Part shown: positions 1-64,000 of the stretch, in pieces
How the letters are laid out: each line of letters opens with the position of its first letter
Numbering within the stretch: position 1 is the first letter of the stretch
Assembly (NCBI GenBank): GCA_903896545.1
Contig: CAITYF010000025.1
Span: forward strand, 1 to 64,000
Reading direction: 5' to 3'
DNA from: an uncultured Myxococcales bacterium
Lineage (GTDB): Bacteria; Myxococcota_A; UBA9042
Length of the DNA: 64,000 nucleotides
Translations under genes and position numbers: made by a program
The notes under the pieces: model-generated
What the model was told of the DNA's origin: nothing
Seen by the model: the letters and a program-made list of their open reading frames with translations, nothing else
Database searches by the model: none

Positions 1-33
1 CTCTTCAATCCCCACGACTCCATCATCGCACCT

Positions 34-64
34 CCCGTTCACCGCGTTAGATCACGCGAACGGG
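34..64. terminator. Hairpin at the left edge, possible terminator
   Basis: An inverted repeat pairs CCCGTTC (34-40) with GAACGGG (58-64), and an inner GCGT/ACGC stem closes on a TAGATC loop. No T-run follows on either strand. It may end a gene lying left of the window, but it could equally be a neutral palindrome. I see no gene in bases 1-259. Confidence 0.3.
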
Positions 65-198
65 TGGAGGTCAAGTTGTTGACCAGAATGGGCATTCGCG
101 AGTTGTGCGGGATCTTCAGGCTTTCAGCCCGGGGCGGTCGTGGTGCAACCAAATGGCCACGGTTGTCACCCGCCACACCCTGCCAACCCGGCACGCCC

Positions 199-226
199 TT
201 GACCAGACCTCGCGCGCGGCTAGACT
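199..226 (+). promoter_or_regulatory. Sigma70-like promoter of the nucleotidyltransferase gene
   Basis: TTGACC (199-204) and TAGACT (221-226) are separated by 16 bp and lie about 35 bp before the ATG at 260. The same TTGnC...TAnnCT layout recurs upstream of other genes in this window, which supports a housekeeping-type promoter. Prediction by eye only. Confidence 0.45.
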
Positions 227-259
227 GCCCTTGTGCACCCGCACACCGCCGAGCCAGCC

Positions 260-556
260 ATGACCCCTGAAGACGTCGCAGCAATCCTCGCAGCCCACCG
301 ACCGGCGCTTGACGCCTTCGGCGTAGCATCCGTGGACCTGTTCGGTTCCGTGGCTCGCCGTGAAGCGCGCGCGGATAGCGACGTGGACCTGTACGTACGG
401 TTCGATGGTGCCCCGAACTTCGACCGCTACATGGGCTTGGTTCTCGCACTCGAAAGCTGGATGCACCGGCGCGTGGACGTCGTGACACCGGGCGCGCTGC
501 GTCGCAAGGAACGCTGGCGCGCGACGATTGAACGGGAGGCGCTGCGTGTCGCGTGA
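260..556 (+). CDS. MntA-type nucleotidyltransferase (antitoxin-like)
   Basis: This 98-residue protein is a minimal nucleotidyltransferase of the MNT/MntA group. Residues 29-43 fit the GSx10DxD signature: Gly29-Ser30, then ten residues, then Asp41-Val-Asp43, which would bind the metal-nucleotide. Known relatives AMPylate and neutralise a HepT RNase encoded next door. I chose ATG 260 because a GTG at 233 adds only a low-complexity leader and lies almost at the predicted transcription start. No HepT gene follows; the next genes are DUF4160/DUF2442 proteins, so this may be an orphan antitoxin or work with those products. Fold assignment is firm, partner unknown. Confidence 0.8.
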   Translation: MTPEDVAAILAAHRPALDAFGVASVDLFGSVARREARADSDVDLYVRFDGAPNFDRYMGLVLALESWMHRRVDVVTPGALRRKERWRATIEREALRVA

Positions 557-663
557 CGTGGTGGTGCAAGCGAGCATCCCGGTCCGGCAAGATCCACCTT
601 GGCGCACGCGGTCGGCGACGTTACACTGGCCTCAACCGCGCCACAGGCACGGCAGGACCACCG

Positions 664-903
664 ATGAGCCCGACCCTGTTGCGCAAGAACGGCTTTCGCT
701 ACTTCTTCTTCTCGCGTGAAGAGCCTCGGATTCACGTGCATGTGTCGGGTGCCGATGGCGAAGCAAAGTTCTGGCTTGAGCCCGAAGTCGCGCTTGCTTG
801 GTCGTCCGCCCTCCGTCCGAGTCACCTTGCTGAACTTGAGCAAACCATCATGGAGAACGCCGATGCCTTCCGCACAACCTGGCACGACCACTTCAGCCGC
901 TGA
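664..903 (+). CDS. DUF4160 family protein (first copy)
   Basis: A 79-residue protein opening with a basic, aromatic stretch (RKNGFRYFFFSREEPRIHVHV) typical of DUF4160. The family is small, of unknown biochemistry, and very often encoded beside DUF2442, which has led to the proposal that the two form a toxin-antitoxin-like pair. Here the following DUF2442 frame overlaps its 3' end by about 41 bases, a sign of tight coupling. ATG 664 is preferred over the open stretch upstream because the conserved part starts immediately after it. It is clearly diverged from the second DUF4160 copy at 1233, so the pairs are not a recent duplication. Confidence 0.75.
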   Translation: MSPTLLRKNGFRYFFFSREEPRIHVHVSGADGEAKFWLEPEVALAWSSALRPSHLAELEQTIMENADAFRTTWHDHFSR

Positions 904-1123
904 AGTCCAAGGCGTCTCCCCGCGCGGCCTTTGGCTGCTCGTCGCGGACCGGGAGTACTTCCTGCCGACGACCGAGTTCCCGTGGTTCGCTGCGGCGGCG
1001 GTGCGCGACGTCTACAACGTGGAACTGCATCACGGGCACATCCTGCATTGGCCAGCGCTGGACATTGATCTGGACGTGCAGAGTCTGGTGGCGCCGGAAG
1101 AATGGCCGCTCGTGTGGCGGTAG
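863..1123 (+). CDS. DUF2442 family protein (first copy)
   Basis: An 86-residue DUF2442-like protein whose core (residues about 20-60) carries the family pattern of a short beta-rich start, EYFLPTTEFPWF, and a later HWPALDIDLDV segment. It overlaps the preceding DUF4160 gene in another frame, so the two are probably co-translated. Function is unknown; by context a possible antitoxin or toxin partner. The start is uncertain: ATG 863 gives about 20 residues ahead of the conserved core, and a later start would remove the overlap. Confidence 0.7.
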   Translation: MPSAQPGTTTSAAEVQGVSPRGLWLLVADREYFLPTTEFPWFAAAAVRDVYNVELHHGHILHWPALDIDLDVQSLVAPEEWPLVWR

Positions 1124-1232
1124 GTCGTGTAAAGGATCAGCCCGGTTTGCTACCTCAAACCTTCTGCTGGCCAAGACCTCACGGATTGCTTACCCTTGAT
1201 AGCGCAGCGGTGTTGCTGCCTGCGAGGGGAAC

Positions 1233-1502
1233 GTGCCGGAACTCTGTCGCTTCCTTGGTATCGTCATTCGCATGTTTGCAGAGCCAACCGGCCCGCATCA
1301 TCGGCCGCATTTCCATGCGTACTGCCGTGACGCATCTGTCGTGATCGCGATCGATTCAATCGAAACGCTGGAGGGCGGTCTTGATCGGAAGGAACAGCGG
1401 CTGACCGAGGCTTGGGCGGAATTGCATCAAGCTGAACTTCTTGAGGACTGGAATCTTCTGCAGGCCGGCCAATTGCCCAAGCCGATTGCGCCACTCCAAT
1501 AG
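1233..1502 (+). CDS. DUF4160 family protein (second copy)
   Basis: An 89-residue protein with the classical DUF4160 layout: PELCRFLGIVIRMF near the N-terminus, then PHHRPHFHAYCRD and a helical C-terminal half. The GTG start at 1233 is preceded by a GAGGGGA ribosome-binding site about 8 bases upstream, and no better ATG exists before the domain. It is followed 7 bases later by a DUF2442 gene, giving a second complete pair. It matches the textbook form of the family better than the copy at 664. Confidence 0.8.
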   Translation: MPELCRFLGIVIRMFAEPTGPHHRPHFHAYCRDASVVIAIDSIETLEGGLDRKEQRLTEAWAELHQAELLEDWNLLQAGQLPKPIAPLQ

Positions 1503-1509
1503 GACCACT

Positions 1510-1791
1510 ATGTTCAACCACATCCAGCGCATCACGTCCGTTGCCGTCGTTGGCCCGGCAACCCTCCACATCGCATTCGCCGACGGCGTGGAACGCCTCG
1601 TCGACCTGACCGCCGTCCTGCGTGGAGCCCTGTACGAGCCGCTGCGCGACCCGGCCGAGTTTGCCCGCGTTCAAGTGGACGCCGAATGTGGCGCGCTGGT
1701 TTGGCCGTCTGGTGCCGATTTCGATCCCGGAACGCTGCATGACTGGCCGGACGCAGGTGCGAAGATGGCGGAACTTGCGGCGCGCTGGTAG
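1510..1791 (+). CDS. DUF2442 family protein (second copy)
   Basis: A 93-residue DUF2442 protein: the core reads ITSVAVVGPATLHIAFADG followed by a DLTAVLRG segment and a C-terminal WPSGADFDP motif typical of the family, which tends to end with a DGxDLDPExL-like stretch. It lies 7 bases after the second DUF4160 gene, presumably in one transcript. The sequence differs strongly from the first DUF2442 protein, arguing for two independently acquired modules. No biochemical function is established. Confidence 0.8.
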   Translation: MFNHIQRITSVAVVGPATLHIAFADGVERLVDLTAVLRGALYEPLRDPAEFARVQVDAECGALVWPSGADFDPGTLHDWPDAGAKMAELAARW

Positions 1792-2162
1792 AGCGCGGTT
1801 CGCCGCTAAACGTCGTGGCGCACCGACCGAGACCCGCGCCAAGCGCGCACCGTCCCCCACCAAACCCGCGCGCAGCGCGCACTATCCCCCTACCCATCGC
1901 GCAAAGCGCGGCGGCGTCAACCAGAATCCCCTGTGCCACCACCGGCCCTTCCCAGACCGGTTCCTCCGCAATCCCGCCCAACCACCATCCCGACCGAGGC
2001 GCGGTACCGATCGCCGCAAAGCGGCGCCCATCGGGGCCCCGTACGCCGAGACGGCAATCCCAGCCCTCCAACTCCAAGTCCAACGCAAAATCTTCCGAGG
2101 AGGCGCCATCGCGCCGACAACAGAACCCCGCCGTCCTCAACCACCCGCCCTCAGGAAGGGAG

Positions 2163-2189
2163 TCTGAGGGAAACTGCGTTTCCCTCAGA
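2163..2189. terminator. Perfect 11-bp hairpin, possible terminator
   Basis: TCTGAGGGAAA (2163-2173) pairs perfectly with TTTCCCTCAGA (2179-2189) around a CTGCG loop. It lies about 40 bases past the stop codon of the minus-strand lipoprotein gene. No T-run follows on either strand, so intrinsic termination is not certain. Confidence 0.4.
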
Positions 2190-2190
2190 T

Positions 2191-2211
2191 CCGGCGCGCC
2201 TGCGGCGCCGG
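2191..2211. terminator. GC hairpin next to the lipoprotein stop
   Basis: CCGGCGC (2191-2197) pairs with GCGCCGG (2205-2211) around a 7-base loop. Together with the hairpin at 2163-2189 it forms a double stem-loop just downstream of the minus-strand gene ending at 2230. Confidence 0.35.
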
Positions 2212-2229
2212 CCCGCAGAATCCCCTTTT

Positions 2230-3810
2230 TCACCACCCCAAAATCTTAATCATCACACGCGGCAGACCGCTCAGGTCCACATTCCACGCCACAACAACCC
2301 GCCCATCAGGCAGCCCCTCCACCGCAGGTAGATACCTCACCCCCTCGCCAGGCAGCGACTTCGGCCCCGCAACGTCCGTCGTCTCACAATCCAGCCGATC
2401 CGGCGCCCGGTAATACCGCCGCAAGAAGAGCCCGCCATCGGCGGCAATCGAGTGCCACACAATCGCCACGCGCTCGGTCGGCAGCGATGCCACCGGCGGC
2501 TGGTCGGGGTACGAGCCATCTTTGTCATCGGCTACCGCCTGGTACAGGCCGGCATTTTGCGGCAAGAGCGTCGGCGACCACGCCTTGCCGGCGATGGCGA
2601 CGGGCGTCGTGCTCGTGGTGATGTCGCCCTCCTTCCACGCGAGGAACACGCCGCCGTCGGGGAACGACGCTGCGGCAGGCAGTGCCTCGTAGGCCTTTTG
2701 CCCGGCCGAGAGCGGCACGACGTCGCCTTGCGGCGTGCCGTCACTGGCAAAGCGCCGACCGTAGACCTGCACGTGGCCTTTGTTGCTCCACGATTGCCAA
2801 GCCAGGAGGCAAGCGCCGTCGGGCAGGGGCGCGATCGCCGGCGAGTAGCTTTCCACGCCCGGACCACCCGAACCCGTGTCGAGCTCCGGGCCAATCGGCA
2901 TGCCGTTCAAGTCCAGCCGCCGCGCGTGAACGGAGAGCAGCGTGCCGGGCTGACTCGCCGCGGGCCAAGCCACCAGCACGTTCTGGTCGCGCAAGCGCAC
3001 GGCCAGCGGGTTCACCACGTTTGTCGAGCCGCCGCCCGCCCACTGCGGACCGTTGGTGATCTCAAACTGCGGAGCCAAGAGGAAGGTGCCGTCGGTGGAA
3101 ATGCGGCGGCCAAAGAACTGCACAGTGCCTTTGAAGAACTGCTCATCGCGCCAGACAACCAGCCACGTGCCATCGGCCAGCGCGACAAGACTGGGGGCAA
3201 AAGCCCAGTGCGCGCCGGGATCGTCGACCTGCAAAGGCGCGCTCAGCACGCCGCCGCCACCGACCGCGACTTGCACGTAGACGTGCATTTCCGTGTCCAT
3301 CGTGCCGTCGTACCATGCAAGCGCCCACGCGCCATCGGGGCGACTCGCCAAGGCCGGCGCAACTTGCGTGGGGATGCTGGTCACGATGCCAAAGGGCTCG
3401 GCGGGCGTGCACTTGCCGTCGCCCATGCAGACATTGCCCTTGGTGCATTTGACCGTGACGCACGCCGGGGTGGCCACGGGCTCCGGCGTGACGCAATCGC
3501 CCGTGACGGTCCACGTGGCATCGGGCGGCGGCGACACCGCAGGTCCAGGCGGCGGACCAATGGCGCTGGTGTCCGCAGTGTCGACGTCGGGCTGGATGTC
3601 GGGCACGTCGGCGATGTCGGGAGCCGCGTCTGTCGTCTTTGTCACGTCGACGGCAGCGGTAACGTCTGCGGGCGGCGGGACGTCGGCCACGGTGTCAAAC
3701 GTAGCGGCGTCAGGGGCAGCGTCGAGCGTCACGACATCGTCCGGAGACTGCGTGGCGGCAGGCGCGCTGCACGCTGCGAGGAGCACAAGCGTGAAAAGCA
3801 GGTATCGCAT
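2230..3810 (-). CDS. Surface lipoprotein with seven propeller-like repeats
   Basis: A 526-residue predicted lipoprotein. The signal peptide MRYLLFTLVLLAACSAP carries the lipobox LAAC, so ATG 3810 is preferred over an upstream GTG at 3822. An Asp/Ala/Pro-rich linker of about 60 residues follows, then a short Cys-containing stretch (to about residue 140). The remainder holds seven repeats of the form PDGxxLVAWxxx...RRxxxDG, suggesting a seven-bladed beta-propeller. The last repeat ends at the C-terminus (VVVAWNVDLSG...). It lies 51 bases downstream of the giant S8 protease on the same strand and is probably co-transcribed. No enzymatic motif is visible; a binding or scaffold role at the cell surface is inferred. 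Confidence 0.75.
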   Translation of the reverse strand: MRYLLFTLVLLAACSAPAATQSPDDVVTLDAAPDAATFDTVADVPPPADVTAAVDVTKTTDAAPDIADVPDIQPDVDTADTSAIGPPPGPAVSPPPDATWTVTGDCVTPEPVATPACVTVKCTKGNVCMGDGKCTPAEPFGIVTSIPTQVAPALASRPDGAWALAWYDGTMDTEMHVYVQVAVGGGGVLSAPLQVDDPGAHWAFAPSLVALADGTWLVVWRDEQFFKGTVQFFGRRISTDGTFLLAPQFEITNGPQWAGGGSTNVVNPLAVRLRDQNVLVAWPAASQPGTLLSVHARRLDLNGMPIGPELDTGSGGPGVESYSPAIAPLPDGACLLAWQSWSNKGHVQVYGRRFASDGTPQGDVVPLSAGQKAYEALPAAASFPDGGVFLAWKEGDITTSTTPVAIAGKAWSPTLLPQNAGLYQAVADDKDGSYPDQPPVASLPTERVAIVWHSIAADGGLFLRRYYRAPDRLDCETTDVAGPKSLPGEGVRYLPAVEGLPDGRVVVAWNVDLSGLPRVMIKILGW

Positions 3811-3861
3811 CGACGCACCCACGGCGACCCGGCCGCCCGTCGCCTCACTGTGCGCTGCCGT

Positions 3862-6800
3862 TCAGTGCTGGTCAATCCGTTTGCGTCGCCACAGCAGTGC
3901 GAGTGCCGCCAGCGCTGCCGTTGCCGCCCATCCGGCCGCATCTTGACTCGTCGGACCTGCAGAACACTTCGACCCGGACGAGCCACTCGACGACGCTTGC
4001 GCCTGAAAGCCCAGGATCTCTGGTTCGCTCACATCGGTGCCCGCGGCGGCGTCATCGGTTGCTGCATCAAGCGCGACGGTGTCCGCGGCTGTGGCATCCG
4101 TGCCGACATCGGGCGTGTCCGGCTGCACCTCCACGGCATCGGTTCCGACGTCTGCTGCGTCCGGCTGTGCATCCACCGCGGCTGCGTCAGTCCCAGCGTC
4201 GGCAACATCGGGCTGGACGTCCGCGGCGCTGGCATCGGTCGCCGCGTCCGCACCGTCCGCTTGGGCGTCTTCCGCGCTGACGTCCGGTGCTGCGTCCTCC
4301 TGCGCGACATCCGCGGCGTCCTCGTTCGGTCCCGCGTCCGCAGTCGGTCCCGCGTCCTCGTTCGGTCCCGCGTCCGCGGTACAAGTGGGGTCGCTGGTTC
4401 CCTTGCACGCGCCGCCCGTGCAGAAGTCGTTGAGCGTGCACGCGTCGCCGTCGTCGCAAGGGCCACTGCCAATCGGGTTGGAACAGCCGGTCGCGGCCAT
4501 GCACACGTCCAGCGTGCAAGGGTTGCCGTCGCTGCAGTTGAGCGTCGTGCCGCCGGTGCACTGGCCCGCTTGGCACGTTTCCCCGCTCGTGCAGAGGCTG
4601 TTGTCGTCGCACGAGCCACCGTCGATAGGCCCACTCACGCAGCCGACAATCGCCACGCACGCGTCCGTCGTGCACGGGTTGCCGTCGTCACACACCTTGG
4701 CCGCGCCGCCGACGCACGCGCCGTTTTGGCACTTGTCGCCGCTGGTGCAGGCATCGCCGTCTTGGCACGCGATGCTGTTGAACGGGTGGATGCAGCCGGT
4801 TGCCGCCACGCAGCTGTCCGCCGTGCACGCGTTGCCGTCGCCGCACGCCAGCCAGTTGGCGCCAGACGTGCACGCGCCGCTCACGCAGGTGTCGTTCAGT
4901 GTGCACAGGCTGCCGTCCTCGCAGGCAATGTCCTGCGCCGTGTGGATGCAGCCGCCCGCTGGGTTCCCCTGAATGTACCCGCAGCTGTCCGCCGTGCACG
5001 CGTTGCCGTCGTCGCAGTCCAAAGGCGTGGTAACGCACGCGCCTGCTAGGCAATGTTCTTGCACGGTGCACGCGTTGCCCTCCACGCACGGGTTGCTGTC
5101 GTTGGCTTTGTGCTGGCACGCCTTGTTGGCGCACGTGTCGTCGGTACACGGGTTGCCGTCGTCGCAGTCGTTCCCGCCACTGACCGACTTGCAGCCGACG
5201 CCCTGTTTGCAGCTGTCGATGGTGCACGGGTCGCCGTCATCGCAGAACGTCGGCACGCCGCTGATGCACGCGCCGTTCACGCAGTAGTCGTCGGTTGTGC
5301 AAGGTTCACCATCGTCACACGGCGGGAAGCTGGCAAAGGGTAGCTCGTAGACGCAACCGCCCTGCGCCTTGTCGCACTTGTCAAACGTGCACGGGTTGCC
5401 GTCGCTGCAGACTTTTGCGGTTCCCGCCGTACAGGTTCCACCGTAGCAGGCATCGCCCTCGGTGCAGGGATTGCTGTCGCTGCACGGCGCTGTGTTGGAC
5501 TTGAACCAGCACTGGCCGGTGTTTTCGTCGCAGAGGTCGTCGGTGCACGGGTCGCCGTCCTTGCACACGACGGGCGTTCCCACGCACGTACCCGCCACGC
5601 ACGTGTCCGCTTTGGTGCACCAGTACGGATCCAGGCACGACGTGCCGTCGAGCGCCGTGTGTTCGCAGACGCCAGTCTTGGTGTTGCAGGCGTCCGCCGT
5701 GCAGTCGTTGGTGTCCAAACAGCTCTTCGGCGACGAGTTGCAGAATCCCAATTGCGGGTAGCACTGGTCGTCGGTGCACGGATCGCCGTCGTCGCAGACC
5801 ATCTGGCTGAACACGCACTTGCCGCCCGTGCACGCGTCCGTGGTGCACAGGTTGCCGTCGAAGCACGAGATCTCCGCGCCTTTGCAGATGCCCAACGAGT
5901 TGCAGTTGTCGTACATCGTGCACGCATCCCCGTCGTCACACGCGATGTAGACCTGCTGGTGGTCGCAGCCCCAGGCCTGACACGAGTCCGCCGTGCACTT
6001 GTCGCCGTCGTCACACGGGTTCACCCCGCCGCCGGTGCACGCGCCGCCGCTGCAGTAATCGTTGACGGTACAGAACACGCCGTCATCGCACGGGGTGAAG
6101 TTGTTGGTGAATGCGCAGCTGCCTGTGTTGGGGTTGCAGGCATCGTCCGTGCACGCGTTGCCGTCAAAGCAGAATTTGAGAATGCCCACGCAGGTGCCAA
6201 ACGAGCAGCTGTCGTTGGTGCATTTGTTGCCGTCGTCGCACGGTCCGGCAAGGATGGGCGTGTGGGTGCAGCCGGTCGCAGGCGCGCAGCCGTCCGTGGT
6301 GCAGTCCTTGGCGTCGTCGCACTTCTTGGGGCTGCCCGACTGGCACTGGTGGGACGCGTCACAGTAGTCCTCGACCGTGCACGCGTTGCCGTCGTTGCAC
6401 AGCACGTCCCACTTGCAGATGATGGAGCAGCAGTCGCCGCCCGTCGTGTTGCCGTCGTCGCACTCCTCGTTGCCTTCCACGGCGCCGTTGCCGCACTCGT
6501 TGGCCAGAATCGCGGCTTTGACGTTGATGAGCCCGTAGCCAATGTCGTTGTTGGGTGTTGCCGCGTTGCTCGCGGTTTGCATCAGGCGCACGTTCAAGTT
6601 GTACGCGTTTTCATTGGGGTACGCTTCGCGCAAGAGCGCGTGGCCGGCGGCTGCGGCGGGGCAGGCCATCGACGTGCCGTCCATCGTGCGGTAGTGCGCA
6701 GGGCCGCTGCCGTCGAGGTTCTGTCCGTCGTCGTCGATGAGCCACATCGAGGCTCCGCCCGTGTACGTAAAGTCGCCGTCGGCGAGGGACACGATGAACG

Positions 6801-8451
6801 CGCCGGGCGCCACCAAATCCGGCTTCATCACGCCATCGATGCGCGGACCCCTTGAGCTGAAAGGCGAAACTTCGCCTTCCGGGAACACTATCGACGGCGG
6901 GGGCTGCAGCACGCCAAACGCGTCTTGCCAGTACGTTCGCGTCGTCCACGAGCCCACGGCCATGGCCGTGTCAGCTAGAGCGGGTGTATTGATGGTCGCG
7001 TCGGTCGTCGGCGCGTCAAATCGGATGCTCCGGCCTCCAACGTTGCCGAGCACGAACAAGTGGACCGTCGTTGCATCGCCAGCTGCCTTGTTGGACACCG
7101 AGACGGTCCACTGCGCGCTGCCTCCGTCCGTAACCGCGACTGAGTTGAGTCGGATAGTGGACGACTCTGTGTTGCGCGGGCTGAGCGACAAGTGATCCTC
7201 CATCGTCCAGGAATCGAGGTTTGCACCCGATGAGGAGAGGTCGAGATTGGCATCTCCGGGTGTGTCGTCGCGCCAGTATGCGTGAAGGAACGCGGTCATC
7301 GGCACGTTTAGTCCGCTCTCATTCTTGTAGGTAACGGTGAACGACTTGGTTTCGCCTGGCGCTATGGCGGCCGACAGGTGGCTCTTGGATTGACCGTTGT
7401 TGCCTGCAGCGACGAAGACCGCCATGCCCGTTGCGGTCATCGAGTCCACCATTTGGCTCAAGGGGTCTGACCCGTCCAGCTCGTACCCCACGCTGCCGAT
7501 ACTCGCGGAGAACACCTGACAGCCAACCGTCTTCGAGCGGTCCATTGCCTCCAGAATGTCGGCGTCGGCGATGTCGCCCCCGTTATCCCCCACGCGATAG
7601 AAGTACCACTTGGCGTTGGGGGCACCACCCTTGTACTTGCCGGCGGAATGCCCGCCGTTGCCCACGACGATGCCGGTCACGTGTGTGCCGTGGTCCGTCT
7701 TGTAGTTAGCGACGTCGTTGTCCCAAGTCGCTAGCGAGTCGCCCGATGTCATGTTGAGCGCTTCTTGCGGTGCGCTCAGATCGGTCGACCACAAGTCCAC
7801 ACCCGAGTCCGCGATGCAGACTTTGACGCCCGCACCGGTTCGGCTGGTCACACCGATGCCTTTTTGTACTTCATCGACGTGGGTCGCTATCCGGGAGAGG
7901 TCGTTGTGCAGTTCGACCGGATGTTCAAGGCTCACGACGCGCACCACGTTGGGATCGGTCTCAAACCGCGCCATTTGGGTGTAAGGCACTGTGGTGACGT
8001 GGTATCCCCAGAAGTGGCGATGCGCGGGGACCGGTGGCACAAAGAGCCCACGATTGACGTAGATTCCGTCGCGTCCGAGCGCGTCGATTTCTTGATCCGT
8101 CCACCGTGTCTTCACGTAGATCGCGCACGATTCTGCGTCCAAGCGCGGTTCCAATCCGTGCGCTCTGAGCAGTTCCGTGCGTTCACGAGGGTCCAAGGTC
8201 GCGGCTTCAACTTTCCATTTGCGATGCGACTCAATCTCGTGGGAAACCCGCGACTGCGGGAGAATGGGCAACTTCCCTTTGGCCGCCGCGTCCGTTGTCG
8301 CGTCCGCAGCGGTCAGTGCAGCACCCTGAACGGCATAGCCGGCTGTACGCGCTGGCGCGCTCGCTGATCCGCTACCGGGTGAGGCGCAGCCCGTCAAGAC
8401 AAACGCCAGAGTCCCCATCCACTGACACCACGCTCGTGATGCGTTGCCCAT
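3862..8451 (-). CDS. Secreted subtilisin-like protease with about 26 CTDC repeats and MYXO-CTERM-like tail
   Basis: A 1529-residue secreted S8-family serine protease. ATG 8451 follows a GGGGAGG ribosome-binding site and starts a signal peptide with lipobox-like LTGC. Numbered from that Met, the catalytic triad is Asp215 (VCIADSG), His254 (DHGTHVTG) and Ser594 (DGTSMACP). From about residue 650 the protein switches to a Cys-rich array of roughly 26 units, each C-D-D-G-N-x-C-T-x-D-x-C...C, resembling Dictyostelium CTDC repeats. An Asp/Ala/Gly-rich linker with repeated DAGPNED follows. The end is SKCSAGP, a hydrophobic helix and WRRKR: a MYXO-CTERM-like sorting signal that a myxosortase would process. 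Expected role: surface-displayed or released protease. Substrate unknown. Confidence 0.9.
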   Translation of the reverse strand: MGNASRAWCQWMGTLAFVLTGCASPGSGSASAPARTAGYAVQGAALTAADATTDAAAKGKLPILPQSRVSHEIESHRKWKVEAATLDPRERTELLRAHGLEPRLDAESCAIYVKTRWTDQEIDALGRDGIYVNRGLFVPPVPAHRHFWGYHVTTVPYTQMARFETDPNVVRVVSLEHPVELHNDLSRIATHVDEVQKGIGVTSRTGAGVKVCIADSGVDLWSTDLSAPQEALNMTSGDSLATWDNDVANYKTDHGTHVTGIVVGNGGHSAGKYKGGAPNAKWYFYRVGDNGGDIADADILEAMDRSKTVGCQVFSASIGSVGYELDGSDPLSQMVDSMTATGMAVFVAAGNNGQSKSHLSAAIAPGETKSFTVTYKNESGLNVPMTAFLHAYWRDDTPGDANLDLSSSGANLDSWTMEDHLSLSPRNTESSTIRLNSVAVTDGGSAQWTVSVSNKAAGDATTVHLFVLGNVGGRSIRFDAPTTDATINTPALADTAMAVGSWTTRTYWQDAFGVLQPPPSIVFPEGEVSPFSSRGPRIDGVMKPDLVAPGAFIVSLADGDFTYTGGASMWLIDDDGQNLDGSGPAHYRTMDGTSMACPAAAAGHALLREAYPNENAYNLNVRLMQTASNAATPNNDIGYGLINVKAAILANECGNGAVEGNEECDDGNTTGGDCCSIICKWDVLCNDGNACTVEDYCDASHQCQSGSPKKCDDAKDCTTDGCAPATGCTHTPILAGPCDDGNKCTNDSCSFGTCVGILKFCFDGNACTDDACNPNTGSCAFTNNFTPCDDGVFCTVNDYCSGGACTGGGVNPCDDGDKCTADSCQAWGCDHQQVYIACDDGDACTMYDNCNSLGICKGAEISCFDGNLCTTDACTGGKCVFSQMVCDDGDPCTDDQCYPQLGFCNSSPKSCLDTNDCTADACNTKTGVCEHTALDGTSCLDPYWCTKADTCVAGTCVGTPVVCKDGDPCTDDLCDENTGQCWFKSNTAPCSDSNPCTEGDACYGGTCTAGTAKVCSDGNPCTFDKCDKAQGGCVYELPFASFPPCDDGEPCTTDDYCVNGACISGVPTFCDDGDPCTIDSCKQGVGCKSVSGGNDCDDGNPCTDDTCANKACQHKANDSNPCVEGNACTVQEHCLAGACVTTPLDCDDGNACTADSCGYIQGNPAGGCIHTAQDIACEDGSLCTLNDTCVSGACTSGANWLACGDGNACTADSCVAATGCIHPFNSIACQDGDACTSGDKCQNGACVGGAAKVCDDGNPCTTDACVAIVGCVSGPIDGGSCDDNSLCTSGETCQAGQCTGGTTLNCSDGNPCTLDVCMAATGCSNPIGSGPCDDGDACTLNDFCTGGACKGTSDPTCTADAGPNEDAGPTADAGPNEDAADVAQEDAAPDVSAEDAQADGADAATDASAADVQPDVADAGTDAAAVDAQPDAADVGTDAVEVQPDTPDVGTDATAADTVALDAATDDAAAGTDVSEPEILGFQAQASSSGSSGSKCSAGPTSQDAAGWAATAALAALALLWRRKRIDQH
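4390..6410 (-). repeat. DNA encoding the Cys-rich CTDC repeat array
   Basis: Internal repeats of the S8 protease gene, about 75-80 bases per unit, each encoding one C-x-D-G-N-x-C-T-x-D-x-C module. I counted about 26 modules. The repeated GTCGCCGTCGTCGCA-like core is visible on the plus strand. The units are diverged, so the array is old rather than freshly expanded, but it is a likely site of recombination and of assembly collapse. Confidence 0.8.
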
Positions 8452-8668
8452 GAAACCTCCCCGCCGCCCCACTTTTCCCCGCGGCAATGCGAGATATTAT
8501 GCCGGGTGAAGTGAGAATGGCTAGGGTCGTTGCGCCGCTGCCAAGACGCGGCCGTCTTTTTGGGCGCCTCTGGCGTTGCCGCGTTCGTTCCTCGCCCGCC
8601 CTTGACCGTTCCGGTCCGCGCGCGCAGAGTGCCAAACGCGCGCAGCCGCGCTCGGCGAGTGTCACACC

Positions 8669-10291
8669 ATGTCCGCCAACCTCTCTCATCTCTCCGGCAA
8701 AAAAGGCATCCGCAAGGGCGTCTTCCGTGACTTCGTCGCTCGCTCCAAGCAGCACGTGCTCGGCCGCGACGACTTCAAGTCGCTCCACGAGACCTCGCTC
8801 TTTGGCAAAGCCTCGCTGCACGGCACGGCGTCGTTCTACGACTTTCTGCGCCCCGATGAAGCCCACATCCAAGTCCGCGTGTGCAGCGGGACGTGCTGCG
8901 AGCTGACCGGCAAACAAGACGCCCTTCACGACGCGCTCGCCGCGCACGTTCCCGCCGCTGACATTGGCCACCTCGCGTGCGTCGGTCGCTGCTATGAAAA
9001 CACCGCGTTCCAGTGGCGCGACCAGACGTTCTCCGGCGACGCGGACCTCGCGTCCGTCTTTGCTGGAAGGCCCGTCGCGCAAGCGCCGATTCCCGTGCAT
9101 GCCACCGCGCAGCGGTTCTTGACCGGCGCGCCGCTTGACCTGTCGACCTTCCTCACGCGTCTGGACGCCGTTTTCGCCGCGCCTGCCGACGTGGTGCTTC
9201 GCGAAGTCCACGCCAGCGGTCTGCGCGGTCGCGGTGGCGCTGGTTTTCCCTTGGCGCGCAAGTTGGAGAGCTGCCAAGCCGCCGAAGGCGAGACCAAGTT
9301 TGTCGTCTGCAACGCCGATGAAGGTGACCCCGGCGCGTTTTCTGACCGCTACTTGCTCGAAGAGCAGCCATTTCTCGTGCTTCTGGGCATGGCCATCGCC
9401 GCGCGTGTGGTCGGTGCAGACGCGGCGATTCTCTACATTCGCGCCGAGTATCCTGAAGCCCTGCGCGCCGTCGACGCTGCCATTTCCGCCATCGAAGCTC
9501 ACGGTGTACCGCACGACCTTGAGTTCATCGCTGTTTCTGGCGCAGGTTCGTACGTCTGCGGTGAAGAGACGGCGCTCTTGTCGTCGCTCGAAGGACAACG
9601 CCCAGAAGTGCGCGTGCGTCCGCCGTTTCCCGTGCATCAGGGGCTGTTCTTGCAGCCCACGTTGGTGTCCAACGTCGAGACGCTGGCTTGTCTGCCGACG
9701 ATCGTCGCACAAGGCGCTGCTGCGTTTGCGCAGGTCGGAACGTCCAAGTCCAGCGGCACCAAGCTGGTCTGTCTGGATGGCACGTTTCACCGTCCAGGTG
9801 TCTACGAAGTGCCGATGGGCACACCACTCTCGCTGATTCTGCACGATCTCGGCGGTGGCACACGCGCGCCGGTCAAGGCCTTCCAGATTGGCGGTCCGCT
9901 GGGCGGCGTCGTCCCCGCAACGCAAGTCGATTCGCTCACGCTGGATTTCGAGTCGCTTCACTCCCACGGTTTCCTCCTCGGCCACGCCAGCATTGTCGGC
10001 ATTCCGACCCGCGTGCCGATGATTGACCTCATCGCTCACCTCTTCGCGTTCACGGCTGCCGAGAGCTGCGGCAAGTGTTACCCGTGTCGCATCGGCTCCC
10101 AGCGCGGCTTGGAACTGGTGAACGCCAGCCGCGAGGTGCCCATTTCCCGCGCTCTCTTTGCCGATCTGCTGGAAACCCTGGAAATCGGTTCCCTCTGCGC
10201 CCTCGGCGGAGGTTTGCCGTTACCCATTCACAATGTGCTGACCCATTTCCACGACGAACTCGCGCCTTTCTTTGTGGGAGGTGAAAAATGA
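8669..10291 (+). CDS. fdsB: NAD-dependent formate dehydrogenase beta subunit (NuoF-like)
   Basis: A 540-residue NuoF/HoxF/FdsB-type flavoprotein that would pass electrons from the formate dehydrogenase alpha subunit to NAD+. GRGGAGFP (187-194) and CNADEGDPGAF (214-224) form the FMN/NADH site, and ESCGKCYPCRIGSQR near residue 475 binds a [4Fe-4S] cluster. The N-terminal 140 residues are thioredoxin-like with Cys pairs at 72/76 and 104/108 that could hold a [2Fe-2S] cluster, as the separate FdsG/NuoE subunit normally does; no separate fdsG gene is present. The stop overlaps the start of the alpha-subunit gene (ATGA). NAD rather than NADP use is inferred from family. Confidence 0.88.
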   Translation: MSANLSHLSGKKGIRKGVFRDFVARSKQHVLGRDDFKSLHETSLFGKASLHGTASFYDFLRPDEAHIQVRVCSGTCCELTGKQDALHDALAAHVPAADIGHLACVGRCYENTAFQWRDQTFSGDADLASVFAGRPVAQAPIPVHATAQRFLTGAPLDLSTFLTRLDAVFAAPADVVLREVHASGLRGRGGAGFPLARKLESCQAAEGETKFVVCNADEGDPGAFSDRYLLEEQPFLVLLGMAIAARVVGADAAILYIRAEYPEALRAVDAAISAIEAHGVPHDLEFIAVSGAGSYVCGEETALLSSLEGQRPEVRVRPPFPVHQGLFLQPTLVSNVETLACLPTIVAQGAAAFAQVGTSKSSGTKLVCLDGTFHRPGVYEVPMGTPLSLILHDLGGGTRAPVKAFQIGGPLGGVVPATQVDSLTLDFESLHSHGFLLGHASIVGIPTRVPMIDLIAHLFAFTAAESCGKCYPCRIGSQRGLELVNASREVPISRALFADLLETLEIGSLCALGGGLPLPIHNVLTHFHDELAPFFVGGEK

Positions 10292-12990
10292 GTGCAGCGA
10301 CTTTTCTTTTGGATGAAAAACCGATCGCGCTCGCGCCCGGCGAAACGCTGCTCCAAGCGATCCAGCGGGAAAAAGGCCAGAAGTTCATCCCGACTTTGTG
10401 TGACGCGCCGCATTTGAAGCCATTTGGCAGTTGTCGCTTGTGTTCGGTCGAAGTCTCGGCTTCACCTGAAGGTCCGTGGCGCGTTGTGGGCGCCTGCCAC
10501 ACGCCGGCGACGTCGGGTCAACACGTGCGCACGCACACGCCGCGCTTGCAACGCTTACGCAAGAATATTGTCGAATTGGTCCTGACGAATCACCCGCTGG
10601 AATGTCTGACGTGCCGTGCCAACGGTCAGTGTGAACTGCAAGATGTGGCCGCAGCCGTCGGCATTCGCGAAGTGCGCTACCCCGTCGGCGCCAACCACTT
10701 CGACGCGGGCAGCGATCGTAGCCACACGTACATGACCTCGGACTTGGCCAAATGCATCCACTGTTACCGCTGCGTGCGCGCGTGCGATGAAATTCAGGGT
10801 CAGTTCGTACTCAGCATGACCGGTCGCGGCTTTGCCACCCGGATCATCAAAGGCATGGACCAGACGTTCGCGGAGAGCGACTGTGTGTCTTGCGGCGCGT
10901 GCGCGCAAGCGTGCCCGACCATGGCGATTTCGGACGTGTTCGAGTCCGCCAAGCCGCGCCCGGATCGCGACATCCGCACGACGTGCACGTACTGCGGCGT
11001 GGGCTGCAACTTGCTCGTCAACGCGCCCGACGGCGTGGTCAAAAGCATCAGCGCGCCGTTTGACGCGGCGGTGAACGCAGGGCACACGTGCGTCAAAGGC
11101 CGCTACGCGTTCGGGTTTTACAACCACAAGGACCGGCTGCGCTCTCCTCTCATCAAGAAGGACGGCGTTTTCCACGAGGCGTCTTGGGACGAAGCGCTGC
11201 GTTTCATCGCCGACAAGCTCACGGCGATCCGCGCCGCGCACGGCCCTGACGCGATCGCCGGCATTTCTTCGGCGCGCTGCACGAACGAAGAAAACTTCCT
11301 CATGCAGAAGTTCTTCCGCGCCGTCATTGGCACCAACAACATCGACGGCTGCGCGCGCGTGTGTCATGCACCGACGGCGTTGGGCATGCAGCGGACATTT
11401 GGCCTGGGCGCCGCGACCAATTCGATCGACGACTTGCAGCACACGAATTGCGTGCTCGTCGTCGGCGCCAACGCGACGTCAGGCCATCCGGTGACGGGTG
11501 CGAAGATCAAGCAGACCGCGCTGCGCGGCGTGCCGCTGATTGTCATCGACCCGCGCAAGACCGAGCTGGCGCGCCACGCCGACGTGCACCTGCAATTGCG
11601 GCCAGGCACGAACGTGGCCGTGCTGAACATGATGCTGTATCACATCATCGCGGAAGGTTTGGTCAATGAGGCGTTTGTCGCTGAGCGCACCGCGGGCTAC
11701 GCTGAATTCAAAGCGCAAATGCTGAAACTCGATATTCCCGCGTTGGAAGAAGTGTCGGGCGTGCCGAGTGCGCTGGCCAAGAAAGCGGCGGTGCTCTACG
11801 CGAGCGCGAAAAACGCGATGTCGTTCCACGGCTTGGGTGTGACGGAGCACAGTCAAGGTACGTTCGGCGTGATGCTGATCGCGCAATTGGCGATGATCAC
11901 GGGCAATGTCGGCCGGCCCGGCGTGGGCATGAACCCGCTGCGTGGTCAGAACAACGTGCAGGGCGCCGCCGACATGGGGGTGCAGCCGCATCAAGGCGCG
12001 GGCTATCTGGACGTGACGATGCCGGAAAATCTGGCGCACTACGCGGCGCAGTACGGCGTGGAAGTGCCGTCGCGCAAAGGCTTCAAGATTCCAGAGATGT
12101 TTGAGGCGGCGCTCGAAGGTCATTTGAAAGCGCTGTGGATCATGGGCGAGGACGTCGCGCAGACCGACCCGAATACGACCAAGATCGTCGCGGCTTGCAA
12201 CAATCTGGAGCTACTGGTTGTGCAGGAACTCTTCATGACGGAAACAGCCAAGCTGGCAACTGTCGTGCTGCCGGGCGCGTCGTTTCTGGAGAAGTCGGGC
12301 ACGTTCACCAACGGCGAGCGGCGCATTCAGCGTGTGCAGCGCGCGGTTGAGCCGCTGCCGGGCACCAAGCCCGATGGCGAAATCGTCGTCGCCATCATGA
12401 ACCAGATGGGCTACCCGCAGCCGCCCTACGACGCCGCAGCGATGCTCCAGGAAATCAGCCAAGTCGTGCCGTTCTTCGCCGGCGTAACCTGGGCGGGACT
12501 GGGCGATCAGGGCAAGCAGTGGCCGGTGGCCAAGGGCGGTCAGGAAACGACGATCCTGCATAAGGACGCGTTCAAGATAGGCCGCGCGCCGTTCTTCTTC
12601 GTGCCGTTTCGCGAGAGTCCGGAGCTGCTGGAGCATGGCGAGGAATTCCCGCTGATTCTCTCGACCGTGCGCGACCTGGTGCACTACAACTGCGGCGCCA
12701 TGACGCGGCGCACCGGCAACGTATTTCTCAAGACCGAGGACGTGCTCCTCATCCACCCGCTGGACGCAGCGTCGCGCAACATCCTGGACGGCGCGCCCGT
12801 GACCGTGACGTCGGCGCGCGGCCACGTGACGCTGCACGCGCAAGTGAGCGACGCGGTGCTGCCGGGAACGGTGAGCACGACGTTCCACTTTCCGGAGATG
12901 AACATCAATTTTGTAACGAGTGACGTGGTGGATACGGAAGCCAAGTGCCCGGAGTACAAGGTGGTGGCGGTGGAGGTTGTGGCGGTTTGA
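10288..12990 (+). CDS. fdsA: Formate dehydrogenase catalytic alpha subunit (molybdopterin, Cys type)
   Basis: A 900-residue molybdenum/tungsten bis-PGD formate dehydrogenase with a NuoG-like N-terminus. In order: a [2Fe-2S] ferredoxin domain, the His-ligated [4Fe-4S] motif HPLECLTCRANGQCELQ, two [4Fe-4S] sites (CIHCYRCVRAC and CVSCGACAQACP), the MGD-domain cluster motif CTYCGVGC, and the catalytic loop DGCARVCHAPT. The active-site residue is Cys359, encoded by TGT, so this is not a selenocysteine enzyme. The C-terminal dinucleotide-binding domain is complete. It forms an operon with the NuoF-like subunit and should reversibly oxidise formate to CO2. The maturation genes fdhD/fdsC and fdsD are not adjacent. 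MoaC, encoded at 46831, belongs to its cofactor pathway. Confidence 0.92.
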   Translation: MSAATFLLDEKPIALAPGETLLQAIQREKGQKFIPTLCDAPHLKPFGSCRLCSVEVSASPEGPWRVVGACHTPATSGQHVRTHTPRLQRLRKNIVELVLTNHPLECLTCRANGQCELQDVAAAVGIREVRYPVGANHFDAGSDRSHTYMTSDLAKCIHCYRCVRACDEIQGQFVLSMTGRGFATRIIKGMDQTFAESDCVSCGACAQACPTMAISDVFESAKPRPDRDIRTTCTYCGVGCNLLVNAPDGVVKSISAPFDAAVNAGHTCVKGRYAFGFYNHKDRLRSPLIKKDGVFHEASWDEALRFIADKLTAIRAAHGPDAIAGISSARCTNEENFLMQKFFRAVIGTNNIDGCARVCHAPTALGMQRTFGLGAATNSIDDLQHTNCVLVVGANATSGHPVTGAKIKQTALRGVPLIVIDPRKTELARHADVHLQLRPGTNVAVLNMMLYHIIAEGLVNEAFVAERTAGYAEFKAQMLKLDIPALEEVSGVPSALAKKAAVLYASAKNAMSFHGLGVTEHSQGTFGVMLIAQLAMITGNVGRPGVGMNPLRGQNNVQGAADMGVQPHQGAGYLDVTMPENLAHYAAQYGVEVPSRKGFKIPEMFEAALEGHLKALWIMGEDVAQTDPNTTKIVAACNNLELLVVQELFMTETAKLATVVLPGASFLEKSGTFTNGERRIQRVQRAVEPLPGTKPDGEIVVAIMNQMGYPQPPYDAAAMLQEISQVVPFFAGVTWAGLGDQGKQWPVAKGGQETTILHKDAFKIGRAPFFFVPFRESPELLEHGEEFPLILSTVRDLVHYNCGAMTRRTGNVFLKTEDVLLIHPLDAASRNILDGAPVTVTSARGHVTLHAQVSDAVLPGTVSTTFHFPEMNINFVTSDVVDTEAKCPEYKVVAVEVVAV

Positions 12991-13094
12991 GCGCGGCTGT
13001 ACACGCGCGAATTGCTCGCGTTCCCGGCTTGACTTGCGCCACTGGGCTCCGGAAACTGCCGTACGGTCTTCCCGACCCGAACGACGCAGCCCCG

Positions 13095-13451
13095 ATGGAC
13101 ATCCAAACCCTCGCCAACTTTCAGCTGCGGCGCGCACAGGAGCGCGTTGCTCTGGCTACAGCCCGCGAACAGGCGGTCCGTGCGTGCATTCCGCAGCTGG
13201 TTGACCTGCTGGTTCAGCGCTACGGCGTGACGCGCGTGGTGGCGTTTGGCTCGTATGCGTGGGGCACGCCGCACGGCGCATCCGATCTCGACCTCGCCGT
13301 TTCTGGTTTGCCTGCCGACGCCCTCTGGCAAGCGCTCGCCGACTGCAATGAGCTGGCCCCCGTTCCCGTGCAGCTCGTGCCTGTGGAGTCTGCGGCGCCG
13401 TCGCTGGCGGTGCGAATCGCGGCTGACGGAAAGGTGCTTCATGGCGATTGA
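13095..13451 (+). CDS. MntA-like nucleotidyltransferase antitoxin
   Basis: A 118-residue MNT-domain protein with a complete GSx10DxD signature: Gly52-Ser53, ten residues, then Asp64-Leu-Asp66. In the HEPN/MNT systems this protein AMPylates and silences the HepT RNase. The ATG at 13095 is chosen because the N-terminal helix typical of the family begins there; an earlier GTG would add a Gly-rich leader. Its last 11 bases overlap the start of the HepT-like frame at 13441, the usual arrangement of such pairs. Because the toxin frame is interrupted, this may now be an antitoxin without an active toxin. Confidence 0.8.
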   Translation: MDIQTLANFQLRRAQERVALATAREQAVRACIPQLVDLLVQRYGVTRVVAFGSYAWGTPHGASDLDLAVSGLPADALWQALADCNELAPVPVQLVPVESAAPSLAVRIAADGKVLHGD

Positions 13452-13935
13452 CCCGCATCGCGCCCGACTGCTGCTGCTCGCCACAGAAATTCGTGCCGAT
13501 CTGACCGCGTTGGATCACCACGGCCGGGCGATTGCTGCTGCTTTGGCGCGCGTGCCGTGGGCCGAGGACGACCCGTAACTGGCGGTTGTCGCGCTGGCCA
13601 TGCACCACGCCTACAGTGCGGCGGAGAGTGCGATGGAGCGCATCGCCAACGCGTTTGAAGGTCTCCCCGATCGTGGCGACCGTTGGCACCAAGACCTGCT
13701 GAACCAGATGAACTTGGCCATTCCCGAAGTGTGTGAACCGGTCCTGACCGCTGCGACGGTCAAACTCCTTCGCCCCGCGCTGCAATTTCGTCACTTCCTG
13801 CGGCACGCCTATGCCGTGTCCCTCGAACCCGCGCGGCTGCGAGGTGTCGCTGAGGAAACGCTCGCTGCCCAACGCGCGGTCCAAGCTGAACTGGCGGCGT
13901 TTGCTGATGCGCTGGCTGCGGCAGCCCGCGCGTGA
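13441..13935 (+). pseudogene. HepT-like toxin gene interrupted by an in-frame TAA
   Basis: Read straight through, this frame gives a HepT-like helical protein of about 164 residues. A TAA at 13576-13578 splits it after WAEDDP, and the same frame continues without shift as LAVVALAMHHAYSAAES and so on. The second part carries the HEPN-type Rx4HxY motif (RHFLRHAY, about residues 117-124). ATG 13441 overlaps the MntA-like gene, as expected for a HEPN/MNT module. An internal ATG at 13600 could start a 111-residue piece holding the Rx4HxY motif but lacking the first helices. Possibilities: a nonsense-inactivated toxin, stop-codon readthrough, or a sequencing error. Confidence 0.75.
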
Positions 13936-14287
13936 TCGACGGCCGGAGTTTGCGGAGCACCAGTTGTCCACACGCGCGCCGCGCGTGAGCGCGGAGCCGT
14001 GGCCACACACCAAAATACGCCTCGCCGCTCACGATCCCCACAAGCGACGCGCGGAGCGCGGAGCCCCGGCCACACACCAAAATCTCCGCTGCCACACACC
14101 ACCGCCTCCCGCAATCCGCGCCTCAGCGCGAGAACCACGGCTGACCCTCCAAGCACCCAAAAGGTCCGGCCAGTCCTCTTCCAAGAGCGCGCATGGCCGG
14201 CGACGCGATAGCGACGCAGGCCGGCCACCCTGCACAGCCACCACAGTCAGTATCCGGCCCACAGGGTCTCCGAGCGAGGGCGAGCAC

Positions 14288-14344
14288 CGAACCGTCGCCG
14301 CCGAGATCTCCTTTCCCCAACCCGGCTCCGCCGGCGACGGTTCG
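14288..14344. repeat. 13-bp perfect inverted repeat
   Basis: CGAACCGTCGCCG (14288-14300) is the exact reverse complement of 14332-14344, with a 31-base loop. It could fold as a cruciform or RNA hairpin. No flanking direct repeats or transposase suggest an insertion sequence. Confidence 0.6.
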
Positions 14345-14411
14345 AGCGGAGCCCACCCACAATCCACCTCTCCTGCACCATCAGGTGTCCGAAGCCAAGG
14401 AAGGGAAGGGT

Positions 14412-14452
14412 CTGGGAAGGGAAACCTGCCGCCGGCTGGTTTCCCTTCCCAG
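14412..14452. terminator. 15-bp perfect hairpin upstream of fhs
   Basis: CTGGGAAGGGAAACC (14412-14426) pairs perfectly with 14438-14452 around an 11-base GC-rich loop, and is preceded by a GGAAGGGAAGGG purine tract. It lies 68 bases before the fhs start. No T-run follows. It may terminate upstream transcription or sit in the fhs leader as a control element. Confidence 0.45.
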
Positions 14453-14520
14453 TAGACGTAACCAAAATTTCCCCATAAAAAGCCCCAAAGCGGCCCGTCC
14501 GCCGCCCCGGACCCACACCC

Positions 14521-16200
14521 ATGCGCTCCATCCCGCAAGACATCGACATCGCCCGCGCCGCGCGCACCAAACCCATCATCTACATCGCCGACCGCCTCGG
14601 CATCCCGCGCGAGAGCCTCTACCAGTACGGCCCGAACAAAGCCAAAGTCGCCTTCGACTTCATCGACACGCTGACCGACAAACCCAGCGGCAAGCTGGTC
14701 CTCGTCACGGCCATCTCGCCGACTGCCGCGGGTGAAGGCAAAACGACGCTCAGCGTCGGCCTGACCGACGGCCTGAACAAGATCGGCAAGAACGCGATGG
14801 TCTGCCTGCGCGAGCCGTCGCTCGGTCCCTGCTTCGGCATGAAAGGCGGCGCGGCGGGCGGCGGTTTTGCCCAAGTCGTGCCCATGGAAGACATCAACCT
14901 GCACTTTACCGGCGATTTTCACGCCATCGGCGCGGCGAATAATCTCCTGGCTGCGATGATCGACAACCACGTGCATTGGGGCAACGAGCTGAACATCGAC
15001 CTGCGCCGCGTTACGTGGCGGCGCGCGGTGGACATGAACGACCGGTCGCTGCGCTCGATCGTCTCGGGTCTGGGCGGATCGGGCGACGGGACGCCGCGCG
15101 AAACGGGCTTCAACATCACAGTGGCCTCCGAAGTGATGGCGATTTTCTGCCTGTCCGAGAACCTGGAAGACCTGCACCGGCGGCTGGGCAACATCCTGAT
15201 TGGCTACACGTTCGACAAGAAGCCGGTTTTCGCCCGTGAACTCCAAGCACCGGGCGCGATGAGTGTGCTCCTGAAAGACGCGCTGATGCCCAACCTCGTG
15301 CAGACGCTGGAAGGCAACGCGGCGTTTGTCCACGGCGGGCCGTTTGCCAACATCGCGCATGGCTGCAATTCCGTGGTGGCGACCAAGACGGCGCTGAAGC
15401 TGGCGGATTACGTGGTGACCGAAGCGGGCTTTGGCGCGGACCTGGGTGCCGAGAAATTCTTCGACATCAAGTGCCGCAAGGCCGGCTTGAAGCCGGATGT
15501 CGTCGTGCTGTTGGCGACGGTGCGCGCGCTGAAGGCGCACGGTGGCGCGGACATCAAGGCGCTGGAGACGCCGGACCTGGTGACGCTGCAAAAAGGCGCG
15601 GCGAACTTGAAGCGGCACTTGGCGAACCTGAAGCAGTTTGGCGTGCCGGCGGTCGTGGCGATCAACCGGTTTGACTCGGATTCGCCCGAGGAAGTGCAGC
15701 TGGTCAAGGATGTCGCGGCGGAGATGGGCTCCAAGGCGTTTCTGTGCACGCACTGGGCCGATGGCGGCGCGGGCACAGCGGAGCTGGCGCAAGCGGTTGC
15801 GACGATGGCGGACACGGGGCACCCGCAGTTTGCGCCGCTGTACCCCGACGACATGCCGCTCTTTGAGAAGGTGAAGACGATCGCGACGCGGCTCTACGGC
15901 GCGAGCGAGGTCATCGCCGACAAGAAGATCCGCGACGAATTCCGCGCGTACGAAGCGCAGGGCTACGGCCGTTTCCCCGTGTGCATCGCCAAGACGCCGT
16001 ATAGTTTCTCCACGGACCAGAACTTGAAAGGTGCGCCGTCCAACCACACCGTGCCGATCCGCGAGATTCGCTTGGCGACGGGCGCGGAGTTTCTCGTCGT
16101 GATTTGCGGTGAAGTGATGACGATGCCCGGTCTTCCGCGCGTGCCGGCGGCGAATAGCATCCACGTGAACGCGAAAGGTTTGGTCGAGGGGCTGTTTTAG
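14521..16200 (+). CDS. fhs: Formate-tetrahydrofolate ligase
   Basis: A 559-residue formyl-THF synthetase, close to the usual length, which makes 10-formyl-THF from formate, THF and ATP in the cytoplasm. The ATP-binding loop [12 protein letters not shown] lies at about residues 65-76, followed by the family block [19 protein letters not shown] and the FTGDFHAI motif. The C-terminal [13 protein letters not shown] region is also present. With the formate dehydrogenase about 1.5 kb upstream it forms a formate-handling neighbourhood: formate can be oxidised to CO2 or fixed into the C1-folate pool. A long leader with a strong hairpin precedes it. Confidence 0.95.
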
Positions 16201-16243
16201 CGGCATCGCGCGCTGTTCGCCGTGCCGTTCTGAAGTCCGGGTC

Positions 16244-16272
16244 TTGGCCGACGGAACCGAGTCGCGTAGCCT
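16244..16272 (+). promoter_or_regulatory. Candidate promoter of the NTP_transf_5 gene
   Basis: TTGGCC (16244-16249) and TAGCCT (16267-16272) with a 17-bp spacer match the TTGnC/TAnnCT style seen elsewhere in the window. Transcription from here would begin at about 16279, just before the GTG at 16285, so the transcript is nearly leaderless or translation starts at the next GTG (16306). Confidence 0.35.
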
Positions 16273-16284
16273 TGCCTTCAGGGC

Positions 16285-17352
16285 GTGCTTGCCCAGACAG
16301 GTCGCGTGAAACAGTCGATTGCAGAGCTTCAGGCCTATCGCGTCCTCATGCGGATGCTGCGCCCGGTCGTGACGACGCGGGATGAAGCCGCGCAGCTCAC
16401 CGACGCCCAGCGCGACTGGCTGGTCCGACGGGCGATCCAGGAGCGTGGCGCGTCGTGGATGCTGACGCACGCCGCCCAGGGTCTCGTGCATTTGACGTCC
16501 GGGCAACGCGCGGCGCTGCAGGAAGCTGCCAACGTCGAGATGCGCCGGGTTCTGGAAGCGGACGCGCTACGGCAGAGTCTACGGGCGCTCTTCACCGGCC
16601 CGTCGTCGGCGCTGTTGTTGCTCAAGGGCGCGTCGATCGAGGAACGCGCCTATCCACCCGGCATTATGCGGCCGTCCATCGACGTTGACGCGCTCGTCGC
16701 GCCCAACGCGTTGCCTGAAGTGCACACGTTCTTGGCGCGCAATGGCTTGGCCTGCGTTTATCGTGCACCGACCGGTCGTACGGAGCAGTGGGTGGGGGCT
16801 GGCGGTGGCGCGTCGCTGGACCTGCACTTGCGCCTTGGCTGCCCCGTTCGGTTTCCTGCCTACGGTACGTCCCAAGTCGTGGATGCCGCAGTGGCCCGCG
16901 CCACGCGGCTGAGCGACGGCACGCGCGTGCTCCACCCCATCGATGCAACGCTGCACTTGCTCGTTCATCTCGCGGCAGGTCTGGGTGGCGATCTGCGCCA
17001 CGTGGCCGACACTCGTCAGTGGCTGGGACAGCACGGTGACGCGCTCGCCTCGGTGTCGGCGATGGCCGCGCACGTCGGCGTCCTGCGCGCGGTGTGTGCG
17101 GCTGCCGCTTGGCTCGTGGATGCGAGCGATCCGTCCGCGCCCTTGGAAGCGCTGGTCGCACGGATGCCAGCAGCCGACCGCCATCTGGCACGCCTGCAGC
17201 GCGTGGTGGTGCAGCGCTACTATCTTCGTCACGGTCCGCCGCTGCCCCCCAGCCTTTGCGCGTTGACTGAACTACTGACCGTCGATTTTCCGCGCGGCGC
17301 TGTCGGCCTCGCGGGCCTGACGGGCAACGCGGCGTTGTCGCGGTACCGGTAG
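16285..17352 (+). CDS. NTP_transf_5-type nucleotidyltransferase-fold protein
   Basis: A 355-residue protein resembling the uncharacterised nucleotidyltransferase family PF14907. The diagnostic piece is LLLLKGASIEERAY...RPSIDVDALV at about residues 110-136, in which Lys114-Gly and Asp-x-Asp would form the catalytic site. An all-helical region with several His residues (HLLVHLAAG) follows. Relatives often sit in peptide-modification or polysaccharide clusters, but neither is visible here and the gene stands alone. The start is uncertain: GTG 16285 lies very close to the predicted transcription start, and GTG 16306 is an alternative. Confidence 0.65.
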   Translation: MLAQTGRVKQSIAELQAYRVLMRMLRPVVTTRDEAAQLTDAQRDWLVRRAIQERGASWMLTHAAQGLVHLTSGQRAALQEAANVEMRRVLEADALRQSLRALFTGPSSALLLLKGASIEERAYPPGIMRPSIDVDALVAPNALPEVHTFLARNGLACVYRAPTGRTEQWVGAGGGASLDLHLRLGCPVRFPAYGTSQVVDAAVARATRLSDGTRVLHPIDATLHLLVHLAAGLGGDLRHVADTRQWLGQHGDALASVSAMAAHVGVLRAVCAAAAWLVDASDPSAPLEALVARMPAADRHLARLQRVVVQRYYLRHGPPLPPSLCALTELLTVDFPRGAVGLAGLTGNAALSRYR

Positions 17353-17754
17353 ACGTCGGTTAGCTGCTCGCACAGCTGCTCGCTTGCCTCTCCGACAACT
17401 CGCGTTCACAGAGAAACCAATTCTGCACCGACCGGCGTCGCCGCCGCCGGAATTGCGCTGGGCGGGGCTGCACGCGCTGTGACAACCCGTGGCGTTCGGG
17501 CTGGCTGGGGCAGTTCACCGTGTTGCGCGCCATGGGTGATTCGGCCGAACGACGCGGCATTCCGGTGCCCAAGGGTTGGCCGCCATTGCCGCCGTTTCCG
17601 CCGGGGCGCTGACCGTTCAGCGCTCCCCGATCGCTGGTCGAACCAGCCGTGCGCGGGGCAATCCCACCGATTGCGTCGGGTGTTCTCGCGAAATTGGCCG
17701 TCATTTTCGTTATTTTCCACGGACCGTGCGTGACTGCGCGATGACAAATTTGCC
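17353..17754. other. Intergenic region without a recognisable gene
   Basis: About 400 bases. Overlapping open frames exist on both strands, but none has a plausible start, ribosome-binding site and domain together. One plus frame, from 17364 to about 17612, is Cys- and Trp-containing and ends GWPPLPPFPPGR; its only ATG is internal at about 17532, so I do not call it. The right end is AT-richer and leads into the promoter/operator at 17755. Confidence 0.5.
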
Positions 17755-17782
17755 TTGCGACAATTTGTCGCAGGTGTACGCT
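17755..17782 (+). promoter_or_regulatory. Promoter overlapped by a perfect palindromic operator
   Basis: TTGCGA (17755-17760) and TACGCT (17777-17782) are 16 bp apart, a plausible -35/-10 pair. The perfect palindrome TGCGACAA-T-TTGTCGCA (17756-17772) covers the -35 box and most of the spacer, the classic place for a repressor site. A related half-site, TGACAAATTTG, lies just upstream (about 17742-17752). The arrangement suggests control of the downstream Cys/His-rich protein and cytochrome operon by a small dimeric repressor, for example of the BlaI/CopY or another metal- or redox-sensing type. The identity of the regulator is a guess. Confidence 0.55.
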
Positions 17783-17871
17783 TGCTGCGTGCGTTCGGGT
17801 CCGGAATGGCGTGGATTGTGTGACTGCCACTTGCGGCGAAGCTCGGCTGTGGCGATGGGGAGCGAAGACGG

Positions 17872-18324
17872 ATGACGGGTTGTGCGCGAGCAAAGACGGG
17901 AGCAGTCCAGGTCATCGCGACGCTGGTTCTCCTGCTTTTTTCGTTTCAGGCCCTCGCCAACCATAAGAACTGTGCATGCGGCCATTGCAACGGCGCTTCC
18001 GAAGCGAAATCCGCGCCTGTGGCGGCCGAGCCTCAAACGGAGCATTGCTGCTGTCACCACCACGACGACGAAGCGGCGACGAAGGCCGCCGAACTGCATG
18101 ATCCGGGCTGCACCTGCGGCGACGAGACCGACGGTGCGCCGGCTGTGTTCGCCGATGCCAAAGTAGGCGTCGACACCGACCTTCTCGCGCTCGGTGTCAG
18201 CTGGTCCGCCTTGCGCGTCGAGACACGCCCCAGCGCGTGCGTCGCATCCGGGTGGCTGCATACCACCGGTCCGCCGGATGTCCACGACCAACTGTTCCTG
18301 CGATTTCACGCGCTCCTGATTTAG
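17872..18324 (+). CDS. Exported Cys/His-rich putative metal-binding protein
   Basis: A 150-residue protein with an N-terminal hydrophobic segment (about residues 10-30) ending in FQALAN, read as a signal peptide. Three Cys/His clusters follow: HKNCACGHC (31-39), EHCCCHHHDD (57-66) and CTCGDE near residue 80. They look like soft-metal (copper, zinc, cadmium) ligands. I do not recognise a named family. It is the first gene after the operator-covered promoter and about 200 bases before a haem-containing barrel protein. A role in metal sensing, delivery or detoxification in the periplasm is inferred from ligand composition only. Confidence 0.6.
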   Translation: MTGCARAKTGAVQVIATLVLLLFSFQALANHKNCACGHCNGASEAKSAPVAAEPQTEHCCCHHHDDEAATKAAELHDPGCTCGDETDGAPAVFADAKVGVDTDLLALGVSWSALRVETRPSACVASGWLHTTGPPDVHDQLFLRFHALLI

Positions 18325-18525
18325 CACCGTCGGCTGGGTTCGCTGCATTCTTTCCAGCAACCCAAGCGCCGTGACCTCGCGTGGTCCGTGTGCCGGCCGT
18401 ACGCCACAACGCCTCTCCACCTGATTTGCGGGCCACGCTCTGCGCGTTGTCCCTCGGTTCGTCGGCGCAACGTCGCGTCGCCGTCCCGCGCCCGTTGCGT
18501 TCTGTGCAGTCCTCAGGAGTTGTCC
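18325..18525. other. Spacer between the Cys/His-rich gene and the haem barrel gene
   Basis: About 200 bases with no supported gene. It ends with the AGGAGT ribosome-binding site of the next gene. No clear terminator hairpin separates the two genes, so they may share a transcript. Confidence 0.5.
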
Positions 18526-19851
18526 ATGAGCCGTTCTGTCTTTCGCCATTTTCTCCGCGGTCTGCTTTTGCTCGCCGTGTTCGCAACCGCGACGTCTGCC
18601 TACGCGATCCCCGCCTTTGCGCGCCGCTACCAGACGTCGTGCCAGACGTGTCACATCGCGTTTCCGCGCCTCACCCCGTTTGGCGAAGCGTTTCGCCGCA
18701 ACGGATTCCGCTTTCCCGGCGGCGGCGATACGACCGCGGTTAAGGAAGAGCCGGTTGCGTTGGGCAACGACGCGCAAAAAGAGCTGTGGCCGCAAGCTGT
18801 TTGGCCGGGTGAGCTCGCCGGTTCGCTGCCACTTTCGCTGGTCGTGGATGGCAAATTGACGGTCGGACCGCTGCCTGAAGAGCACATGAGCGTGGTGGGG
18901 GCAGCTGAGCCCGCAGCGATGGCGGGAATGGACATGCCGCCTGCAAACACGGGCAAAGTGGGATTCGACACGCTGGGTGGTCACGTCGGTATGCGTGCGG
19001 GTGGTGCGATCGGCGATTTTGCGTCGGTTTTCGCGTCTGTAGACGTCGGCGGCCACGAGCCAATCTCCGTCGAGCGCGGTTGGCTGAACTTGACGCCCGC
19101 CGGTCCGACCGCGCTTCAGGTCCGCATGGGGCGCTTTGAACCGTCCCTGCACGGCGTTTCGATTCATCGCAGCCTCTTCATGCACCAACTCCGCCTGCAG
19201 ACGACTTCAGTCGGCCTGAATCCGTGGATGCCGGAGCCCAATCAAACCGGGTTGGAGCTGGCTGGGGTGGCGCTGGGTCGCTTCGGCTGGGACGTCGGCG
19301 TCGTCGACAACGCGGCTGGCACGCGTTACCTGCGCAAGGACGCTTACGCGCGCGCTGAGTACAAGTTCGGCGGCATGCGGCTGGACGGGCTGGAAGCGGA
19401 GGCCAAAGGCGCGCCGTGGTCAGAACGCAGCCTCCTGCTTGGCGCGTCGGTCTACACGGGTAAGGCGGCGATTGCGGGCACGCATGACGACGACTTTCTG
19501 CGCGTGGGCGTCGATCTCCATGCGATTTTTGACGACCTGCTGCTCGACGTCGTCGCCGTTCGTGAACATCACGATCAGCCGACTGCCGACGCTGGTGTTC
19601 CGATGCAAGTGGACCAGCTTTTGGCGGAGCTGACCTGGATGACCACCCCCGTCTTCTTCCCGACCGTGCGTTTTGAAGCGTCCCGCCTCGACTACGACGC
19701 GACTTTTGCCGACAGCTGGCTCGGTTCTCTGCTCCTCTGTGCCGTCGTTCGGCCCAACGTTGTCCTGCGCATTGAGGGCGATGTCGGTGCCGATGCGACG
19801 ACGTCTGCGGAATTCCACTCCGCCGTCCTGTCTTTTTCCACGGCTTTTTAA
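18526..19851 (+). CDS. Outer-membrane-type beta-barrel protein with one c-type haem motif
   Basis: A 441-residue exported protein. ATG 18526 follows AGGAGT and starts a signal peptide (to about Ala27). Directly after it comes RRYQTSCQTCHIAFPRL, a single CxxCH haem motif (Cys39-His43), followed by FGEAFRRNGFRFPGGG. This layout is known from porin-like cytochrome proteins of metal-reducing and related bacteria. The rest has alternating polar/hydrophobic strands and ends in Phe (VLSFSTAF), typical of outer-membrane barrels. A Met-rich insert MAGMDMPPANTG (about residue 130) recalls the MxM motifs of the small lipoprotein at 23983. A likely role is passing electrons from the bc/octahaem complex to the cell surface, or binding copper there. 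Confidence 0.7.
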   Translation: MSRSVFRHFLRGLLLLAVFATATSAYAIPAFARRYQTSCQTCHIAFPRLTPFGEAFRRNGFRFPGGGDTTAVKEEPVALGNDAQKELWPQAVWPGELAGSLPLSLVVDGKLTVGPLPEEHMSVVGAAEPAAMAGMDMPPANTGKVGFDTLGGHVGMRAGGAIGDFASVFASVDVGGHEPISVERGWLNLTPAGPTALQVRMGRFEPSLHGVSIHRSLFMHQLRLQTTSVGLNPWMPEPNQTGLELAGVALGRFGWDVGVVDNAAGTRYLRKDAYARAEYKFGGMRLDGLEAEAKGAPWSERSLLLGASVYTGKAAIAGTHDDDFLRVGVDLHAIFDDLLLDVVAVREHHDQPTADAGVPMQVDQLLAELTWMTTPVFFPTVRFEASRLDYDATFADSWLGSLLLCAVVRPNVVLRIEGDVGADATTSAEFHSAVLSFSTAF

Positions 19852-19861
19852 GGAGACCATC

Positions 19862-20434
19862 ATGTTTCAACGCCTCGCGTTCCTGGTTCTCACGTCATTC
19901 CTGGCTTTTCCCGCGCTCGCCGACTCGGTCTCCGGGTCGATTCAAGCGCCGGTCCCCAAGTTCCGCGCGAATGCAATCGTCTTCGTCAAGCAGGGACCGC
20001 CGGCGCCCGCGGCCAAGAAGACCGTCACGATGGACCAAAAGGGCCTCGTCTTTGTGCCGCGCGTGCTGCCGATCCAAAGGGACTGGACCGTGGAATTCCT
20101 GAATTCCGATCCCGTCGCGCACAACGTCTTCACGGTCGATGGCGAAAAATACGACTTGGGCACGTGGCCGCAGGGGCAGAAGAAGGCGCACGTGTTCAGC
20201 AAGACCGGGACGTACCGTCAGCTTTGCCGCGTGCACGATGACATGATCGCGTTCATCGTCGTGCTCGATACGCCGTGGTTCGCCGTGAGCGACAAGGCGG
20301 GCAATTTCAAGCTGGATGGTCTGCCGCCGGGCAACTACACGCTGGGCGTCTGGCATGAAAAGCTGAAATCGGCCGATGTGCAGGTCACCGTCGCCGCGGG
20401 GCAGCCCGCCAAAGTGGACATCAAGCTGCAGTAG
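19862..20434 (+). CDS. Exported cupredoxin with a carboxypeptidase-regulatory-like domain
   Basis: A 190-residue periplasmic protein. AAGGAG lies 9 bases before ATG 19862, and a signal peptide ends at about PALA-D. A plastocyanin-like fold is indicated by the type-1 copper ligands His87 (NSDPVAHNVF), Cys122, His125 and Met128 (LCRVHDDM). The C-terminal GLPPGNYTLGVWHEK segment resembles a carboxypeptidase-regulatory/transthyretin-like domain that often follows such cupredoxins. It sits 10 bases after the haem barrel gene and 19 before the Rieske gene, so it is probably a soluble electron carrier of the same chain or a copper chaperone. Confidence 0.78.
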   Translation: MFQRLAFLVLTSFLAFPALADSVSGSIQAPVPKFRANAIVFVKQGPPAPAAKKTVTMDQKGLVFVPRVLPIQRDWTVEFLNSDPVAHNVFTVDGEKYDLGTWPQGQKKAHVFSKTGTYRQLCRVHDDMIAFIVVLDTPWFAVSDKAGNFKLDGLPPGNYTLGVWHEKLKSADVQVTVAAGQPAKVDIKLQ

Positions 20435-20453
20435 GCGGCGCGCGGAGGGTGCG

Positions 20454-20951
20454 ATGGCAACGGAGTCGGAGAAGCAGCCCGAAATGGCGGGTGAAGTCGG
20501 CGCGGATCGCCGCGACTTTCTGTGGAAAGTTGGTTGTGCGGCGCTGAGCATTGCGGGCGTTGAGGCAGCGGCATCGACTTTGCGTTTTGCGAAAGCGCCG
20601 GTCTCATACGGTCCCGCACAACGGCGGTCGCTGGGTGACCTGACGCGCTTTCCGCCCGGCGCGCCGGTGTACGTTGAAGATGCTGGCGTCTTCGTCCTGC
20701 GGGATGCCAAGGGACTTCGCGCGCTCTCGGCCACGTGCACGCATCTGGGCTGCACCGTGCGTACCGATCGAGAAACCGGCGGCTTCGTTTGCCCGTGTCA
20801 CGGCAGCCGCTACGACAAGGAAGGCAAGGTCGTCGCCGGACCTGCACCCGCGTCACTGCCTTTTGTGCGCGTTGACCAGGACCGCCGCGGTCGTCTGGTC
20901 GTGGACTTGGGGACGCCCGTCGACGCCGACTTTCGCACAAAGGTGGGCTAG
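20454..20951 (+). CDS. Rieske [2Fe-2S] protein of a cytochrome bc-type complex
   Basis: A 165-residue Rieske iron-sulfur protein. ATG 20454 follows CGGAGGG. DRRDFLWKVG near the N-terminus is a twin-arginine-like anchor. The cluster ligands are CTHLGC (95-100) and CPCHGS (113-118), with the disulfide cysteines in place. It would accept electrons from quinol at the Qo site of the adjacent cytochrome b and hand them to the octahaem cytochrome c encoded downstream. It is 3 bases from the cytochrome b gene. Confidence 0.9.
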   Translation: MATESEKQPEMAGEVGADRRDFLWKVGCAALSIAGVEAAASTLRFAKAPVSYGPAQRRSLGDLTRFPPGAPVYVEDAGVFVLRDAKGLRALSATCTHLGCTVRTDRETGGFVCPCHGSRYDKEGKVVAGPAPASLPFVRVDQDRRGRLVVDLGTPVDADFRTKVG

Positions 20952-20954
20952 GCG

Positions 20955-22103
20955 ATGCGCAACCTGCTCAAGCACATCCAAGCGTCAATTTTCCGCGTTG
21001 GTTGGCCGAAGGACGAGCGCGCGGCGACCAAGGCGATGGTCTCGTCCATTACGCTGCACGTGCATCCGCCCAAAGTGCGACCGGCGGCGCTGAAATTCCG
21101 CGCGTCGTGGGCGCTTGGCATCATCTCGTTGGTTCTGGCGGGCGCACTGACGGCGACCGGCGTCTACCTGATGTTCTATTATTACCCGCACCCGGACGTG
21201 GCGTGGCGGTCGATGAAGGACCTCGCGTTCGTGGTTCCCTTTGGCGTGGTCACGCGCAACCTCCACCGTTGGGGCGCGCACGCGATGGTGGCGATTGTCA
21301 CGCTTCACATGCTGCGGGTCTTTCTGGCTGGCGGCTACAAACCGCCGCGTGAGGCCAACTGGGTGGCCGGCGTCGCGCTGTGGGTGCTGACGTTGGCGCT
21401 TTCCTTCACGGGCTACCTGCTGCCCTGGGATCAGCTCGCGTACTGGGCGGTCACGGTGGGCGCCAACATGGCCGGCGCGATTCCGTGGCTGGGCAAACCG
21501 CTGCGCATTCTGCTGCTGGGCGATTTGACCGTTGGCGAGGCTGCGCTTTTGCGGTTTTACGTGCTGCATTGCGTCTTGCTCCCGCTCCTGTTGTTTGGCT
21601 TCGTCGGCTTTCACCTCTTTCGCGTGCGCAAGGACGGCGGTTTGGTCGTCGCCGAACACGATCCAGCGACGCTCAACGCCAAGCCAGGTTTTCGCATCCC
21701 GTCGTGGCCGCATCTCGTCTACCGCGAGTTTCTCGTCGGCTTGGTGACCACTGCGGTGCTGCTCCTGCTGTCCCTCATCGCGAACGCGCCGCTGGAGCCG
21801 CTTGCCGACCCCGCGCGTACGCCGAATCCTGCCAAGGCGCCGTGGTACTTCCTCGGCATTCAGGAACTCGCGCATTGGTCGGCCTTCTGGGGCGGCGTGT
21901 TCGTGCCCGCCGTCACAGTCCTCGGTTTGGCGGCGTTGCCGTATTTTGACCGTCACATGGACGGCGTGGGTCGCTATTTTCCCAAAGAACGCCGCGTTGC
22001 CTCCACGCTCTTTTTGCTTCTGATGACCTTCTTTGCCGTCGTGACCGTCATCGGCACGCTTTTCCGCGGCCCGGCGTGGGCGCTGATGAGGTGGCCGTCA
22101 TGA
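20955..22103 (+). CDS. Fused cytochrome b (b6 plus subunit IV type)
   Basis: A 382-residue membrane protein that combines the four-helix cytochrome b6 core with the C-terminal helices of subunit IV. Haem ligands are His104/His118 (Hx13H) and His205/His220 (Hx14H, the b6-type spacing). The Qo-site motif that reads PEWY in bc1/b6f complexes is APWY here ([15 protein letters not shown], about residue 290), a variant found in menaquinol-oxidising complexes. With the Rieske protein upstream and the octahaem cytochrome overlapping by ATGA downstream, it forms a quinol:cytochrome c oxidoreductase. Confidence 0.9.
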
Positions 22104-23974
22104 CGCCGCGCGAAGACCGTTGGTTGCACGCCGTTTTTGCCGCTGCGTCGGTCGCGATTGTGGTCCTCGTCGGCGTGGCCGTGGCGCGCGAATGGCATCG
22201 TCCGTTGACCGTCGAACAGCGACTTGTGCTCGCGCTGGGCGTTGTCGATCGCTGCGTGACGTGCCACGACGAGAGTCAACACCCCGGTAAGGCGTTGGAA
22301 CAGCACCCGGTCGAGCGCTTTGGCTGCACGCCGTGTCACGGTGGACAGGGCCTGGCGACGACGGCGCAAGCGGCGCATCGCGCGAGTCCTGACTGGGAAC
22401 GACCGCTCTTTTCCAAATCAGAACGCGACGCAGCGTGTGGCGCGTGCCATTTGGGCGCCGCCGCGCCGGTTCCCTCGTTGGTAGCGGGCCGTCGTGCGTT
22501 GACCGAACGCGGTTGTGCGGGCTGCCACACGATTCCCGGCATCGCGCCGCCAAATCACGCGCCGGAACTCGACGGTCTGCGCGACAAGGTCACGCCCGCG
22601 TGGGTGCGCGCGTGGCTCACCGATCCAGAGAAGCTGGACCCACGCCACAGGATGCCAACTTTTGCGCTGACGCGGCCGGAGATCGAGGCGCTGGTCGCGT
22701 ACCTCTGGACGTTGACTGGCGCGCCCCTGACTCCGTTGCCCGCAGAACCGACGGGTGATGCCGATCGCGGCAAGACGGCGCTGGCTCGCCTGCGCTGCGC
22801 GACCTGTCACGCCTTTGAAGGCCGGGGCGGTGATTTTGCCCCCGATCTGGGCCTCGCTGGCGTCAAGCTTGACCCACTTTGGCTGTGGAACTACCTCACG
22901 AACACGCACCGGCTCCGTCCGCACACGCGGATGCCCGGATTTCAGTTGGCCCAAGAAGACGCCTCAGACATCGTCGCCTACGCCGCGGAGCAGTGGGTGC
23001 CCGACACCGGCGTGCTGCCGTGGCAGGCGTTTGCGGGCGATGTGAAGCCCGAATTGGCCCAACAAGGTCAGTTGCTCTTTGCTGAGCAAGGCTGCGGCGG
23101 CTGTCACCTCGTTGCCGGAAAGCGCGCGCCGCCGTCCGCACCAGCGCTGGATCGCCTGGGCGACCGGCGCGCTTCGGACCTGTCCAGCACGCAAAAAGGG
23201 CGGACGCTGGCGGATGTGCCGACGTGGGTCGCGCAAAAGGTCTTGGAGCCACGCGCCTTTGACATGCCCGGCGCGCAGCGCAGCAAAATGCCGAGTTTCC
23301 CCCACGTCGCGGCCGAAGAAGCGCTGGCGCTGGGCATCGCCTTGGCGACGCAGCACGCCGTTTTGCCGCCGGAGCTGTGGATTCGCCACCACGACGTGCC
23401 GCCGTTCCAGCCGCCGCCGGGGGAAGTGGGGCAGCTGATCTCGCGTTTCCGCTGTGTTTCCTGTCATCGGTTCCATGGCCAGGGCGGCGACGTGTCGCGC
23501 ATTCCGCTGGACAATGCCGGCGCGCGCCTCCAGCAAGCCTGGTTGGAGCGCTTCCTGCACACGCCCGTGACGGTGCGCATGGACCAGCCGGAGCGGATGC
23601 CAGTGCTGGGCATGACGCCGCGAGAGGCAAAACTGCTTGCGGCGTGGATCGAGACGACGTTTGGTGACGACCGTGTGGCGCCCGCCCCCATGCTCCTGCC
23701 AGAAGACGTGACGGCCGGAAAGGCGCTCTTTGTGCAGAACAAGTGTGGCGAATGCCACGTCGCCGATGGCGGCGGGACGATGAAAGGCCCGACTTTGGAC
23801 GGCGCATCGCTCCGCTTGCAGCCGAGTTACGTGGTTGCGCTTTTGCGCGATCCGACCGTTGTTCCTGAAAACCGTCACCCCAGCCAGCGTTTTCCTGACG
23901 CAGCGGCGCGGGCTATGGCGGCCTACGTGCTCAGCTTGCCCGGTGGGTCGCCGTGGCCGGACGCACTTCCTTGA
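22100..23974 (+). CDS. Octahaem cytochrome c subunit of the bc-type complex
   Basis: A 624-residue protein with one N-terminal membrane anchor and eight CxxCH motifs, in order: CVTCH, CTPCH, CGACH, CAGCH, CATCH, CGGCH, CVSCH and CGECH. The later part looks like repeated mono-haem cytochrome c domains, each ending in an IVAYL/LAAWI-type helix with a Met axial-ligand candidate (RMPGF, KMPSF, RMPVL). The start ATG 22100 overlaps the cytochrome b stop. It replaces the single cytochrome c1 or f of canonical complexes and would give a long haem wire in the periplasm, able to reach the outer-membrane haem protein encoded in the same operon. Confidence 0.9.
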
Positions 23975-23982
23975 AAGTGGAG

Positions 23983-24195
23983 ATGAAGATGATTCGCCTG
24001 ATTCTTGCCCTCTTGCTCACATCAGGCTTCGTCACCGGATGCACGCCGACGACCGCCAAGACCACCACCGATACCGTCGACAACGCCGACGCGATGAGTG
24101 GCACGGATGCCAGCGGTAGCGGCGACACCATGGACCCCAACGACATGGGCGACATGGATATGGGCAGCGCCCCGATGCCCGGCATGGACATGTAG
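23983..24195 (+). CDS. Small Met/Asp-rich lipoprotein, possible copper binder
   Basis: A 70-residue lipoprotein (lipobox VTGC, Cys20; starts ATG 23983 or ATG 23989). The mature part is Thr/Asp-rich and ends in DMGDMDMGSAPMPGMDM, a cluster of MxM motifs like those of periplasmic copper-binding proteins. It follows the octahaem cytochrome gene by 8 bases. A copper-binding or metal-buffering role is inferred from composition and from the cupredoxin, the Cys/His-rich protein and the Met-rich insert of the barrel protein in the same cluster. Confidence 0.55.
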   Translation: MKMIRLILALLLTSGFVTGCTPTTAKTTTDTVDNADAMSGTDASGSGDTMDPNDMGDMDMGSAPMPGMDM

Positions 24196-24254
24196 CAGCG
24201 GAGACGTGCGGTCACGTTCTGGTCGCGTCGGCCTTGGCGCGTGCACCGGTCTCG

Positions 24255-26099
24255 CTACCGATACCCTTCCGCTTGCTGCTCAAACAGCCGTGCGTACGTG
24301 CCGTGCGCCGCCAGCAGCTCCGCGTGACTGCCCGCTTCAGTCACGCGACCGCCGTCCAGCACCGCGATGAAATCCGCGCGCCGCACTGTCGAGAACCGGT
24401 GCGAGATCAAGATGCTCATGCGTCCGCCCGCGTGATCCTGCAGCCGGTCGAAGATCTCGACCTCCGCCGCCGCGTCCATCGCCGACGTCGGCTCGTCCAG
24501 CACCAGAATTTGCGCATCCTTGCGCATCAGCGCCCGCGCGAGCGCCACGCGCTGCCACTGTCCGCCGGAAAGCTCGCGCCCGCCGTCAAACCACTTGCCC
24601 AGTTGCGTCTGGTAGCCCTGAGGCAGGCCCGCCAGCGTCTCGTGCGCCGCTGCCTCTCCCGCCGCTTCTTTCCACCGCGCCTCGTCGTCAAAATGCCGGT
24701 CATCGCCCACGCCAACGTTCTCACCCGCGATGAACTGATACCGCAGAAAATCCTGGAAGATGACACCGATCCGCAAGCGCAGCGCCGCTGGCTGCCACTC
24801 CTGCAAATCGCGACCATCCAGCAAGATGCGCCCGGAAGTCGGCTGGTACAGGCGCGCCAAGAGCTTGATCAGCGTCGTCTTACCCGATCCGTTCGCGCCG
24901 ACGAGCGCCAGCGTTTGGCCCGGTCTCAAATCCAGATCGATGTTCGTCAGCGCAGGTTCCGCAGCACCCGGGTACGTAAAGCTCACACGCTCAAACCGCA
25001 GACCAGCCTGCGGATCAAGACCCGACGTCGCGGTGCCCGGCTCCGGATCCGGCGGTAGATCCAGGAGCTCAAACAGCGTCGAAATGTACAAGTTGTCTTC
25101 GTACAGGCCGCCGATTGCCTGCAAAAGCGCGCCAAAAGCGGTTTGTCCCTGTTTGAACGCCAAAAGCCCCGCCGTCATCGCACCCAGCGTCAGCGCGCCC
25201 GCCGCAGTTTGCAGCGCCAGCCACGCAAACGCCGTGTAGAGCACCAAGGTCGCCAGAATCGCCAGAATCAGACCCCAGCGGTGTCGCCGCCACGTCAGCG
25301 CGCGGTCTTCCTCGTAGACTTGCTGATAAATCTTCTGGTAGCGATCGAGCAGCCGTGGGCCAAACTGGTAGACTTTGACTTCCTTGGCGGAATCCTCCCG
25401 CGCCATGAGCGTTTCCATGTAGAGCTGCATACGCGTTTCCGGCGCGCGGTAGCGGAACAGGCGGAACGCCTCGCCAGAAAAGCGTGCCTCTGCCAAAAAC
25501 GCTGGTAGCCCGGCCACGACGAGCGCCAGCACCGCCCAAGGCGACAGCGCCATGAGCAGCGCCGAGAAGCCGAGCAGCGACACTGTGTTTTGCAGCACGT
25601 TCAGGAGCTTGATGATGAGACCGAGCGGTCGAGTTGCCGCTTCGCGACGCGCGCGCGTGAGCAAATCGTAGGTGTTGCTGTCCTCGAACTTCGGGAGCGA
25701 CAGCGTCAGCGCCTTCTCAAAGATCCGGACGTGCACCGCGTGGCCGAGCTGCGCGCGCAGCAGCGACTGACACAGGAGCTGCCAGCGCTGTGCCACAAGC
25801 AGCAGGAGCACCAGCGCGAACTCCAGCGCGACCCAGCGCACCGCTGACTGCGGATCGCCGCCGCGTTGCGCCGCGACGACCGCGTCGACCAGACCGCGTC
25901 CGACCCAGGCAATCGTCGACGGCAGCGCGCCCGCCAGCAGCGTCCAGACCAGCATGCCCGCCAACAAGCGCGGCGCGGTGTGCCACGCCAGCCGCATCGC
26001 GCGCGGGGCGTGCGTAAACGCCTGAAAGAAGTCTTTGGCGAGCGCCTTGGCCTCTGCGGGGGAACGCGGCAGCCGCGCTGGAGCTGGCTCGGTCGCCAT
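24255..26099 (-). CDS. ABC exporter, fused membrane and ATPase domains
   Basis: A 614-residue half-transporter of the MsbA/LmrA type. The first 340 residues contain about six membrane helices, the rest an ATPase with Walker A GANGSGKTT (about 399-407), signature LSGGQ (about 508), Walker B ILVLDEPTSA (about 533) and a switch His in ILISHR. ATG 26099 is preferred; a longer frame would run through the neighbouring gene. The substrate cannot be told from sequence. It is the last gene of a minus-strand cluster and is separated by 2 bases from the preceding membrane protein gene. Confidence 0.88.
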   Translation of the reverse strand: MATEPAPARLPRSPAEAKALAKDFFQAFTHAPRAMRLAWHTAPRLLAGMLVWTLLAGALPSTIAWVGRGLVDAVVAAQRGGDPQSAVRWVALEFALVLLLLVAQRWQLLCQSLLRAQLGHAVHVRIFEKALTLSLPKFEDSNTYDLLTRARREAATRPLGLIIKLLNVLQNTVSLLGFSALLMALSPWAVLALVVAGLPAFLAEARFSGEAFRLFRYRAPETRMQLYMETLMAREDSAKEVKVYQFGPRLLDRYQKIYQQVYEEDRALTWRRHRWGLILAILATLVLYTAFAWLALQTAAGALTLGAMTAGLLAFKQGQTAFGALLQAIGGLYEDNLYISTLFELLDLPPDPEPGTATSGLDPQAGLRFERVSFTYPGAAEPALTNIDLDLRPGQTLALVGANGSGKTTLIKLLARLYQPTSGRILLDGRDLQEWQPAALRLRIGVIFQDFLRYQFIAGENVGVGDDRHFDDEARWKEAAGEAAAHETLAGLPQGYQTQLGKWFDGGRELSGGQWQRVALARALMRKDAQILVLDEPTSAMDAAAEVEIFDRLQDHAGGRMSILISHRFSTVRRADFIAVLDGGRVTEAGSHAELLAAHGTYARLFEQQAEGYR

Positions 26100-26101
26100 C
26101 T

Positions 26102-26749
26102 TCACCCCAGCCACATGCCCAGCGTCCAAACGACAAAGCCGCTGACGGCGACGGCAAGCCAGCGCCAGCCGATGCGGGTGATCCGCGCTTCCGTGTCCAA
26201 GCCGCGCCGCGCCATCATCAAGAGGCCAGTCAGCCAAGCCAAGAAGCCGAGCGAAACGGCCGCGGACGTCAGCGGCGACACGCCGACCGGCCGGGCGTAG
26301 TCACGCGTGAACTGCGCGAGGAGTTCTTTCTTGTCGCGTTTGTCGCCGATCTTTTCGGCCACGCGCACCATGACCGGCGGAATCGTCCCGTTCACCCACG
26401 CGACGAGGTCGGCACGCGGCTGCCACAGGTGCCGCCCGGCGATCAGACCTGACCGCAGCGCGTCGAGCGCGCGCAGCGCACGCATCGGCTCTGGCTGATC
26501 GGCCGTGTTGGCGATACGCACAAGCGCGTCCGCGGCGTCCGTCCACTTGGGACCCCACGGCGTGTACCAGCGCAGCGTCCAGCGGTACTCGTCGATCGAT
26601 TCGTCTATTTTGCCGACTTTCTCCAGACCGGCGGCGCGCTCGTACGCCTGCATCTGCTCCCAAGTCGCGCGCGCGGCGAGCGACGCCAGCACGATGAGCG
26701 CCGCAAGAAGCGGAAGGCGCAGACGTTGCCAGAGGAGGCGGGTTTGCAT
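26102..26749 (-). CDS. Uncharacterised membrane protein between two ABC systems
   Basis: A 215-residue protein with one N-terminal and two C-terminal hydrophobic helices (about residues 12-27, 160-180 and 190-210). The soluble middle looks helical and may carry a TPR-like hairpin (YERAAGLEKVGKIDESIDEYRW). No family is recognised. It abuts the ABC-2 permease gene and the ABC exporter gene with no real gaps, so it is probably an accessory subunit of one of them. Confidence 0.6.
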   Translation of the reverse strand: MQTRLLWQRLRLPLLAALIVLASLAARATWEQMQAYERAAGLEKVGKIDESIDEYRWTLRWYTPWGPKWTDAADALVRIANTADQPEPMRALRALDALRSGLIAGRHLWQPRADLVAWVNGTIPPVMVRVAEKIGDKRDKKELLAQFTRDYARPVGVSPLTSAAVSLGFLAWLTGLLMMARRGLDTEARITRIGWRWLAVAVSGFVVWTLGMWLG

Positions 26750-27595
26750 CTACACCAAGTCCCGTCGTTCAAACACGATGAGCGACAGCGCGACGAAAAA
26801 GCCGACCCACGACAGGCCGTACAGCGTCGCGTGGACGAAATAGTCGGGCGGCAGGCTCACGCCGGCTTGCAGTTCGTCGGCGATGTTGAAGGTCGACAGA
26901 TCCGGCACGATCGCAACCAGCACGCGGCCCAACGCGCGCATGGCCGGCACTTCGGCGAACGCGCCTTTGGTCGCCTGCATGAGGTCGTTGATCACGTAGG
27001 TGATGCGACCGACGAGGAACACGCCCAGCGTGAGAACGCCCGACAGCACCGGTCGCGAGAGCGCGCTGAAAAAGAGCGCCGCGGAGGTGACGAGCAGGAT
27101 CTCGATGTAGTTCAGCCCCAGCGCTTGGGCCAGCGCCATTGAGAACGTCCCACCGCGCAGGTGCAGCACGCCCGCCCAGCACACCGCCAACAGAATCAGC
27201 TGGCCAAAAAGCAGGAGGGAGAGCCCCAGGAACTTGCCCAACAAGAACTCGCTGCGGCGGATCGGCTTGGGCAGAATCGCGTAGAGCGTCTTGCGATCGA
27301 TTTCTTTGTACAGCAGCACCGCGCCCAGAAGCACGGCCGTCGCGATGCAGACCAGCGGAATGACGGCGAGCCCGAAATCGGTCACCAGGCGGATCTTCTG
27401 GTCGGCCAACGCGAGATCGGAGAGCAGCACCGAGAAGATGAGCATGAGGATCGTCACGCCCAGGAGGCCGAAGAAGAGCTTGTTGCGGCCCGCTTCGCGC
27501 AGTGTGTTGCCCGCGACCGTGAAGATGCGACTGAATGCAGCGACCGGACCATCGATGCGGAGCGTCAGTTTGTCGTGCGTGGTTTGGACGCTCAT
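26750..27595 (-). CDS. ABC-2 type transporter permease
   Basis: A 281-residue integral membrane protein with about six hydrophobic helices and the N-terminal pattern FTVAGNTLREAGRNKLFFGLL common in ABC-2/Nos-type permeases. A cytosolic loop DRKTLYAILPKPIRRSEFLLGKF between helices 2 and 3 is the usual coupling region. It overlaps its ATPase gene by 4 bases (ATGA). With that ATPase it should export a lipid, polymer or peptide; the substrate is unknown. Confidence 0.82.
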   Translation of the reverse strand: MSVQTTHDKLTLRIDGPVAAFSRIFTVAGNTLREAGRNKLFFGLLGVTILMLIFSVLLSDLALADQKIRLVTDFGLAVIPLVCIATAVLLGAVLLYKEIDRKTLYAILPKPIRRSEFLLGKFLGLSLLLFGQLILLAVCWAGVLHLRGGTFSMALAQALGLNYIEILLVTSAALFFSALSRPVLSGVLTLGVFLVGRITYVINDLMQATKGAFAEVPAMRALGRVLVAIVPDLSTFNIADELQAGVSLPPDYFVHATLYGLSWVGFFVALSLIVFERRDLV

Positions 27596-28584
27596 TCTGG
27601 ACTCCCGGCCTTGGGCGCGCGCTGACCGTCAGACGACACCATGTGCACCGCCTTTTGCACGAACAGCTCTTCCAGCGAATCGCGGTGCTGTGACAGTTCC
27701 CGCAGCGTTGCACGCGCGTCGACGACCGCCGCAGTCAAGCCCGGCACAACGTCGGTCGGCAGCCGCAGGCGCAGCACCGGACCCAGTTCCTCCGTCAGTT
27801 CCACGCCGGGCAGCGCCAACAGCCGTGCCTTGGCCGTTTCCAAGGTGTCCAACGGCAACTCGACAAGCGCCTCTGACTCCAGCTTGTCCATCCGCAGCAG
27901 GTCGCTCAGTCGACCCTGCGCCACGACTTCGCCGCGATCCAGAATGCACACAGCGTCGCACAGCGTCTCGATGTCGGTCAGCACGTGCGAACTAAAAAAC
28001 AGCGACTTGCCTTCGCGGCGCAGCTCCGCCATCAGCTCGCGCACTTCCTTGCGCCCGATCGGGTCCAAGCCCGACAGCGGCTCGTCGTAAATCAGCAGAT
28101 CCGGATCCGAAAGGAGACTTTGCGCGATGCCTACGCGCTGCAGCATCCCCTTGGAAAACCCGCGCAGCTCGCGGTCCATCGCGTGGGAAAGCCCCAAACG
28201 GTCCAACAGCATCGGGATGCGCTTTTTGCGCGTCGAGCCGTCCAAGCCGTAGAGCTTGCCCACGTAGTCCAGCACTTCGCGCGGCGTCAGGTAGTCGTAG
28301 AAGTACGGCGCTTCTGGCAAATAGCCGACGCGCGCACGAGCGGCAGCGTTGCTCGGATCCGCGCCAAAAAGCCGAATTTTGCCGACGGTTGGCTGGATGA
28401 GGCTCAGGATGCACTTGATCGACGTCGTCTTGCCGCTGCCGTTCGGGCCCAAATAGCCAAGCGACTCGCCGCGCTTGAGTACCAGCGACACATCGCGCAC
28501 GGCCTGCACCTTCGTGCCCCAAAAGCCGACGCGAAACGTCTTGCCAAGGTGCTCCAGCGCCAAAATGTCGTCTTGCTCTGCCAC
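27592..28584 (-). CDS. ABC-2 type transporter ATP-binding protein
   Basis: A 330-residue ATPase with Walker A GPNGSGKTT (about residue 43), signature FSKGMLQRV (about 143) and Walker B LLIYDEP (about 163), plus the C-terminal regulatory extension of the CcmA/NatA group. The GTG at 28584 is preferred because GGAAGGG lies just upstream; a TTG at 28629 would add a basic leader. The gene overlaps the permease gene by 4 bases and the two form one transporter. Confidence 0.88.
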   Translation of the reverse strand: MAEQDDILALEHLGKTFRVGFWGTKVQAVRDVSLVLKRGESLGYLGPNGSGKTTSIKCILSLIQPTVGKIRLFGADPSNAAARARVGYLPEAPYFYDYLTPREVLDYVGKLYGLDGSTRKKRIPMLLDRLGLSHAMDRELRGFSKGMLQRVGIAQSLLSDPDLLIYDEPLSGLDPIGRKEVRELMAELRREGKSLFFSSHVLTDIETLCDAVCILDRGEVVAQGRLSDLLRMDKLESEALVELPLDTLETAKARLLALPGVELTEELGPVLRLRLPTDVVPGLTAAVVDARATLRELSQHRDSLEELFVQKAVHMVSSDGQRAPKAGSPE

Positions 28585-28659
28585 GCGTCCCTTCCGTTTA
28601 CCCGAGATTGGCCGTTTGGCCGTTCGCAACCCTAAACCAAGCCGTCGGTTGCGGCAACG

Positions 28660-29679
28660 TCACCCGTGCGTCTCGTTCACTGGTTTGCCCAGCGTCTGCG
28701 TCTTGTACCACGCGATCGTGCGCGCCAAGCCTTCTTCCAGATCAAACTGCGGCTCGTAGTGCAACAGCTGCCGCGCCTTGGAGATGTCCGGCACGCGCAG
28801 CTCCACGTCGGGGAAATTCCACGGCACGCAGTTCAGCGTTGAGGTCGAATTCGCCAGCCGCACGATGTCGCGTGCCAGCTGGTGGATCGTCACGGTCGAG
28901 CGCGGCGAACCGATGTTGAAGGACTGCCCCACGGCTTCTTCGCGGGTCAAGACCAGGAGCATGCCGTCGATGATGTCGTCGATGTAGCACCACGAGCGGA
29001 TCTGCGAGCCGTCGTTGTGGATCGTCAGCGGCTCATTGCGCAGCGCGTGCCGGACAAAATGGTGGATCGCGCCGGTGCCGACTTGTCGCGGACCGTAGAT
29101 GTTGAACGGACGAATCGCGACCGTCGGCAGTCCGTATTGCTTGTGGTAGTTCGCGCAGAGGTGCTCCGTCGCCAGCTTTGCCACCGCGTAGGTCCAGCGT
29201 GCTTCACCGACGGCGCCCAAGGACGTTGCGTCCGTCTCCGCCACATTGAACGCGTACTTGCCGAACACTTCCGACGTCGAAAAATCGACGACGCGCCGCA
29301 CATCTTCGCCGCGTTCGCGCATCGCCTGCGCCACTTCCAGCACGTTCATCGTGCCTTGCAGACTGACCTGCATCGTGAGCACGGGCGCCTTCATCACCGT
29401 ATCCACGCCCGCAATCGACGCCATGTGGATGATGTGGTTGGCGCCCGCAAGCGCTTGGGCCACTGCGAATTTGTCGCGCACGTCGCCGCGGAACAACTTG
29501 ACGTTGGGCAGCTTCAAGAGCGGCGTGTCGGTCACCGCGTCGTGGTGCAGGTTGTCAAAAAGCACAATGCGAATCGTCGGTTCAGTTGCTAACCGCTCCG
29601 CAAGTGCGGAACCGATGAAGCCGGCACCGCCGGTGATGGCGACCGTTTGGCCAGAAAGAGCCTGAAGAGAAAGCGGCAT
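28660..29679 (-). CDS. NAD-dependent epimerase/dehydratase (extended SDR)
   Basis: A 339-residue extended short-chain dehydrogenase acting on a nucleotide sugar. The NAD-binding loop is GGAGFIG (17-23), the catalytic residues are Ser134 or Ser136, Tyr164 and Lys168 (YAVAK), and the substrate region RPFNIYGPRQVG is typical of UDP-glucuronate decarboxylase/dTDP-glucose 4,6-dehydratase-like enzymes. The C-terminal half ends in the usual GxxxTIxWY-like helix. It is 9 bases from the gene upstream. The exact sugar cannot be assigned. Confidence 0.85.
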   Translation of the reverse strand: MPLSLQALSGQTVAITGGAGFIGSALAERLATEPTIRIVLFDNLHHDAVTDTPLLKLPNVKLFRGDVRDKFAVAQALAGANHIIHMASIAGVDTVMKAPVLTMQVSLQGTMNVLEVAQAMRERGEDVRRVVDFSTSEVFGKYAFNVAETDATSLGAVGEARWTYAVAKLATEHLCANYHKQYGLPTVAIRPFNIYGPRQVGTGAIHHFVRHALRNEPLTIHNDGSQIRSWCYIDDIIDGMLLVLTREEAVGQSFNIGSPRSTVTIHQLARDIVRLANSTSTLNCVPWNFPDVELRVPDISKARQLLHYEPQFDLEEGLARTIAWYKTQTLGKPVNETHG

Positions 29680-29688
29680 GCGGTACCT

Positions 29689-30780
29689 CTAGTGCGCGGA
29701 ATCGGTTGCGGTCACAGATGGCGGGAGCTCCATCACCCATTCCGCTTCGTCCGGACGTTCGTTGGCTGTCGGCTGCCAGAAGCGAATCGTCAGGCGGGTG
29801 AGCAGATCGGGCGGGGTTGGCACTTCACGCAGCCAGCCGGTTGGATCCTGCGGTTGCAGCGGCGGTGCCAGCTGCCGTTTGGGGCCAATGAGCGTGGAAA
29901 GCACCGTTCCGACGTACACCCAATCGCGCTGATGCACGATGTCCAGCCAAGCCAACTCGCCAGCCTCTTCGCCGCGATTGCGCTCGGTCAGCATGTTGCG
30001 CAGTTCCCGCCGCTGGTCGTCGGTCGCGCCACCATAGTTGACCAGCGCGGACTTGATGCTCTCGTCCACTTGCCCGGCGCGCGCGTATTGCGACGCCAGA
30101 TAGTTGGGATCGTAGCTGAAATTCGGGAAAGAATAGGCGATTTCCAAGTACTGAATGGCGAGCTGGCGAAGGCGGGTTTCTTCCTCGGCGTCCTTCGGTT
30201 CCATCGCATAGCGCAGGTTGTAGGCGATCTCGTGGTACAGCCAGGGATCGTCTGGCTGCGCTTCCAAGCCCAAACGCGCAAAGCGGTTGGCGCGAATGGA
30301 CACCTCGCGGTCGATGCGCTGGCCAAACTTCACGACCTGGCTGCCCCACCGGTAGGACGACTTGCAGTGCGCGTCCAGCGCCCAGATCGCGTCCAAGTAG
30401 CGATCCAGCCACGGCAATTGGCTGTCCGTGATGAGGTGGCGTACGAAATAGTGGGCCGCGCGCACGTAGATCAGGTCGGCGAGGAAGGACTGCTGGCCCA
30501 ACGAGGCGATGCGAAGGACCGGACCGGGCGGCAAGTAAGACGTCTCGGCCGTGATGCCGAGCGCGCGCCGACCACCGGACACTTCCTTTTCAATACGGAA
30601 CCACTGCGCCGAGAAGAAGAACAGCCACGCGGCGCACGTCAGCACGACGAGCAACAAGCGCCGTGACGGATCCTGCCACCAAAACGCCGCGAATTCGGCC
30701 ACCCCAAAGGGGCTGCGTCCGGAACTGGCGCGAGAGGTGAAAGAGGGCTTTGTGGCCACGAAATGTTCGCTTTGCGGCAC
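29689..30780 (-). CDS. Membrane-anchored helical-repeat protein of unknown function
   Basis: A 363-residue protein with one hydrophobic helix (about residues 38-57) and a long soluble helical region. That region is rich in TPR-like hairpins (WLDRYLDAIWALDAHCKSSYRWG; NRFARLGLEAQPDDPWLYHEIAYNLRYA). No family name is recognised. The start is a GTG at 30780. It lies in a compact minus-strand cluster between a TIM-barrel-like protein gene and an SDR gene, which may suggest envelope or polysaccharide assembly. Confidence 0.55.
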   Translation of the reverse strand: MPQSEHFVATKPSFTSRASSGRSPFGVAEFAAFWWQDPSRRLLLVVLTCAAWLFFFSAQWFRIEKEVSGGRRALGITAETSYLPPGPVLRIASLGQQSFLADLIYVRAAHYFVRHLITDSQLPWLDRYLDAIWALDAHCKSSYRWGSQVVKFGQRIDREVSIRANRFARLGLEAQPDDPWLYHEIAYNLRYAMEPKDAEEETRLRQLAIQYLEIAYSFPNFSYDPNYLASQYARAGQVDESIKSALVNYGGATDDQRRELRNMLTERNRGEEAGELAWLDIVHQRDWVYVGTVLSTLIGPKRQLAPPLQPQDPTGWLREVPTPPDLLTRLTIRFWQPTANERPDEAEWVMELPPSVTATDSAH

Positions 30781-30816
30781 CGCTCGCCGCAGCGCAACGT
30801 TAGACCGTCGCGGCGA

Positions 30817-31791
30817 TCAGGGCAACTGCGTCCGCGTCATTCTGCGCAAACGGCCCACCACGCGATCCGCCGCGAGCAACGTCCGCGCTGCCAGGCGCCC
30901 CGCGTGGGTGCGGGTCAAGGTCGGCGCGGGCACGAATTCCGGCCACGGCGCTTCGAGCAGCGCGGCGAGCCAGCCTTTCTTCACGCAACCTTCCAGAGAA
31001 AACACGTAGAGTCGCTCGGTGTGTCGCTTGGCCCGTGCCAGCTCCTGCAGCGTCAGTGGCAGGTCCAGTTCGCGCGCGGCGAAGGTCGCCTCCAGCACTT
31101 CCACGCCGCCGCCTGTGATGCCGACGGCGATCGCCTCTGCTTCCGGTCCGTACGCGTCAATCAGCGCGCTGCCCCACGGTTCCGGCAGCGTCGACCGGTA
31201 CAACATCAGCACTTCGCGATCCACGCGCAGGTCGGCGATGCCCAGTACGCGCTGCAGGAGTGTGGATTGCGCCGCGCGTTCGTCCGCGATGAAAGGGAAT
31301 TGGTAGGTCTCCACCTCGCCGACGTCCGCACGGATTTCCCGCACCAGATCATGTAGATCATTCAGCGCATTCTGCCACACCTGTCGCGATCGCCGCAGCC
31401 ACGTCAGCCGCGCGAGCGTCAAGAATGGCGTGTCCACGAGCCCGACGGCGTCTTCCTGAGGCGCTTCGATGTCCAAGCCGACGCACCTCCAGGTCAGTTG
31501 ATGCGCGTCGGTCCAGTTCCGCACTTCCTGCCAGCGCTTCCGCGCGGTATCGACATTGTCCAAAGTCAGCCAATACCCGTCGCGCGGATCCAGCACGAGC
31601 CAAGCCGTCACCGGCACGCCCGCCGCGGTCAGCTGCTGCACGATCTGAGCGCGTTCGGGCGTCAGATCGATGAGCGCCAGCGCCACGCCGCACCGATGCG
31701 TCGCGAGCAACGGGATCAGCGCTGGATCGGCGAAAAGCGCGGCCAAGCGTCGGCTTTCCAATTCGCAAAAGAAAGTCAGATCGCTCGGCAT
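30817..31791 (-). CDS. Uncharacterised protein, possibly a TIM barrel
   Basis: A 324-residue soluble protein. Alternating strands and helices with acidic residues at strand ends (GVALALIDLTPE, VTAWLVLDPRDGYWL, WRCVGLDIEAPQED, VETYQFPFIADER) suggest a barrel hydrolase- or epimerase-like fold. I cannot assign a family. It starts 6 bases after the acyl-CoA mutase gene on the same strand and is probably co-transcribed with it. Confidence 0.5.
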   Translation of the reverse strand: MPSDLTFFCELESRRLAALFADPALIPLLATHRCGVALALIDLTPERAQIVQQLTAAGVPVTAWLVLDPRDGYWLTLDNVDTARKRWQEVRNWTDAHQLTWRCVGLDIEAPQEDAVGLVDTPFLTLARLTWLRRSRQVWQNALNDLHDLVREIRADVGEVETYQFPFIADERAAQSTLLQRVLGIADLRVDREVLMLYRSTLPEPWGSALIDAYGPEAEAIAVGITGGGVEVLEATFAARELDLPLTLQELARAKRHTERLYVFSLEGCVKKGWLAALLEAPWPEFVPAPTLTRTHAGRLAARTLLAADRVVGRLRRMTRTQLP

Positions 31792-31797
31792 CGCAGA

Positions 31798-33465
31798 TTA
31801 CAGGAACGCCGGATCGCGGTAGACGCCAAATTCTTCGCGGAACACGTCGCAGATTTCACCCAGCGTCACTTCCACTTTCACCGCGGCCAAAATCGCTTCC
31901 ACCAAGTTGGCATCGGTCTGGCACGCCGTTCGCACGCCTGCCAGAGCCTCGGCCGCGAGCGCCTGATTGCGGTTCGCCTTGACCGCTGCGCAACGCGCGA
32001 TCTGCGCCGTCTCGACTTTTTGGTCGATATGCAGGAGCGGAATCGGCGCATCCTGACCTTCGACCGCCGCATTGACGCCGACGATCTTGCGCTCGCCCGA
32101 CTCCACGCGCTGCTGGAACCGGAACGCGCTCTCGGCGATTTCGCGCTGCGGGTAGCCGATCTCGATCGCCCGCACGATACCGCCGATGTCGTCGATCTTC
32201 TGGATGATCGCCGCGGCCTCCGCTTCGATGTCGTCCGTCAGCTTCTCGATGTACCACGAGCCGCCCAACGGATCGGCCACGTTCGTCACGCCCGATTCTT
32301 CGGCGATGATTTGCTGCGTCCGCAACGCCAACTTCGCCGCATCGGCTGTCGGCAGCGCGTACGTCTCGTCCAGGCTGTTGGTGTGCAGCGACTGCGTTCC
32401 ACCCAGCACAGCGGCGAGCGCCTGCAGCGTCGTCCGCACCACGTTGTTCATCGGCTGCTGCGCCGTCAGGCTCACGCCGGCGGTCTGGCAGTGCGTCCGC
32501 AACATCCACGAGCGCGGATTCTTGGCACCGAAGCGGTCCTTCATGATGCGTGCCCACAGCCGACGGGCCGCGCGCAACTTCGCGATTTCCTCAAAGAAGT
32601 CGTTGTGGACGTCAAAGAAGAAGCTCAACCGTGGCGCAAAAGCGTCGACGTCCAGTCCCGCCTCGATGCCCGCTTGCACGTAACCTACGCCGTCCGCCAG
32701 CGTGAACGCCAACTCCTGCGTTGCCGTCGCGCCAGCCTCCCGGATGTGGTAGCCAGAAATGGAAATGGTGTTCCACTTCGGCAGCTTGTGCGTGCAGAAC
32801 GCAAGCATATCGCGGATGATCCGCATCGCCGGACGCGGCGGGCAGATCCACTCCTTCTGGGCGATGAACTCCTTCAGGATGTCGTTTTGCAGCGTGCCGC
32901 CGATCTGGTCGTACGGCACGCCGCGCTTTTCCGCGACCGCGACGTAGAGAGCCAGCAGCACGATCGCCGGTGCGTTGATCGTCATCGAGGTCGTGACCGC
33001 GCTCTGGTCGATGCCGTCAAAAAGCGCTTCCATGTCGTGAATGTGGCTAACGCTTGTCCCTTCGCGGCCGACTTCACCTTGCGCCAATTCGTGATCGGGG
33101 TCGTAGCCCATCAAAGTCGGCATGTCGAAGGCAGTCGAAAGGCCGGTCTGACCCGACGCCAGCAGGAACTTGAAGCGCTCGTTGGTATCTTCCGGTGTGC
33201 CAAACCCGGCGAACATGCGCATCGTCCAGCTTTTCCCGCGGTACATGTTGGGATGCACGCCGCGGGTGAACGGGAACTTGCCTGGCACGCCGATCTGCTT
33301 CCAGTACGTTTCATCGGGCGCTTGCGGAAAATACGCAACGTCGACCTTGCGTCCGTCCAGGGAAATGAACGGTCCAGGCCGTGAACTCGCCTTGGCCACG
33401 GTCGCCTGATACTCGGCAATGCGCGGATCAAGCTGGGGATTCGGTTGCGTCGTGTCGTGCGCCAT
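31798..33465 (-). CDS. icmA: B12-dependent acyl-CoA mutase large subunit, isobutyryl-CoA mutase type
   Basis: A 555-residue catalytic subunit of the methylmalonyl-CoA mutase family without the C-terminal B12-binding domain, which must come from a separate small subunit not present here. Two positions decide the substrate. Methylmalonyl-CoA mutase has Tyr in RQYAGF and Arg in the later IAR/MVR segment; here they are Phe85 (RMFAGFG) and Gln203 (EFIAQKEW), the pair known from isobutyryl-CoA mutase. The protein should therefore interconvert isobutyryl-CoA and n-butyryl-CoA or a similar short branched acyl-CoA. ATG 33465 follows GAGAGGA; a longer frame has no support. It heads the long minus-strand cluster. 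Confidence 0.8.
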
Positions 33466-33498
33466 GGTGTCCTCTCGGTGTTTCCCGGGGCAGCATGG

Positions 33499-33504
33499 TA
33501 CGCT
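33499..33504 (+). promoter_or_regulatory. Extended -10 promoter element before tilS
   Basis: TACGCT at 33499-33504 is preceded by TG one base upstream (TGGTACGCT), an extended -10 arrangement. It lies 25 bases before the tilS start. No good -35 is visible. It also fits the TAnnCT pattern of the window. Confidence 0.3.
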
Positions 33505-33528
33505 GGCCGCCCGAATGGGTGCAACGAC

Positions 33529-34527
33529 ATGACCGCGATTCCGACCGAAATCCGCCGTGTGCTCGACCAAGTCCGCCGTGACGTCCGCCGTCATCGCTTG
33601 TGGCAGCCCGGCGCGCGCGTGCTGCTGGCCTGTAGCGGCGGTCGCGATTCGATGGCCGCGTTGGCGATTCTGGCGCAGCTGCAACCCTCACTTGGGCATG
33701 TTCTGCTGGTTGCGCACGTCGATCACGGGCTCCAGCCCAATCATGCGGAAACAGCCGATCTCGTCGCCGAACAAGCCCAGCAGCGCCATTTGGCGTTTGC
33801 GGTGCGTGGCGTCCAGCTGCGTCCCGGTGCCGATCTGGAGGCGCGCGCGCGCTCGGCGCGGTATGCGGCGCTCCACGACATGGCAACGGAATTGGCGGCG
33901 GAGGTCATCGTTACCGCGCACCACGCCGACGACCAAGCAGAGACGCTGCTTTTGCGCCTCGCCCGCGGCGCGGGTCCGGATGCGCTTGCCGGCGTTCGTC
34001 GGAAGCGTCCAGACGCGATCGTGCGACCGTTCTTGGCTGTCACTCGCGCGCAGTTGGCGCTGTGCGCCGCGCATTTTGCCGTTCCGTGGCTGACCGATCC
34101 ATCCAACGCCGACCTCAAGGTGACCCGTAACCACCTGCGGCACCGCGTGCTGCCCGTGTTGGAAGCAGCGCTGCCTGGCGCCGCGGCTGGGCTGGCACGA
34201 ACAGCGGAACTCGCCGCAGCGCAGGAGGGCGCACTCGCTGTGTGGATCGATCGCGCGCTGGGCGATCGCCTCTCGATCGATCGCGTCGCCGGCGTTGTCA
34301 GCGTCGCGGTTGCCGATGTGCCACACCAATCGGCTGCCAAATCTGCGCTGTTGCTCAGGGTATTTCAGCACCTCGATCTACCCGCGCCGTCCGTTCGCGC
34401 CGTGGATCAGTGGCTGGCGCTCGGTGACCGCGGCGAAGCGCGTCTGCACGGCCTGATCGTGGTTGGCGACGGGAATCGGTGGCAGTTTTTTGCAAACGAC
34501 GTTGCGCGACCGGGTCCTGCGGACTAA
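33529..34527 (+). CDS. tilS: tRNA(Ile)-lysidine synthase
   Basis: A 332-residue N-type ATP pyrophosphatase that converts C34 of the CAU-anticodon isoleucine tRNA to lysidine. The PP-loop SGGRDS (36-41) and the conserved HVDHGL, ARxxRY-like (ARSARYAAL) and [17 protein letters not shown] motifs are all present. The far C-terminal domain is short compared with E. coli TilS. ATG 33529 is chosen from the start of similarity. It is transcribed away from the mutase gene and leads into ftsH, a common bacterial gene pair. Confidence 0.92.
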
Positions 34528-34639
34528 CCTGAGCAGGACGGGGGTTTGCCATTTGTGCGCCCCCCGCGCACTTCTTTGGCAGTTGTCGCGTCTAACCGAT
34601 GCGGACTGCCGGGCGAACGCAGCCGATCAGGAGTCGACC

Positions 34640-36577
<1,938 letters not shown>

Positions 36578-36592
36578 CCGGTTGAGCCGCCC

Positions 36593-37453
36593 ATGTACTT
36601 GCGCGATCGCCACTTCGACCTGCGCAAGCCGCTGCTTGTCGGCATTCTCAATCTCACGCCCGATAGCTTCTCCGACGGAGGGCAATTGCCCGCGCTGGAC
36701 GACGTCCTCCGTCGCGCGGAACAGTTGGTGCGGGACGGCGCCGATATTCTGGACCTCGGCGGCGAGTCGACGCGTCCGCATGCTACGCCGGTTTCAGAAC
36801 AAGAAGAGTGCGACCGCGTGCTGCCTGCGGTGGAAGCCTTGGCGCGTCGCCTGGACGTGCCGCTGTCGATCGACACGCGTCGAGCGCACGTCGCGCGACT
36901 GACGCTCGAACGCGGAGCGGCGATGATCAACGACGTGAGCGGCTTTGGCGATCCGCTGATGGGCCAAGTCGTGGCCGAAAACGGGGCCGCATGGGTGCTC
37001 ATGCACATGCCGCACGCGGTGGGGCAAATGGGCGCGACCCAAAAAGTCGCCGCACTGATCGAGAACCCGGTCGCCGCGCTTCAACAAATTGCCGACGATC
37101 TGGCGCTGGCGGTGCAACGTGCGCTCGACGCTGGCGTGGTCCGCGCTCAGCTGGCCATTGATCCCGGCATCGGTTTTGGCAAGTCGCTGCAGCAAAATTT
37201 GGCTTTGTTGCGCCCATCGGAGGCGCTTGCTAGGCTCGGACTGCCGCTTTACCTCGGCCCTTCGCGGAAGTCCTTCCTCGGTGCGATCACGGGCGCGCCG
37301 GTGGACGATCGTCTGGGCGGGACCGCGGCGGCGGTCACCGCGGCTGTGCTTGCCGGGGCGAGCTTTGTCCGCGTGCACGACGTGCGCGTGATGCGACAAG
37401 TGCTTGACGTGGCGGTCGCCATCCGTGAGGCTGCAAGCGATACCACGGGCTGA
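36593..37453 (+). CDS. folP: Dihydropteroate synthase
   Basis: A 286-residue TIM-barrel enzyme that joins p-aminobenzoate to the pterin diphosphate in folate synthesis; it is the sulfonamide target. The conserved blocks NLTPDSFSDGG (20-30), GGESTRPHA (56-64), DTRRA, NDVSGF, DPGIGFGKS and GPSRKSF are present. It stands between ftsH and cdaA, an order seen in many bacteria. Confidence 0.95.
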   Translation: MYLRDRHFDLRKPLLVGILNLTPDSFSDGGQLPALDDVLRRAEQLVRDGADILDLGGESTRPHATPVSEQEECDRVLPAVEALARRLDVPLSIDTRRAHVARLTLERGAAMINDVSGFGDPLMGQVVAENGAAWVLMHMPHAVGQMGATQKVAALIENPVAALQQIADDLALAVQRALDAGVVRAQLAIDPGIGFGKSLQQNLALLRPSEALARLGLPLYLGPSRKSFLGAITGAPVDDRLGGTAAAVTAAVLAGASFVRVHDVRVMRQVLDVAVAIREAASDTTG

Positions 37454-37493
37454 CCAGTGAAGGCCTTTTGACCCACAGGAGAAAACCAGCGCG

Positions 37494-38444
37494 GTGGCCG
37501 AACTCGACTTCTCCAGCGCATTCTTCTCCAGCTTGGCGCCCGCCGAGTGGCGTGGATTATTGGACGTCGTGCTGGTCGCGGCGCTCATCTACCAGATGCT
37601 GACGCTGCTGCGTGGGTCGCGGTCGGGCGCGATGCTGACCGCGGTCGCCGGGCTCTTCTTGCTCTACTATGGCAGTCAGGAAGACGTCCTCGACCTGCCG
37701 ACGATCCACTGGCTCCTCGGTCGTTTCGTCTCCTCGATCGTCGTGCTCTTTGTGATCCTCTTTCAGGAAGACATCAAGCGCGCGCTGACGACCATGGTGC
37801 GCTCGCCGCTGGTGTTTTCCTCCAAGGACGCGGCGAGCAATGAAGTGCTGGAGGAAGTGTTGCGCGCGTGCGCCGTGCTCAGCCAAAAGCATCTGGGCGC
37901 GCTGATCGTGATTGAACAGGAAGCCGCGCTGGACCGCTACGTCGCCGACGGCGTGCGTATGAATGCGGAAGTCTCGTGGCAACTTCTCGCCGCGCTCTTC
38001 AACCCCGAACACGCCAATGCCACGCATGACGGTGCGGTCATCCTCCAGAAGGGCAAAATCGCCGCCGCTGCGTGTTTTCTGCCGCTTGCAGGCGGCGCGG
38101 GTATTCCTGGCACGTTGGGCTCACGGCATCGTGCCGCGCTTGGACTGGCCGATGAAACGGACGCGGTCGTCGTCGTGGTGTCTGAAGAAACGGGGACCTG
38201 TGGCATCGCGTACATGGGGCAGCTCGACCTGAACCTGCAGCCCGCCGATTTGCGCGAGCGTTTCCGCCTGCTATTTGGCGACCAGCCCGAAGCGATGGCG
38301 CCGTGGCGACGCGCGTGGAAGCGGCGGATTCACGTCCACGGCGCTACAGCCTCGCCGGTTCGCCCCGGCAGCACCATCATGACAGTCCACAGCCGCACGG
38401 CGACCGACTCCGAGGACATCGACGTCGGAGGCGACTTGCCATGA
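37494..38444 (+). CDS. cdaA: Diadenylate cyclase CdaA
   Basis: A 316-residue enzyme making c-di-AMP from two ATP. Three N-terminal membrane helices lie at about residues 22-95. The DisA_N catalytic domain follows, with HDGA at 178-181 and the RHR motif at 211-213, both needed for ATP binding and cyclisation. The GTG start at 37494 is preceded by AGGAG about 10 bases upstream. Its stop overlaps the start of the YbbR-domain gene (ATGA), matching the cdaA-cdaR pairing known from Firmicutes and others. Confidence 0.93.
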   Translation: MAELDFSSAFFSSLAPAEWRGLLDVVLVAALIYQMLTLLRGSRSGAMLTAVAGLFLLYYGSQEDVLDLPTIHWLLGRFVSSIVVLFVILFQEDIKRALTTMVRSPLVFSSKDAASNEVLEEVLRACAVLSQKHLGALIVIEQEAALDRYVADGVRMNAEVSWQLLAALFNPEHANATHDGAVILQKGKIAAAACFLPLAGGAGIPGTLGSRHRAALGLADETDAVVVVVSEETGTCGIAYMGQLDLNLQPADLRERFRLLFGDQPEAMAPWRRAWKRRIHVHGATASPVRPGSTIMTVHSRTATDSEDIDVGGDLP

Positions 38445-39445
38445 CGCCGTTTCGCCTCCTCGCTGGAGTTTTCGCTCGGTTGCGCGCGCTTGTGACGGCC
38501 AATCTGGGCTTGAAGCTCATCTCGATCGCGCTTGCGACGCTCCTGCACATCGTTGTACAGCGTGACAGTGTCAAAGAAAGTGAACTTGCGGTGCCGCTCA
38601 TCGTGACCAATGTCGCCAAGAACAAAGTCTTTGTCGGAGAAGCGCCGGAAGCCGTGAAAGTGCGGGTACGCGGGCGTCGCGGGGCGATTCAAGAACTGTT
38701 GCGGGACCACGCGGGGCGGCTGTCGATGGATCTGGCCGCCTATCGCGATGGCGAGCGTTACGTTTTTGACCCGCGGACCGTCGAAGTTCAGTTGGGCAAG
38801 GGGCAGATCGAAGTCCTCGCGGTCGAGCCGCCCTCGCTGCTCGTGCGTCTGGATCAAGCGGCGGAAGTCACTGTGCCCGTTGAAGTGCCGGTGTCCGGGG
38901 AGCCCGCCGTCGGCTTTCGCCAGAGCCAAAAGGGCGTGGTTGTCGATCCGGTGCGGGTGAAGGTGTTTGGGCCCGCGAGTCAGGTGCGGCAGGTGCGTTC
39001 GGTACGGACCAATCCGCTGGACCTGCACGGCGCCGACCACGATCTGCGGGTTCTGCTGCGCTTGGTGCCGCCGGGCGATCGCCGCGTGCAATTGTCGGTC
39101 GAGGAAGTTTCCGTCGAAGTCGCGCTCGAAGAACGCGAAATCTCCAAGAATTTCGAAAATCAGCCAATCGCGGTGCGCGGCTGCCCGCCGGGCTCGCGCT
39201 GCGTCTTGGCACCGACTGAAGTCACGATTCACGCCGAAGGACTCGCGCGCGCCGTTACCTCACTGGCCGAAAAACCGCCGTTGAACCTCGTTTTTGCCGA
39301 CCTGACCGGTCTGCGCCCCGACGAGCCGGTGAAGCTCAGTGTTCACGAGGTGCCGGGTGTTAGCTTGACGCTCACGCCACCCGTTGCAAAGTGGACGTTG
39401 CTGCGCGAAAGTGCCGCGCCGCCAACGACACCCCCAGCGCACTGA
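38441..39445 (+). CDS. cdaR: YbbR-domain protein, CdaR-like regulator of the diadenylate cyclase
   Basis: A 334-residue protein with a single N-terminal membrane helix (NLGLKLISIALATLLHIVV) and a series of YbbR beta domains. These show repeated patterns such as VPLIVTNVAKNKVFVGEAPEAVKVRVRG and VPVEVPVSGEPAVGFR. CdaR proteins bind CdaA and tune c-di-AMP synthesis. The gene overlaps cdaA by four bases. The glmM gene that often follows in this operon is absent; aspartate kinase comes next instead. Confidence 0.85.
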   Translation: MTPFRLLAGVFARLRALVTANLGLKLISIALATLLHIVVQRDSVKESELAVPLIVTNVAKNKVFVGEAPEAVKVRVRGRRGAIQELLRDHAGRLSMDLAAYRDGERYVFDPRTVEVQLGKGQIEVLAVEPPSLLVRLDQAAEVTVPVEVPVSGEPAVGFRQSQKGVVVDPVRVKVFGPASQVRQVRSVRTNPLDLHGADHDLRVLLRLVPPGDRRVQLSVEEVSVEVALEEREISKNFENQPIAVRGCPPGSRCVLAPTEVTIHAEGLARAVTSLAEKPPLNLVFADLTGLRPDEPVKLSVHEVPGVSLTLTPPVAKWTLLRESAAPPTTPPAH

Positions 39446-39484
39446 CGCGCTGCCGTCCGTCGGGCCATTAGAGTCACAGGAAAG

Positions 39485-40765
39485 ATGCCCGCTACGCTCC
39501 AGACCACGTCGCACGCCCGTACGCAGAAGCTGATCGTCCAGAAGTTTGGCGGCAGCTCGATGGGGACGATTGAACGCATCCAGAACGTCGCGCGACGCGC
39601 GGTGAAGACTGCGGCGGAAGGCCATCAGGTCGTCGTCGTCGTCTCCGCGATGCAAGGTGAGACCGATCGCCTGCTGAAGCTCGCCTCGGGCGTGTCGACC
39701 CGCCCGGCCGACCGCGAGATCGACGTGCTGCTGGCCACCGGCGAGCAGGTCTCCATCGCGCTCTTGGCGCTGGCGATCTGCGAACTTGGCTACAAGGCGC
39801 GTTCCTTTCTAGGTCATCAGGTTGAGATTCGCACGGATTCCACGCACGGCAGCGCGCGCATCCGCTCGATCAAGGCCGATCCCGTGCACGAGTGCCTCCG
39901 AAAAGGCGAGATCGTCGTCATCGCCGGTTTCCAGGGCGTCGACCAACACGGCAACATCACGACGCTGGGACGCGGCGGCAGCGACTTGTCCGCGGTCGCG
40001 ATGGCGGCGGCGCTGAAAGCCGACTCGTGTGAAATCTACTCGGACGTCGACGGCATCTACACGACCGATCCGAACGTCTACAACAAGGCGCGCAAGATCC
40101 CGCGCATCGGTTCGGAAGAAATGCTTGAGCTGGCGAGTCTGGGCGCGAAAGTGCTGCAGACGCGTTCGGTTGAATTTGCCTTGAAGTACAACGTCACGCT
40201 GCACTGTCGGTCGTCGTTCAGCGACGGTGAAGGCAGCTGGGTCGTGCCGGAGATGTCGGGTCTGGAGGATGCGGAAATGAAGGGCTTGGAAGGCGCGGTT
40301 GTGACCGCCGTCAGTTGCGACAAGAACACCGCGAAGTTGACCGTCGTGGGCATCCCGGACACGCCGGGTGCGGCTGCGCGACTGTTCGCGCCCATGGCGG
40401 ACGCGGGCATCAACATCGACGTGATCATTCAGAATCCGCCGCAGGAAGGCCGCACGGACGTGACGTTCACCGTGCCGCGTAACGTCGCGGATCGTGCCGT
40501 CCAACTTCTGGAAAGTCTGCAGCCGGCGCTCGGCTTCCACAGTTTCTCCGTGGACAAGAGTCTGGCCAAGGTGTCGGTGGTGGGCGCGGGCATGGTTTCG
40601 CAGCCCGGCGTGGCGCAGCGGACCTTCGCCGCGCTCGGTGATGCCGGCATCAGCATCCTGCTCATCTCGACGAGCGAGATCAAGATCTCGTGCGTCGTCG
40701 AGGACCGCTTTGCGGACTTGGCCGTGCGCGTGTTGCACGACAAGTTTGAGCTGGAAAAGACCTGA
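39485..40765 (+). CDS. lysC: Aspartate kinase
   Basis: A 426-residue aspartokinase that phosphorylates L-aspartate at the entry to lysine, threonine, methionine and diaminopimelate synthesis. The kinase domain begins with KFGGSSMG (20-27) and includes the [10 protein letters not shown] segment. Two C-terminal ACT domains (starting near residues 275 and 355) are expected to bind lysine and/or threonine for feedback control. ATG 39485 follows an AGGAAAG site. The next gene converges from the other strand. Confidence 0.95.
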
Positions 40766-41095
40766 ACTTGTTCTGACCGTGCGACACAAGCCGGCGCGGA
40801 GTCGCTGCCTCAGGACCGGACCGATACCAGGAATCGTCGGTAGGCGTTTCGTGCAGTCTTGCGTTGCACACCTGTTGGCCAGCGCCGCGGCGATCTTGCG
40901 CGTGACGCCGGGAATGACGCGCCAATCGTCCGGCGTCGCCGTGCGCGCATGAATGCAGCCTCGGGCAGCCCACGCGCCGCCCACCGCGGCGGCTTGCGAC
41001 TCTGGATGCACGTGAACACACGCGAGGACCGCCGCAACCACTGCCGTTGCGGCAACACACGCGAGAAATGCAGCGATGGCGTCGGTTCGCTTCAC
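40766..41095 (-). pseudogene. Helix-hairpin-helix (ComEA-like) frame without a local stop codon
   Basis: This frame starts at GTG 41095 and overlaps the stop of the RadC-domain gene (GTGA), so it is translationally coupled. It encodes a membrane anchor (IAAFLACVAATAVVAAVLAC) and two helix-hairpin-helix motifs (WRVIPGVTRKIAAAL and LPTIPGIGPVLRQRL), which bind DNA non-specifically. No stop codon follows: the frame stays open antisense to lysC down to 39809. Either a frameshift removed the normal stop, or the coding sequence truly overlaps lysC; the first seems more likely, so the right boundary of the real protein is unknown. Domain evidence covers only 40800-41095. Confidence 0.5.
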
Positions 41096-41499
41096 GTCGG
41101 CTCCATCCAACCGGCGTGCCGCAAACTCAGCCAACCACCGGCCGTCACGATGACGTGGTCCAGCAGTTGCAGTCCACAGAGCGCGGCCGCCTGTTGAAAG
41201 CGCGCGGTAAAGGTGACGTCCGCCAGCGAGGGCGCCAGACGTCCGCTTGGATGGTTGTGCACCAGGATCGCTGCCACCGCGCCCGCACGCAGCACCGCCG
41301 GCAACAGGTCGCGCGGCGTCGCGGGAACGCCAAACGCGTGGCCGTTCAGCCGGTGCTCGCACACGAGATGCCCGCGGTGGTCCAACCCCGCAATCGCGAG
41401 TACCTCACGTTCAAGCAGCGCCAGATCGCGAAAGTGCGCGGCTACAGCCACGGCATCACGCAGGCAAAGCGCCACGGGTTGTTCACGTTGCTCGGGCAT
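41092..41499 (-). CDS. RadC-type MPN/JAB domain protein without its N-terminal HhH
   Basis: A 135-residue protein made only of the RadC C-terminal domain. The metal site reads HNHPSG with the JAMM pattern His81-x-His83-x10-Asp94. The usual N-terminal helix-hairpin-helix domain is missing, but an HhH frame overlaps its stop codon by 4 bases, so the two halves of RadC appear as separate coupled frames. RadC proteins are frequent in mobile elements and of unclear function (once thought to be DNA repair). Confidence 0.8.
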   Translation of the reverse strand: MPEQREQPVALCLRDAVAVAAHFRDLALLEREVLAIAGLDHRGHLVCEHRLNGHAFGVPATPRDLLPAVLRAGAVAAILVHNHPSGRLAPSLADVTFTARFQQAAALCGLQLLDHVIVTAGGWLSLRHAGWMEPT

Positions 41500-41668
41500 C
41501 GGCGGTCCTTCACACGGCGTCGTCCGTGCCGGCTTCCTCTTTGCAGGGCGCGTGCCAACCGTCGCCGTGGCGTAACGATTGGTTTGCGTTGTGGAAAGGG
41601 AATAGGTGCGGTGTGCCTGACCGGTCTCGTTCGTGGTCTCGATACGGGTACCGAGACTCCTACTGAGA

Positions 41669-41694
41669 GCCTGTGAAAACTTGTTTTCGCAGGC
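41669..41694. repeat. Hairpin with 12-bp stem and tiny loop
   Basis: GCCTGTGAAAAC (41669-41680) pairs with GTTTTCGCAGGC (41683-41694), with one G-T wobble and only TT between. It is probably a palindrome active as DNA or as a transcription terminator. Confidence 0.55.
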
Positions 41695-41720
41695 GCTCCC
41701 AGACCGCGGCTGCGGGCTGG

Positions 41721-41768
41721 CAGCGGCTGAAACCGCCTGAATTCACTTCAGGCGGTTCTTGGCCGCTG
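41721..41768. repeat. Compound hairpin (11-bp inner and 7-bp outer stems)
   Basis: Inner stem AACCGCCTGAA (41731-41741) pairs perfectly with TTCAGGCGGTT (41747-41757). Outer stem CAGCGGC (41721-41727) pairs with GCCGCTG (41762-41768). Confidence 0.55.
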
Positions 41769-41782
41769 AATCAAACACCAAG

Positions 41783-41821
41783 CTCAGAGGTTGGGAATTC
41801 GAAGAATTCACGACCTCTGAG
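41783..41821. repeat. Compound hairpin around paired GAATTC
   Basis: Outer stem CTCAGAGGT (41783-41791) pairs with ACCTCTGAG (41813-41821). An inner stem GAATTC-GAA-GAATTC spans 41795-41809. Confidence 0.55.
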
Positions 41822-41856
41822 ACTGCGCCTGACGTTGTGCAGAAGCGGGACGAAGC

Positions 41857-41885
41857 TTGACCTTGCGTCGGTGACTGGCACAATG
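41857..41885 (+). promoter_or_regulatory. Promoter of the FG-GAP lipoprotein gene
   Basis: TTGACC (41857-41862) is followed after 16-17 bases by CACAAT/ACAATG (41879-41885). Transcription would start about 8 bases before the ATG at 41900, leaving almost no leader, so the hairpins lie upstream of the promoter. Confidence 0.45.
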
Positions 41886-41899
41886 ATTTCGGGGGTTCC

Positions 41900-44800
41900 A
41901 TGCGCGTTTTTGTCCCTGTCGCCAACCATGCCAAACAGCCGCAGAAATCGCGGATTGTCCGCGCATGCTTGGGCGTGAGCCTGTGGGCGCTGAGCGCGTG
42001 CACGTCGACCCCGACCGCGGCGGTCGATGAAGGCACCGGCGTCACTGGCGGCATCACCGTGAAGATCGCCAAGCCGACCGCGGATGACCTCAAAGTGCCC
42101 TACGCCGCATCGATCGCGCTCAGCGGCACGTTGGCATTGGACAAGGGCGTCACACTCAAGAAGACTGGCGCGATTACCGTTTCTTTGGGCGATCGCTTGA
42201 CGGTGCCCTGCAGCGGGAGCGGCAACAAGTTCAATTGCACGCTCGATACGACGGGCAAGGACAAGCTGACGGGCCAACCGCTCATCGGCTGCAATGAAGT
42301 GTTGAGTATCACGGTGACGGCGAACGGAACGCTCGCCGGATCGGATGTTTCAGGCAGCGCAAGCGTGGACGCGGAGATCGACCAGTGCGAGCCCCAGCGC
42401 CAGCTGTTCGCGCTGCCGCACACGGAAAGTACGGCGCCGCCGGTGTTCGTGGGCAAGCAGAAGATCGGCGTCGTGGTTTCCGACACCCGATTGAAAGAAG
42501 CCTCGCTGGACGTCTTCGATCCTGACGGCAATTCCGTGCTTCCGAGTGGTCCGGTGGTGATGCCGGCTGGAACGACGAGCTGGAAATTTGAGTACACGTT
42601 GGACACGTCGACGCTGACCAAGACCGAAGCGCTGCAAGTCGTCCTGAAGGCCAAGGACCAGACAAACGACGAGGTGCAAACGACGTTGGACGTCTACAGC
42701 GTCAAGGCAGCGACGTTCCTGGGGCAGGTCAACGACGTGTTCTTGCATCCGACCAACGACGTGGTGATGGTGACGGCGGCAGAAGCGCCGGACGGTTTTG
42801 TTGCATTCACGAGCGACCCGACGCCGACATCCGGTCTGGATCGGCTCGCCGATGCGGTCGTGGGTGCGTCCGACGGTGTCTACATTCGTGCCGGCATGCC
42901 CAAGCGCAACAGCAACGGCGTGGCGATCAACAATCAAGGTGAAGCGCTTGGCGCCGACGCGGACACGCACGCGCACTCCCTGAAGTTCGAATTCGACGAG
43001 GCATTGCCGGTCATTCCGCTGGCCAAGTACCGGGCGATTCACTGGGGCACGCAGTCGGAAATCGACGCGAAGGCGGTGGCCAACGTTGTGCGCGTTTTTG
43101 TGCGCGATTTGGATGCCGATGGCGATCTGGACATCGTAGCGGTCGCAAACATCAGCGGCGATGGTCCCTCGCGCGGAGAGGCGTGGGCGATTCTGAATGT
43201 TCAGGCCAACGTCGTGCTGTCGAATGCAGAAACCCGGGTTGTGCGTGGGTTCAAGGTCGCGGACGTGATCCAGTTGCCGGCCCGCGCGCGGACGGCAGAA
43301 CTTGGGGACCTCAATGGCGATGGTCAGGAAGATTTGCTGATCGGTGCAACCAAGGAAACCATCGGTACGCAGACCGTGGATCAGGGCTTGCTGACGCTGT
43401 TGCTGCGGCCCGACCCGATCTGCGGCACGCCGGGCGACACGGCCGCGCCGACCAAGCCGTGCGGCGACGCGGCGGTGGATTACGCCACGCTCAGGAACGC
43501 CGAAATCTTTGCCAAGGACGTCAAGGTCGCGCCGAACATGGGCGTCACCGGCGTCGCGTCGATCGCGACGGGCGATTTCTATCAGGGTGGCGGTGTGGAC
43601 GTCTGCGTCGGTTCGGCGGATCGCCCGCTGGTTTCCTGCTACCGCAACGTCGACGGCGCCCTGAACCAAGCGCAGGACGCCTACCAGTTCAAGGACGGCG
43701 TGGACACGGGCTTGATTCGCGTCACTGACCTGACGCCCAAGAACGACAAGGACGGCCCGGACTTGTTGGTCGCCAGTGCGTCGGGCAAGTACCTGCGCTG
43801 GCTGAAAGGCAACCACAACGGCATCTTCTCCTACATCGAAGACACGAGCATCACGCACCGTAGCATCACGGTCTCAGTGAAGGACATGGCGATCGCGCCA
43901 GTTGGACCGAAGGGCGAGCAGTACGTCCTCGCTTCGGTCGGTGACGAAGTTTATCTGGTGCCTCTCGATCCGGCGGACGACGAGTACGTGCGCGCCTGCT
44001 TCCGCAGTTGGATCGTCGGCGGATCGGCGACGCGTGTGTCCGCGAACGACGTGGACGGTGACGGTGTTCTGGATCTCGTCAGCGCCAGCAACAAGGGCAT
44101 CGCGATCGCACAGGGTGCCACCAAGGACGGCAAGTTCACAGGCGGCTTCGTCGCGCCCAACGTTCACCACATCTGCGCGAGCTACTGGCCACCCAGCACG
44201 CGCGGCGTCCAGGAGATCGCGGCGGCCAAGGTCGGCGATTTCAACAAGGACAAGAAGCAAGAATTGCTCGTCATCGGCGTCGAGTCGAAGTCCGATCAAC
44301 CCGGCAACGGCGGCACTTGCTACAACGCATCGGGTGAGCATCCGATGCCGGTTTGGCCGATGGCGGTGTTCATGAACGACACGGGGCTGCTCAACCCGGA
44401 ACCTCGGCAGACGGAATTCTCACCGTACCACCCGACGGCGATTCAGAATGCTGGCGTTGTGCAGGATTGCAGCAAGGGCAGTCCGTCGTCATTCGGTCAC
44501 GTCACCGCGGCGGCGCTGGCGGACTTGAACGCCGACGGCTATCCCGACCTCGTCACCGTGCGCTCAGATAGCAACTACGCGGTGGGCAAGGAATTGAGCC
44601 AGTCCAAGGTCTGCACGTGCCTCTTTGACGAGCAGAACGAAGTCGAAAACGTGTACGGCGAAGAGGAGCCTGCGGGCGACTCGCCGGACAAGTCCGTGTG
44701 CTGCCGCAACTTCAGCGCGGACGACCCCAACAAGACCAAGCCGCTCATCGGCTTTGGCGGCGGGGCGCCGATGTCGCGCGCGTCGACGCACATCTTCTTG

Positions 44801-45853
44801 TCGAGCGCCACCGGTCCGCTGGGCATGCCCGGGACCTGTAACGCCGTGCCGCCAGCGGCAACGGGTGCGGGCATCTGTCACATGGCGCCCATCTTCGCCT
44901 TCGCGGGCGGTCGCAGCCCGGTGGACGTGCACGTGGCCGATTTGGATGGCGACAAGAAGCCCGACATCATCACGGCGATGGACAACGACGGCGTGAATTG
45001 CTTCAAGGGGGTGATTGAACACGGCCCGTTTCTGCAGGCGCGCGTCCGCTTGTTCAAGAACGTCGGCGGTTCGGTTGGTGACTTCGTCCAGCCCACTTTC
45101 ATCTCCGACTCGTCGTCCAGCAAGCGCGACCAAATCCAATTGCCCAATTGCGTCAACACGTTGTCGGTGTCCCAGAACCCAGTGAGCTACCGGATGCTGC
45201 CCGACGAGTTGCGGTCGATCACCACAGGTCCGTGGCCGAATCCGACTACGGGCAAACTGGATCCGGCGACGATCTTTGGCCTGGGTCACGCGTACGGGCA
45301 GATCGGCATTTTGCCGCACACGACCGTGTTCAACTATCTGACGCGGGTGCTCTCGCCGATGGGTGGTCCGCCGGACGCGTTCAACGCGACGGATATCAAC
45401 GGCGACGGCCTGACGGACATGTTGGTGCTGTCCAACGTCGGCACGCAGGTGGCCATTCTGACGGGTAAGCTGAACAACGGCGACACCAAAGACGCGGCTT
45501 TTGAAACGCAAATGGCGCTACCGCTGCTGAGCGCGACCTTCCCTGGTGCGGCAGCGGCGAGCATGGGTGACGTCAACAACGACGGCCACATCGACCTGGT
45601 GTTGATCGGAACGGACGCGTCGGTGCTCTTCCTTCTCGGCACCGGTACCGGTTCATTTGTGCGGTACGCCGGCGCGCCAGTCGCCGCAGACGCCAAAAGC
45701 GTGGAGATCGTCGACATGGACAACGACGGCTGCCAAGACCTCGTGGTGCGCTCTATCTACGGCGTGACGGTTGTGCACAACGAAGGTGCGTCGCTGGAAG
45801 ATTGCCCCGGTGCCGTTCGCTGGGCGCACGACGCGGAGCTCTTCGGGCAGTAG
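41900..45853 (+). CDS. Large surface lipoprotein with VCBS/FG-GAP repeats
   Basis: A 1317-residue lipoprotein (lipobox LSAC after a basic N-terminus). Residues 50-280 look beta-rich and may be Ig-like adhesin domains. The rest contains many FG-GAP/VCBS-type calcium loops of the form DxDxDGxxDL, for example VRDLDADGDLDIV, GDLNGDGQEDLLIG, VSANDVDGDGVLDLV, ADLNADGYPDLV, ADLDGDKKPDII and ATDINGDGLTDML. These suggest a large multi-blade propeller at the surface. A Cys-rich stretch near residues 905-945 interrupts it. It ends 6 bases from the converging NFACT gene. A binding or attachment role is inferred; no enzyme motif is visible. Confidence 0.85.
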   Translation: MRVFVPVANHAKQPQKSRIVRACLGVSLWALSACTSTPTAAVDEGTGVTGGITVKIAKPTADDLKVPYAASIALSGTLALDKGVTLKKTGAITVSLGDRLTVPCSGSGNKFNCTLDTTGKDKLTGQPLIGCNEVLSITVTANGTLAGSDVSGSASVDAEIDQCEPQRQLFALPHTESTAPPVFVGKQKIGVVVSDTRLKEASLDVFDPDGNSVLPSGPVVMPAGTTSWKFEYTLDTSTLTKTEALQVVLKAKDQTNDEVQTTLDVYSVKAATFLGQVNDVFLHPTNDVVMVTAAEAPDGFVAFTSDPTPTSGLDRLADAVVGASDGVYIRAGMPKRNSNGVAINNQGEALGADADTHAHSLKFEFDEALPVIPLAKYRAIHWGTQSEIDAKAVANVVRVFVRDLDADGDLDIVAVANISGDGPSRGEAWAILNVQANVVLSNAETRVVRGFKVADVIQLPARARTAELGDLNGDGQEDLLIGATKETIGTQTVDQGLLTLLLRPDPICGTPGDTAAPTKPCGDAAVDYATLRNAEIFAKDVKVAPNMGVTGVASIATGDFYQGGGVDVCVGSADRPLVSCYRNVDGALNQAQDAYQFKDGVDTGLIRVTDLTPKNDKDGPDLLVASASGKYLRWLKGNHNGIFSYIEDTSITHRSITVSVKDMAIAPVGPKGEQYVLASVGDEVYLVPLDPADDEYVRACFRSWIVGGSATRVSANDVDGDGVLDLVSASNKGIAIAQGATKDGKFTGGFVAPNVHHICASYWPPSTRGVQEIAAAKVGDFNKDKKQELLVIGVESKSDQPGNGGTCYNASGEHPMPVWPMAVFMNDTGLLNPEPRQTEFSPYHPTAIQNAGVVQDCSKGSPSSFGHVTAAALADLNADGYPDLVTVRSDSNYAVGKELSQSKVCTCLFDEQNEVENVYGEEEPAGDSPDKSVCCRNFSADDPNKTKPLIGFGGGAPMSRASTHIFLSSATGPLGMPGTCNAVPPAATGAGICHMAPIFAFAGGRSPVDVHVADLDGDKKPDIITAMDNDGVNCFKGVIEHGPFLQARVRLFKNVGGSVGDFVQPTFISDSSSSKRDQIQLPNCVNTLSVSQNPVSYRMLPDELRSITTGPWPNPTTGKLDPATIFGLGHAYGQIGILPHTTVFNYLTRVLSPMGGPPDAFNATDINGDGLTDMLVLSNVGTQVAILTGKLNNGDTKDAAFETQMALPLLSATFPGAAAASMGDVNNDGHIDLVLIGTDASVLFLLGTGTGSFVRYAGAPVAADAKSVEIVDMDNDGCQDLVVRSIYGVTVVHNEGASLEDCPGAVRWAHDAELFGQ

Positions 45854-45859
45854 GCGCTC

Positions 45860-46834
45860 CTACCGGTTGCGCGCGTAGAACCCGTCCACGACCGCGGCGT
45901 CGATGACCACGCGCACCACGCGCTCGCGGCTGACGTAGACGCTGCCCGCCGGCGCGCCCTTGACCTTGCGCACGTCTTTGCCCAGACACAGCGTGATGTC
46001 GCACGCCTCGCCTTTGCCCACGCCTGACAAGTGACCCGCCAGCATCGCGCAGGCATCGATCTCACTTGGCTTGACGGCATTTGTTCCTTCTATCCGCAGC
46101 ATCACGTGCGCGCCCGTCCGATCGCGCAGGTGAAACCACAGATCGCGACCGCGCAGGAGCCGAGTCACCAGCGCATCATTGCCGTCCGCGGACTTGCCCG
46201 CCAGGACGACGGCGTTCTGCGGCGAACGAAACAGCCGCACGCCATCGGGCAACTCCTTGCCGCGCGACACCTTGCGCACGTCGGACTCAACTTTGGGTGC
46301 GACCTGCAGGCGCACGCCCAACTGCCGCACCGTCAGCAGCCACGCCGTCACTTGGCGCAGCAGGTCGCGCGGCCGTGGAGCGTCCGGCACTTGTGCGTCA
46401 AATGCCGAGGCACGCTCCAGCAGCAGTTCGAGCTCCGTCAGCCGCGCCACCACTTCATCAAGCCGCGCGTGGGTCTGCGCCTCGCGCTGACGCACGATCT
46501 TCAAGCCTTGGCTCAAGCCCTTCGCGCGGCGAAACAGCTTGTCGAGATTCTGTTGCGGCGACAAATCGCGCTGCAGCGGCACCTCGATCGTTTCATCTTC
46601 AAGCCACGGCACCGGAAGCGTCACGCGATCGGCGCCGCGTGGCACCTGATCGAGCGACACCTTCAGCACTTCACCTGCCAAACGCAGCGTTTCACCACCG
46701 GCACATGCCGCCGCGTCCGCGGGCAGCTTCTCCAGCAACCGCAGCGCCTTCTTGCGTTCGGTCGTCAGCGCGCGTCGCGCATCCGCAGTCTCCGCCCGCA
46801 CGCGTTCAGCCAGAGGCGGTAGCGCGTCCGTCAT
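45860..46834 (-). CDS. NFACT-R (DUF814) domain RNA-binding protein
   Basis: A 324-residue protein with a coiled-coil-rich N-terminal half and a C-terminal NFACT-R domain ([18 protein letters not shown]...[17 protein letters not shown]). Full-length RqcH/NFACT proteins also have an NFACT-N domain, used in ribosome rescue, which is missing here. The protein may bind tRNA, or 50S subunits on its own. It overlaps moaC by 4 bases. Confidence 0.8.
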
Positions 46835-47301
46835 GGTCCGTGCGGTCGCAAATGGCCAGATTTGCCACCGATTTTTTCAAGCAGCCGCACATCCGCGATG
46901 ATGGCGGCTTTGTCGACCGCCTTCACCATGTCATACAGCGTCAGCGCCGCGACCGTCACTGCCGTCAGCGCTTCCATCTCGACACCGGTGCGATCAAAAG
47001 CGGCGACTTTGCTCTTCAGCAGCACGCCGTCATCGAGAAACTCTGCCGTCACCGTGATCTGGGTGAGCCGCAGTGGATGACACAGCGGGATGAGCTCGTG
47101 GGTCCGTTTGGCCGCCTGAATGCCGGCGATCCGCGCCACTTGGAGCGCGTCGCCTTTCTTCGTGCCGACACGAACGGCTTGCAGCGCCTCGGGCGACATC
47201 GTCACGCGGGCTTGCGCCACCGCCGACCGCGCCGTCTCCGCTTTGTCGCCAACAGCCACCATGTGCGCGCGACCGTGCTCGTCCAGGTGCGTCAGGGGCA
47301 T
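46831..47301 (-). CDS. moaC: Cyclic pyranopterin monophosphate synthase
   Basis: A 156-residue MoaC that makes cPMP, the first stable precursor of the molybdenum cofactor. The motifs [37 protein letters not shown] and MVKAVDK are complete. It lies directly after fbp with no gap and overlaps the NFACT gene. The cofactor is needed by the formate dehydrogenase encoded at 10288. Confidence 0.95.
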
Positions 47302-48303
47302 CTACCGGTCTTCCGCGATCAGCTTGCCGTACAGTTCGACTTCCTGCTTGTTGCCGATGATGAGCGGGACGCGCATGTGCAGGCCAGTCGGCACGATGTC
47401 GAGCATGCGTTGACGGCCATTGGTCGCCGCGCCGCCCGCTTGCTCAACGACGAACGCCAGCGGGTGGCACTCGTAGAGAATCCGCAGCTTGCCGTTGGGC
47501 GACTTGCGATCGTCGGGGTAGATGAACACGCCACCTTGCAGCAGGTTGCGGTGCACATCCGCGACAAGCGTACCGACGTAACGCAGCCCAGTCTTCTTGT
47601 AGCGCTCTTCCTTGCTGTTCGCGATGCCGTCCCAAAATTCCAACGTGCCCGGCAGCCAGTTTTTGCGGTTCAGCACGTTGCCCGACAAGCAGCGCGGCGA
47701 ATCTGGAATCTGGATGTCCGGGTGCGTGAGCACGAATTCGCCGATGGACGGATCGAGCGTGAAGCCGTCGACGCCGTCGCCAGTCGTGTAGACGAACATC
47801 GTGGATGAGCCGTAGACGGCGTAGCCCGCGCAGACCTGTTCGCTGCCCGCTGCGAGGAAGTCCTCGACAACCGCTTCGCGGCCGGTTTCCTTGCGCACCC
47901 GAATGCTGAAGATCGTGCCGATCGTGACGTTGACGTCGATGTTGGACGAGCCATCCAGCGGGTCAAAGCACACGAGGTACTTGCCTTCCAGCCGTCCGCC
48001 TTCGGTCACCTGAATGAACTCTTCTTCCTCGGACGCGATCGCCGCGACCATCGGGAGGTCGTTCAGGAGCTCGATCAACAGATCATTGGCGATGACGTCG
48101 AGGCGCTGCACCTCTTCGCCTTGCACGTTGTCCTTGCCGGCTTTCCCCAGCACGTCGAGCAATCCGGCTTTGGCCACTTGGCGCGACACAACCTTGCACG
48201 CCAACGCGATGTGGTTGAGTAGCAAAGTGAAGTCGCCCGTCGCACCTTCGTACGACTTCTTGCGCTGGAGGATGGTGCGGGAGAGGGTCATCAACTCGGA
48301 CAT
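47302..48303 (-). CDS. fbp: Fructose-1,6-bisphosphatase, class I
   Basis: A 333-residue class I FBPase, the irreversible step of gluconeogenesis. The metal/substrate motif DPLDGSSN is at 114-121. Other signatures include SEEEEF, GYAVYGSS and KLRILYECHPLAFVVEQAGG. A GAGG ribosome-binding site lies just before ATG 48303, and a 16-bp direct repeat lies 43-78 bases upstream. It heads the fbp-moaC-NFACT operon. Confidence 0.95.
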   Translation of the reverse strand: MSELMTLSRTILQRKKSYEGATGDFTLLLNHIALACKVVSRQVAKAGLLDVLGKAGKDNVQGEEVQRLDVIANDLLIELLNDLPMVAAIASEEEEFIQVTEGGRLEGKYLVCFDPLDGSSNIDVNVTIGTIFSIRVRKETGREAVVEDFLAAGSEQVCAGYAVYGSSTMFVYTTGDGVDGFTLDPSIGEFVLTHPDIQIPDSPRCLSGNVLNRKNWLPGTLEFWDGIANSKEERYKKTGLRYVGTLVADVHRNLLQGGVFIYPDDRKSPNGKLRILYECHPLAFVVEQAGGAATNGRQRMLDIVPTGLHMRVPLIIGNKQEVELYGKLIAEDR

Positions 48304-48345
48304 CGGGAGCCTCGCGAAAATGCCGCGCGAAGCGTGCTCGACAGT

Positions 48346-48380
48346 GTCCGAATCGTCAAGCTACGTCCGAATCGTCAAGC
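48346..48380 (-). promoter_or_regulatory. 16-bp direct repeat upstream of fbp
   Basis: GTCCGAATCGTCAAGC occurs exactly at 48346-48361 and 48365-48380, 19 bases apart. On the minus strand each copy contains TTGAC, so the repeat may supply a -35 box plus a tandem regulator site for fbp. Two sites about two helical turns apart suit a dimer or cooperative binding. Confidence 0.5.
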
Positions 48381-48516
48381 CACACACGCTGACCGAAGGT
48401 TGAGATCAGCCGCTCTCGATCCGCGGTGTGCCACCGGAGGTGCCCGCTCGCGGTCAGAGTCCGAAGTGTGACAGGTCTACCCAATGAGCGGTGGTGTTCG
48501 ATTCACGTCAGCAAGT

Positions 48517-50247
48517 TTAGCGGCGACGCGTGGGCGCGGGCGCGCTCGAAGTAGCCGGACGCGTGGCCGACGGCGCGGACGCGGGCGGCGGCGAGAAGCG
48601 CGGCGCTGAGGACGGCTGGTACGACGGCGGGCTATAGCTCGGCGCTGCACGCTGCGGCTGGTAGACCGGCGCGGGGTTGTACGTCGGCGTACCCGCCCGC
48701 GTCGGCGGCTGGTACGTTTGCGTGGGCTGGTAGGTCGGCGTCGCGGCACGGCTCGGCGCCTGATACGTCGGCGCCTGATACGTGGGCGCTTGGTAGGTGG
48801 GCGTCGCGGCGCGCGTCGGCGGCGTGTAGGTCGGCGGCGTGTAGCGGTTCGGCGCCGGCGCGTAGTTCCCGTTTTCGACGGGTGGTGGGGACGGACGCGG
48901 CACGGTCGTTTGCGCCCCCGGAATGTTCGGGCCTGCGCCCGTATAGCCCGCACCGGGCCGAGTCGGCGGGTCCACGGTGTTCGTGCCGGGACGCGTGGGC
49001 GGATCGACTGTCGGTGTGCCGACGTCCGGGCGCGTCGGGTACGTCGGATTGACCGGCGTGCCCACGCCCGGCCGGGTCGGGACTGTCGGGTACGTCGGAT
49101 TGACCGGCGTGCCGACGCCAGGACGCGTCGGGTAGGTCGGATCTGTCGGATTGACCGGCGTGCCGACGCCAGGACGGGTCGGGACTGTCGGGTACGTCGG
49201 ATTGACCGGCGTACCCACGCCAGGACGGGTCGGGTACGTCGGATTGGTCGGGTTGACCGGCGTACCGACGCCAGGACGCGTCGGGTTCGGAACGTACGGA
49301 TCCGGCGTGGTCGGCGGATTCGTCACGCCCGGACGCGTCGGGTACGTCGGATTCACCGGCGTCACAACCGGAGTCGTCACACCGGGGCGGGTCGCCGGCG
49401 GCTGCGTTGCCGTTCCATACGTACCGCCAGCCGGCGGCGTCGCGTTGTCTGGAATGCGCCGTGGTTGCACCGAAGGCACCTGAGCGATCGGCCGCGTGTC
49501 CACCGGACGTGCGGTCCACTGCTGCACCTGATCGCGTCCGGGACCGGCGTTGTACGCGACGGCCTGACCGTTGTTGCCGCGAATGTTGGAGGAGTTGTCC
49601 ACGATCACCGTCTGCTGGTGAATCCGCGGGACCTCCGAAGCGGACACGACGACATGCTGCACTTTGCCGCCGCCGAACTGTGCCGTTGGCACGTAGGTCC
49701 AGTAGGTCGAGTGCCCGTGAATGTCGCCCCACGACGCGCCGCCAGGGCCCATCGGCGCCCAACCCACGCAACCGCCGCCGTGGCTCCAGCTGACCCACGC
49801 AGGGCCCCACGTGTAGTCCGGAATCCAGACCCAGTTGCGACCGTTCATCCAGGTCCAGCGGCCGTAGTGGTACGGGCCGGCGCCCCACGCTTCATCGCTC
49901 ACCCAGCTCCAGCCGTAGTCGGTGTACTGCCATTGGCCGTAGAAGTACGGACGCCAGCCGGGCGTGCGGTTGGCGTAGGGCACCCAAATGCGGCCGTATT
50001 CGCCGGTCGTTTCCCACTGGCCATACGGGGTCAAATCGGCAAAGTGCGGGTCTGGCGCCACGCCCACGTCCACCGTTTGTGCCTGAACGGGCCGTTGCGG
50101 CTGCGCGTAGCCCGGCGCGCCACCCTGGCTGTAGTAGTCGCGCGCATACCAGCGATCCTCCGTGTAGATGGGGCCGCAGCCGACCATCAACGCGACGCTG
50201 CTCAGAATCGTGGCGCCCAAAAACTGCTTGTAAGTCGAGGTCTTCAT
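48517..50247 (-). CDS. DUF6600-like lipoprotein with Pro-rich tandem-repeat tail
   Basis: A 576-residue lipoprotein. ATG 50247 follows GGAGGAAG and starts a signal peptide with lipobox MVGC. Residues 60-190 are the Trp/Tyr/Gly-rich pattern of DUF6600 (YGQWETTGEYGRIWVPY, GWRPYFYGQWQYTDYGWSW, WIPDYTWGPAWVSW). The remainder is a low-complexity Pro/Thr/Gly tail with repeated TRPGVGTPVNPTYPT units and then a Tyr/Gln/Pro/Thr stretch. A cell-wall-spanning or surface stalk is plausible. No catalytic motif. It is transcribed divergently from the ferredoxin gene. Confidence 0.75.
   Translation of the reverse strand: MKTSTYKQFLGATILSSVALMVGCGPIYTEDRWYARDYYSQGGAPGYAQPQRPVQAQTVDVGVAPDPHFADLTPYGQWETTGEYGRIWVPYANRTPGWRPYFYGQWQYTDYGWSWVSDEAWGAGPYHYGRWTWMNGRNWVWIPDYTWGPAWVSWSHGGGCVGWAPMGPGGASWGDIHGHSTYWTYVPTAQFGGGKVQHVVVSASEVPRIHQQTVIVDNSSNIRGNNGQAVAYNAGPGRDQVQQWTARPVDTRPIAQVPSVQPRRIPDNATPPAGGTYGTATQPPATRPGVTTPVVTPVNPTYPTRPGVTNPPTTPDPYVPNPTRPGVGTPVNPTNPTYPTRPGVGTPVNPTYPTVPTRPGVGTPVNPTDPTYPTRPGVGTPVNPTYPTVPTRPGVGTPVNPTYPTRPDVGTPTVDPPTRPGTNTVDPPTRPGAGYTGAGPNIPGAQTTVPRPSPPPVENGNYAPAPNRYTPPTYTPPTRAATPTYQAPTYQAPTYQAPSRAATPTYQPTQTYQPPTRAGTPTYNPAPVYQPQRAAPSYSPPSYQPSSAPRFSPPPASAPSATRPATSSAPAPTRRR
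49030..49410 (-). repeat. Tandem DNA repeats coding the Pro-rich tail
   Basis: Seven to eight imperfect units of roughly 42-57 bases encode TRPGVGTPVNPT with YPT or NPT spacers. Units are near-identical at the DNA level, so the array could change length by slippage. Confidence 0.75.
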
Positions 50248-50467
50248 CACTTCTTCCTCCAATGGGTGCCGCGCGAGACCGTTTGCCTGCATGCGGCGGT
50301 CAGGTTTTTGCGCCCGACACAATGGACAACGCACAACCAGAACGCGTATTCAATGCAACGGGCGCACCATCTTTCGCCATGGACGGCATGCGGACGTCGG
50401 CGAACGAGTGTAGCATCTCCATGCGCGGAGGTGCAGCCGCGACCAAGAAGTTTTCCAAGGAACCTGC
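50248..50467. other. Divergent intergenic region, lipoprotein and ferredoxin genes
   Basis: About 220 bases holding the ribosome-binding sites of both flanking genes and presumably their promoters. I see no hairpin or repeat worth naming. Confidence 0.45.
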
Positions 50468-50845
50468 ATGGCCTACGTGATTACCCGCCTCTGTGTTGAC
50501 TGCCTGGACAAAGGCTGCGTCGAAGTATGTCCGGTTGAGTGCATTTACGAGCCCAAAGAGGCCGCGCCGCCTGAACGCCCGAACATGCTGTATATCCATC
50601 CGATCGAATGCATCAACTGCGGTGCGTGCGAGCCGGAATGTCCGTGGCAGGCGATCTTCGAGGATCGCGAAGTGCCCGATGCGTTCGCTGCTGACCTCGA
50701 ACTGAACGCACGCACGAAAGACGAGCCGAAGGCGTATCGGGTCGCGTTGCCGCATCGCGACGAGGAAGGGCGCCTTCAGCCCAAACACCGGCCATCTGCC
50801 GATCAAGTGCGGGCCAATCGCCTGCGTTGGGATGAAAAGCCTTGA
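50468..50845 (+). CDS. Ferredoxin with two cluster sites (FdxA-like)
   Basis: A 125-residue ferredoxin. The first site has Cys9, Cys12, Cys17, Cys21 and Cys25; the second is [12 protein letters not shown] (Cys48, 51, 54, 58). This is the arrangement of 7Fe/8Fe ferredoxins. A hydrophilic C-terminal extension of about 60 residues follows. It is coupled to the next gene by a TTGA overlap. Confidence 0.88.
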
Positions 50846-52092
50846 ACGCTCGTCAATCCGCCGTGTGTCTCCTGGTGCTGACCTCGCTGGGTCTGATGCA
50901 ATGCAGCGCGCCGCAGGTGACCAAGACGCTGACGCCGATGGAGCACGCGCTGCAGTTGCGCGACGACGGACGGCTCGCCGAGGCGGAGCAGGAGTTCAAG
51001 ACGCTGGCGGATCGCGGCGAGCCGCGCGCGACCTTGGAACTGGCGGAGACGCAAATTCTCCGCGGGCATCACGCCGACGCGCTGGCACTCTTGAAGCCGC
51101 GTGCCACCGCGGACGTGAACGACGCCGAAGCGGTGGGACTGCTCGCGCGGGCTCTTGACGGGCTGGGGCGCATCGACGAGTCGATTGCAATGTTTGCACG
51201 ACGGCTGACCCTGAAGCCAGACGACGTGGCGGCGGCGGTGCGGATGGCGGAACTGCTTTTGGCGCGCGGCGACCCGGATCACGCCTCGCGGGTGGCCTAT
51301 GCGGGGCTCAAGCTGCACGCGGACGAGCCGCGGCTGCTCGTGGTGGCCGCGCGCACGATGCTGGCGCGCGGGCGTCTGCCGACCGCGCTGGAGCTGGCCA
51401 AGCAGGTGACGGAGCTCGCGCCGCGCAACGCGGATGCGTGGCTGGTGCGGGGGCAGGTCCACGCGATGGCGGGCGATCTGGCGGACGCGGAGGCCGCGCT
51501 ACGGACCGCGCTGCAGATCGCACCGGATGGCCGCGACGCGCAAAGCGAGCTGGCGAGCGTCTGGCTCGAGCAAGGCGCGACCGACAAGGCCGTGGCCATC
51601 TTGCAGAAGCTGGTGGGTGCGCTGCCGACGGACGCCTCGCTGTGGAATCAACTGGCGGCGGCCAAGCACAAGGCGGGCAATTCCGATGGCGCGATAGCGG
51701 CGTTGGACACGGCGATCAGCCTGCAGCCGCGACGTCCGGTTTTGTATCGCAACCTCGCCGAGGTCGCGCTGGACGCGGGCTGGCCGGATCGCGCGGTGCA
51801 GGCGGCAGCGCAAGCGCGGACGCTGGTGCAGGCGCGCGTTCAGGACGTCGTCGCCATGCCAGAATTGGATCGGCTGCACTTGCGGGCGATCGTCGCGCAA
51901 GTGATGACGCAGCGCGTGTGCAAGCATGACCGCAATGCCGCGGGGTTGGAGGCCGAGTTGCTGACCGCCGCGCAAAAAAGCGCGATCAAGACAACTTCTG
52001 CGGAATTGACCGCGGCTGCCAACACTGTGGAAGATGCCGTTCGCGCCGCCGTGGCGCGCTGCCGCGTTGCACCCACACCAGGAAAACCATGA
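50842..52092 (+). CDS. TPR lipoprotein
   Basis: A 416-residue protein with lipobox LMQC and about eight tetratricopeptide repeats (residues 35-320), for example [16 protein letters not shown] and [16 protein letters not shown]. The TTG at 50842 overlaps the ferredoxin stop. TPR proteins act as scaffolds in outer-membrane or envelope complexes. It overlaps moxR by 4 bases. Confidence 0.8.
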
Positions 52093-53033
52093 GCGACGTC
52101 ACATCGCCGGAAATTCTCTGCCGTCGCATCGTCGCGGGCGTTGAGCAGGCGTTCGTCGGCAAGACGGAGATCGTCGAGCTGGTGATGGTCGCGATCCTCG
52201 CCCGCGGTCACGTGCTGTTTGAGGACGTGCCCGGCGTTGGCAAGACTACGCTCGCGCGGACTTTTGCCCATGTGCTGGGGCTTTCCTGGCAGCGGATCCA
52301 GTTCGCGAGTGACCTGCTCCCGGCGGACATCGTCGGTATCTCGATCTACGACCAGAAGACCGGCAAGTTCGAATTCAAGCCCGGTCCGGTTTTTGCGAAC
52401 GTACTCCTGGCTGACGAAATCAACCGGACGACGCCGCGCACGCAGTCCGCACTTCTGGAATCGATGGCGGAAGGTCGTGTGACGGTCGATGGCGTGACGC
52501 ACCCGCTACCGCAGCCGTTCATCGTGCTGGCCACGCAGAATCCGCGGGAATTTCACGGGACGTATCCGCTGCCGGAATCGCAGTTGGACCGCTTTCTGGT
52601 CCGGACTTCGGTGGGGTACTTGGAGAGCGCGCAGGAAATGGCGCTGATCCGCCAACATGGCGCGCCGCAGCAGCAGCCGGAAGCCGTGTGCGGTCCGGGC
52701 GAAGTTGCAGCGCTGTGTGAAGCAGCGGAACGCGTGCACGTGAGCGACGAGGTGCTGGCTTACCTGCACGCGCTGACGCAGGCGACGCGGTCGCACCGGT
52801 CGTTTGAGCTGGGGCTGTCGACGCGCGCGGCGATTGGCTTCTATCGCGCCGTTCAAGCCCGCGCGCTGGTCTCAGGTCGCACGTTTGCTACGCCGGACGA
52901 TGTGCGCCAGCTCTTTGTGCCGATCGCCGGTCACCGGGTCATTCCGACCGGCATGACCGGATCTGCCAGCGAACGCGAATCGATTGCTGCGCTTTTGCAT
53001 CAAATCATCGAGTCCGTGGCGCCGCCGGTGTAG
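52089..53033 (+). CDS. MoxR-type AAA ATPase
   Basis: A 314-residue AAA+ ATPase of the MoxR family. Walker A is PGVGKT (48-53), Walker B LLADEINR (about 114-121), sensor 1 ATQNP (about 155-159), and a C-terminal winged lid is present. MoxR proteins act as chaperones for metal-enzyme or VWA-protein assembly; the usual DUF58/VWA partner genes are not adjacent here. The start overlaps the TPR lipoprotein gene (ATGA). Confidence 0.88.
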   Translation: MSDVTSPEILCRRIVAGVEQAFVGKTEIVELVMVAILARGHVLFEDVPGVGKTTLARTFAHVLGLSWQRIQFASDLLPADIVGISIYDQKTGKFEFKPGPVFANVLLADEINRTTPRTQSALLESMAEGRVTVDGVTHPLPQPFIVLATQNPREFHGTYPLPESQLDRFLVRTSVGYLESAQEMALIRQHGAPQQQPEAVCGPGEVAALCEAAERVHVSDEVLAYLHALTQATRSHRSFELGLSTRAAIGFYRAVQARALVSGRTFATPDDVRQLFVPIAGHRVIPTGMTGSASERESIAALLHQIIESVAPPV

Positions 53034-53048
53034 TTCAGGAGGCAGACG

Positions 53049-53621
53049 ATGGACCGTGAGGAAAATGTGGAAGACCTCATACGCAAGATTCTACTGGATT
53101 TGGGTGAAGATCCGACGCGCGAAGGCCTGATCAAGACGCCGCAACGTGTGTCCAAGGCGCTGCGCGACCTGACGGCTGGCTATGCGGAGGATCCGCTGGC
53201 GATCCTGCGATCAGCGCTGTTCACCGTCGACAACGACGAGATGGTGCTGGTGCGCGATATCGACTTTTCGAGCCTGTGCGAGCACCACATGCTGCCGTTC
53301 ATGGGCAAGGCGCACGTGGCGTACCTGCCGCGCGGGAAAGTCGTGGGGCTGTCCAAGCTGGCGCGGATTGTGGACACGTTCGCGCGGCGGCTGCAGGTGC
53401 AGGAACGCATGACGACGCAGATTGCGGAAGCGCTGCAGGAAGGTCTGGACCCGCTGGGCGTGGCCGTCGTGATCGAGGCCAAGCACATGTGCATGGTGAT
53501 GCGCGGCGTGAAGAAGCCCAACGCGGTGACGATCACAAGCGCGATGAAAGGGCAGTTCCGCGACAACTACGCGACGCGGTCAGAGCTGTTGAAGCTGCTG
53601 CGGAACGGCTCGAATATTTAG
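53049..53621 (+). CDS. folE: GTP cyclohydrolase I
   Basis: A 190-residue enzyme that makes dihydroneopterin triphosphate for folate synthesis. The zinc ligands Cys77, His80 (LCEHHMLPF) and Cys148 (KHMCMVMRG) are all present. AGGAGG lies 7 bases before ATG 53049. It is the last gene of a four-gene run with short gaps or overlaps. Confidence 0.95.
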
Positions 53622-53706
53622 CCGACGCTGCGGGAGTCTTGGCATGTGGGCGAATCCGTCGGCAAGCGGTTGCGAGCCCTTCGCGGCGGTCGGCGTCTGA
53701 GCGACT

Positions 53707-55827
53707 TTACGGCTGGCGAATCGCAAAGAACCGCGCCGAGATCGCCTTCGGCGTGCCGCCGCCGATGCCCAGCGTCATGTCCCACTGGCATTGGTTCGTC
53801 GTGGACGTCGTGTCCGGCGAGCCCAAGTCGTCGACGATGTTGTCGCCGTTCGGGTCCAGAATCGGGCACTTGTCTGTGCCGAGCACCAAGCCCTGGCCGG
53901 TCGCCGGGTTGCCGCTGACGCCATCCAAGCTGTTCAAGTAGCCTTCCAGGAACGCCGAACCCAACGTCGTCGCAGCGTTGCACGCGCCTGTCAGCAAATT
54001 GCTCGCCAAGCCGGTCTGCGACGTGATGTTGCCGACAAAATCCGCGCAGCACGTGTCCTTGATGAGGCACTTCTTGTTGCCGCCCAAGAGCCACTTGATG
54101 AGCTTCTCGTAGCTGTCGATCGTCGGCGCCGTCGGATCCTTGGAATCGTAGGTGAGGAGCGGCAGCAACTGCTTCTCCAAAATGAAGTTCACCAGCGCGC
54201 CCCACTTCACGTTCAGCGCGTGCTTGCCAAACTTGATCGTACCGTCGGGCACCTGCGAGTTGGGCAGGAAGTTGCGCCACAAGTCGAAGGAGCCCGTGAC
54301 CGCGTCCGCCTGAAATTGGTCAAAGTTGATCGTCTTCTTGCCGCAGTTCGGGTCTGTCGGCGGGCAGCTCTGACCCAGCGACCACTTGTAGGTAATCGCC
54401 GCCCACGTCTGCTTGGTGTAGTTCGAGGACAGGTAGCCCGTCGTGTCGGGCTCCGCGTTGATCTCGATCGTGCCCGTCACCGTGAAGTTCTCCAGAATGC
54501 CCTTCAGATCCTTCGCCGACGTAATCACCTGCAGCACTTGCGGCGGCAGAAGCGCGTCGATGACGCCCGTCAGAATGCTCACGATGATGCCGCCCACGCC
54601 CGACGTCAGGTTGCTCGGATCGGGGTTCGCCGGGTCGGTAAAGATCGCCGCGCAGATGTCCTGCAGGCTGCCGTTGGTCAATTGGCAGATCGTCGCCAGC
54701 AGACCCGCAACCGGATCGGACACGATGTTCAGCACGATCTTGACCAGCTTCTCCGCCGTTGGCGGCAGCAGTGTCAGCAGGTCGATGAACGTCGTCATGT
54801 CGTAGACGCCCTTCAACCGCAGCGGCAGGTCGCGCACGTTGATGAGCACGGAATCGCCTTCCACGCCCTTGGTCGACTTGTTCAGGTGCACCGTGAAGCC
54901 GGTGTCCAAGCAGCCGCCGATCGACGGATTGCCGCTCATCGAGCCCGTGCCCAACTTCCAACCGAGCGCGACCACGGTGTACGAGACCACCGAGCCATCC
55001 GCGGGCAGCGTGCCCAGGTACGCTGCGGCGATCGACCACGGCTTGTCGAACTTCAGGTTCGGGCTGGTCGACACGGACGGCGGGAGGTTGTCCTTGTCAA
55101 AGATGTCCAGATTCTTGCACGCGGGCTCACCAGCCACCTGCTTGATCAAGCGGACGTTCAGATCGCCAAAGCCCGAGAGCGAGGTCGCGCCCTGGTAGTG
55201 CAATGTGATCGTCGGCGGACCTTTGACCTTGGACTGCACCGACATCGTGTATTCGATCGGCAGAATATCGGGCCGATCCACGACGCTGACCGTCACAAGG
55301 AAGAAGCCGGTCTGCATACCCGCTTTGATGATCGTCGACGCGCGGCCGTCCTGATCGGTGGGCACTGTTCCGCTCTGAATCGTCGCGTCCGTGGTGCTCG
55401 GATCCTTGATCGTGAACTGCACCATCGCGTTTTCAAGCGGGAACTTCTTGTCGATCAGCACCAACGCGCCGATCGGCCGTGTCGAGTTCTGGGTCACGCC
55501 AACCTGGCACGTGTCGAGGCACGGGATGCCGTCGTCGCCCTTGGGTGGCTTGCCGGCCGCAACGCCGAGGTCGTAATAGAGGTAGCCGGGGCCGTCGGTG
55601 GAGGCGTCGTCGGTGCTGCCGCCGTCGTCGGTGGGCGTGGCGTCATCGCTGGCGTCGCTGGCAAGGCCGTCGCCTTTGCCGTCCTTGAGGTTGAAGTTGA
55701 TGCCGTCGCCTTTGGCATCCGCGATGTAGATCGTGCCGCCGGTTGTGCCGTCACTGCAGCCCGCCAGACCCGCCAAAAGCAGCGCCGCGAGCAGCGTCGA
55801 GGACCACACTTGTTTGCCGTACTTCAT
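53707..55827 (-). CDS. Large surface lipoprotein of unknown fold
   Basis: A 706-residue lipoprotein. ATG 55827 starts a clear signal peptide with lipobox LAGC; a TTG at 55884 overlaps the upstream gene but would place the signal peptide internally. An Asp/Gly-rich linker is followed by an Ig-like region (PENAMVQFTIKDPS) and a Leu-rich central part with hydrophobic stretches (GIIVSILTGVIDALLPPQVLQVI). The C-terminus is Cys-containing. No known domain name. It ends a run of four minus-strand surface proteins. Confidence 0.6.
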   Translation of the reverse strand: MKYGKQVWSSTLLAALLLAGLAGCSDGTTGGTIYIADAKGDGINFNLKDGKGDGLASDASDDATPTDDGGSTDDASTDGPGYLYYDLGVAAGKPPKGDDGIPCLDTCQVGVTQNSTRPIGALVLIDKKFPLENAMVQFTIKDPSTTDATIQSGTVPTDQDGRASTIIKAGMQTGFFLVTVSVVDRPDILPIEYTMSVQSKVKGPPTITLHYQGATSLSGFGDLNVRLIKQVAGEPACKNLDIFDKDNLPPSVSTSPNLKFDKPWSIAAAYLGTLPADGSVVSYTVVALGWKLGTGSMSGNPSIGGCLDTGFTVHLNKSTKGVEGDSVLINVRDLPLRLKGVYDMTTFIDLLTLLPPTAEKLVKIVLNIVSDPVAGLLATICQLTNGSLQDICAAIFTDPANPDPSNLTSGVGGIIVSILTGVIDALLPPQVLQVITSAKDLKGILENFTVTGTIEINAEPDTTGYLSSNYTKQTWAAITYKWSLGQSCPPTDPNCGKKTINFDQFQADAVTGSFDLWRNFLPNSQVPDGTIKFGKHALNVKWGALVNFILEKQLLPLLTYDSKDPTAPTIDSYEKLIKWLLGGNKKCLIKDTCCADFVGNITSQTGLASNLLTGACNAATTLGSAFLEGYLNSLDGVSGNPATGQGLVLGTDKCPILDPNGDNIVDDLGSPDTTSTTNQCQWDMTLGIGGGTPKAISARFFAIRQP

Positions 55828-55880
55828 GCCCCACCCACCTGAACGCGTTGGTTCTGCAACGTTTCTGGAACCTGGACTTG

Positions 55881-58556
55881 TCAATCCAAAGGTGTCCAGC
55901 GCAGTACTGTACCAATGTCTCCCACCAAAAGCGCGTCTTTGCCATAACCAGTGATGCCAAAGAGGGTCGCGATCGTGCCGGGATGCAATTCTTGATACTT
56001 CCCCTTGCCGTCAAAACGCAGCACCATGCCTTGCGTTCCGGCCATCAGGATCTTCTCCGGACCCCAGCCCCACATCGCGCGGACCGTGCGACTCTCGTCG
56101 GCGAAGCTCGGATCGTAAGCCCACGTGCTGCCGTCCCAGTGGACCAACACGCCTTTGCCTTTGCTGTCCGGCTCGCCGACTGCCCAGACGTTGTCCCAGC
56201 TTGAACCCCAAATGGCCAGAAGCGTCGTCTTGATCTTGTACGGCTTGGCGGTCTCGTCGGCCTTGTAGTCGGGGATCGGCGTGGGAATCCAGCCGGTTCC
56301 GTCCGTGTGGTAGATGAGGCCCTGTTCGCCGACGGCCCAGACGTCGTCGGGCGTCAAGCCCCAAACCGCGCGCATGCTGCCGTCAATGTGCGTGCCGATT
56401 GCTTTCCACGTCCACTTGGTCGTGTCCTGGCCGTCCCAATGGGCGATTTGGCCGCCTTCGCCGATCGCGTAGACGTCGTCCGGGCCGTTGCCCCACACCG
56501 CGTACCAGTCCTTGACCGATGGGCTGAGCATCTTCTTCCACGCCTTGCCGTCCCAGCGCACGATGGCGCCTTGCAGGCCGACGGCGTAGACCGCGGTGGG
56601 GCTGGCCGCCCAAATGGAACGCAGGTTGGCGGGCGTGGGCGTCTGCAGCGCAGCCCAACCAGTGCCTTGGTAGTGGCCGACGATGCCGCCGTCGCCCGCT
56701 GCCCAGATGTCGTCATCCGCGAGTGCGCTCACGCCGTGCAGCGTCGCGGACGTCCAACTGCCCAGCGACAAGCTCCAACTCGTGCTGCCAGCCGGCCGCG
56801 TCGCGACGCCGCCGTACTCGCCGACCGCGATGACTTGTCCGGTCGTTGTGTGCGTGATCGCGTTCATGGCAAAGCCCCACGAATCGGCGACGGACCATGC
56901 GGTGGCGCCTTTCTTGCGTTCGTACACAGCGCCATTGGTGGGTGAACTGGCGAGCCAGCCGCCCTTGGTATCGGACGTCACGCCAGATAGATCCGTGCCA
57001 GCGCTCGGTCCGAGCTTCCATCCGGTCGCGCTGCTGCCGTCCAACGTCACGCCGCCCGCGCCAACCGCACACGCCGTGAACGCCTTGCCATCGCTGGAAT
57101 CGACACCAACGCCGTACAAGTGCGCCTGCGTTGGCACGGTCGTGGGCGCCACGCCGCCGGTCGAGAGGCTGCCGACCACGCCAAGATCGCCGACGGCAAA
57201 AAGGCCAATGCCGACAATGCCCGCGAGGCCATCGAGTTGTCCAGTCGTGGCGCCGGCCTGCAAGCCCCATGCGGTGCCGTCCCAGTGCGCGATGACGCCA
57301 CCGTCGCCGACTGCATACGCGTCGTTGTCGGCAAAAGCCCACGCGCCAAAAAGCGTCTTCTGCGTCACGCCTTTGCCCGCCGTCGTCCCGCTGGCGCACG
57401 CCGTGCTGACCAAAAGGTCGTCGAGAAACGCGCCTTGACCGCCGTTGTCCGACGAGCTGTAGGTCTCAAAACGCACTTCCAAGCGGATTTTCTGCCCGAC
57501 CCACGGCGTCAGATCCAACGTTTGCGGCGAGAATTTGCCGTTCGTCGTGCCGCTCGGCCAGATGTTCTGCTTGTCAGCGATAAGCGTCTTGCCGCCCGTG
57601 CTGGCGATGACGCTGACCTGCAGCGTGTCGTAGAAGCCCTGTTCCACGTCCAAGTACAGCTGGAACGTCAAGCTGGCGGACTTGGCCGGCGGAATCGTGA
57701 ATTCCTGACTGGTCATCGTCGAGCCCACGGTCTTGCCGTTGTCGTACGTGGCGCAGGACTTGCTGGCGTCGTCGGCGCAGGGGACGTCGGTGCGGCCAAA
57801 GTACGCGGCGGCTGGCGGGCTGGAGGCGTGCAAAATGCCGTCGATGCCGTAGACGCCGGCGGATTTCCACACGATGCCGCCGTACGCCGGGTTGCCGGCG
57901 TAGTTGTCGGTCACCGTCCACTTGCCCAAGCCGCCATCAAAACTGTCGCCAAACGCGATGCCGCCGCAGCAGCCGGGAGCGCCGGAGCTGGCGTGTTGGC
58001 AGACGCCGGAGTCGCAGACGTCGGTGGTGCACGGATCCGCGTCGTCGCAGTCCGTCGGTGCCAAGCAGCCGCCGGGCGGGGCCCAGACTTTGCCCAAGTT
58101 ACCGTCGCTGCCCGCGCTCTGCACGATCGTGCCGCCCATGCCTACGGCGTAGGCGAGTCCCGCGCCCGGTGAACCGGCGACGGCGTTGAGCGTGGCGAAC
58201 TTGCCGGACGTCGCGACTTTCCATCCGAGGCCGTCCCACGTGACGATGGTGCCGTTGGTGCCCGCGGCGACGACGCGCGTACTGCCGTCGGACCACACGC
58301 TGTGCAGGCTGACGTTGCTGCTATCGGGCAGGGCGATCGGCGTCCACAGTCCAACCGATTGCGTCACGTCGTACGTCGGTGTGGCGTCAGCGCTGAGCGC
58401 GTCTTCGGTCGCATCGCCGGGGCCGTCGATGATCGCCGTGTCCTCGGTCGCCACGTCGGTTTCATCGACTGCTTTGGCTGTTTGTCCACACGCACCCAGC
58501 GCGACCAGGGCAACGGCCGCGGCAGTGGGGCGCCATTTGTCGTTCAGGCGCTTCAT
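55881..58556 (-). CDS. Surface lipoprotein with propeller repeats and a MAM/jelly-roll-like domain
   Basis: An 891-residue lipoprotein (lipobox LGAC). It has repeats of the type xxVWAVGxxGxIxHWDGxxW, about every 45-50 residues, before and after an inserted domain. The insert starts with one CTDC unit (DCDDADPCTTDVC), continues with a jelly-roll-like domain (about residues 205-395) containing FQLYLDVEQGFYDTLQVSV, and returns to the repeats. The start ATG 58556 overlaps the stop of the upstream gene. Probable large beta-propeller at the surface; ligand unknown. Confidence 0.7.
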   Translation of the reverse strand: MKRLNDKWRPTAAAVALVALGACGQTAKAVDETDVATEDTAIIDGPGDATEDALSADATPTYDVTQSVGLWTPIALPDSSNVSLHSVWSDGSTRVVAAGTNGTIVTWDGLGWKVATSGKFATLNAVAGSPGAGLAYAVGMGGTIVQSAGSDGNLGKVWAPPGGCLAPTDCDDADPCTTDVCDSGVCQHASSGAPGCCGGIAFGDSFDGGLGKWTVTDNYAGNPAYGGIVWKSAGVYGIDGILHASSPPAAAYFGRTDVPCADDASKSCATYDNGKTVGSTMTSQEFTIPPAKSASLTFQLYLDVEQGFYDTLQVSVIASTGGKTLIADKQNIWPSGTTNGKFSPQTLDLTPWVGQKIRLEVRFETYSSSDNGGQGAFLDDLLVSTACASGTTAGKGVTQKTLFGAWAFADNDAYAVGDGGVIAHWDGTAWGLQAGATTGQLDGLAGIVGIGLFAVGDLGVVGSLSTGGVAPTTVPTQAHLYGVGVDSSDGKAFTACAVGAGGVTLDGSSATGWKLGPSAGTDLSGVTSDTKGGWLASSPTNGAVYERKKGATAWSVADSWGFAMNAITHTTTGQVIAVGEYGGVATRPAGSTSWSLSLGSWTSATLHGVSALADDDIWAAGDGGIVGHYQGTGWAALQTPTPANLRSIWAASPTAVYAVGLQGAIVRWDGKAWKKMLSPSVKDWYAVWGNGPDDVYAIGEGGQIAHWDGQDTTKWTWKAIGTHIDGSMRAVWGLTPDDVWAVGEQGLIYHTDGTGWIPTPIPDYKADETAKPYKIKTTLLAIWGSSWDNVWAVGEPDSKGKGVLVHWDGSTWAYDPSFADESRTVRAMWGWGPEKILMAGTQGMVLRFDGKGKYQELHPGTIATLFGITGYGKDALLVGDIGTVLRWTPLD

Positions 58557-60499
58557 GGAATCGCCTCCGCGAGCTGGAAGATGCCGCCCTTTTGCCCCAC
58601 AACGACGCAGCCGTTTGCCGTGCACGCGATGCCGCTGAGCAAGTTCGGTACGTTCTTGGGGTGATTGGTGAACGGTCCCGACGATTGCCCAGTGACGAGC
58701 GTTCCGGCGTAACCCACGGCGATCAGGACGCCGTCGGCGCGTTGCGCGATGCCGTACAGGAGTTGCCCTGGCGTTTCCGACATCTGCTTCCAGGTGCCAG
58801 TCGCGCCAGCGCTGCGGATCAAGAGCGCGCCTTCTTCCGTCACCGCCGCTGCCTCGCCGTCGCCCCAAGCGGTTACACGGGCGAATTGTCCGAGATTACC
58901 GGTCGTCTCCTTGGTCCACGTGCCTGCAGCGTCGCGGCGAAGCACGGTGCCCAGCTCACCGACGACATAAGCCACGTCGCCCGCGGTCGCTACGCTGCGC
59001 AGCTTGAATTGCACACCAGTCGACTCCGCCTGCCAGGCGCCGTCTGCCACTTTGTGCAGAACGATGCCGCCGTCGCCGACGACCAGCAGGTCTGCGCCCA
59101 GCGCGGCGATACCGCTCAGCTTCTTGGTGTTCGCCGGCTTGTCGATAGTCCACGTGCCGCCGCCGTTGTGCAGGATCGCGCCGCTGGGGCCGACCAGCCA
59201 CGCCTCGCCGTTGCGCAGCGCGCAGTCCGCGATGTCCGCGCCGGTGACCGGCGCAGCGAGGTCGTAAAACGCGCTTTGGCTGTCTTTGGCCGTCAGGACG
59301 ACGCCGCTGGTGCCGCACGTGATCAAGCTGCCATCGCTGCCGACTTGGACCGACTTGAGGTCGGCGACTGTCTCTGCGCGGAAATCCAGCCAGCGGTCGT
59401 CCTGAAGCAGGGGATCGCTGTTGTCGGGCTGGCCGGCAGAAAAGACGAGGCCTGCGCCGCCCAAGCCGACCGCCAAGCCAAACGGTTGGCCGTTGCTGTC
59501 GTTGGCACCAAAAAGTCCGGTGAAGCTCGACGTCTTCATGTACGTGCCGGCGATGCTGTCCACTTGCCACTTTTTGCCGATGAAGTGCAGGAGTGCGCCC
59601 GACGAGCCGATCGCCCAAGCGTCGGTGCTGCTGCGCGCCCACAGGCCGTGCAAGTCGCGCGGGTTGTCGCCGTCGTTGGCGAGCGTCTGTTCCCACGTCG
59701 CGGTCTCGTCCGTCGCGGCGAGGTAACCGCCATCACCGCAGGCGAACATGCGACCGTCCGTGCTGCCAACAACCGCGCGCAAGGTGCGGCTGGACGCGCC
59801 GGGCATGTCCGTTTCGGCCCACAAGCCGCCGGACAAGCGCAACGCGCGGCCTTGATCGCCGACGGCCCACACTTGGCTGGCGTTGTTCGCCCAGATCGCC
59901 TGAATGTTGAGTTTGCTGGCGGTTTCCTCCGCTTTCCACTTGCCCGTGTCGTCGCGGCGCAGCACGGTGCCGCCGTCGCCCGCGGCGAGCACCGTGCTAC
60001 CGTCGCTCGGAATGTGAATCGCCCGCAGGATGCCGGTGCCGTCGGGCGCTTCGTTGGTCCATGCGTTGCCGTCCCAGCGCAAGATCAGGCCGTCGCCGAC
60101 GATATACGCCTCAGTGCGGCTCCTGCCCCACACGCCGAGCAGATCCTGCTTGGTGCCCACGTCCCGCGGACTGAGCGTTTCGCCGTTCCAGTGCAGCACG
60201 CGGCCGCCCTTGCCGACGAACCACACGTCGTCGTCGTCGCTGCCCCACGCGGCGGAAAGGTCTTCGTCAAAGCGCAACGAGCGCGCGGTCAAAAGGCTCG
60301 GCGGGCCGACGTCGACGTCGCTGGTCTTGCCATCGCCGGTCGCATCGCCGTTGCTGTCGCCGACCAAGGCGTCACCGCTGGCATCGCTGCTCACGGCGTC
60401 GTCGGTGTTGCTGCTGCTGGCGGGCGTGCCACACGCGGAAAGGAGCGCGACGAGCGCGCTGCACGTCCAGATCCGCCACTGAAAGTTCAAGTTCGTCAC
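58553..60499 (-). CDS. Surface lipoprotein with the same propeller repeats
   Basis: A 648-residue lipoprotein (lipobox LSAC, then Ser/Asp/Ala-rich linker). From about residue 80 it is built of WGSDDDDVWFVGKGGRVLHWNG-like units, the same family of repeats as in its neighbours. The unit count suggests more than one propeller. Its stop overlaps the start of the next gene by 4 bases. Confidence 0.7.
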   Translation of the reverse strand: MTNLNFQWRIWTCSALVALLSACGTPASSSNTDDAVSSDASGDALVGDSNGDATGDGKTSDVDVGPPSLLTARSLRFDEDLSAAWGSDDDDVWFVGKGGRVLHWNGETLSPRDVGTKQDLLGVWGRSRTEAYIVGDGLILRWDGNAWTNEAPDGTGILRAIHIPSDGSTVLAAGDGGTVLRRDDTGKWKAEETASKLNIQAIWANNASQVWAVGDQGRALRLSGGLWAETDMPGASSRTLRAVVGSTDGRMFACGDGGYLAATDETATWEQTLANDGDNPRDLHGLWARSSTDAWAIGSSGALLHFIGKKWQVDSIAGTYMKTSSFTGLFGANDSNGQPFGLAVGLGGAGLVFSAGQPDNSDPLLQDDRWLDFRAETVADLKSVQVGSDGSLITCGTSGVVLTAKDSQSAFYDLAAPVTGADIADCALRNGEAWLVGPSGAILHNGGGTWTIDKPANTKKLSGIAALGADLLVVGDGGIVLHKVADGAWQAESTGVQFKLRSVATAGDVAYVVGELGTVLRRDAAGTWTKETTGNLGQFARVTAWGDGEAAAVTEEGALLIRSAGATGTWKQMSETPGQLLYGIAQRADGVLIAVGYAGTLVTGQSSGPFTNHPKNVPNLLSGIACTANGCVVVGQKGGIFQLAEAIP

Positions 60500-60539
60500 G
60501 AGGATTCCACAGCGCAGCGTGCTGCCGCGCGCGCGTCAG

Positions 60540-63500
60540 TTACTGCGCGGTAAAGAAGAACATGTGCTCGGCCCAAGCGTGCCAGTGGTACGCGTTCAGG
60601 TCCGTCTCCGTGTAGGCGTCGATGTCGAAGCCTTCCTTGTACCCGCGAATGATGGTCAGCCGCAGCTGCTTGCCCTTCGTGATACCAGGCGACCCTTGAA
60701 TCGACGGGAAATCGGGCAATTCCACTTCACTGACGCTGCCTTTTTGTACGATGTTCCACACAGGCGTGTCCTTGCTCGGATCGCCCGGCGCCATCGGGTT
60801 GGGCTCGCCGATGGAGATCCAGTTGAAGTGCGGTTCAGGGTAGCTCGTGTCGACGTTCCACTTGAGCTTATTGCCCACCAGAATGCCATCCGGCGACGGC
60901 GTCACCGCCAGCGGCGGGTAGAGCAGCGGCGTGATCAGCAGTTCCTGCTCGCCCAGCGCGAAGAGATCGCCCTCCGGCGTTGTCCACACGGCGTCCAGCA
61001 GCTTATCCAGCGCTTGGCCCGGCACTTTCTGCCACGACTTGCCGTTGTAATGCAGCACCACGCCGCGCGCGCCGACCGCCCAGACGTCGTCTGCCCCGTT
61101 GCCCCACACGGACGACAGCGTCGATTGCACCCCGGAGTTCATCGGCTTCCACGTCTTGCCGTCGTATTTGAGGATGATGCCTTTCTCGCCGACCGCATAA
61201 ACCAGGTTCGGACTCGCCGCCCACACGTCGCGAAGCGCGATGGAAGTGCCCGACGTTTGGTTCTGCCAGCTGTTGCCGTCCCAGAAGGCGAGCGCGCCGG
61301 TCATGCCGACCGCCCACATGTGCGTGGCATCCGCGCCGTGAATCGCCAGATAGTTGCTGTAGAGGCCGTTTTTCTGCCAGCCGTTGGTCGCGTCGTACTG
61401 GTAGATGCCGGACTGGCTGGACGCGAACGCCACGACGCCTTTGGTGCCTTGCGCGGCAAAGACGCCCGTCAAGTTCTGGTTGCCCGCTACCGGAGCGACC
61501 TTCCAGCTCAAGCCGTCAAAGACCGCGGCGGTGCCGGCCAAGCCGACGGCGAAGATGGACTGCGCGCTGACGCCGAAGACGCCGCGCCAGTCGGCTTTGG
61601 CCACCGTCGCTTGCTGGGTCCAGCCGCCGCCGTCCCAGTGCCACAGCGAGCCTTGCGCGCCGACGGCGTAGATGTTGCTCGTGCTGGTGCCCCAGAGGCC
61701 GTAGATGTTCTTCTTCACGCCGGTTTCGACCGATTCAAAATCGCCACCCACCAAGCGCCGGATCATCCGATCGTCCGCCAGCGCCCGCACGTTGTCCTTG
61801 ATGTTGATGGAGCGCGGCAGCTGCGTCGGCTCGTTGATGTCAAAAAGGAACGTCTCGATCGTCAGCGACGCGTCGGCGAGATCGCCAGAGAAGCTCGACG
61901 GCAGGTTGGTCAGCGTCAAAAGATCCGCGTTGCTCTCAAAGTCGAACTTGTACGCCCGCGTAGGCCAGCGCAGCACGCCGTCTGAACCGAGCACCAGCTG
62001 CGGCTGCACGTAGTTCACGATGGTCGACGCCGGCGCGCCCCAGGTCGGCGGATTGTCCAGCCGCACGGACGCAGACGTCCCCAGCGGAATGTCGAGCTTC
62101 ACGTCGACCCCGGTCACCTGCTCTTCAGGTTGCACCATGACGTGGCGCTTGATGCCCATGACCGTCGGCGTAAACGCCACCATCGCGTTGGGATCGTCGG
62201 CCTGCAACACGGCGCCAAAAGTCTTGTAGCCGCCAAAGCAGATGACAGCCTGTTCACCGGGCGCGACGTCGATCTTGTAGGCGTAGGCCTTCTGCGGATC
62301 GGCGATGAAACCGGCGCCTTCGGGCGGGTTGTTGTCTTGAGAAAAGAGCCCGTCCTTGGTGTGCTCGCAGAACGCGACGACTTCGCCCGCGGCGGGAATA
62401 CAGCGGAAGCCGGCCGTGCCGATGCCCGCGCACTTGAACTGTGCCGGGCAGCCTTGACCCTGGCTGCAATCCGCGACGCAGCGCTTGCCGTTGGTGTTAC
62501 CGTCGCCGTCGGGGCCAATCTCGACACAGGCGAAGTTGGCGCCGCACTGGCTATCCGCTGAACAGGAGTTGCACGTCGCGCCGGGACCGCTGCCGCTGTA
62601 CTGGTTGCAGTTGCCGTTGGGCACAAAGACGTACTTGTCGACGCCGATGACGTGGCCGGAAATGGTCGGCGGAATCTTGCCCGGCGGCGGATCGCCCGGA
62701 GACGGCGGCGAAGTCGGATGCAAGTGCACCGTCACGTTCTGCGCGTCAAACAGCACGACCGACGACGCGTCGTAGCCGGTCTTGGACGCGGAAACCATCT
62801 GCTTGCCGCTCAGGTCGTCGCCGGAGAACGTGATCTGGCCGTCGCTGTTGGTGTAGCCCTGATACGGCGTGGTCGGATCGGTCCAGAGCATCGCGAACGC
62901 GTCGGCGATCGGCGCGTTGTTGCTGGCGTCGAGCACCGTGATGTTGACCGCGCCGTCGACGCCACTGCCCCACGTGCCACCGTTGCCGGACATCGGGTTG
63001 AAGTAGGCGTAGCCGTTGTGCAGCGTCGCGCTGGCGTCCTTGACGGTGACGCTGACGTCGACGCTGCCGACCTTGCCCGGCGGTGTCTTGACGGTGACGT
63101 GGCCCGGATCGATGAAGGTGAAGTGCGTCGCGGGGTTGCCAGCAAACGTCACGCCCGTGCTCGCGTCAAAGCCTTGTCCATAGACGTGGACCAGCGTGCC
63201 GCCGGCCTGCGCGCCCATTGGCGGGTAGACGACGTAGAGCGCGAGCTTGCCGCCCGTGTACGTGTAGCCCGCCGTCAGCGTGACCGCGGAAGTGTCGTTC
63301 AGCACGGTGACGTCGGCGTAGCCGGGCTGACCGGGCGGCGTGATGGCCTGAATCTCGCTGTCACTGACGACGGCGACCGCGCTCGCGGCCAGCGCGCCGA
63401 TCTTCACGTTCACGCTGCCCTTGGAGAAGCCGCTGCCCGTGAGCACGATCTTGGTGCCGCCTTCGCTCGGACCGGCGTTGGGCGTGATGCTCGTGACGGT

Positions 63501-64000
63501 CAGGAGGTCGCTGTAGGTGTAGCCGCCGGTGGCGAGGTCGGTGCCCTTGGACGTCATCAACGTCACGTCCGTGGCGCCGACGCTGCTGCCTGCGGGCGCA
63601 AGTACCAGCGCGGTGTGCGCGACGGCGTCGACGCTGAGGATTTCGGCGAGCTTTTGGCCGAACAGGACTGTCGTGTCGCCTTTGGACAAGAGCCCGGTGG
63701 CGATGATGGCGACCTTGTTGCCGCCCGCGAGCGGACCTGCAGGCGGTGCGATGGACAGGATCTTGGTCGCCGCTTGGCCTTTGTCGTCGCTGTAGACGTA
63801 GCCGCCGACAAGCGCATTGCTGCCGTACGCCGTGGTCGCAGTGACATCAGCCTTTCCAGCGGCGCCCGGTGGCGTCGTGATGCGCGCTTGCGTGCTGCCT
63901 TTTACTTCCAGCACCGTGGCTTTGCCCGTGCCGATCTGCAGGTCCACGTCCTTGCTGAAGCCGGTGCCGTAGACGATCGCCGAGGTCCCGCCCGCTGTCG
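60540..64000 (-). CDS. TIG-domain and propeller-repeat surface protein (5' end outside window)
   Basis: At least 1150 residues; the frame is still open at 64000 (reading GGTSAIVYGTGFSKD before the first in-window start), so the N-terminus is missing. Four or more IPT/TIG domains come first (GGTKIVLTGSGFSKGSVNVKIG and similar). A carboxypeptidase-regulatory-like domain and a Cys-rich insert (CNSCSADSQCGANFAC...) follow, then VWAVGxxGxxxHYNG-type propeller repeats, ending in MFFFTAQ. It is likely a large adhesin-like surface protein. Confidence 0.75.
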   Translation of the reverse strand, partial: TAGGTSAIVYGTGFSKDVDLQIGTGKATVLEVKGSTQARITTPPGAAGKADVTATTAYGSNALVGGYVYSDDKGQAATKILSIAPPAGPLAGGNKVAIIATGLLSKGDTTVLFGQKLAEILSVDAVAHTALVLAPAGSSVGATDVTLMTSKGTDLATGGYTYSDLLTVTSITPNAGPSEGGTKIVLTGSGFSKGSVNVKIGALAASAVAVVSDSEIQAITPPGQPGYADVTVLNDTSAVTLTAGYTYTGGKLALYVVYPPMGAQAGGTLVHVYGQGFDASTGVTFAGNPATHFTFIDPGHVTVKTPPGKVGSVDVSVTVKDASATLHNGYAYFNPMSGNGGTWGSGVDGAVNITVLDASNNAPIADAFAMLWTDPTTPYQGYTNSDGQITFSGDDLSGKQMVSASKTGYDASSVVLFDAQNVTVHLHPTSPPSPGDPPPGKIPPTISGHVIGVDKYVFVPNGNCNQYSGSGPGATCNSCSADSQCGANFACVEIGPDGDGNTNGKRCVADCSQGQGCPAQFKCAGIGTAGFRCIPAAGEVVAFCEHTKDGLFSQDNNPPEGAGFIADPQKAYAYKIDVAPGEQAVICFGGYKTFGAVLQADDPNAMVAFTPTVMGIKRHVMVQPEEQVTGVDVKLDIPLGTSASVRLDNPPTWGAPASTIVNYVQPQLVLGSDGVLRWPTRAYKFDFESNADLLTLTNLPSSFSGDLADASLTIETFLFDINEPTQLPRSINIKDNVRALADDRMIRRLVGGDFESVETGVKKNIYGLWGTSTSNIYAVGAQGSLWHWDGGGWTQQATVAKADWRGVFGVSAQSIFAVGLAGTAAVFDGLSWKVAPVAGNQNLTGVFAAQGTKGVVAFASSQSGIYQYDATNGWQKNGLYSNYLAIHGADATHMWAVGMTGALAFWDGNSWQNQTSGTSIALRDVWAASPNLVYAVGEKGIILKYDGKTWKPMNSGVQSTLSSVWGNGADDVWAVGARGVVLHYNGKSWQKVPGQALDKLLDAVWTTPEGDLFALGEQELLITPLLYPPLAVTPSPDGILVGNKLKWNVDTSYPEPHFNWISIGEPNPMAPGDPSKDTPVWNIVQKGSVSEVELPDFPSIQGSPGITKGKQLRLTIIRGYKEGFDIDAYTETDLNAYHWHAWAEHMFFFTAQ

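Follow-up and report, generated by a model that had tools for sequence, protein, structure and literature searches.

The described systems closest to the one considered here are the RegB/RegA pairs of Proteobacteria (PrrB/PrrA, ActS/ActR, RegS/RegR). The motifs GGxxNPF and HExxTPL are the marks of RegB-type kinases, and senC is the usual neighbour of regBA in Proteobacteria. For the DNA motifs of PrrA (YSCGGC(5)GWCRMA), RegR and RegA, with 12, 11 and 12 informative positions, respectively, we relied on those quoted in PMC5506826. In its passages on Acidithiobacillus ferrooxidans, that paper describes binding of RegA to rus (first gene cyc2), petI and reg DNA, at sites that lie mostly upstream of the promoter/polymerase site; the RegA motif was not found in this species, where, by the same account, RegA follows no published motif. 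As judged by title and abstract, none of the papers found in literature searches on RegB/RegA in myxococcal or deltaproteobacterial lineages describes RegB/RegA in Myxococcota.

The window, i.e., the whole 64-kb stretch of DNA that was analysed, carries a Cyc2-like/cupredoxin/bc operon preceded by a palindrome (Table 1). As the earlier note had it, this is a perfect palindrome, an exact 8-1-8 inverted repeat of 17 bp at 17756-17772 (TGCGACAA-T-TTGTCGCA; whole site, TGCGACAATTTGTCGCA), and it does overlap a candidate promoter, covering most of a -35-like box and most of the 16-nt spacer. The “good promoter” of the same note is not supported: agreement with the sigma-70 consensus is 4/6 positions for the -35 hexamer and 3/6 for the -10 hexamer, and a promoter scan of 17300-18600 reported none, which is why we regard the promoter as weak by consensus. 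Both same-genus orthologues (L049, L050) retain CTTGCG and CGCnGG with their spacing, and from the dyad region they keep TTGCG-N9-CGCnGG only; the ungapped counterparts of the -10-like hexamer are TGCTGT (L049) and TAAAGT (L050). Reading frames similar to the Cys/His-rich first gene also precede other orthologous operons.

Table 1. Features of the promoter region and operon, with the basis of each assignment.
Feature	Position	Strand	Basis
Direct repeat TGAC-N7-TGAC, 11-bp period; probable second cis element	17731..17745	+	Conserved in orthologues
-35-like TTGCGA, overlapped by the dyad	17755..17760	+	Sequence; weak match to sigma-70
Dyad TGCGAC-AATTT-GTCGCA; proposed RegA operator	17756..17772	.	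Motif match; same form at regBA promoters
-10-like TACGCT, 16-nt spacer	17777..17782	+	Sequence; missing from promoter scan
Small secreted Cys/His-rich protein, 150 aa, 10 Cys, 10 His; first gene	17872..18324	+	Homologues in L023/L024
Cyc2-like monoheme cytochrome-porin, 441 aa	18526..19851	+	AIPAFARRY-QTS-CQTCH-IAF-PRL; beta-barrel model; best PDB matches porins
Cupredoxin-like protein with CarboxypepD_reg domain, 190 aa	19862..20434	+	Pfam Copper-bind, CarboxypepD_reg
Rieske iron-sulfur protein	20454..20951	+	Pfam Rieske
Cytochrome b, bc/b6f class	20955..22103	+	Pfam Cytochrome_B; best NCBIfam model ExtP, below cut-off
Multiheme c-type cytochrome, 8 CxxCH	22100..23974	+	Sequence
Small Met-rich lipoprotein-like protein, 70 aa, 10 Met	23983..24195	+	Sequence

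As a palindrome, the site is at chance level for 64 kb: the window has four perfect 8-1-8 palindromes, and ten sequences simulated with a first-order Markov model had 2.0 on average. Given that it is unremarkable per se, the argument must rest on its position and its genomic company. When the window was searched at ≤3 mismatches, the palindrome itself was the sole match. As for further copies of the 17-mer, for which the earlier note had suggested a genome search, the 6.76-Mb genome (G000) holds no second copy within 1 mismatch and five copies at 2 mismatches, one of them at the regB/regA junction. The idea of a multi-copy operator in G000 was discarded, as there is no genome-wide enrichment (49 sites at ≤3 mismatches vs 78 for a reversed control; 11 strict dyads, i.e., TGCGRC-N5-GYCGCA, vs 28). 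Set against the published motifs, 17756-17772 matched PrrA at 11/12 informative positions, RegR at 10/11 and RegA at 12/12.

Searching G000 with the ActR/PrrA/RegA model yielded a full-length match at C14:32081-32596, adjoining regB and accompanied by a third gene. This pair sits on a contig other than that of the window, which supports the earlier view of an operator-like site whose regulator is encoded elsewhere; the redox signal proposed with it is likewise supported as plausible. The RegA protein (182 aa) has NF033791 as its best model (179.6 bits, model positions 4-173 of 173), with Response_reg at 11-119 and HTH_8 at 138-177, the HTH ending in GMHRRSLQRKL, while RegB (432 aa; GGPSNPF, HELATPLST) has NF033792 (277.7 bits). 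With a presence threshold of E below 1e-32, RegA was detected in 6 of the 52 genomes of the relatives set (G000, G003, G004, G012, G014 and G032). In all six pairs both proteins missed the NCBIfam curated cut-offs of 250 bits for RegA (NF033791) and 350 bits for RegB (NF033792), the five other RegA proteins scoring 174.7-192 bits and the other RegB proteins 186.9-265.1 bits; RegA was therefore filed as RegA-like rather than as a certified equivalog. Amongst PDB entries, 3rqi is related to RegA over its full length and 1umq over its C-terminal part. Copper-promoted RegA dimers formed via Cys156 are reported in PMC9147068 for the RegA of that study.

Dyads of the same form were found at the regBA operons themselves. 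In G000, TGCGGCGAAACGTCGCA lies 35 bp before regB and matches all three motifs in full (PrrA 12/12, RegR 11/11, RegA 12/12). The G014 copy, TGCGGCTTTTGGTCGCA (TGCGGC-N5-GTCGCA, PrrA 12/12), is placed upstream of both regB (by 105 bp) and a divergent YtkA gene (by 58 bp). That of G032, TGCGGCAAAAGGTCGCA (TGCGGC-N5-GTCGCA, PrrA 12/12), stands 104 bp upstream of a five-gene same-strand run (L237, C725), apparently one operon, that opens with an MbnP-type gene, includes two unassigned genes and closes with regB and regA. At 1 mismatch, TGCGATCCGTCGTCGCA lies 35 bp before regB in G004; G003 and G012 have regBA with no strict or 1-mismatch dyad before regB. By arithmetic, a strict dyad would fall within 120 bp before a given operon with a chance of about 2e-4 (8-11 per 6.4-7.3 Mb), and three full dyads in six regBA genomes are therefore far from chance. 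The 2-mismatch copy of the palindrome at C14:32660-32676 lies within the 3' end of regB, 37 bp before the regA start; a near-copy at this junction is kept in G000, G003 and G004, with the codons CCT and ACA, which account for 5.9% of Pro codons and 5.7% of Thr codons in G000.

Placing the 11 strict dyads of G000 on gene calls from a simple codon-usage caller written for the analysis put 8 inside predicted genes and 3 in intergenic DNA, one each before regB, before the bc operon and before a YtkA gene. The last of these (L250, G000:C229:46921-46937) is a full PrrA-consensus dyad, and the YtkA gene is followed by one for an outer-membrane-type protein (type assigned by eye); this dyad likely marks a further predicted RegA target. 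The G014 dyad separates regB from divergently oriented genes for a YtkA protein and for a homologue of this outer-membrane-type protein (30% identity, E 4e-10). Strict dyads are no more often intergenic in G000 (3/11) than in the regA-less G001 (2/5 examined, of 6); in G032 the share was 2/7 examined (of 8). A strict dyad was also seen 109 bp before a citrate synthase-like gene (by eye) in G032 (L240, G032:C456), a genome with regA. Two other candidates were put aside. A 1-mismatch palindrome over the start of an HMA-type lipoprotein-like gene (by eye; L003, G005) is probably due to chance, since G005 lacks regA and simple arithmetic predicts about 3 matches of this kind across 52 genomes. Likewise put down to chance were the two RegA-like scores found at L186, a LexA-like gene of G000.

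Compared with the proteobacterial systems, the present pair is alike in its RegB (GGxxNPF, HELxTPL), in a RegA made of a receiver and a Fis-type HTH ending in GMHRRSLQRKL, and in its PrrA-motif dyads, apparent autoregulation and, as predicted here, a bc-complex target. It differs in being myxococcal, in scoring below the NCBIfam curated cut-offs and in having its site over the -35 box; moreover, two relatives have YtkA- or MbnP-type genes near regBA instead of senC. We consider it likely that the palindrome is the operator of a RegA/PrrA-class redox response regulator encoded elsewhere in the genome. The membrane kinase, of RegB type by sequence, would sense the redox state of the respiratory chain, as expected of its family, and would phosphorylate RegA, a dimer of which would bind TGCGRC-N5-GYCGCA at its own regBA promoter, at the YtkA operon and at the Cyc2-like/cupredoxin/bc promoter. 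With the -35 box and spacer lying under the dyad, we lean, on the strength of its position, towards repression as the likeliest effect of phosphorylated RegA on the operon.

The alternative within the RegA reading is that RegA binds the dyad but activates transcription from a different start site. PrrA in Rhodobacter sphaeroides mostly activates, and the -35/-10 hexamers at the dyad are weak. Most direct PrrA targets are predicted to be positively regulated, in the data presented in PMC4263372, and both activation and repression are among the effects of RegA-class regulation reported in PMC5359404. The dyad nevertheless overlaps a pair of hexamers of which three species retain the -35 part and the spacing, and we rate activation as less likely than repression.

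Orthologous operons, recognized by a cytochrome-porin match with E below 1e-100, were present in 8 of the 52 relatives-set genomes (G000, G001, G002, G007, G010, G016, G020 and G021), and further loci came from named contigs, mostly of uncultured Myxococcales and other former Deltaproteobacteria. The earlier note had taken a lack of the palindrome before such operons as counting against its own reading, and a lack was what we found: the dyad at ≤1 mismatch occurs at 1 of the 15 loci tested, namely the window itself, and is absent from the 14 others. Amongst the eight relatives-set genomes with the operon, regA was detected in G000 only; as the seven dyad-less operons of this set are in genomes without regA, the regulator hypothesis would lead one to expect no site there. 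The congeners G001 and G002 keep the neighbours of regBA (Lon, lipoprotein, third gene, 714-aa protein, Xre) and are missing regBA itself, with a gap of 39-49 bp between the lipoprotein and third genes and an extra gene, absent from the G000 locus, between the third and 714-aa genes. Their bc dyads score 10/12 and 9/12 against PrrA, respectively, vs 11/12 in G000. A tree of four neighbour proteins gave two pairs, G000/G003 and G001/G004 (support 1.00 and 0.94), a grouping that would imply two regBA losses, the tree being small and unrooted.

These loci also bear on whether the dyad arose by chance, with the promoter controlled only via the conserved TGAC-N7-TGAC repeat and basal elements. The repeat is present in 7 of the 8 closest loci and the palindrome in 1, palindrome counts are at chance level, and TTGCG and CGCnGG are retained even where regA is absent. 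Near-identical dyads nonetheless stand at the regBA locus of G000 itself and before regBA operons of other genera, and the site is degraded in two congeners without regBA; we thus judge a chance dyad to be unlikely. Less probable still is an operator for some other dimeric regulator, e.g., CRP/FNR, Fur, Rrf2 or the BlaI/CopY-type repressor that the earlier note had in mind, because, although a perfect 8-1-8 dyad over a promoter is a generic repressor site, this site and its copies in the genome agree with RegA-class motifs and occur at regBA, and 17756-17772 lacks the TACA/TGTA core typical of BlaI sites.

At the closest loci, the TGAC direct repeat was found on the + strand only, and it occurs once in the window; its exact form was absent from the other 42 loci searched alongside the 8 closest. 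It precedes orthologous operons of several genera, also outside the source genus. In samples of G000 and G002 its spacing gave 5 and 6 intergenic matches, respectively, among the highest of 31 spacings, of which others reached 5 and 6 too. The repeat probably serves a second regulator that the orthologues have in common. Direct repeats with an 11-bp period are typical of OmpR/PhoB-type regulators, and a search for this family in 15 genomes yielded 6-12 genes per genome. A PHO box was first suspected because a similar element precedes pstB in G001. This assignment was dropped: phoU was found only within the genus (5/10 genomes), whereas the repeat also occurs outside it, and the orientation of the repeat is presumably opposite to that of PHO boxes. 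In G001, the form TGACnGnCGCRTGACnG lies ahead of pstB-phoU (L110), and in G000 it lies ahead of a DksA-like gene (L137); similar sites were seen in G002 (L107) and G004 (L111).

On a wider view, which we put forward tentatively and rate as somewhat short of probable, a myxobacterial RegB/RegA with an alphaproteobacterial-type operator controls the whole Cyc2/cupredoxin/bc electron-uptake operon, with the logic of Acidithiobacillus rus/petI, and in the two congeners without regBA the operator has decayed, leaving the TGAC element as control. The A. ferrooxidans system is alike in having a RegA-class regulator and targets with Cyc2, a cupredoxin (rusticyanin) and a bc complex (bc1); it is unlike in that the present genes form a single operon in another phylum with a recognisable dyad, and in that their regulation is predicted only. 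If the RegA reading is correct, an unannotated promoter of an uncultured lineage would gain a regulator, a type of signal and a DNA code, and RegBA with a TGCGRC-N5-GYCGCA operator would seem to extend into Myxococcota. The reading would also connect redox sensing with a Cyc2-like operon whose role may be in iron oxidation or electron uptake, and the congeners without regBA would offer a natural test of operator decay following regulator loss.

The 441-aa cytochrome-porin was compared with Cyc2, for which the sequence criterion is AXPXFAR[Q/K][T/Y] before CXXCH and PXL after it; the first of these motifs is called unique to Cyc2 in the relevant section of Keffer et al. (PMC8406198). The structural criterion is a 16-stranded porin fused to an N-terminal cytochrome. 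Like Cyc2 fused cytochrome-porins, the protein has a signal-peptide-like start, AxPxFARxY (AIPAFARRY), one CxxCH (CQTCH) followed by PxL (PRL), a length of 441 aa and a beta-barrel model; unlike them, it has R at the Q/K position of the motif, and iron oxidation is putative. The relaxed motif was present in 21/21 aligned homologues and the Q/K form in 4/21. An AlphaFold model (mean pLDDT 72.9) consists of an N-terminal helical part followed by beta-strands, and its top PDB matches are outer-membrane porins, with a TMq of about 0.5. From its sequence and model, we term the protein Cyc2-like. Deltaproteobacterial Cyc2 sequences are included in the data set presented in PMC12442345, so that Cyc2 in this phylum is not new.

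A plasmid search with the cytochrome-porin gave no match. Its homologues are many and lie mostly on former Deltaproteobacteria contigs (49 loci). Elsewhere in the window, genes resembling formate dehydrogenase subunits (8669-12990) and formate-tetrahydrofolate ligase (14521-16200) were recognized by eye.
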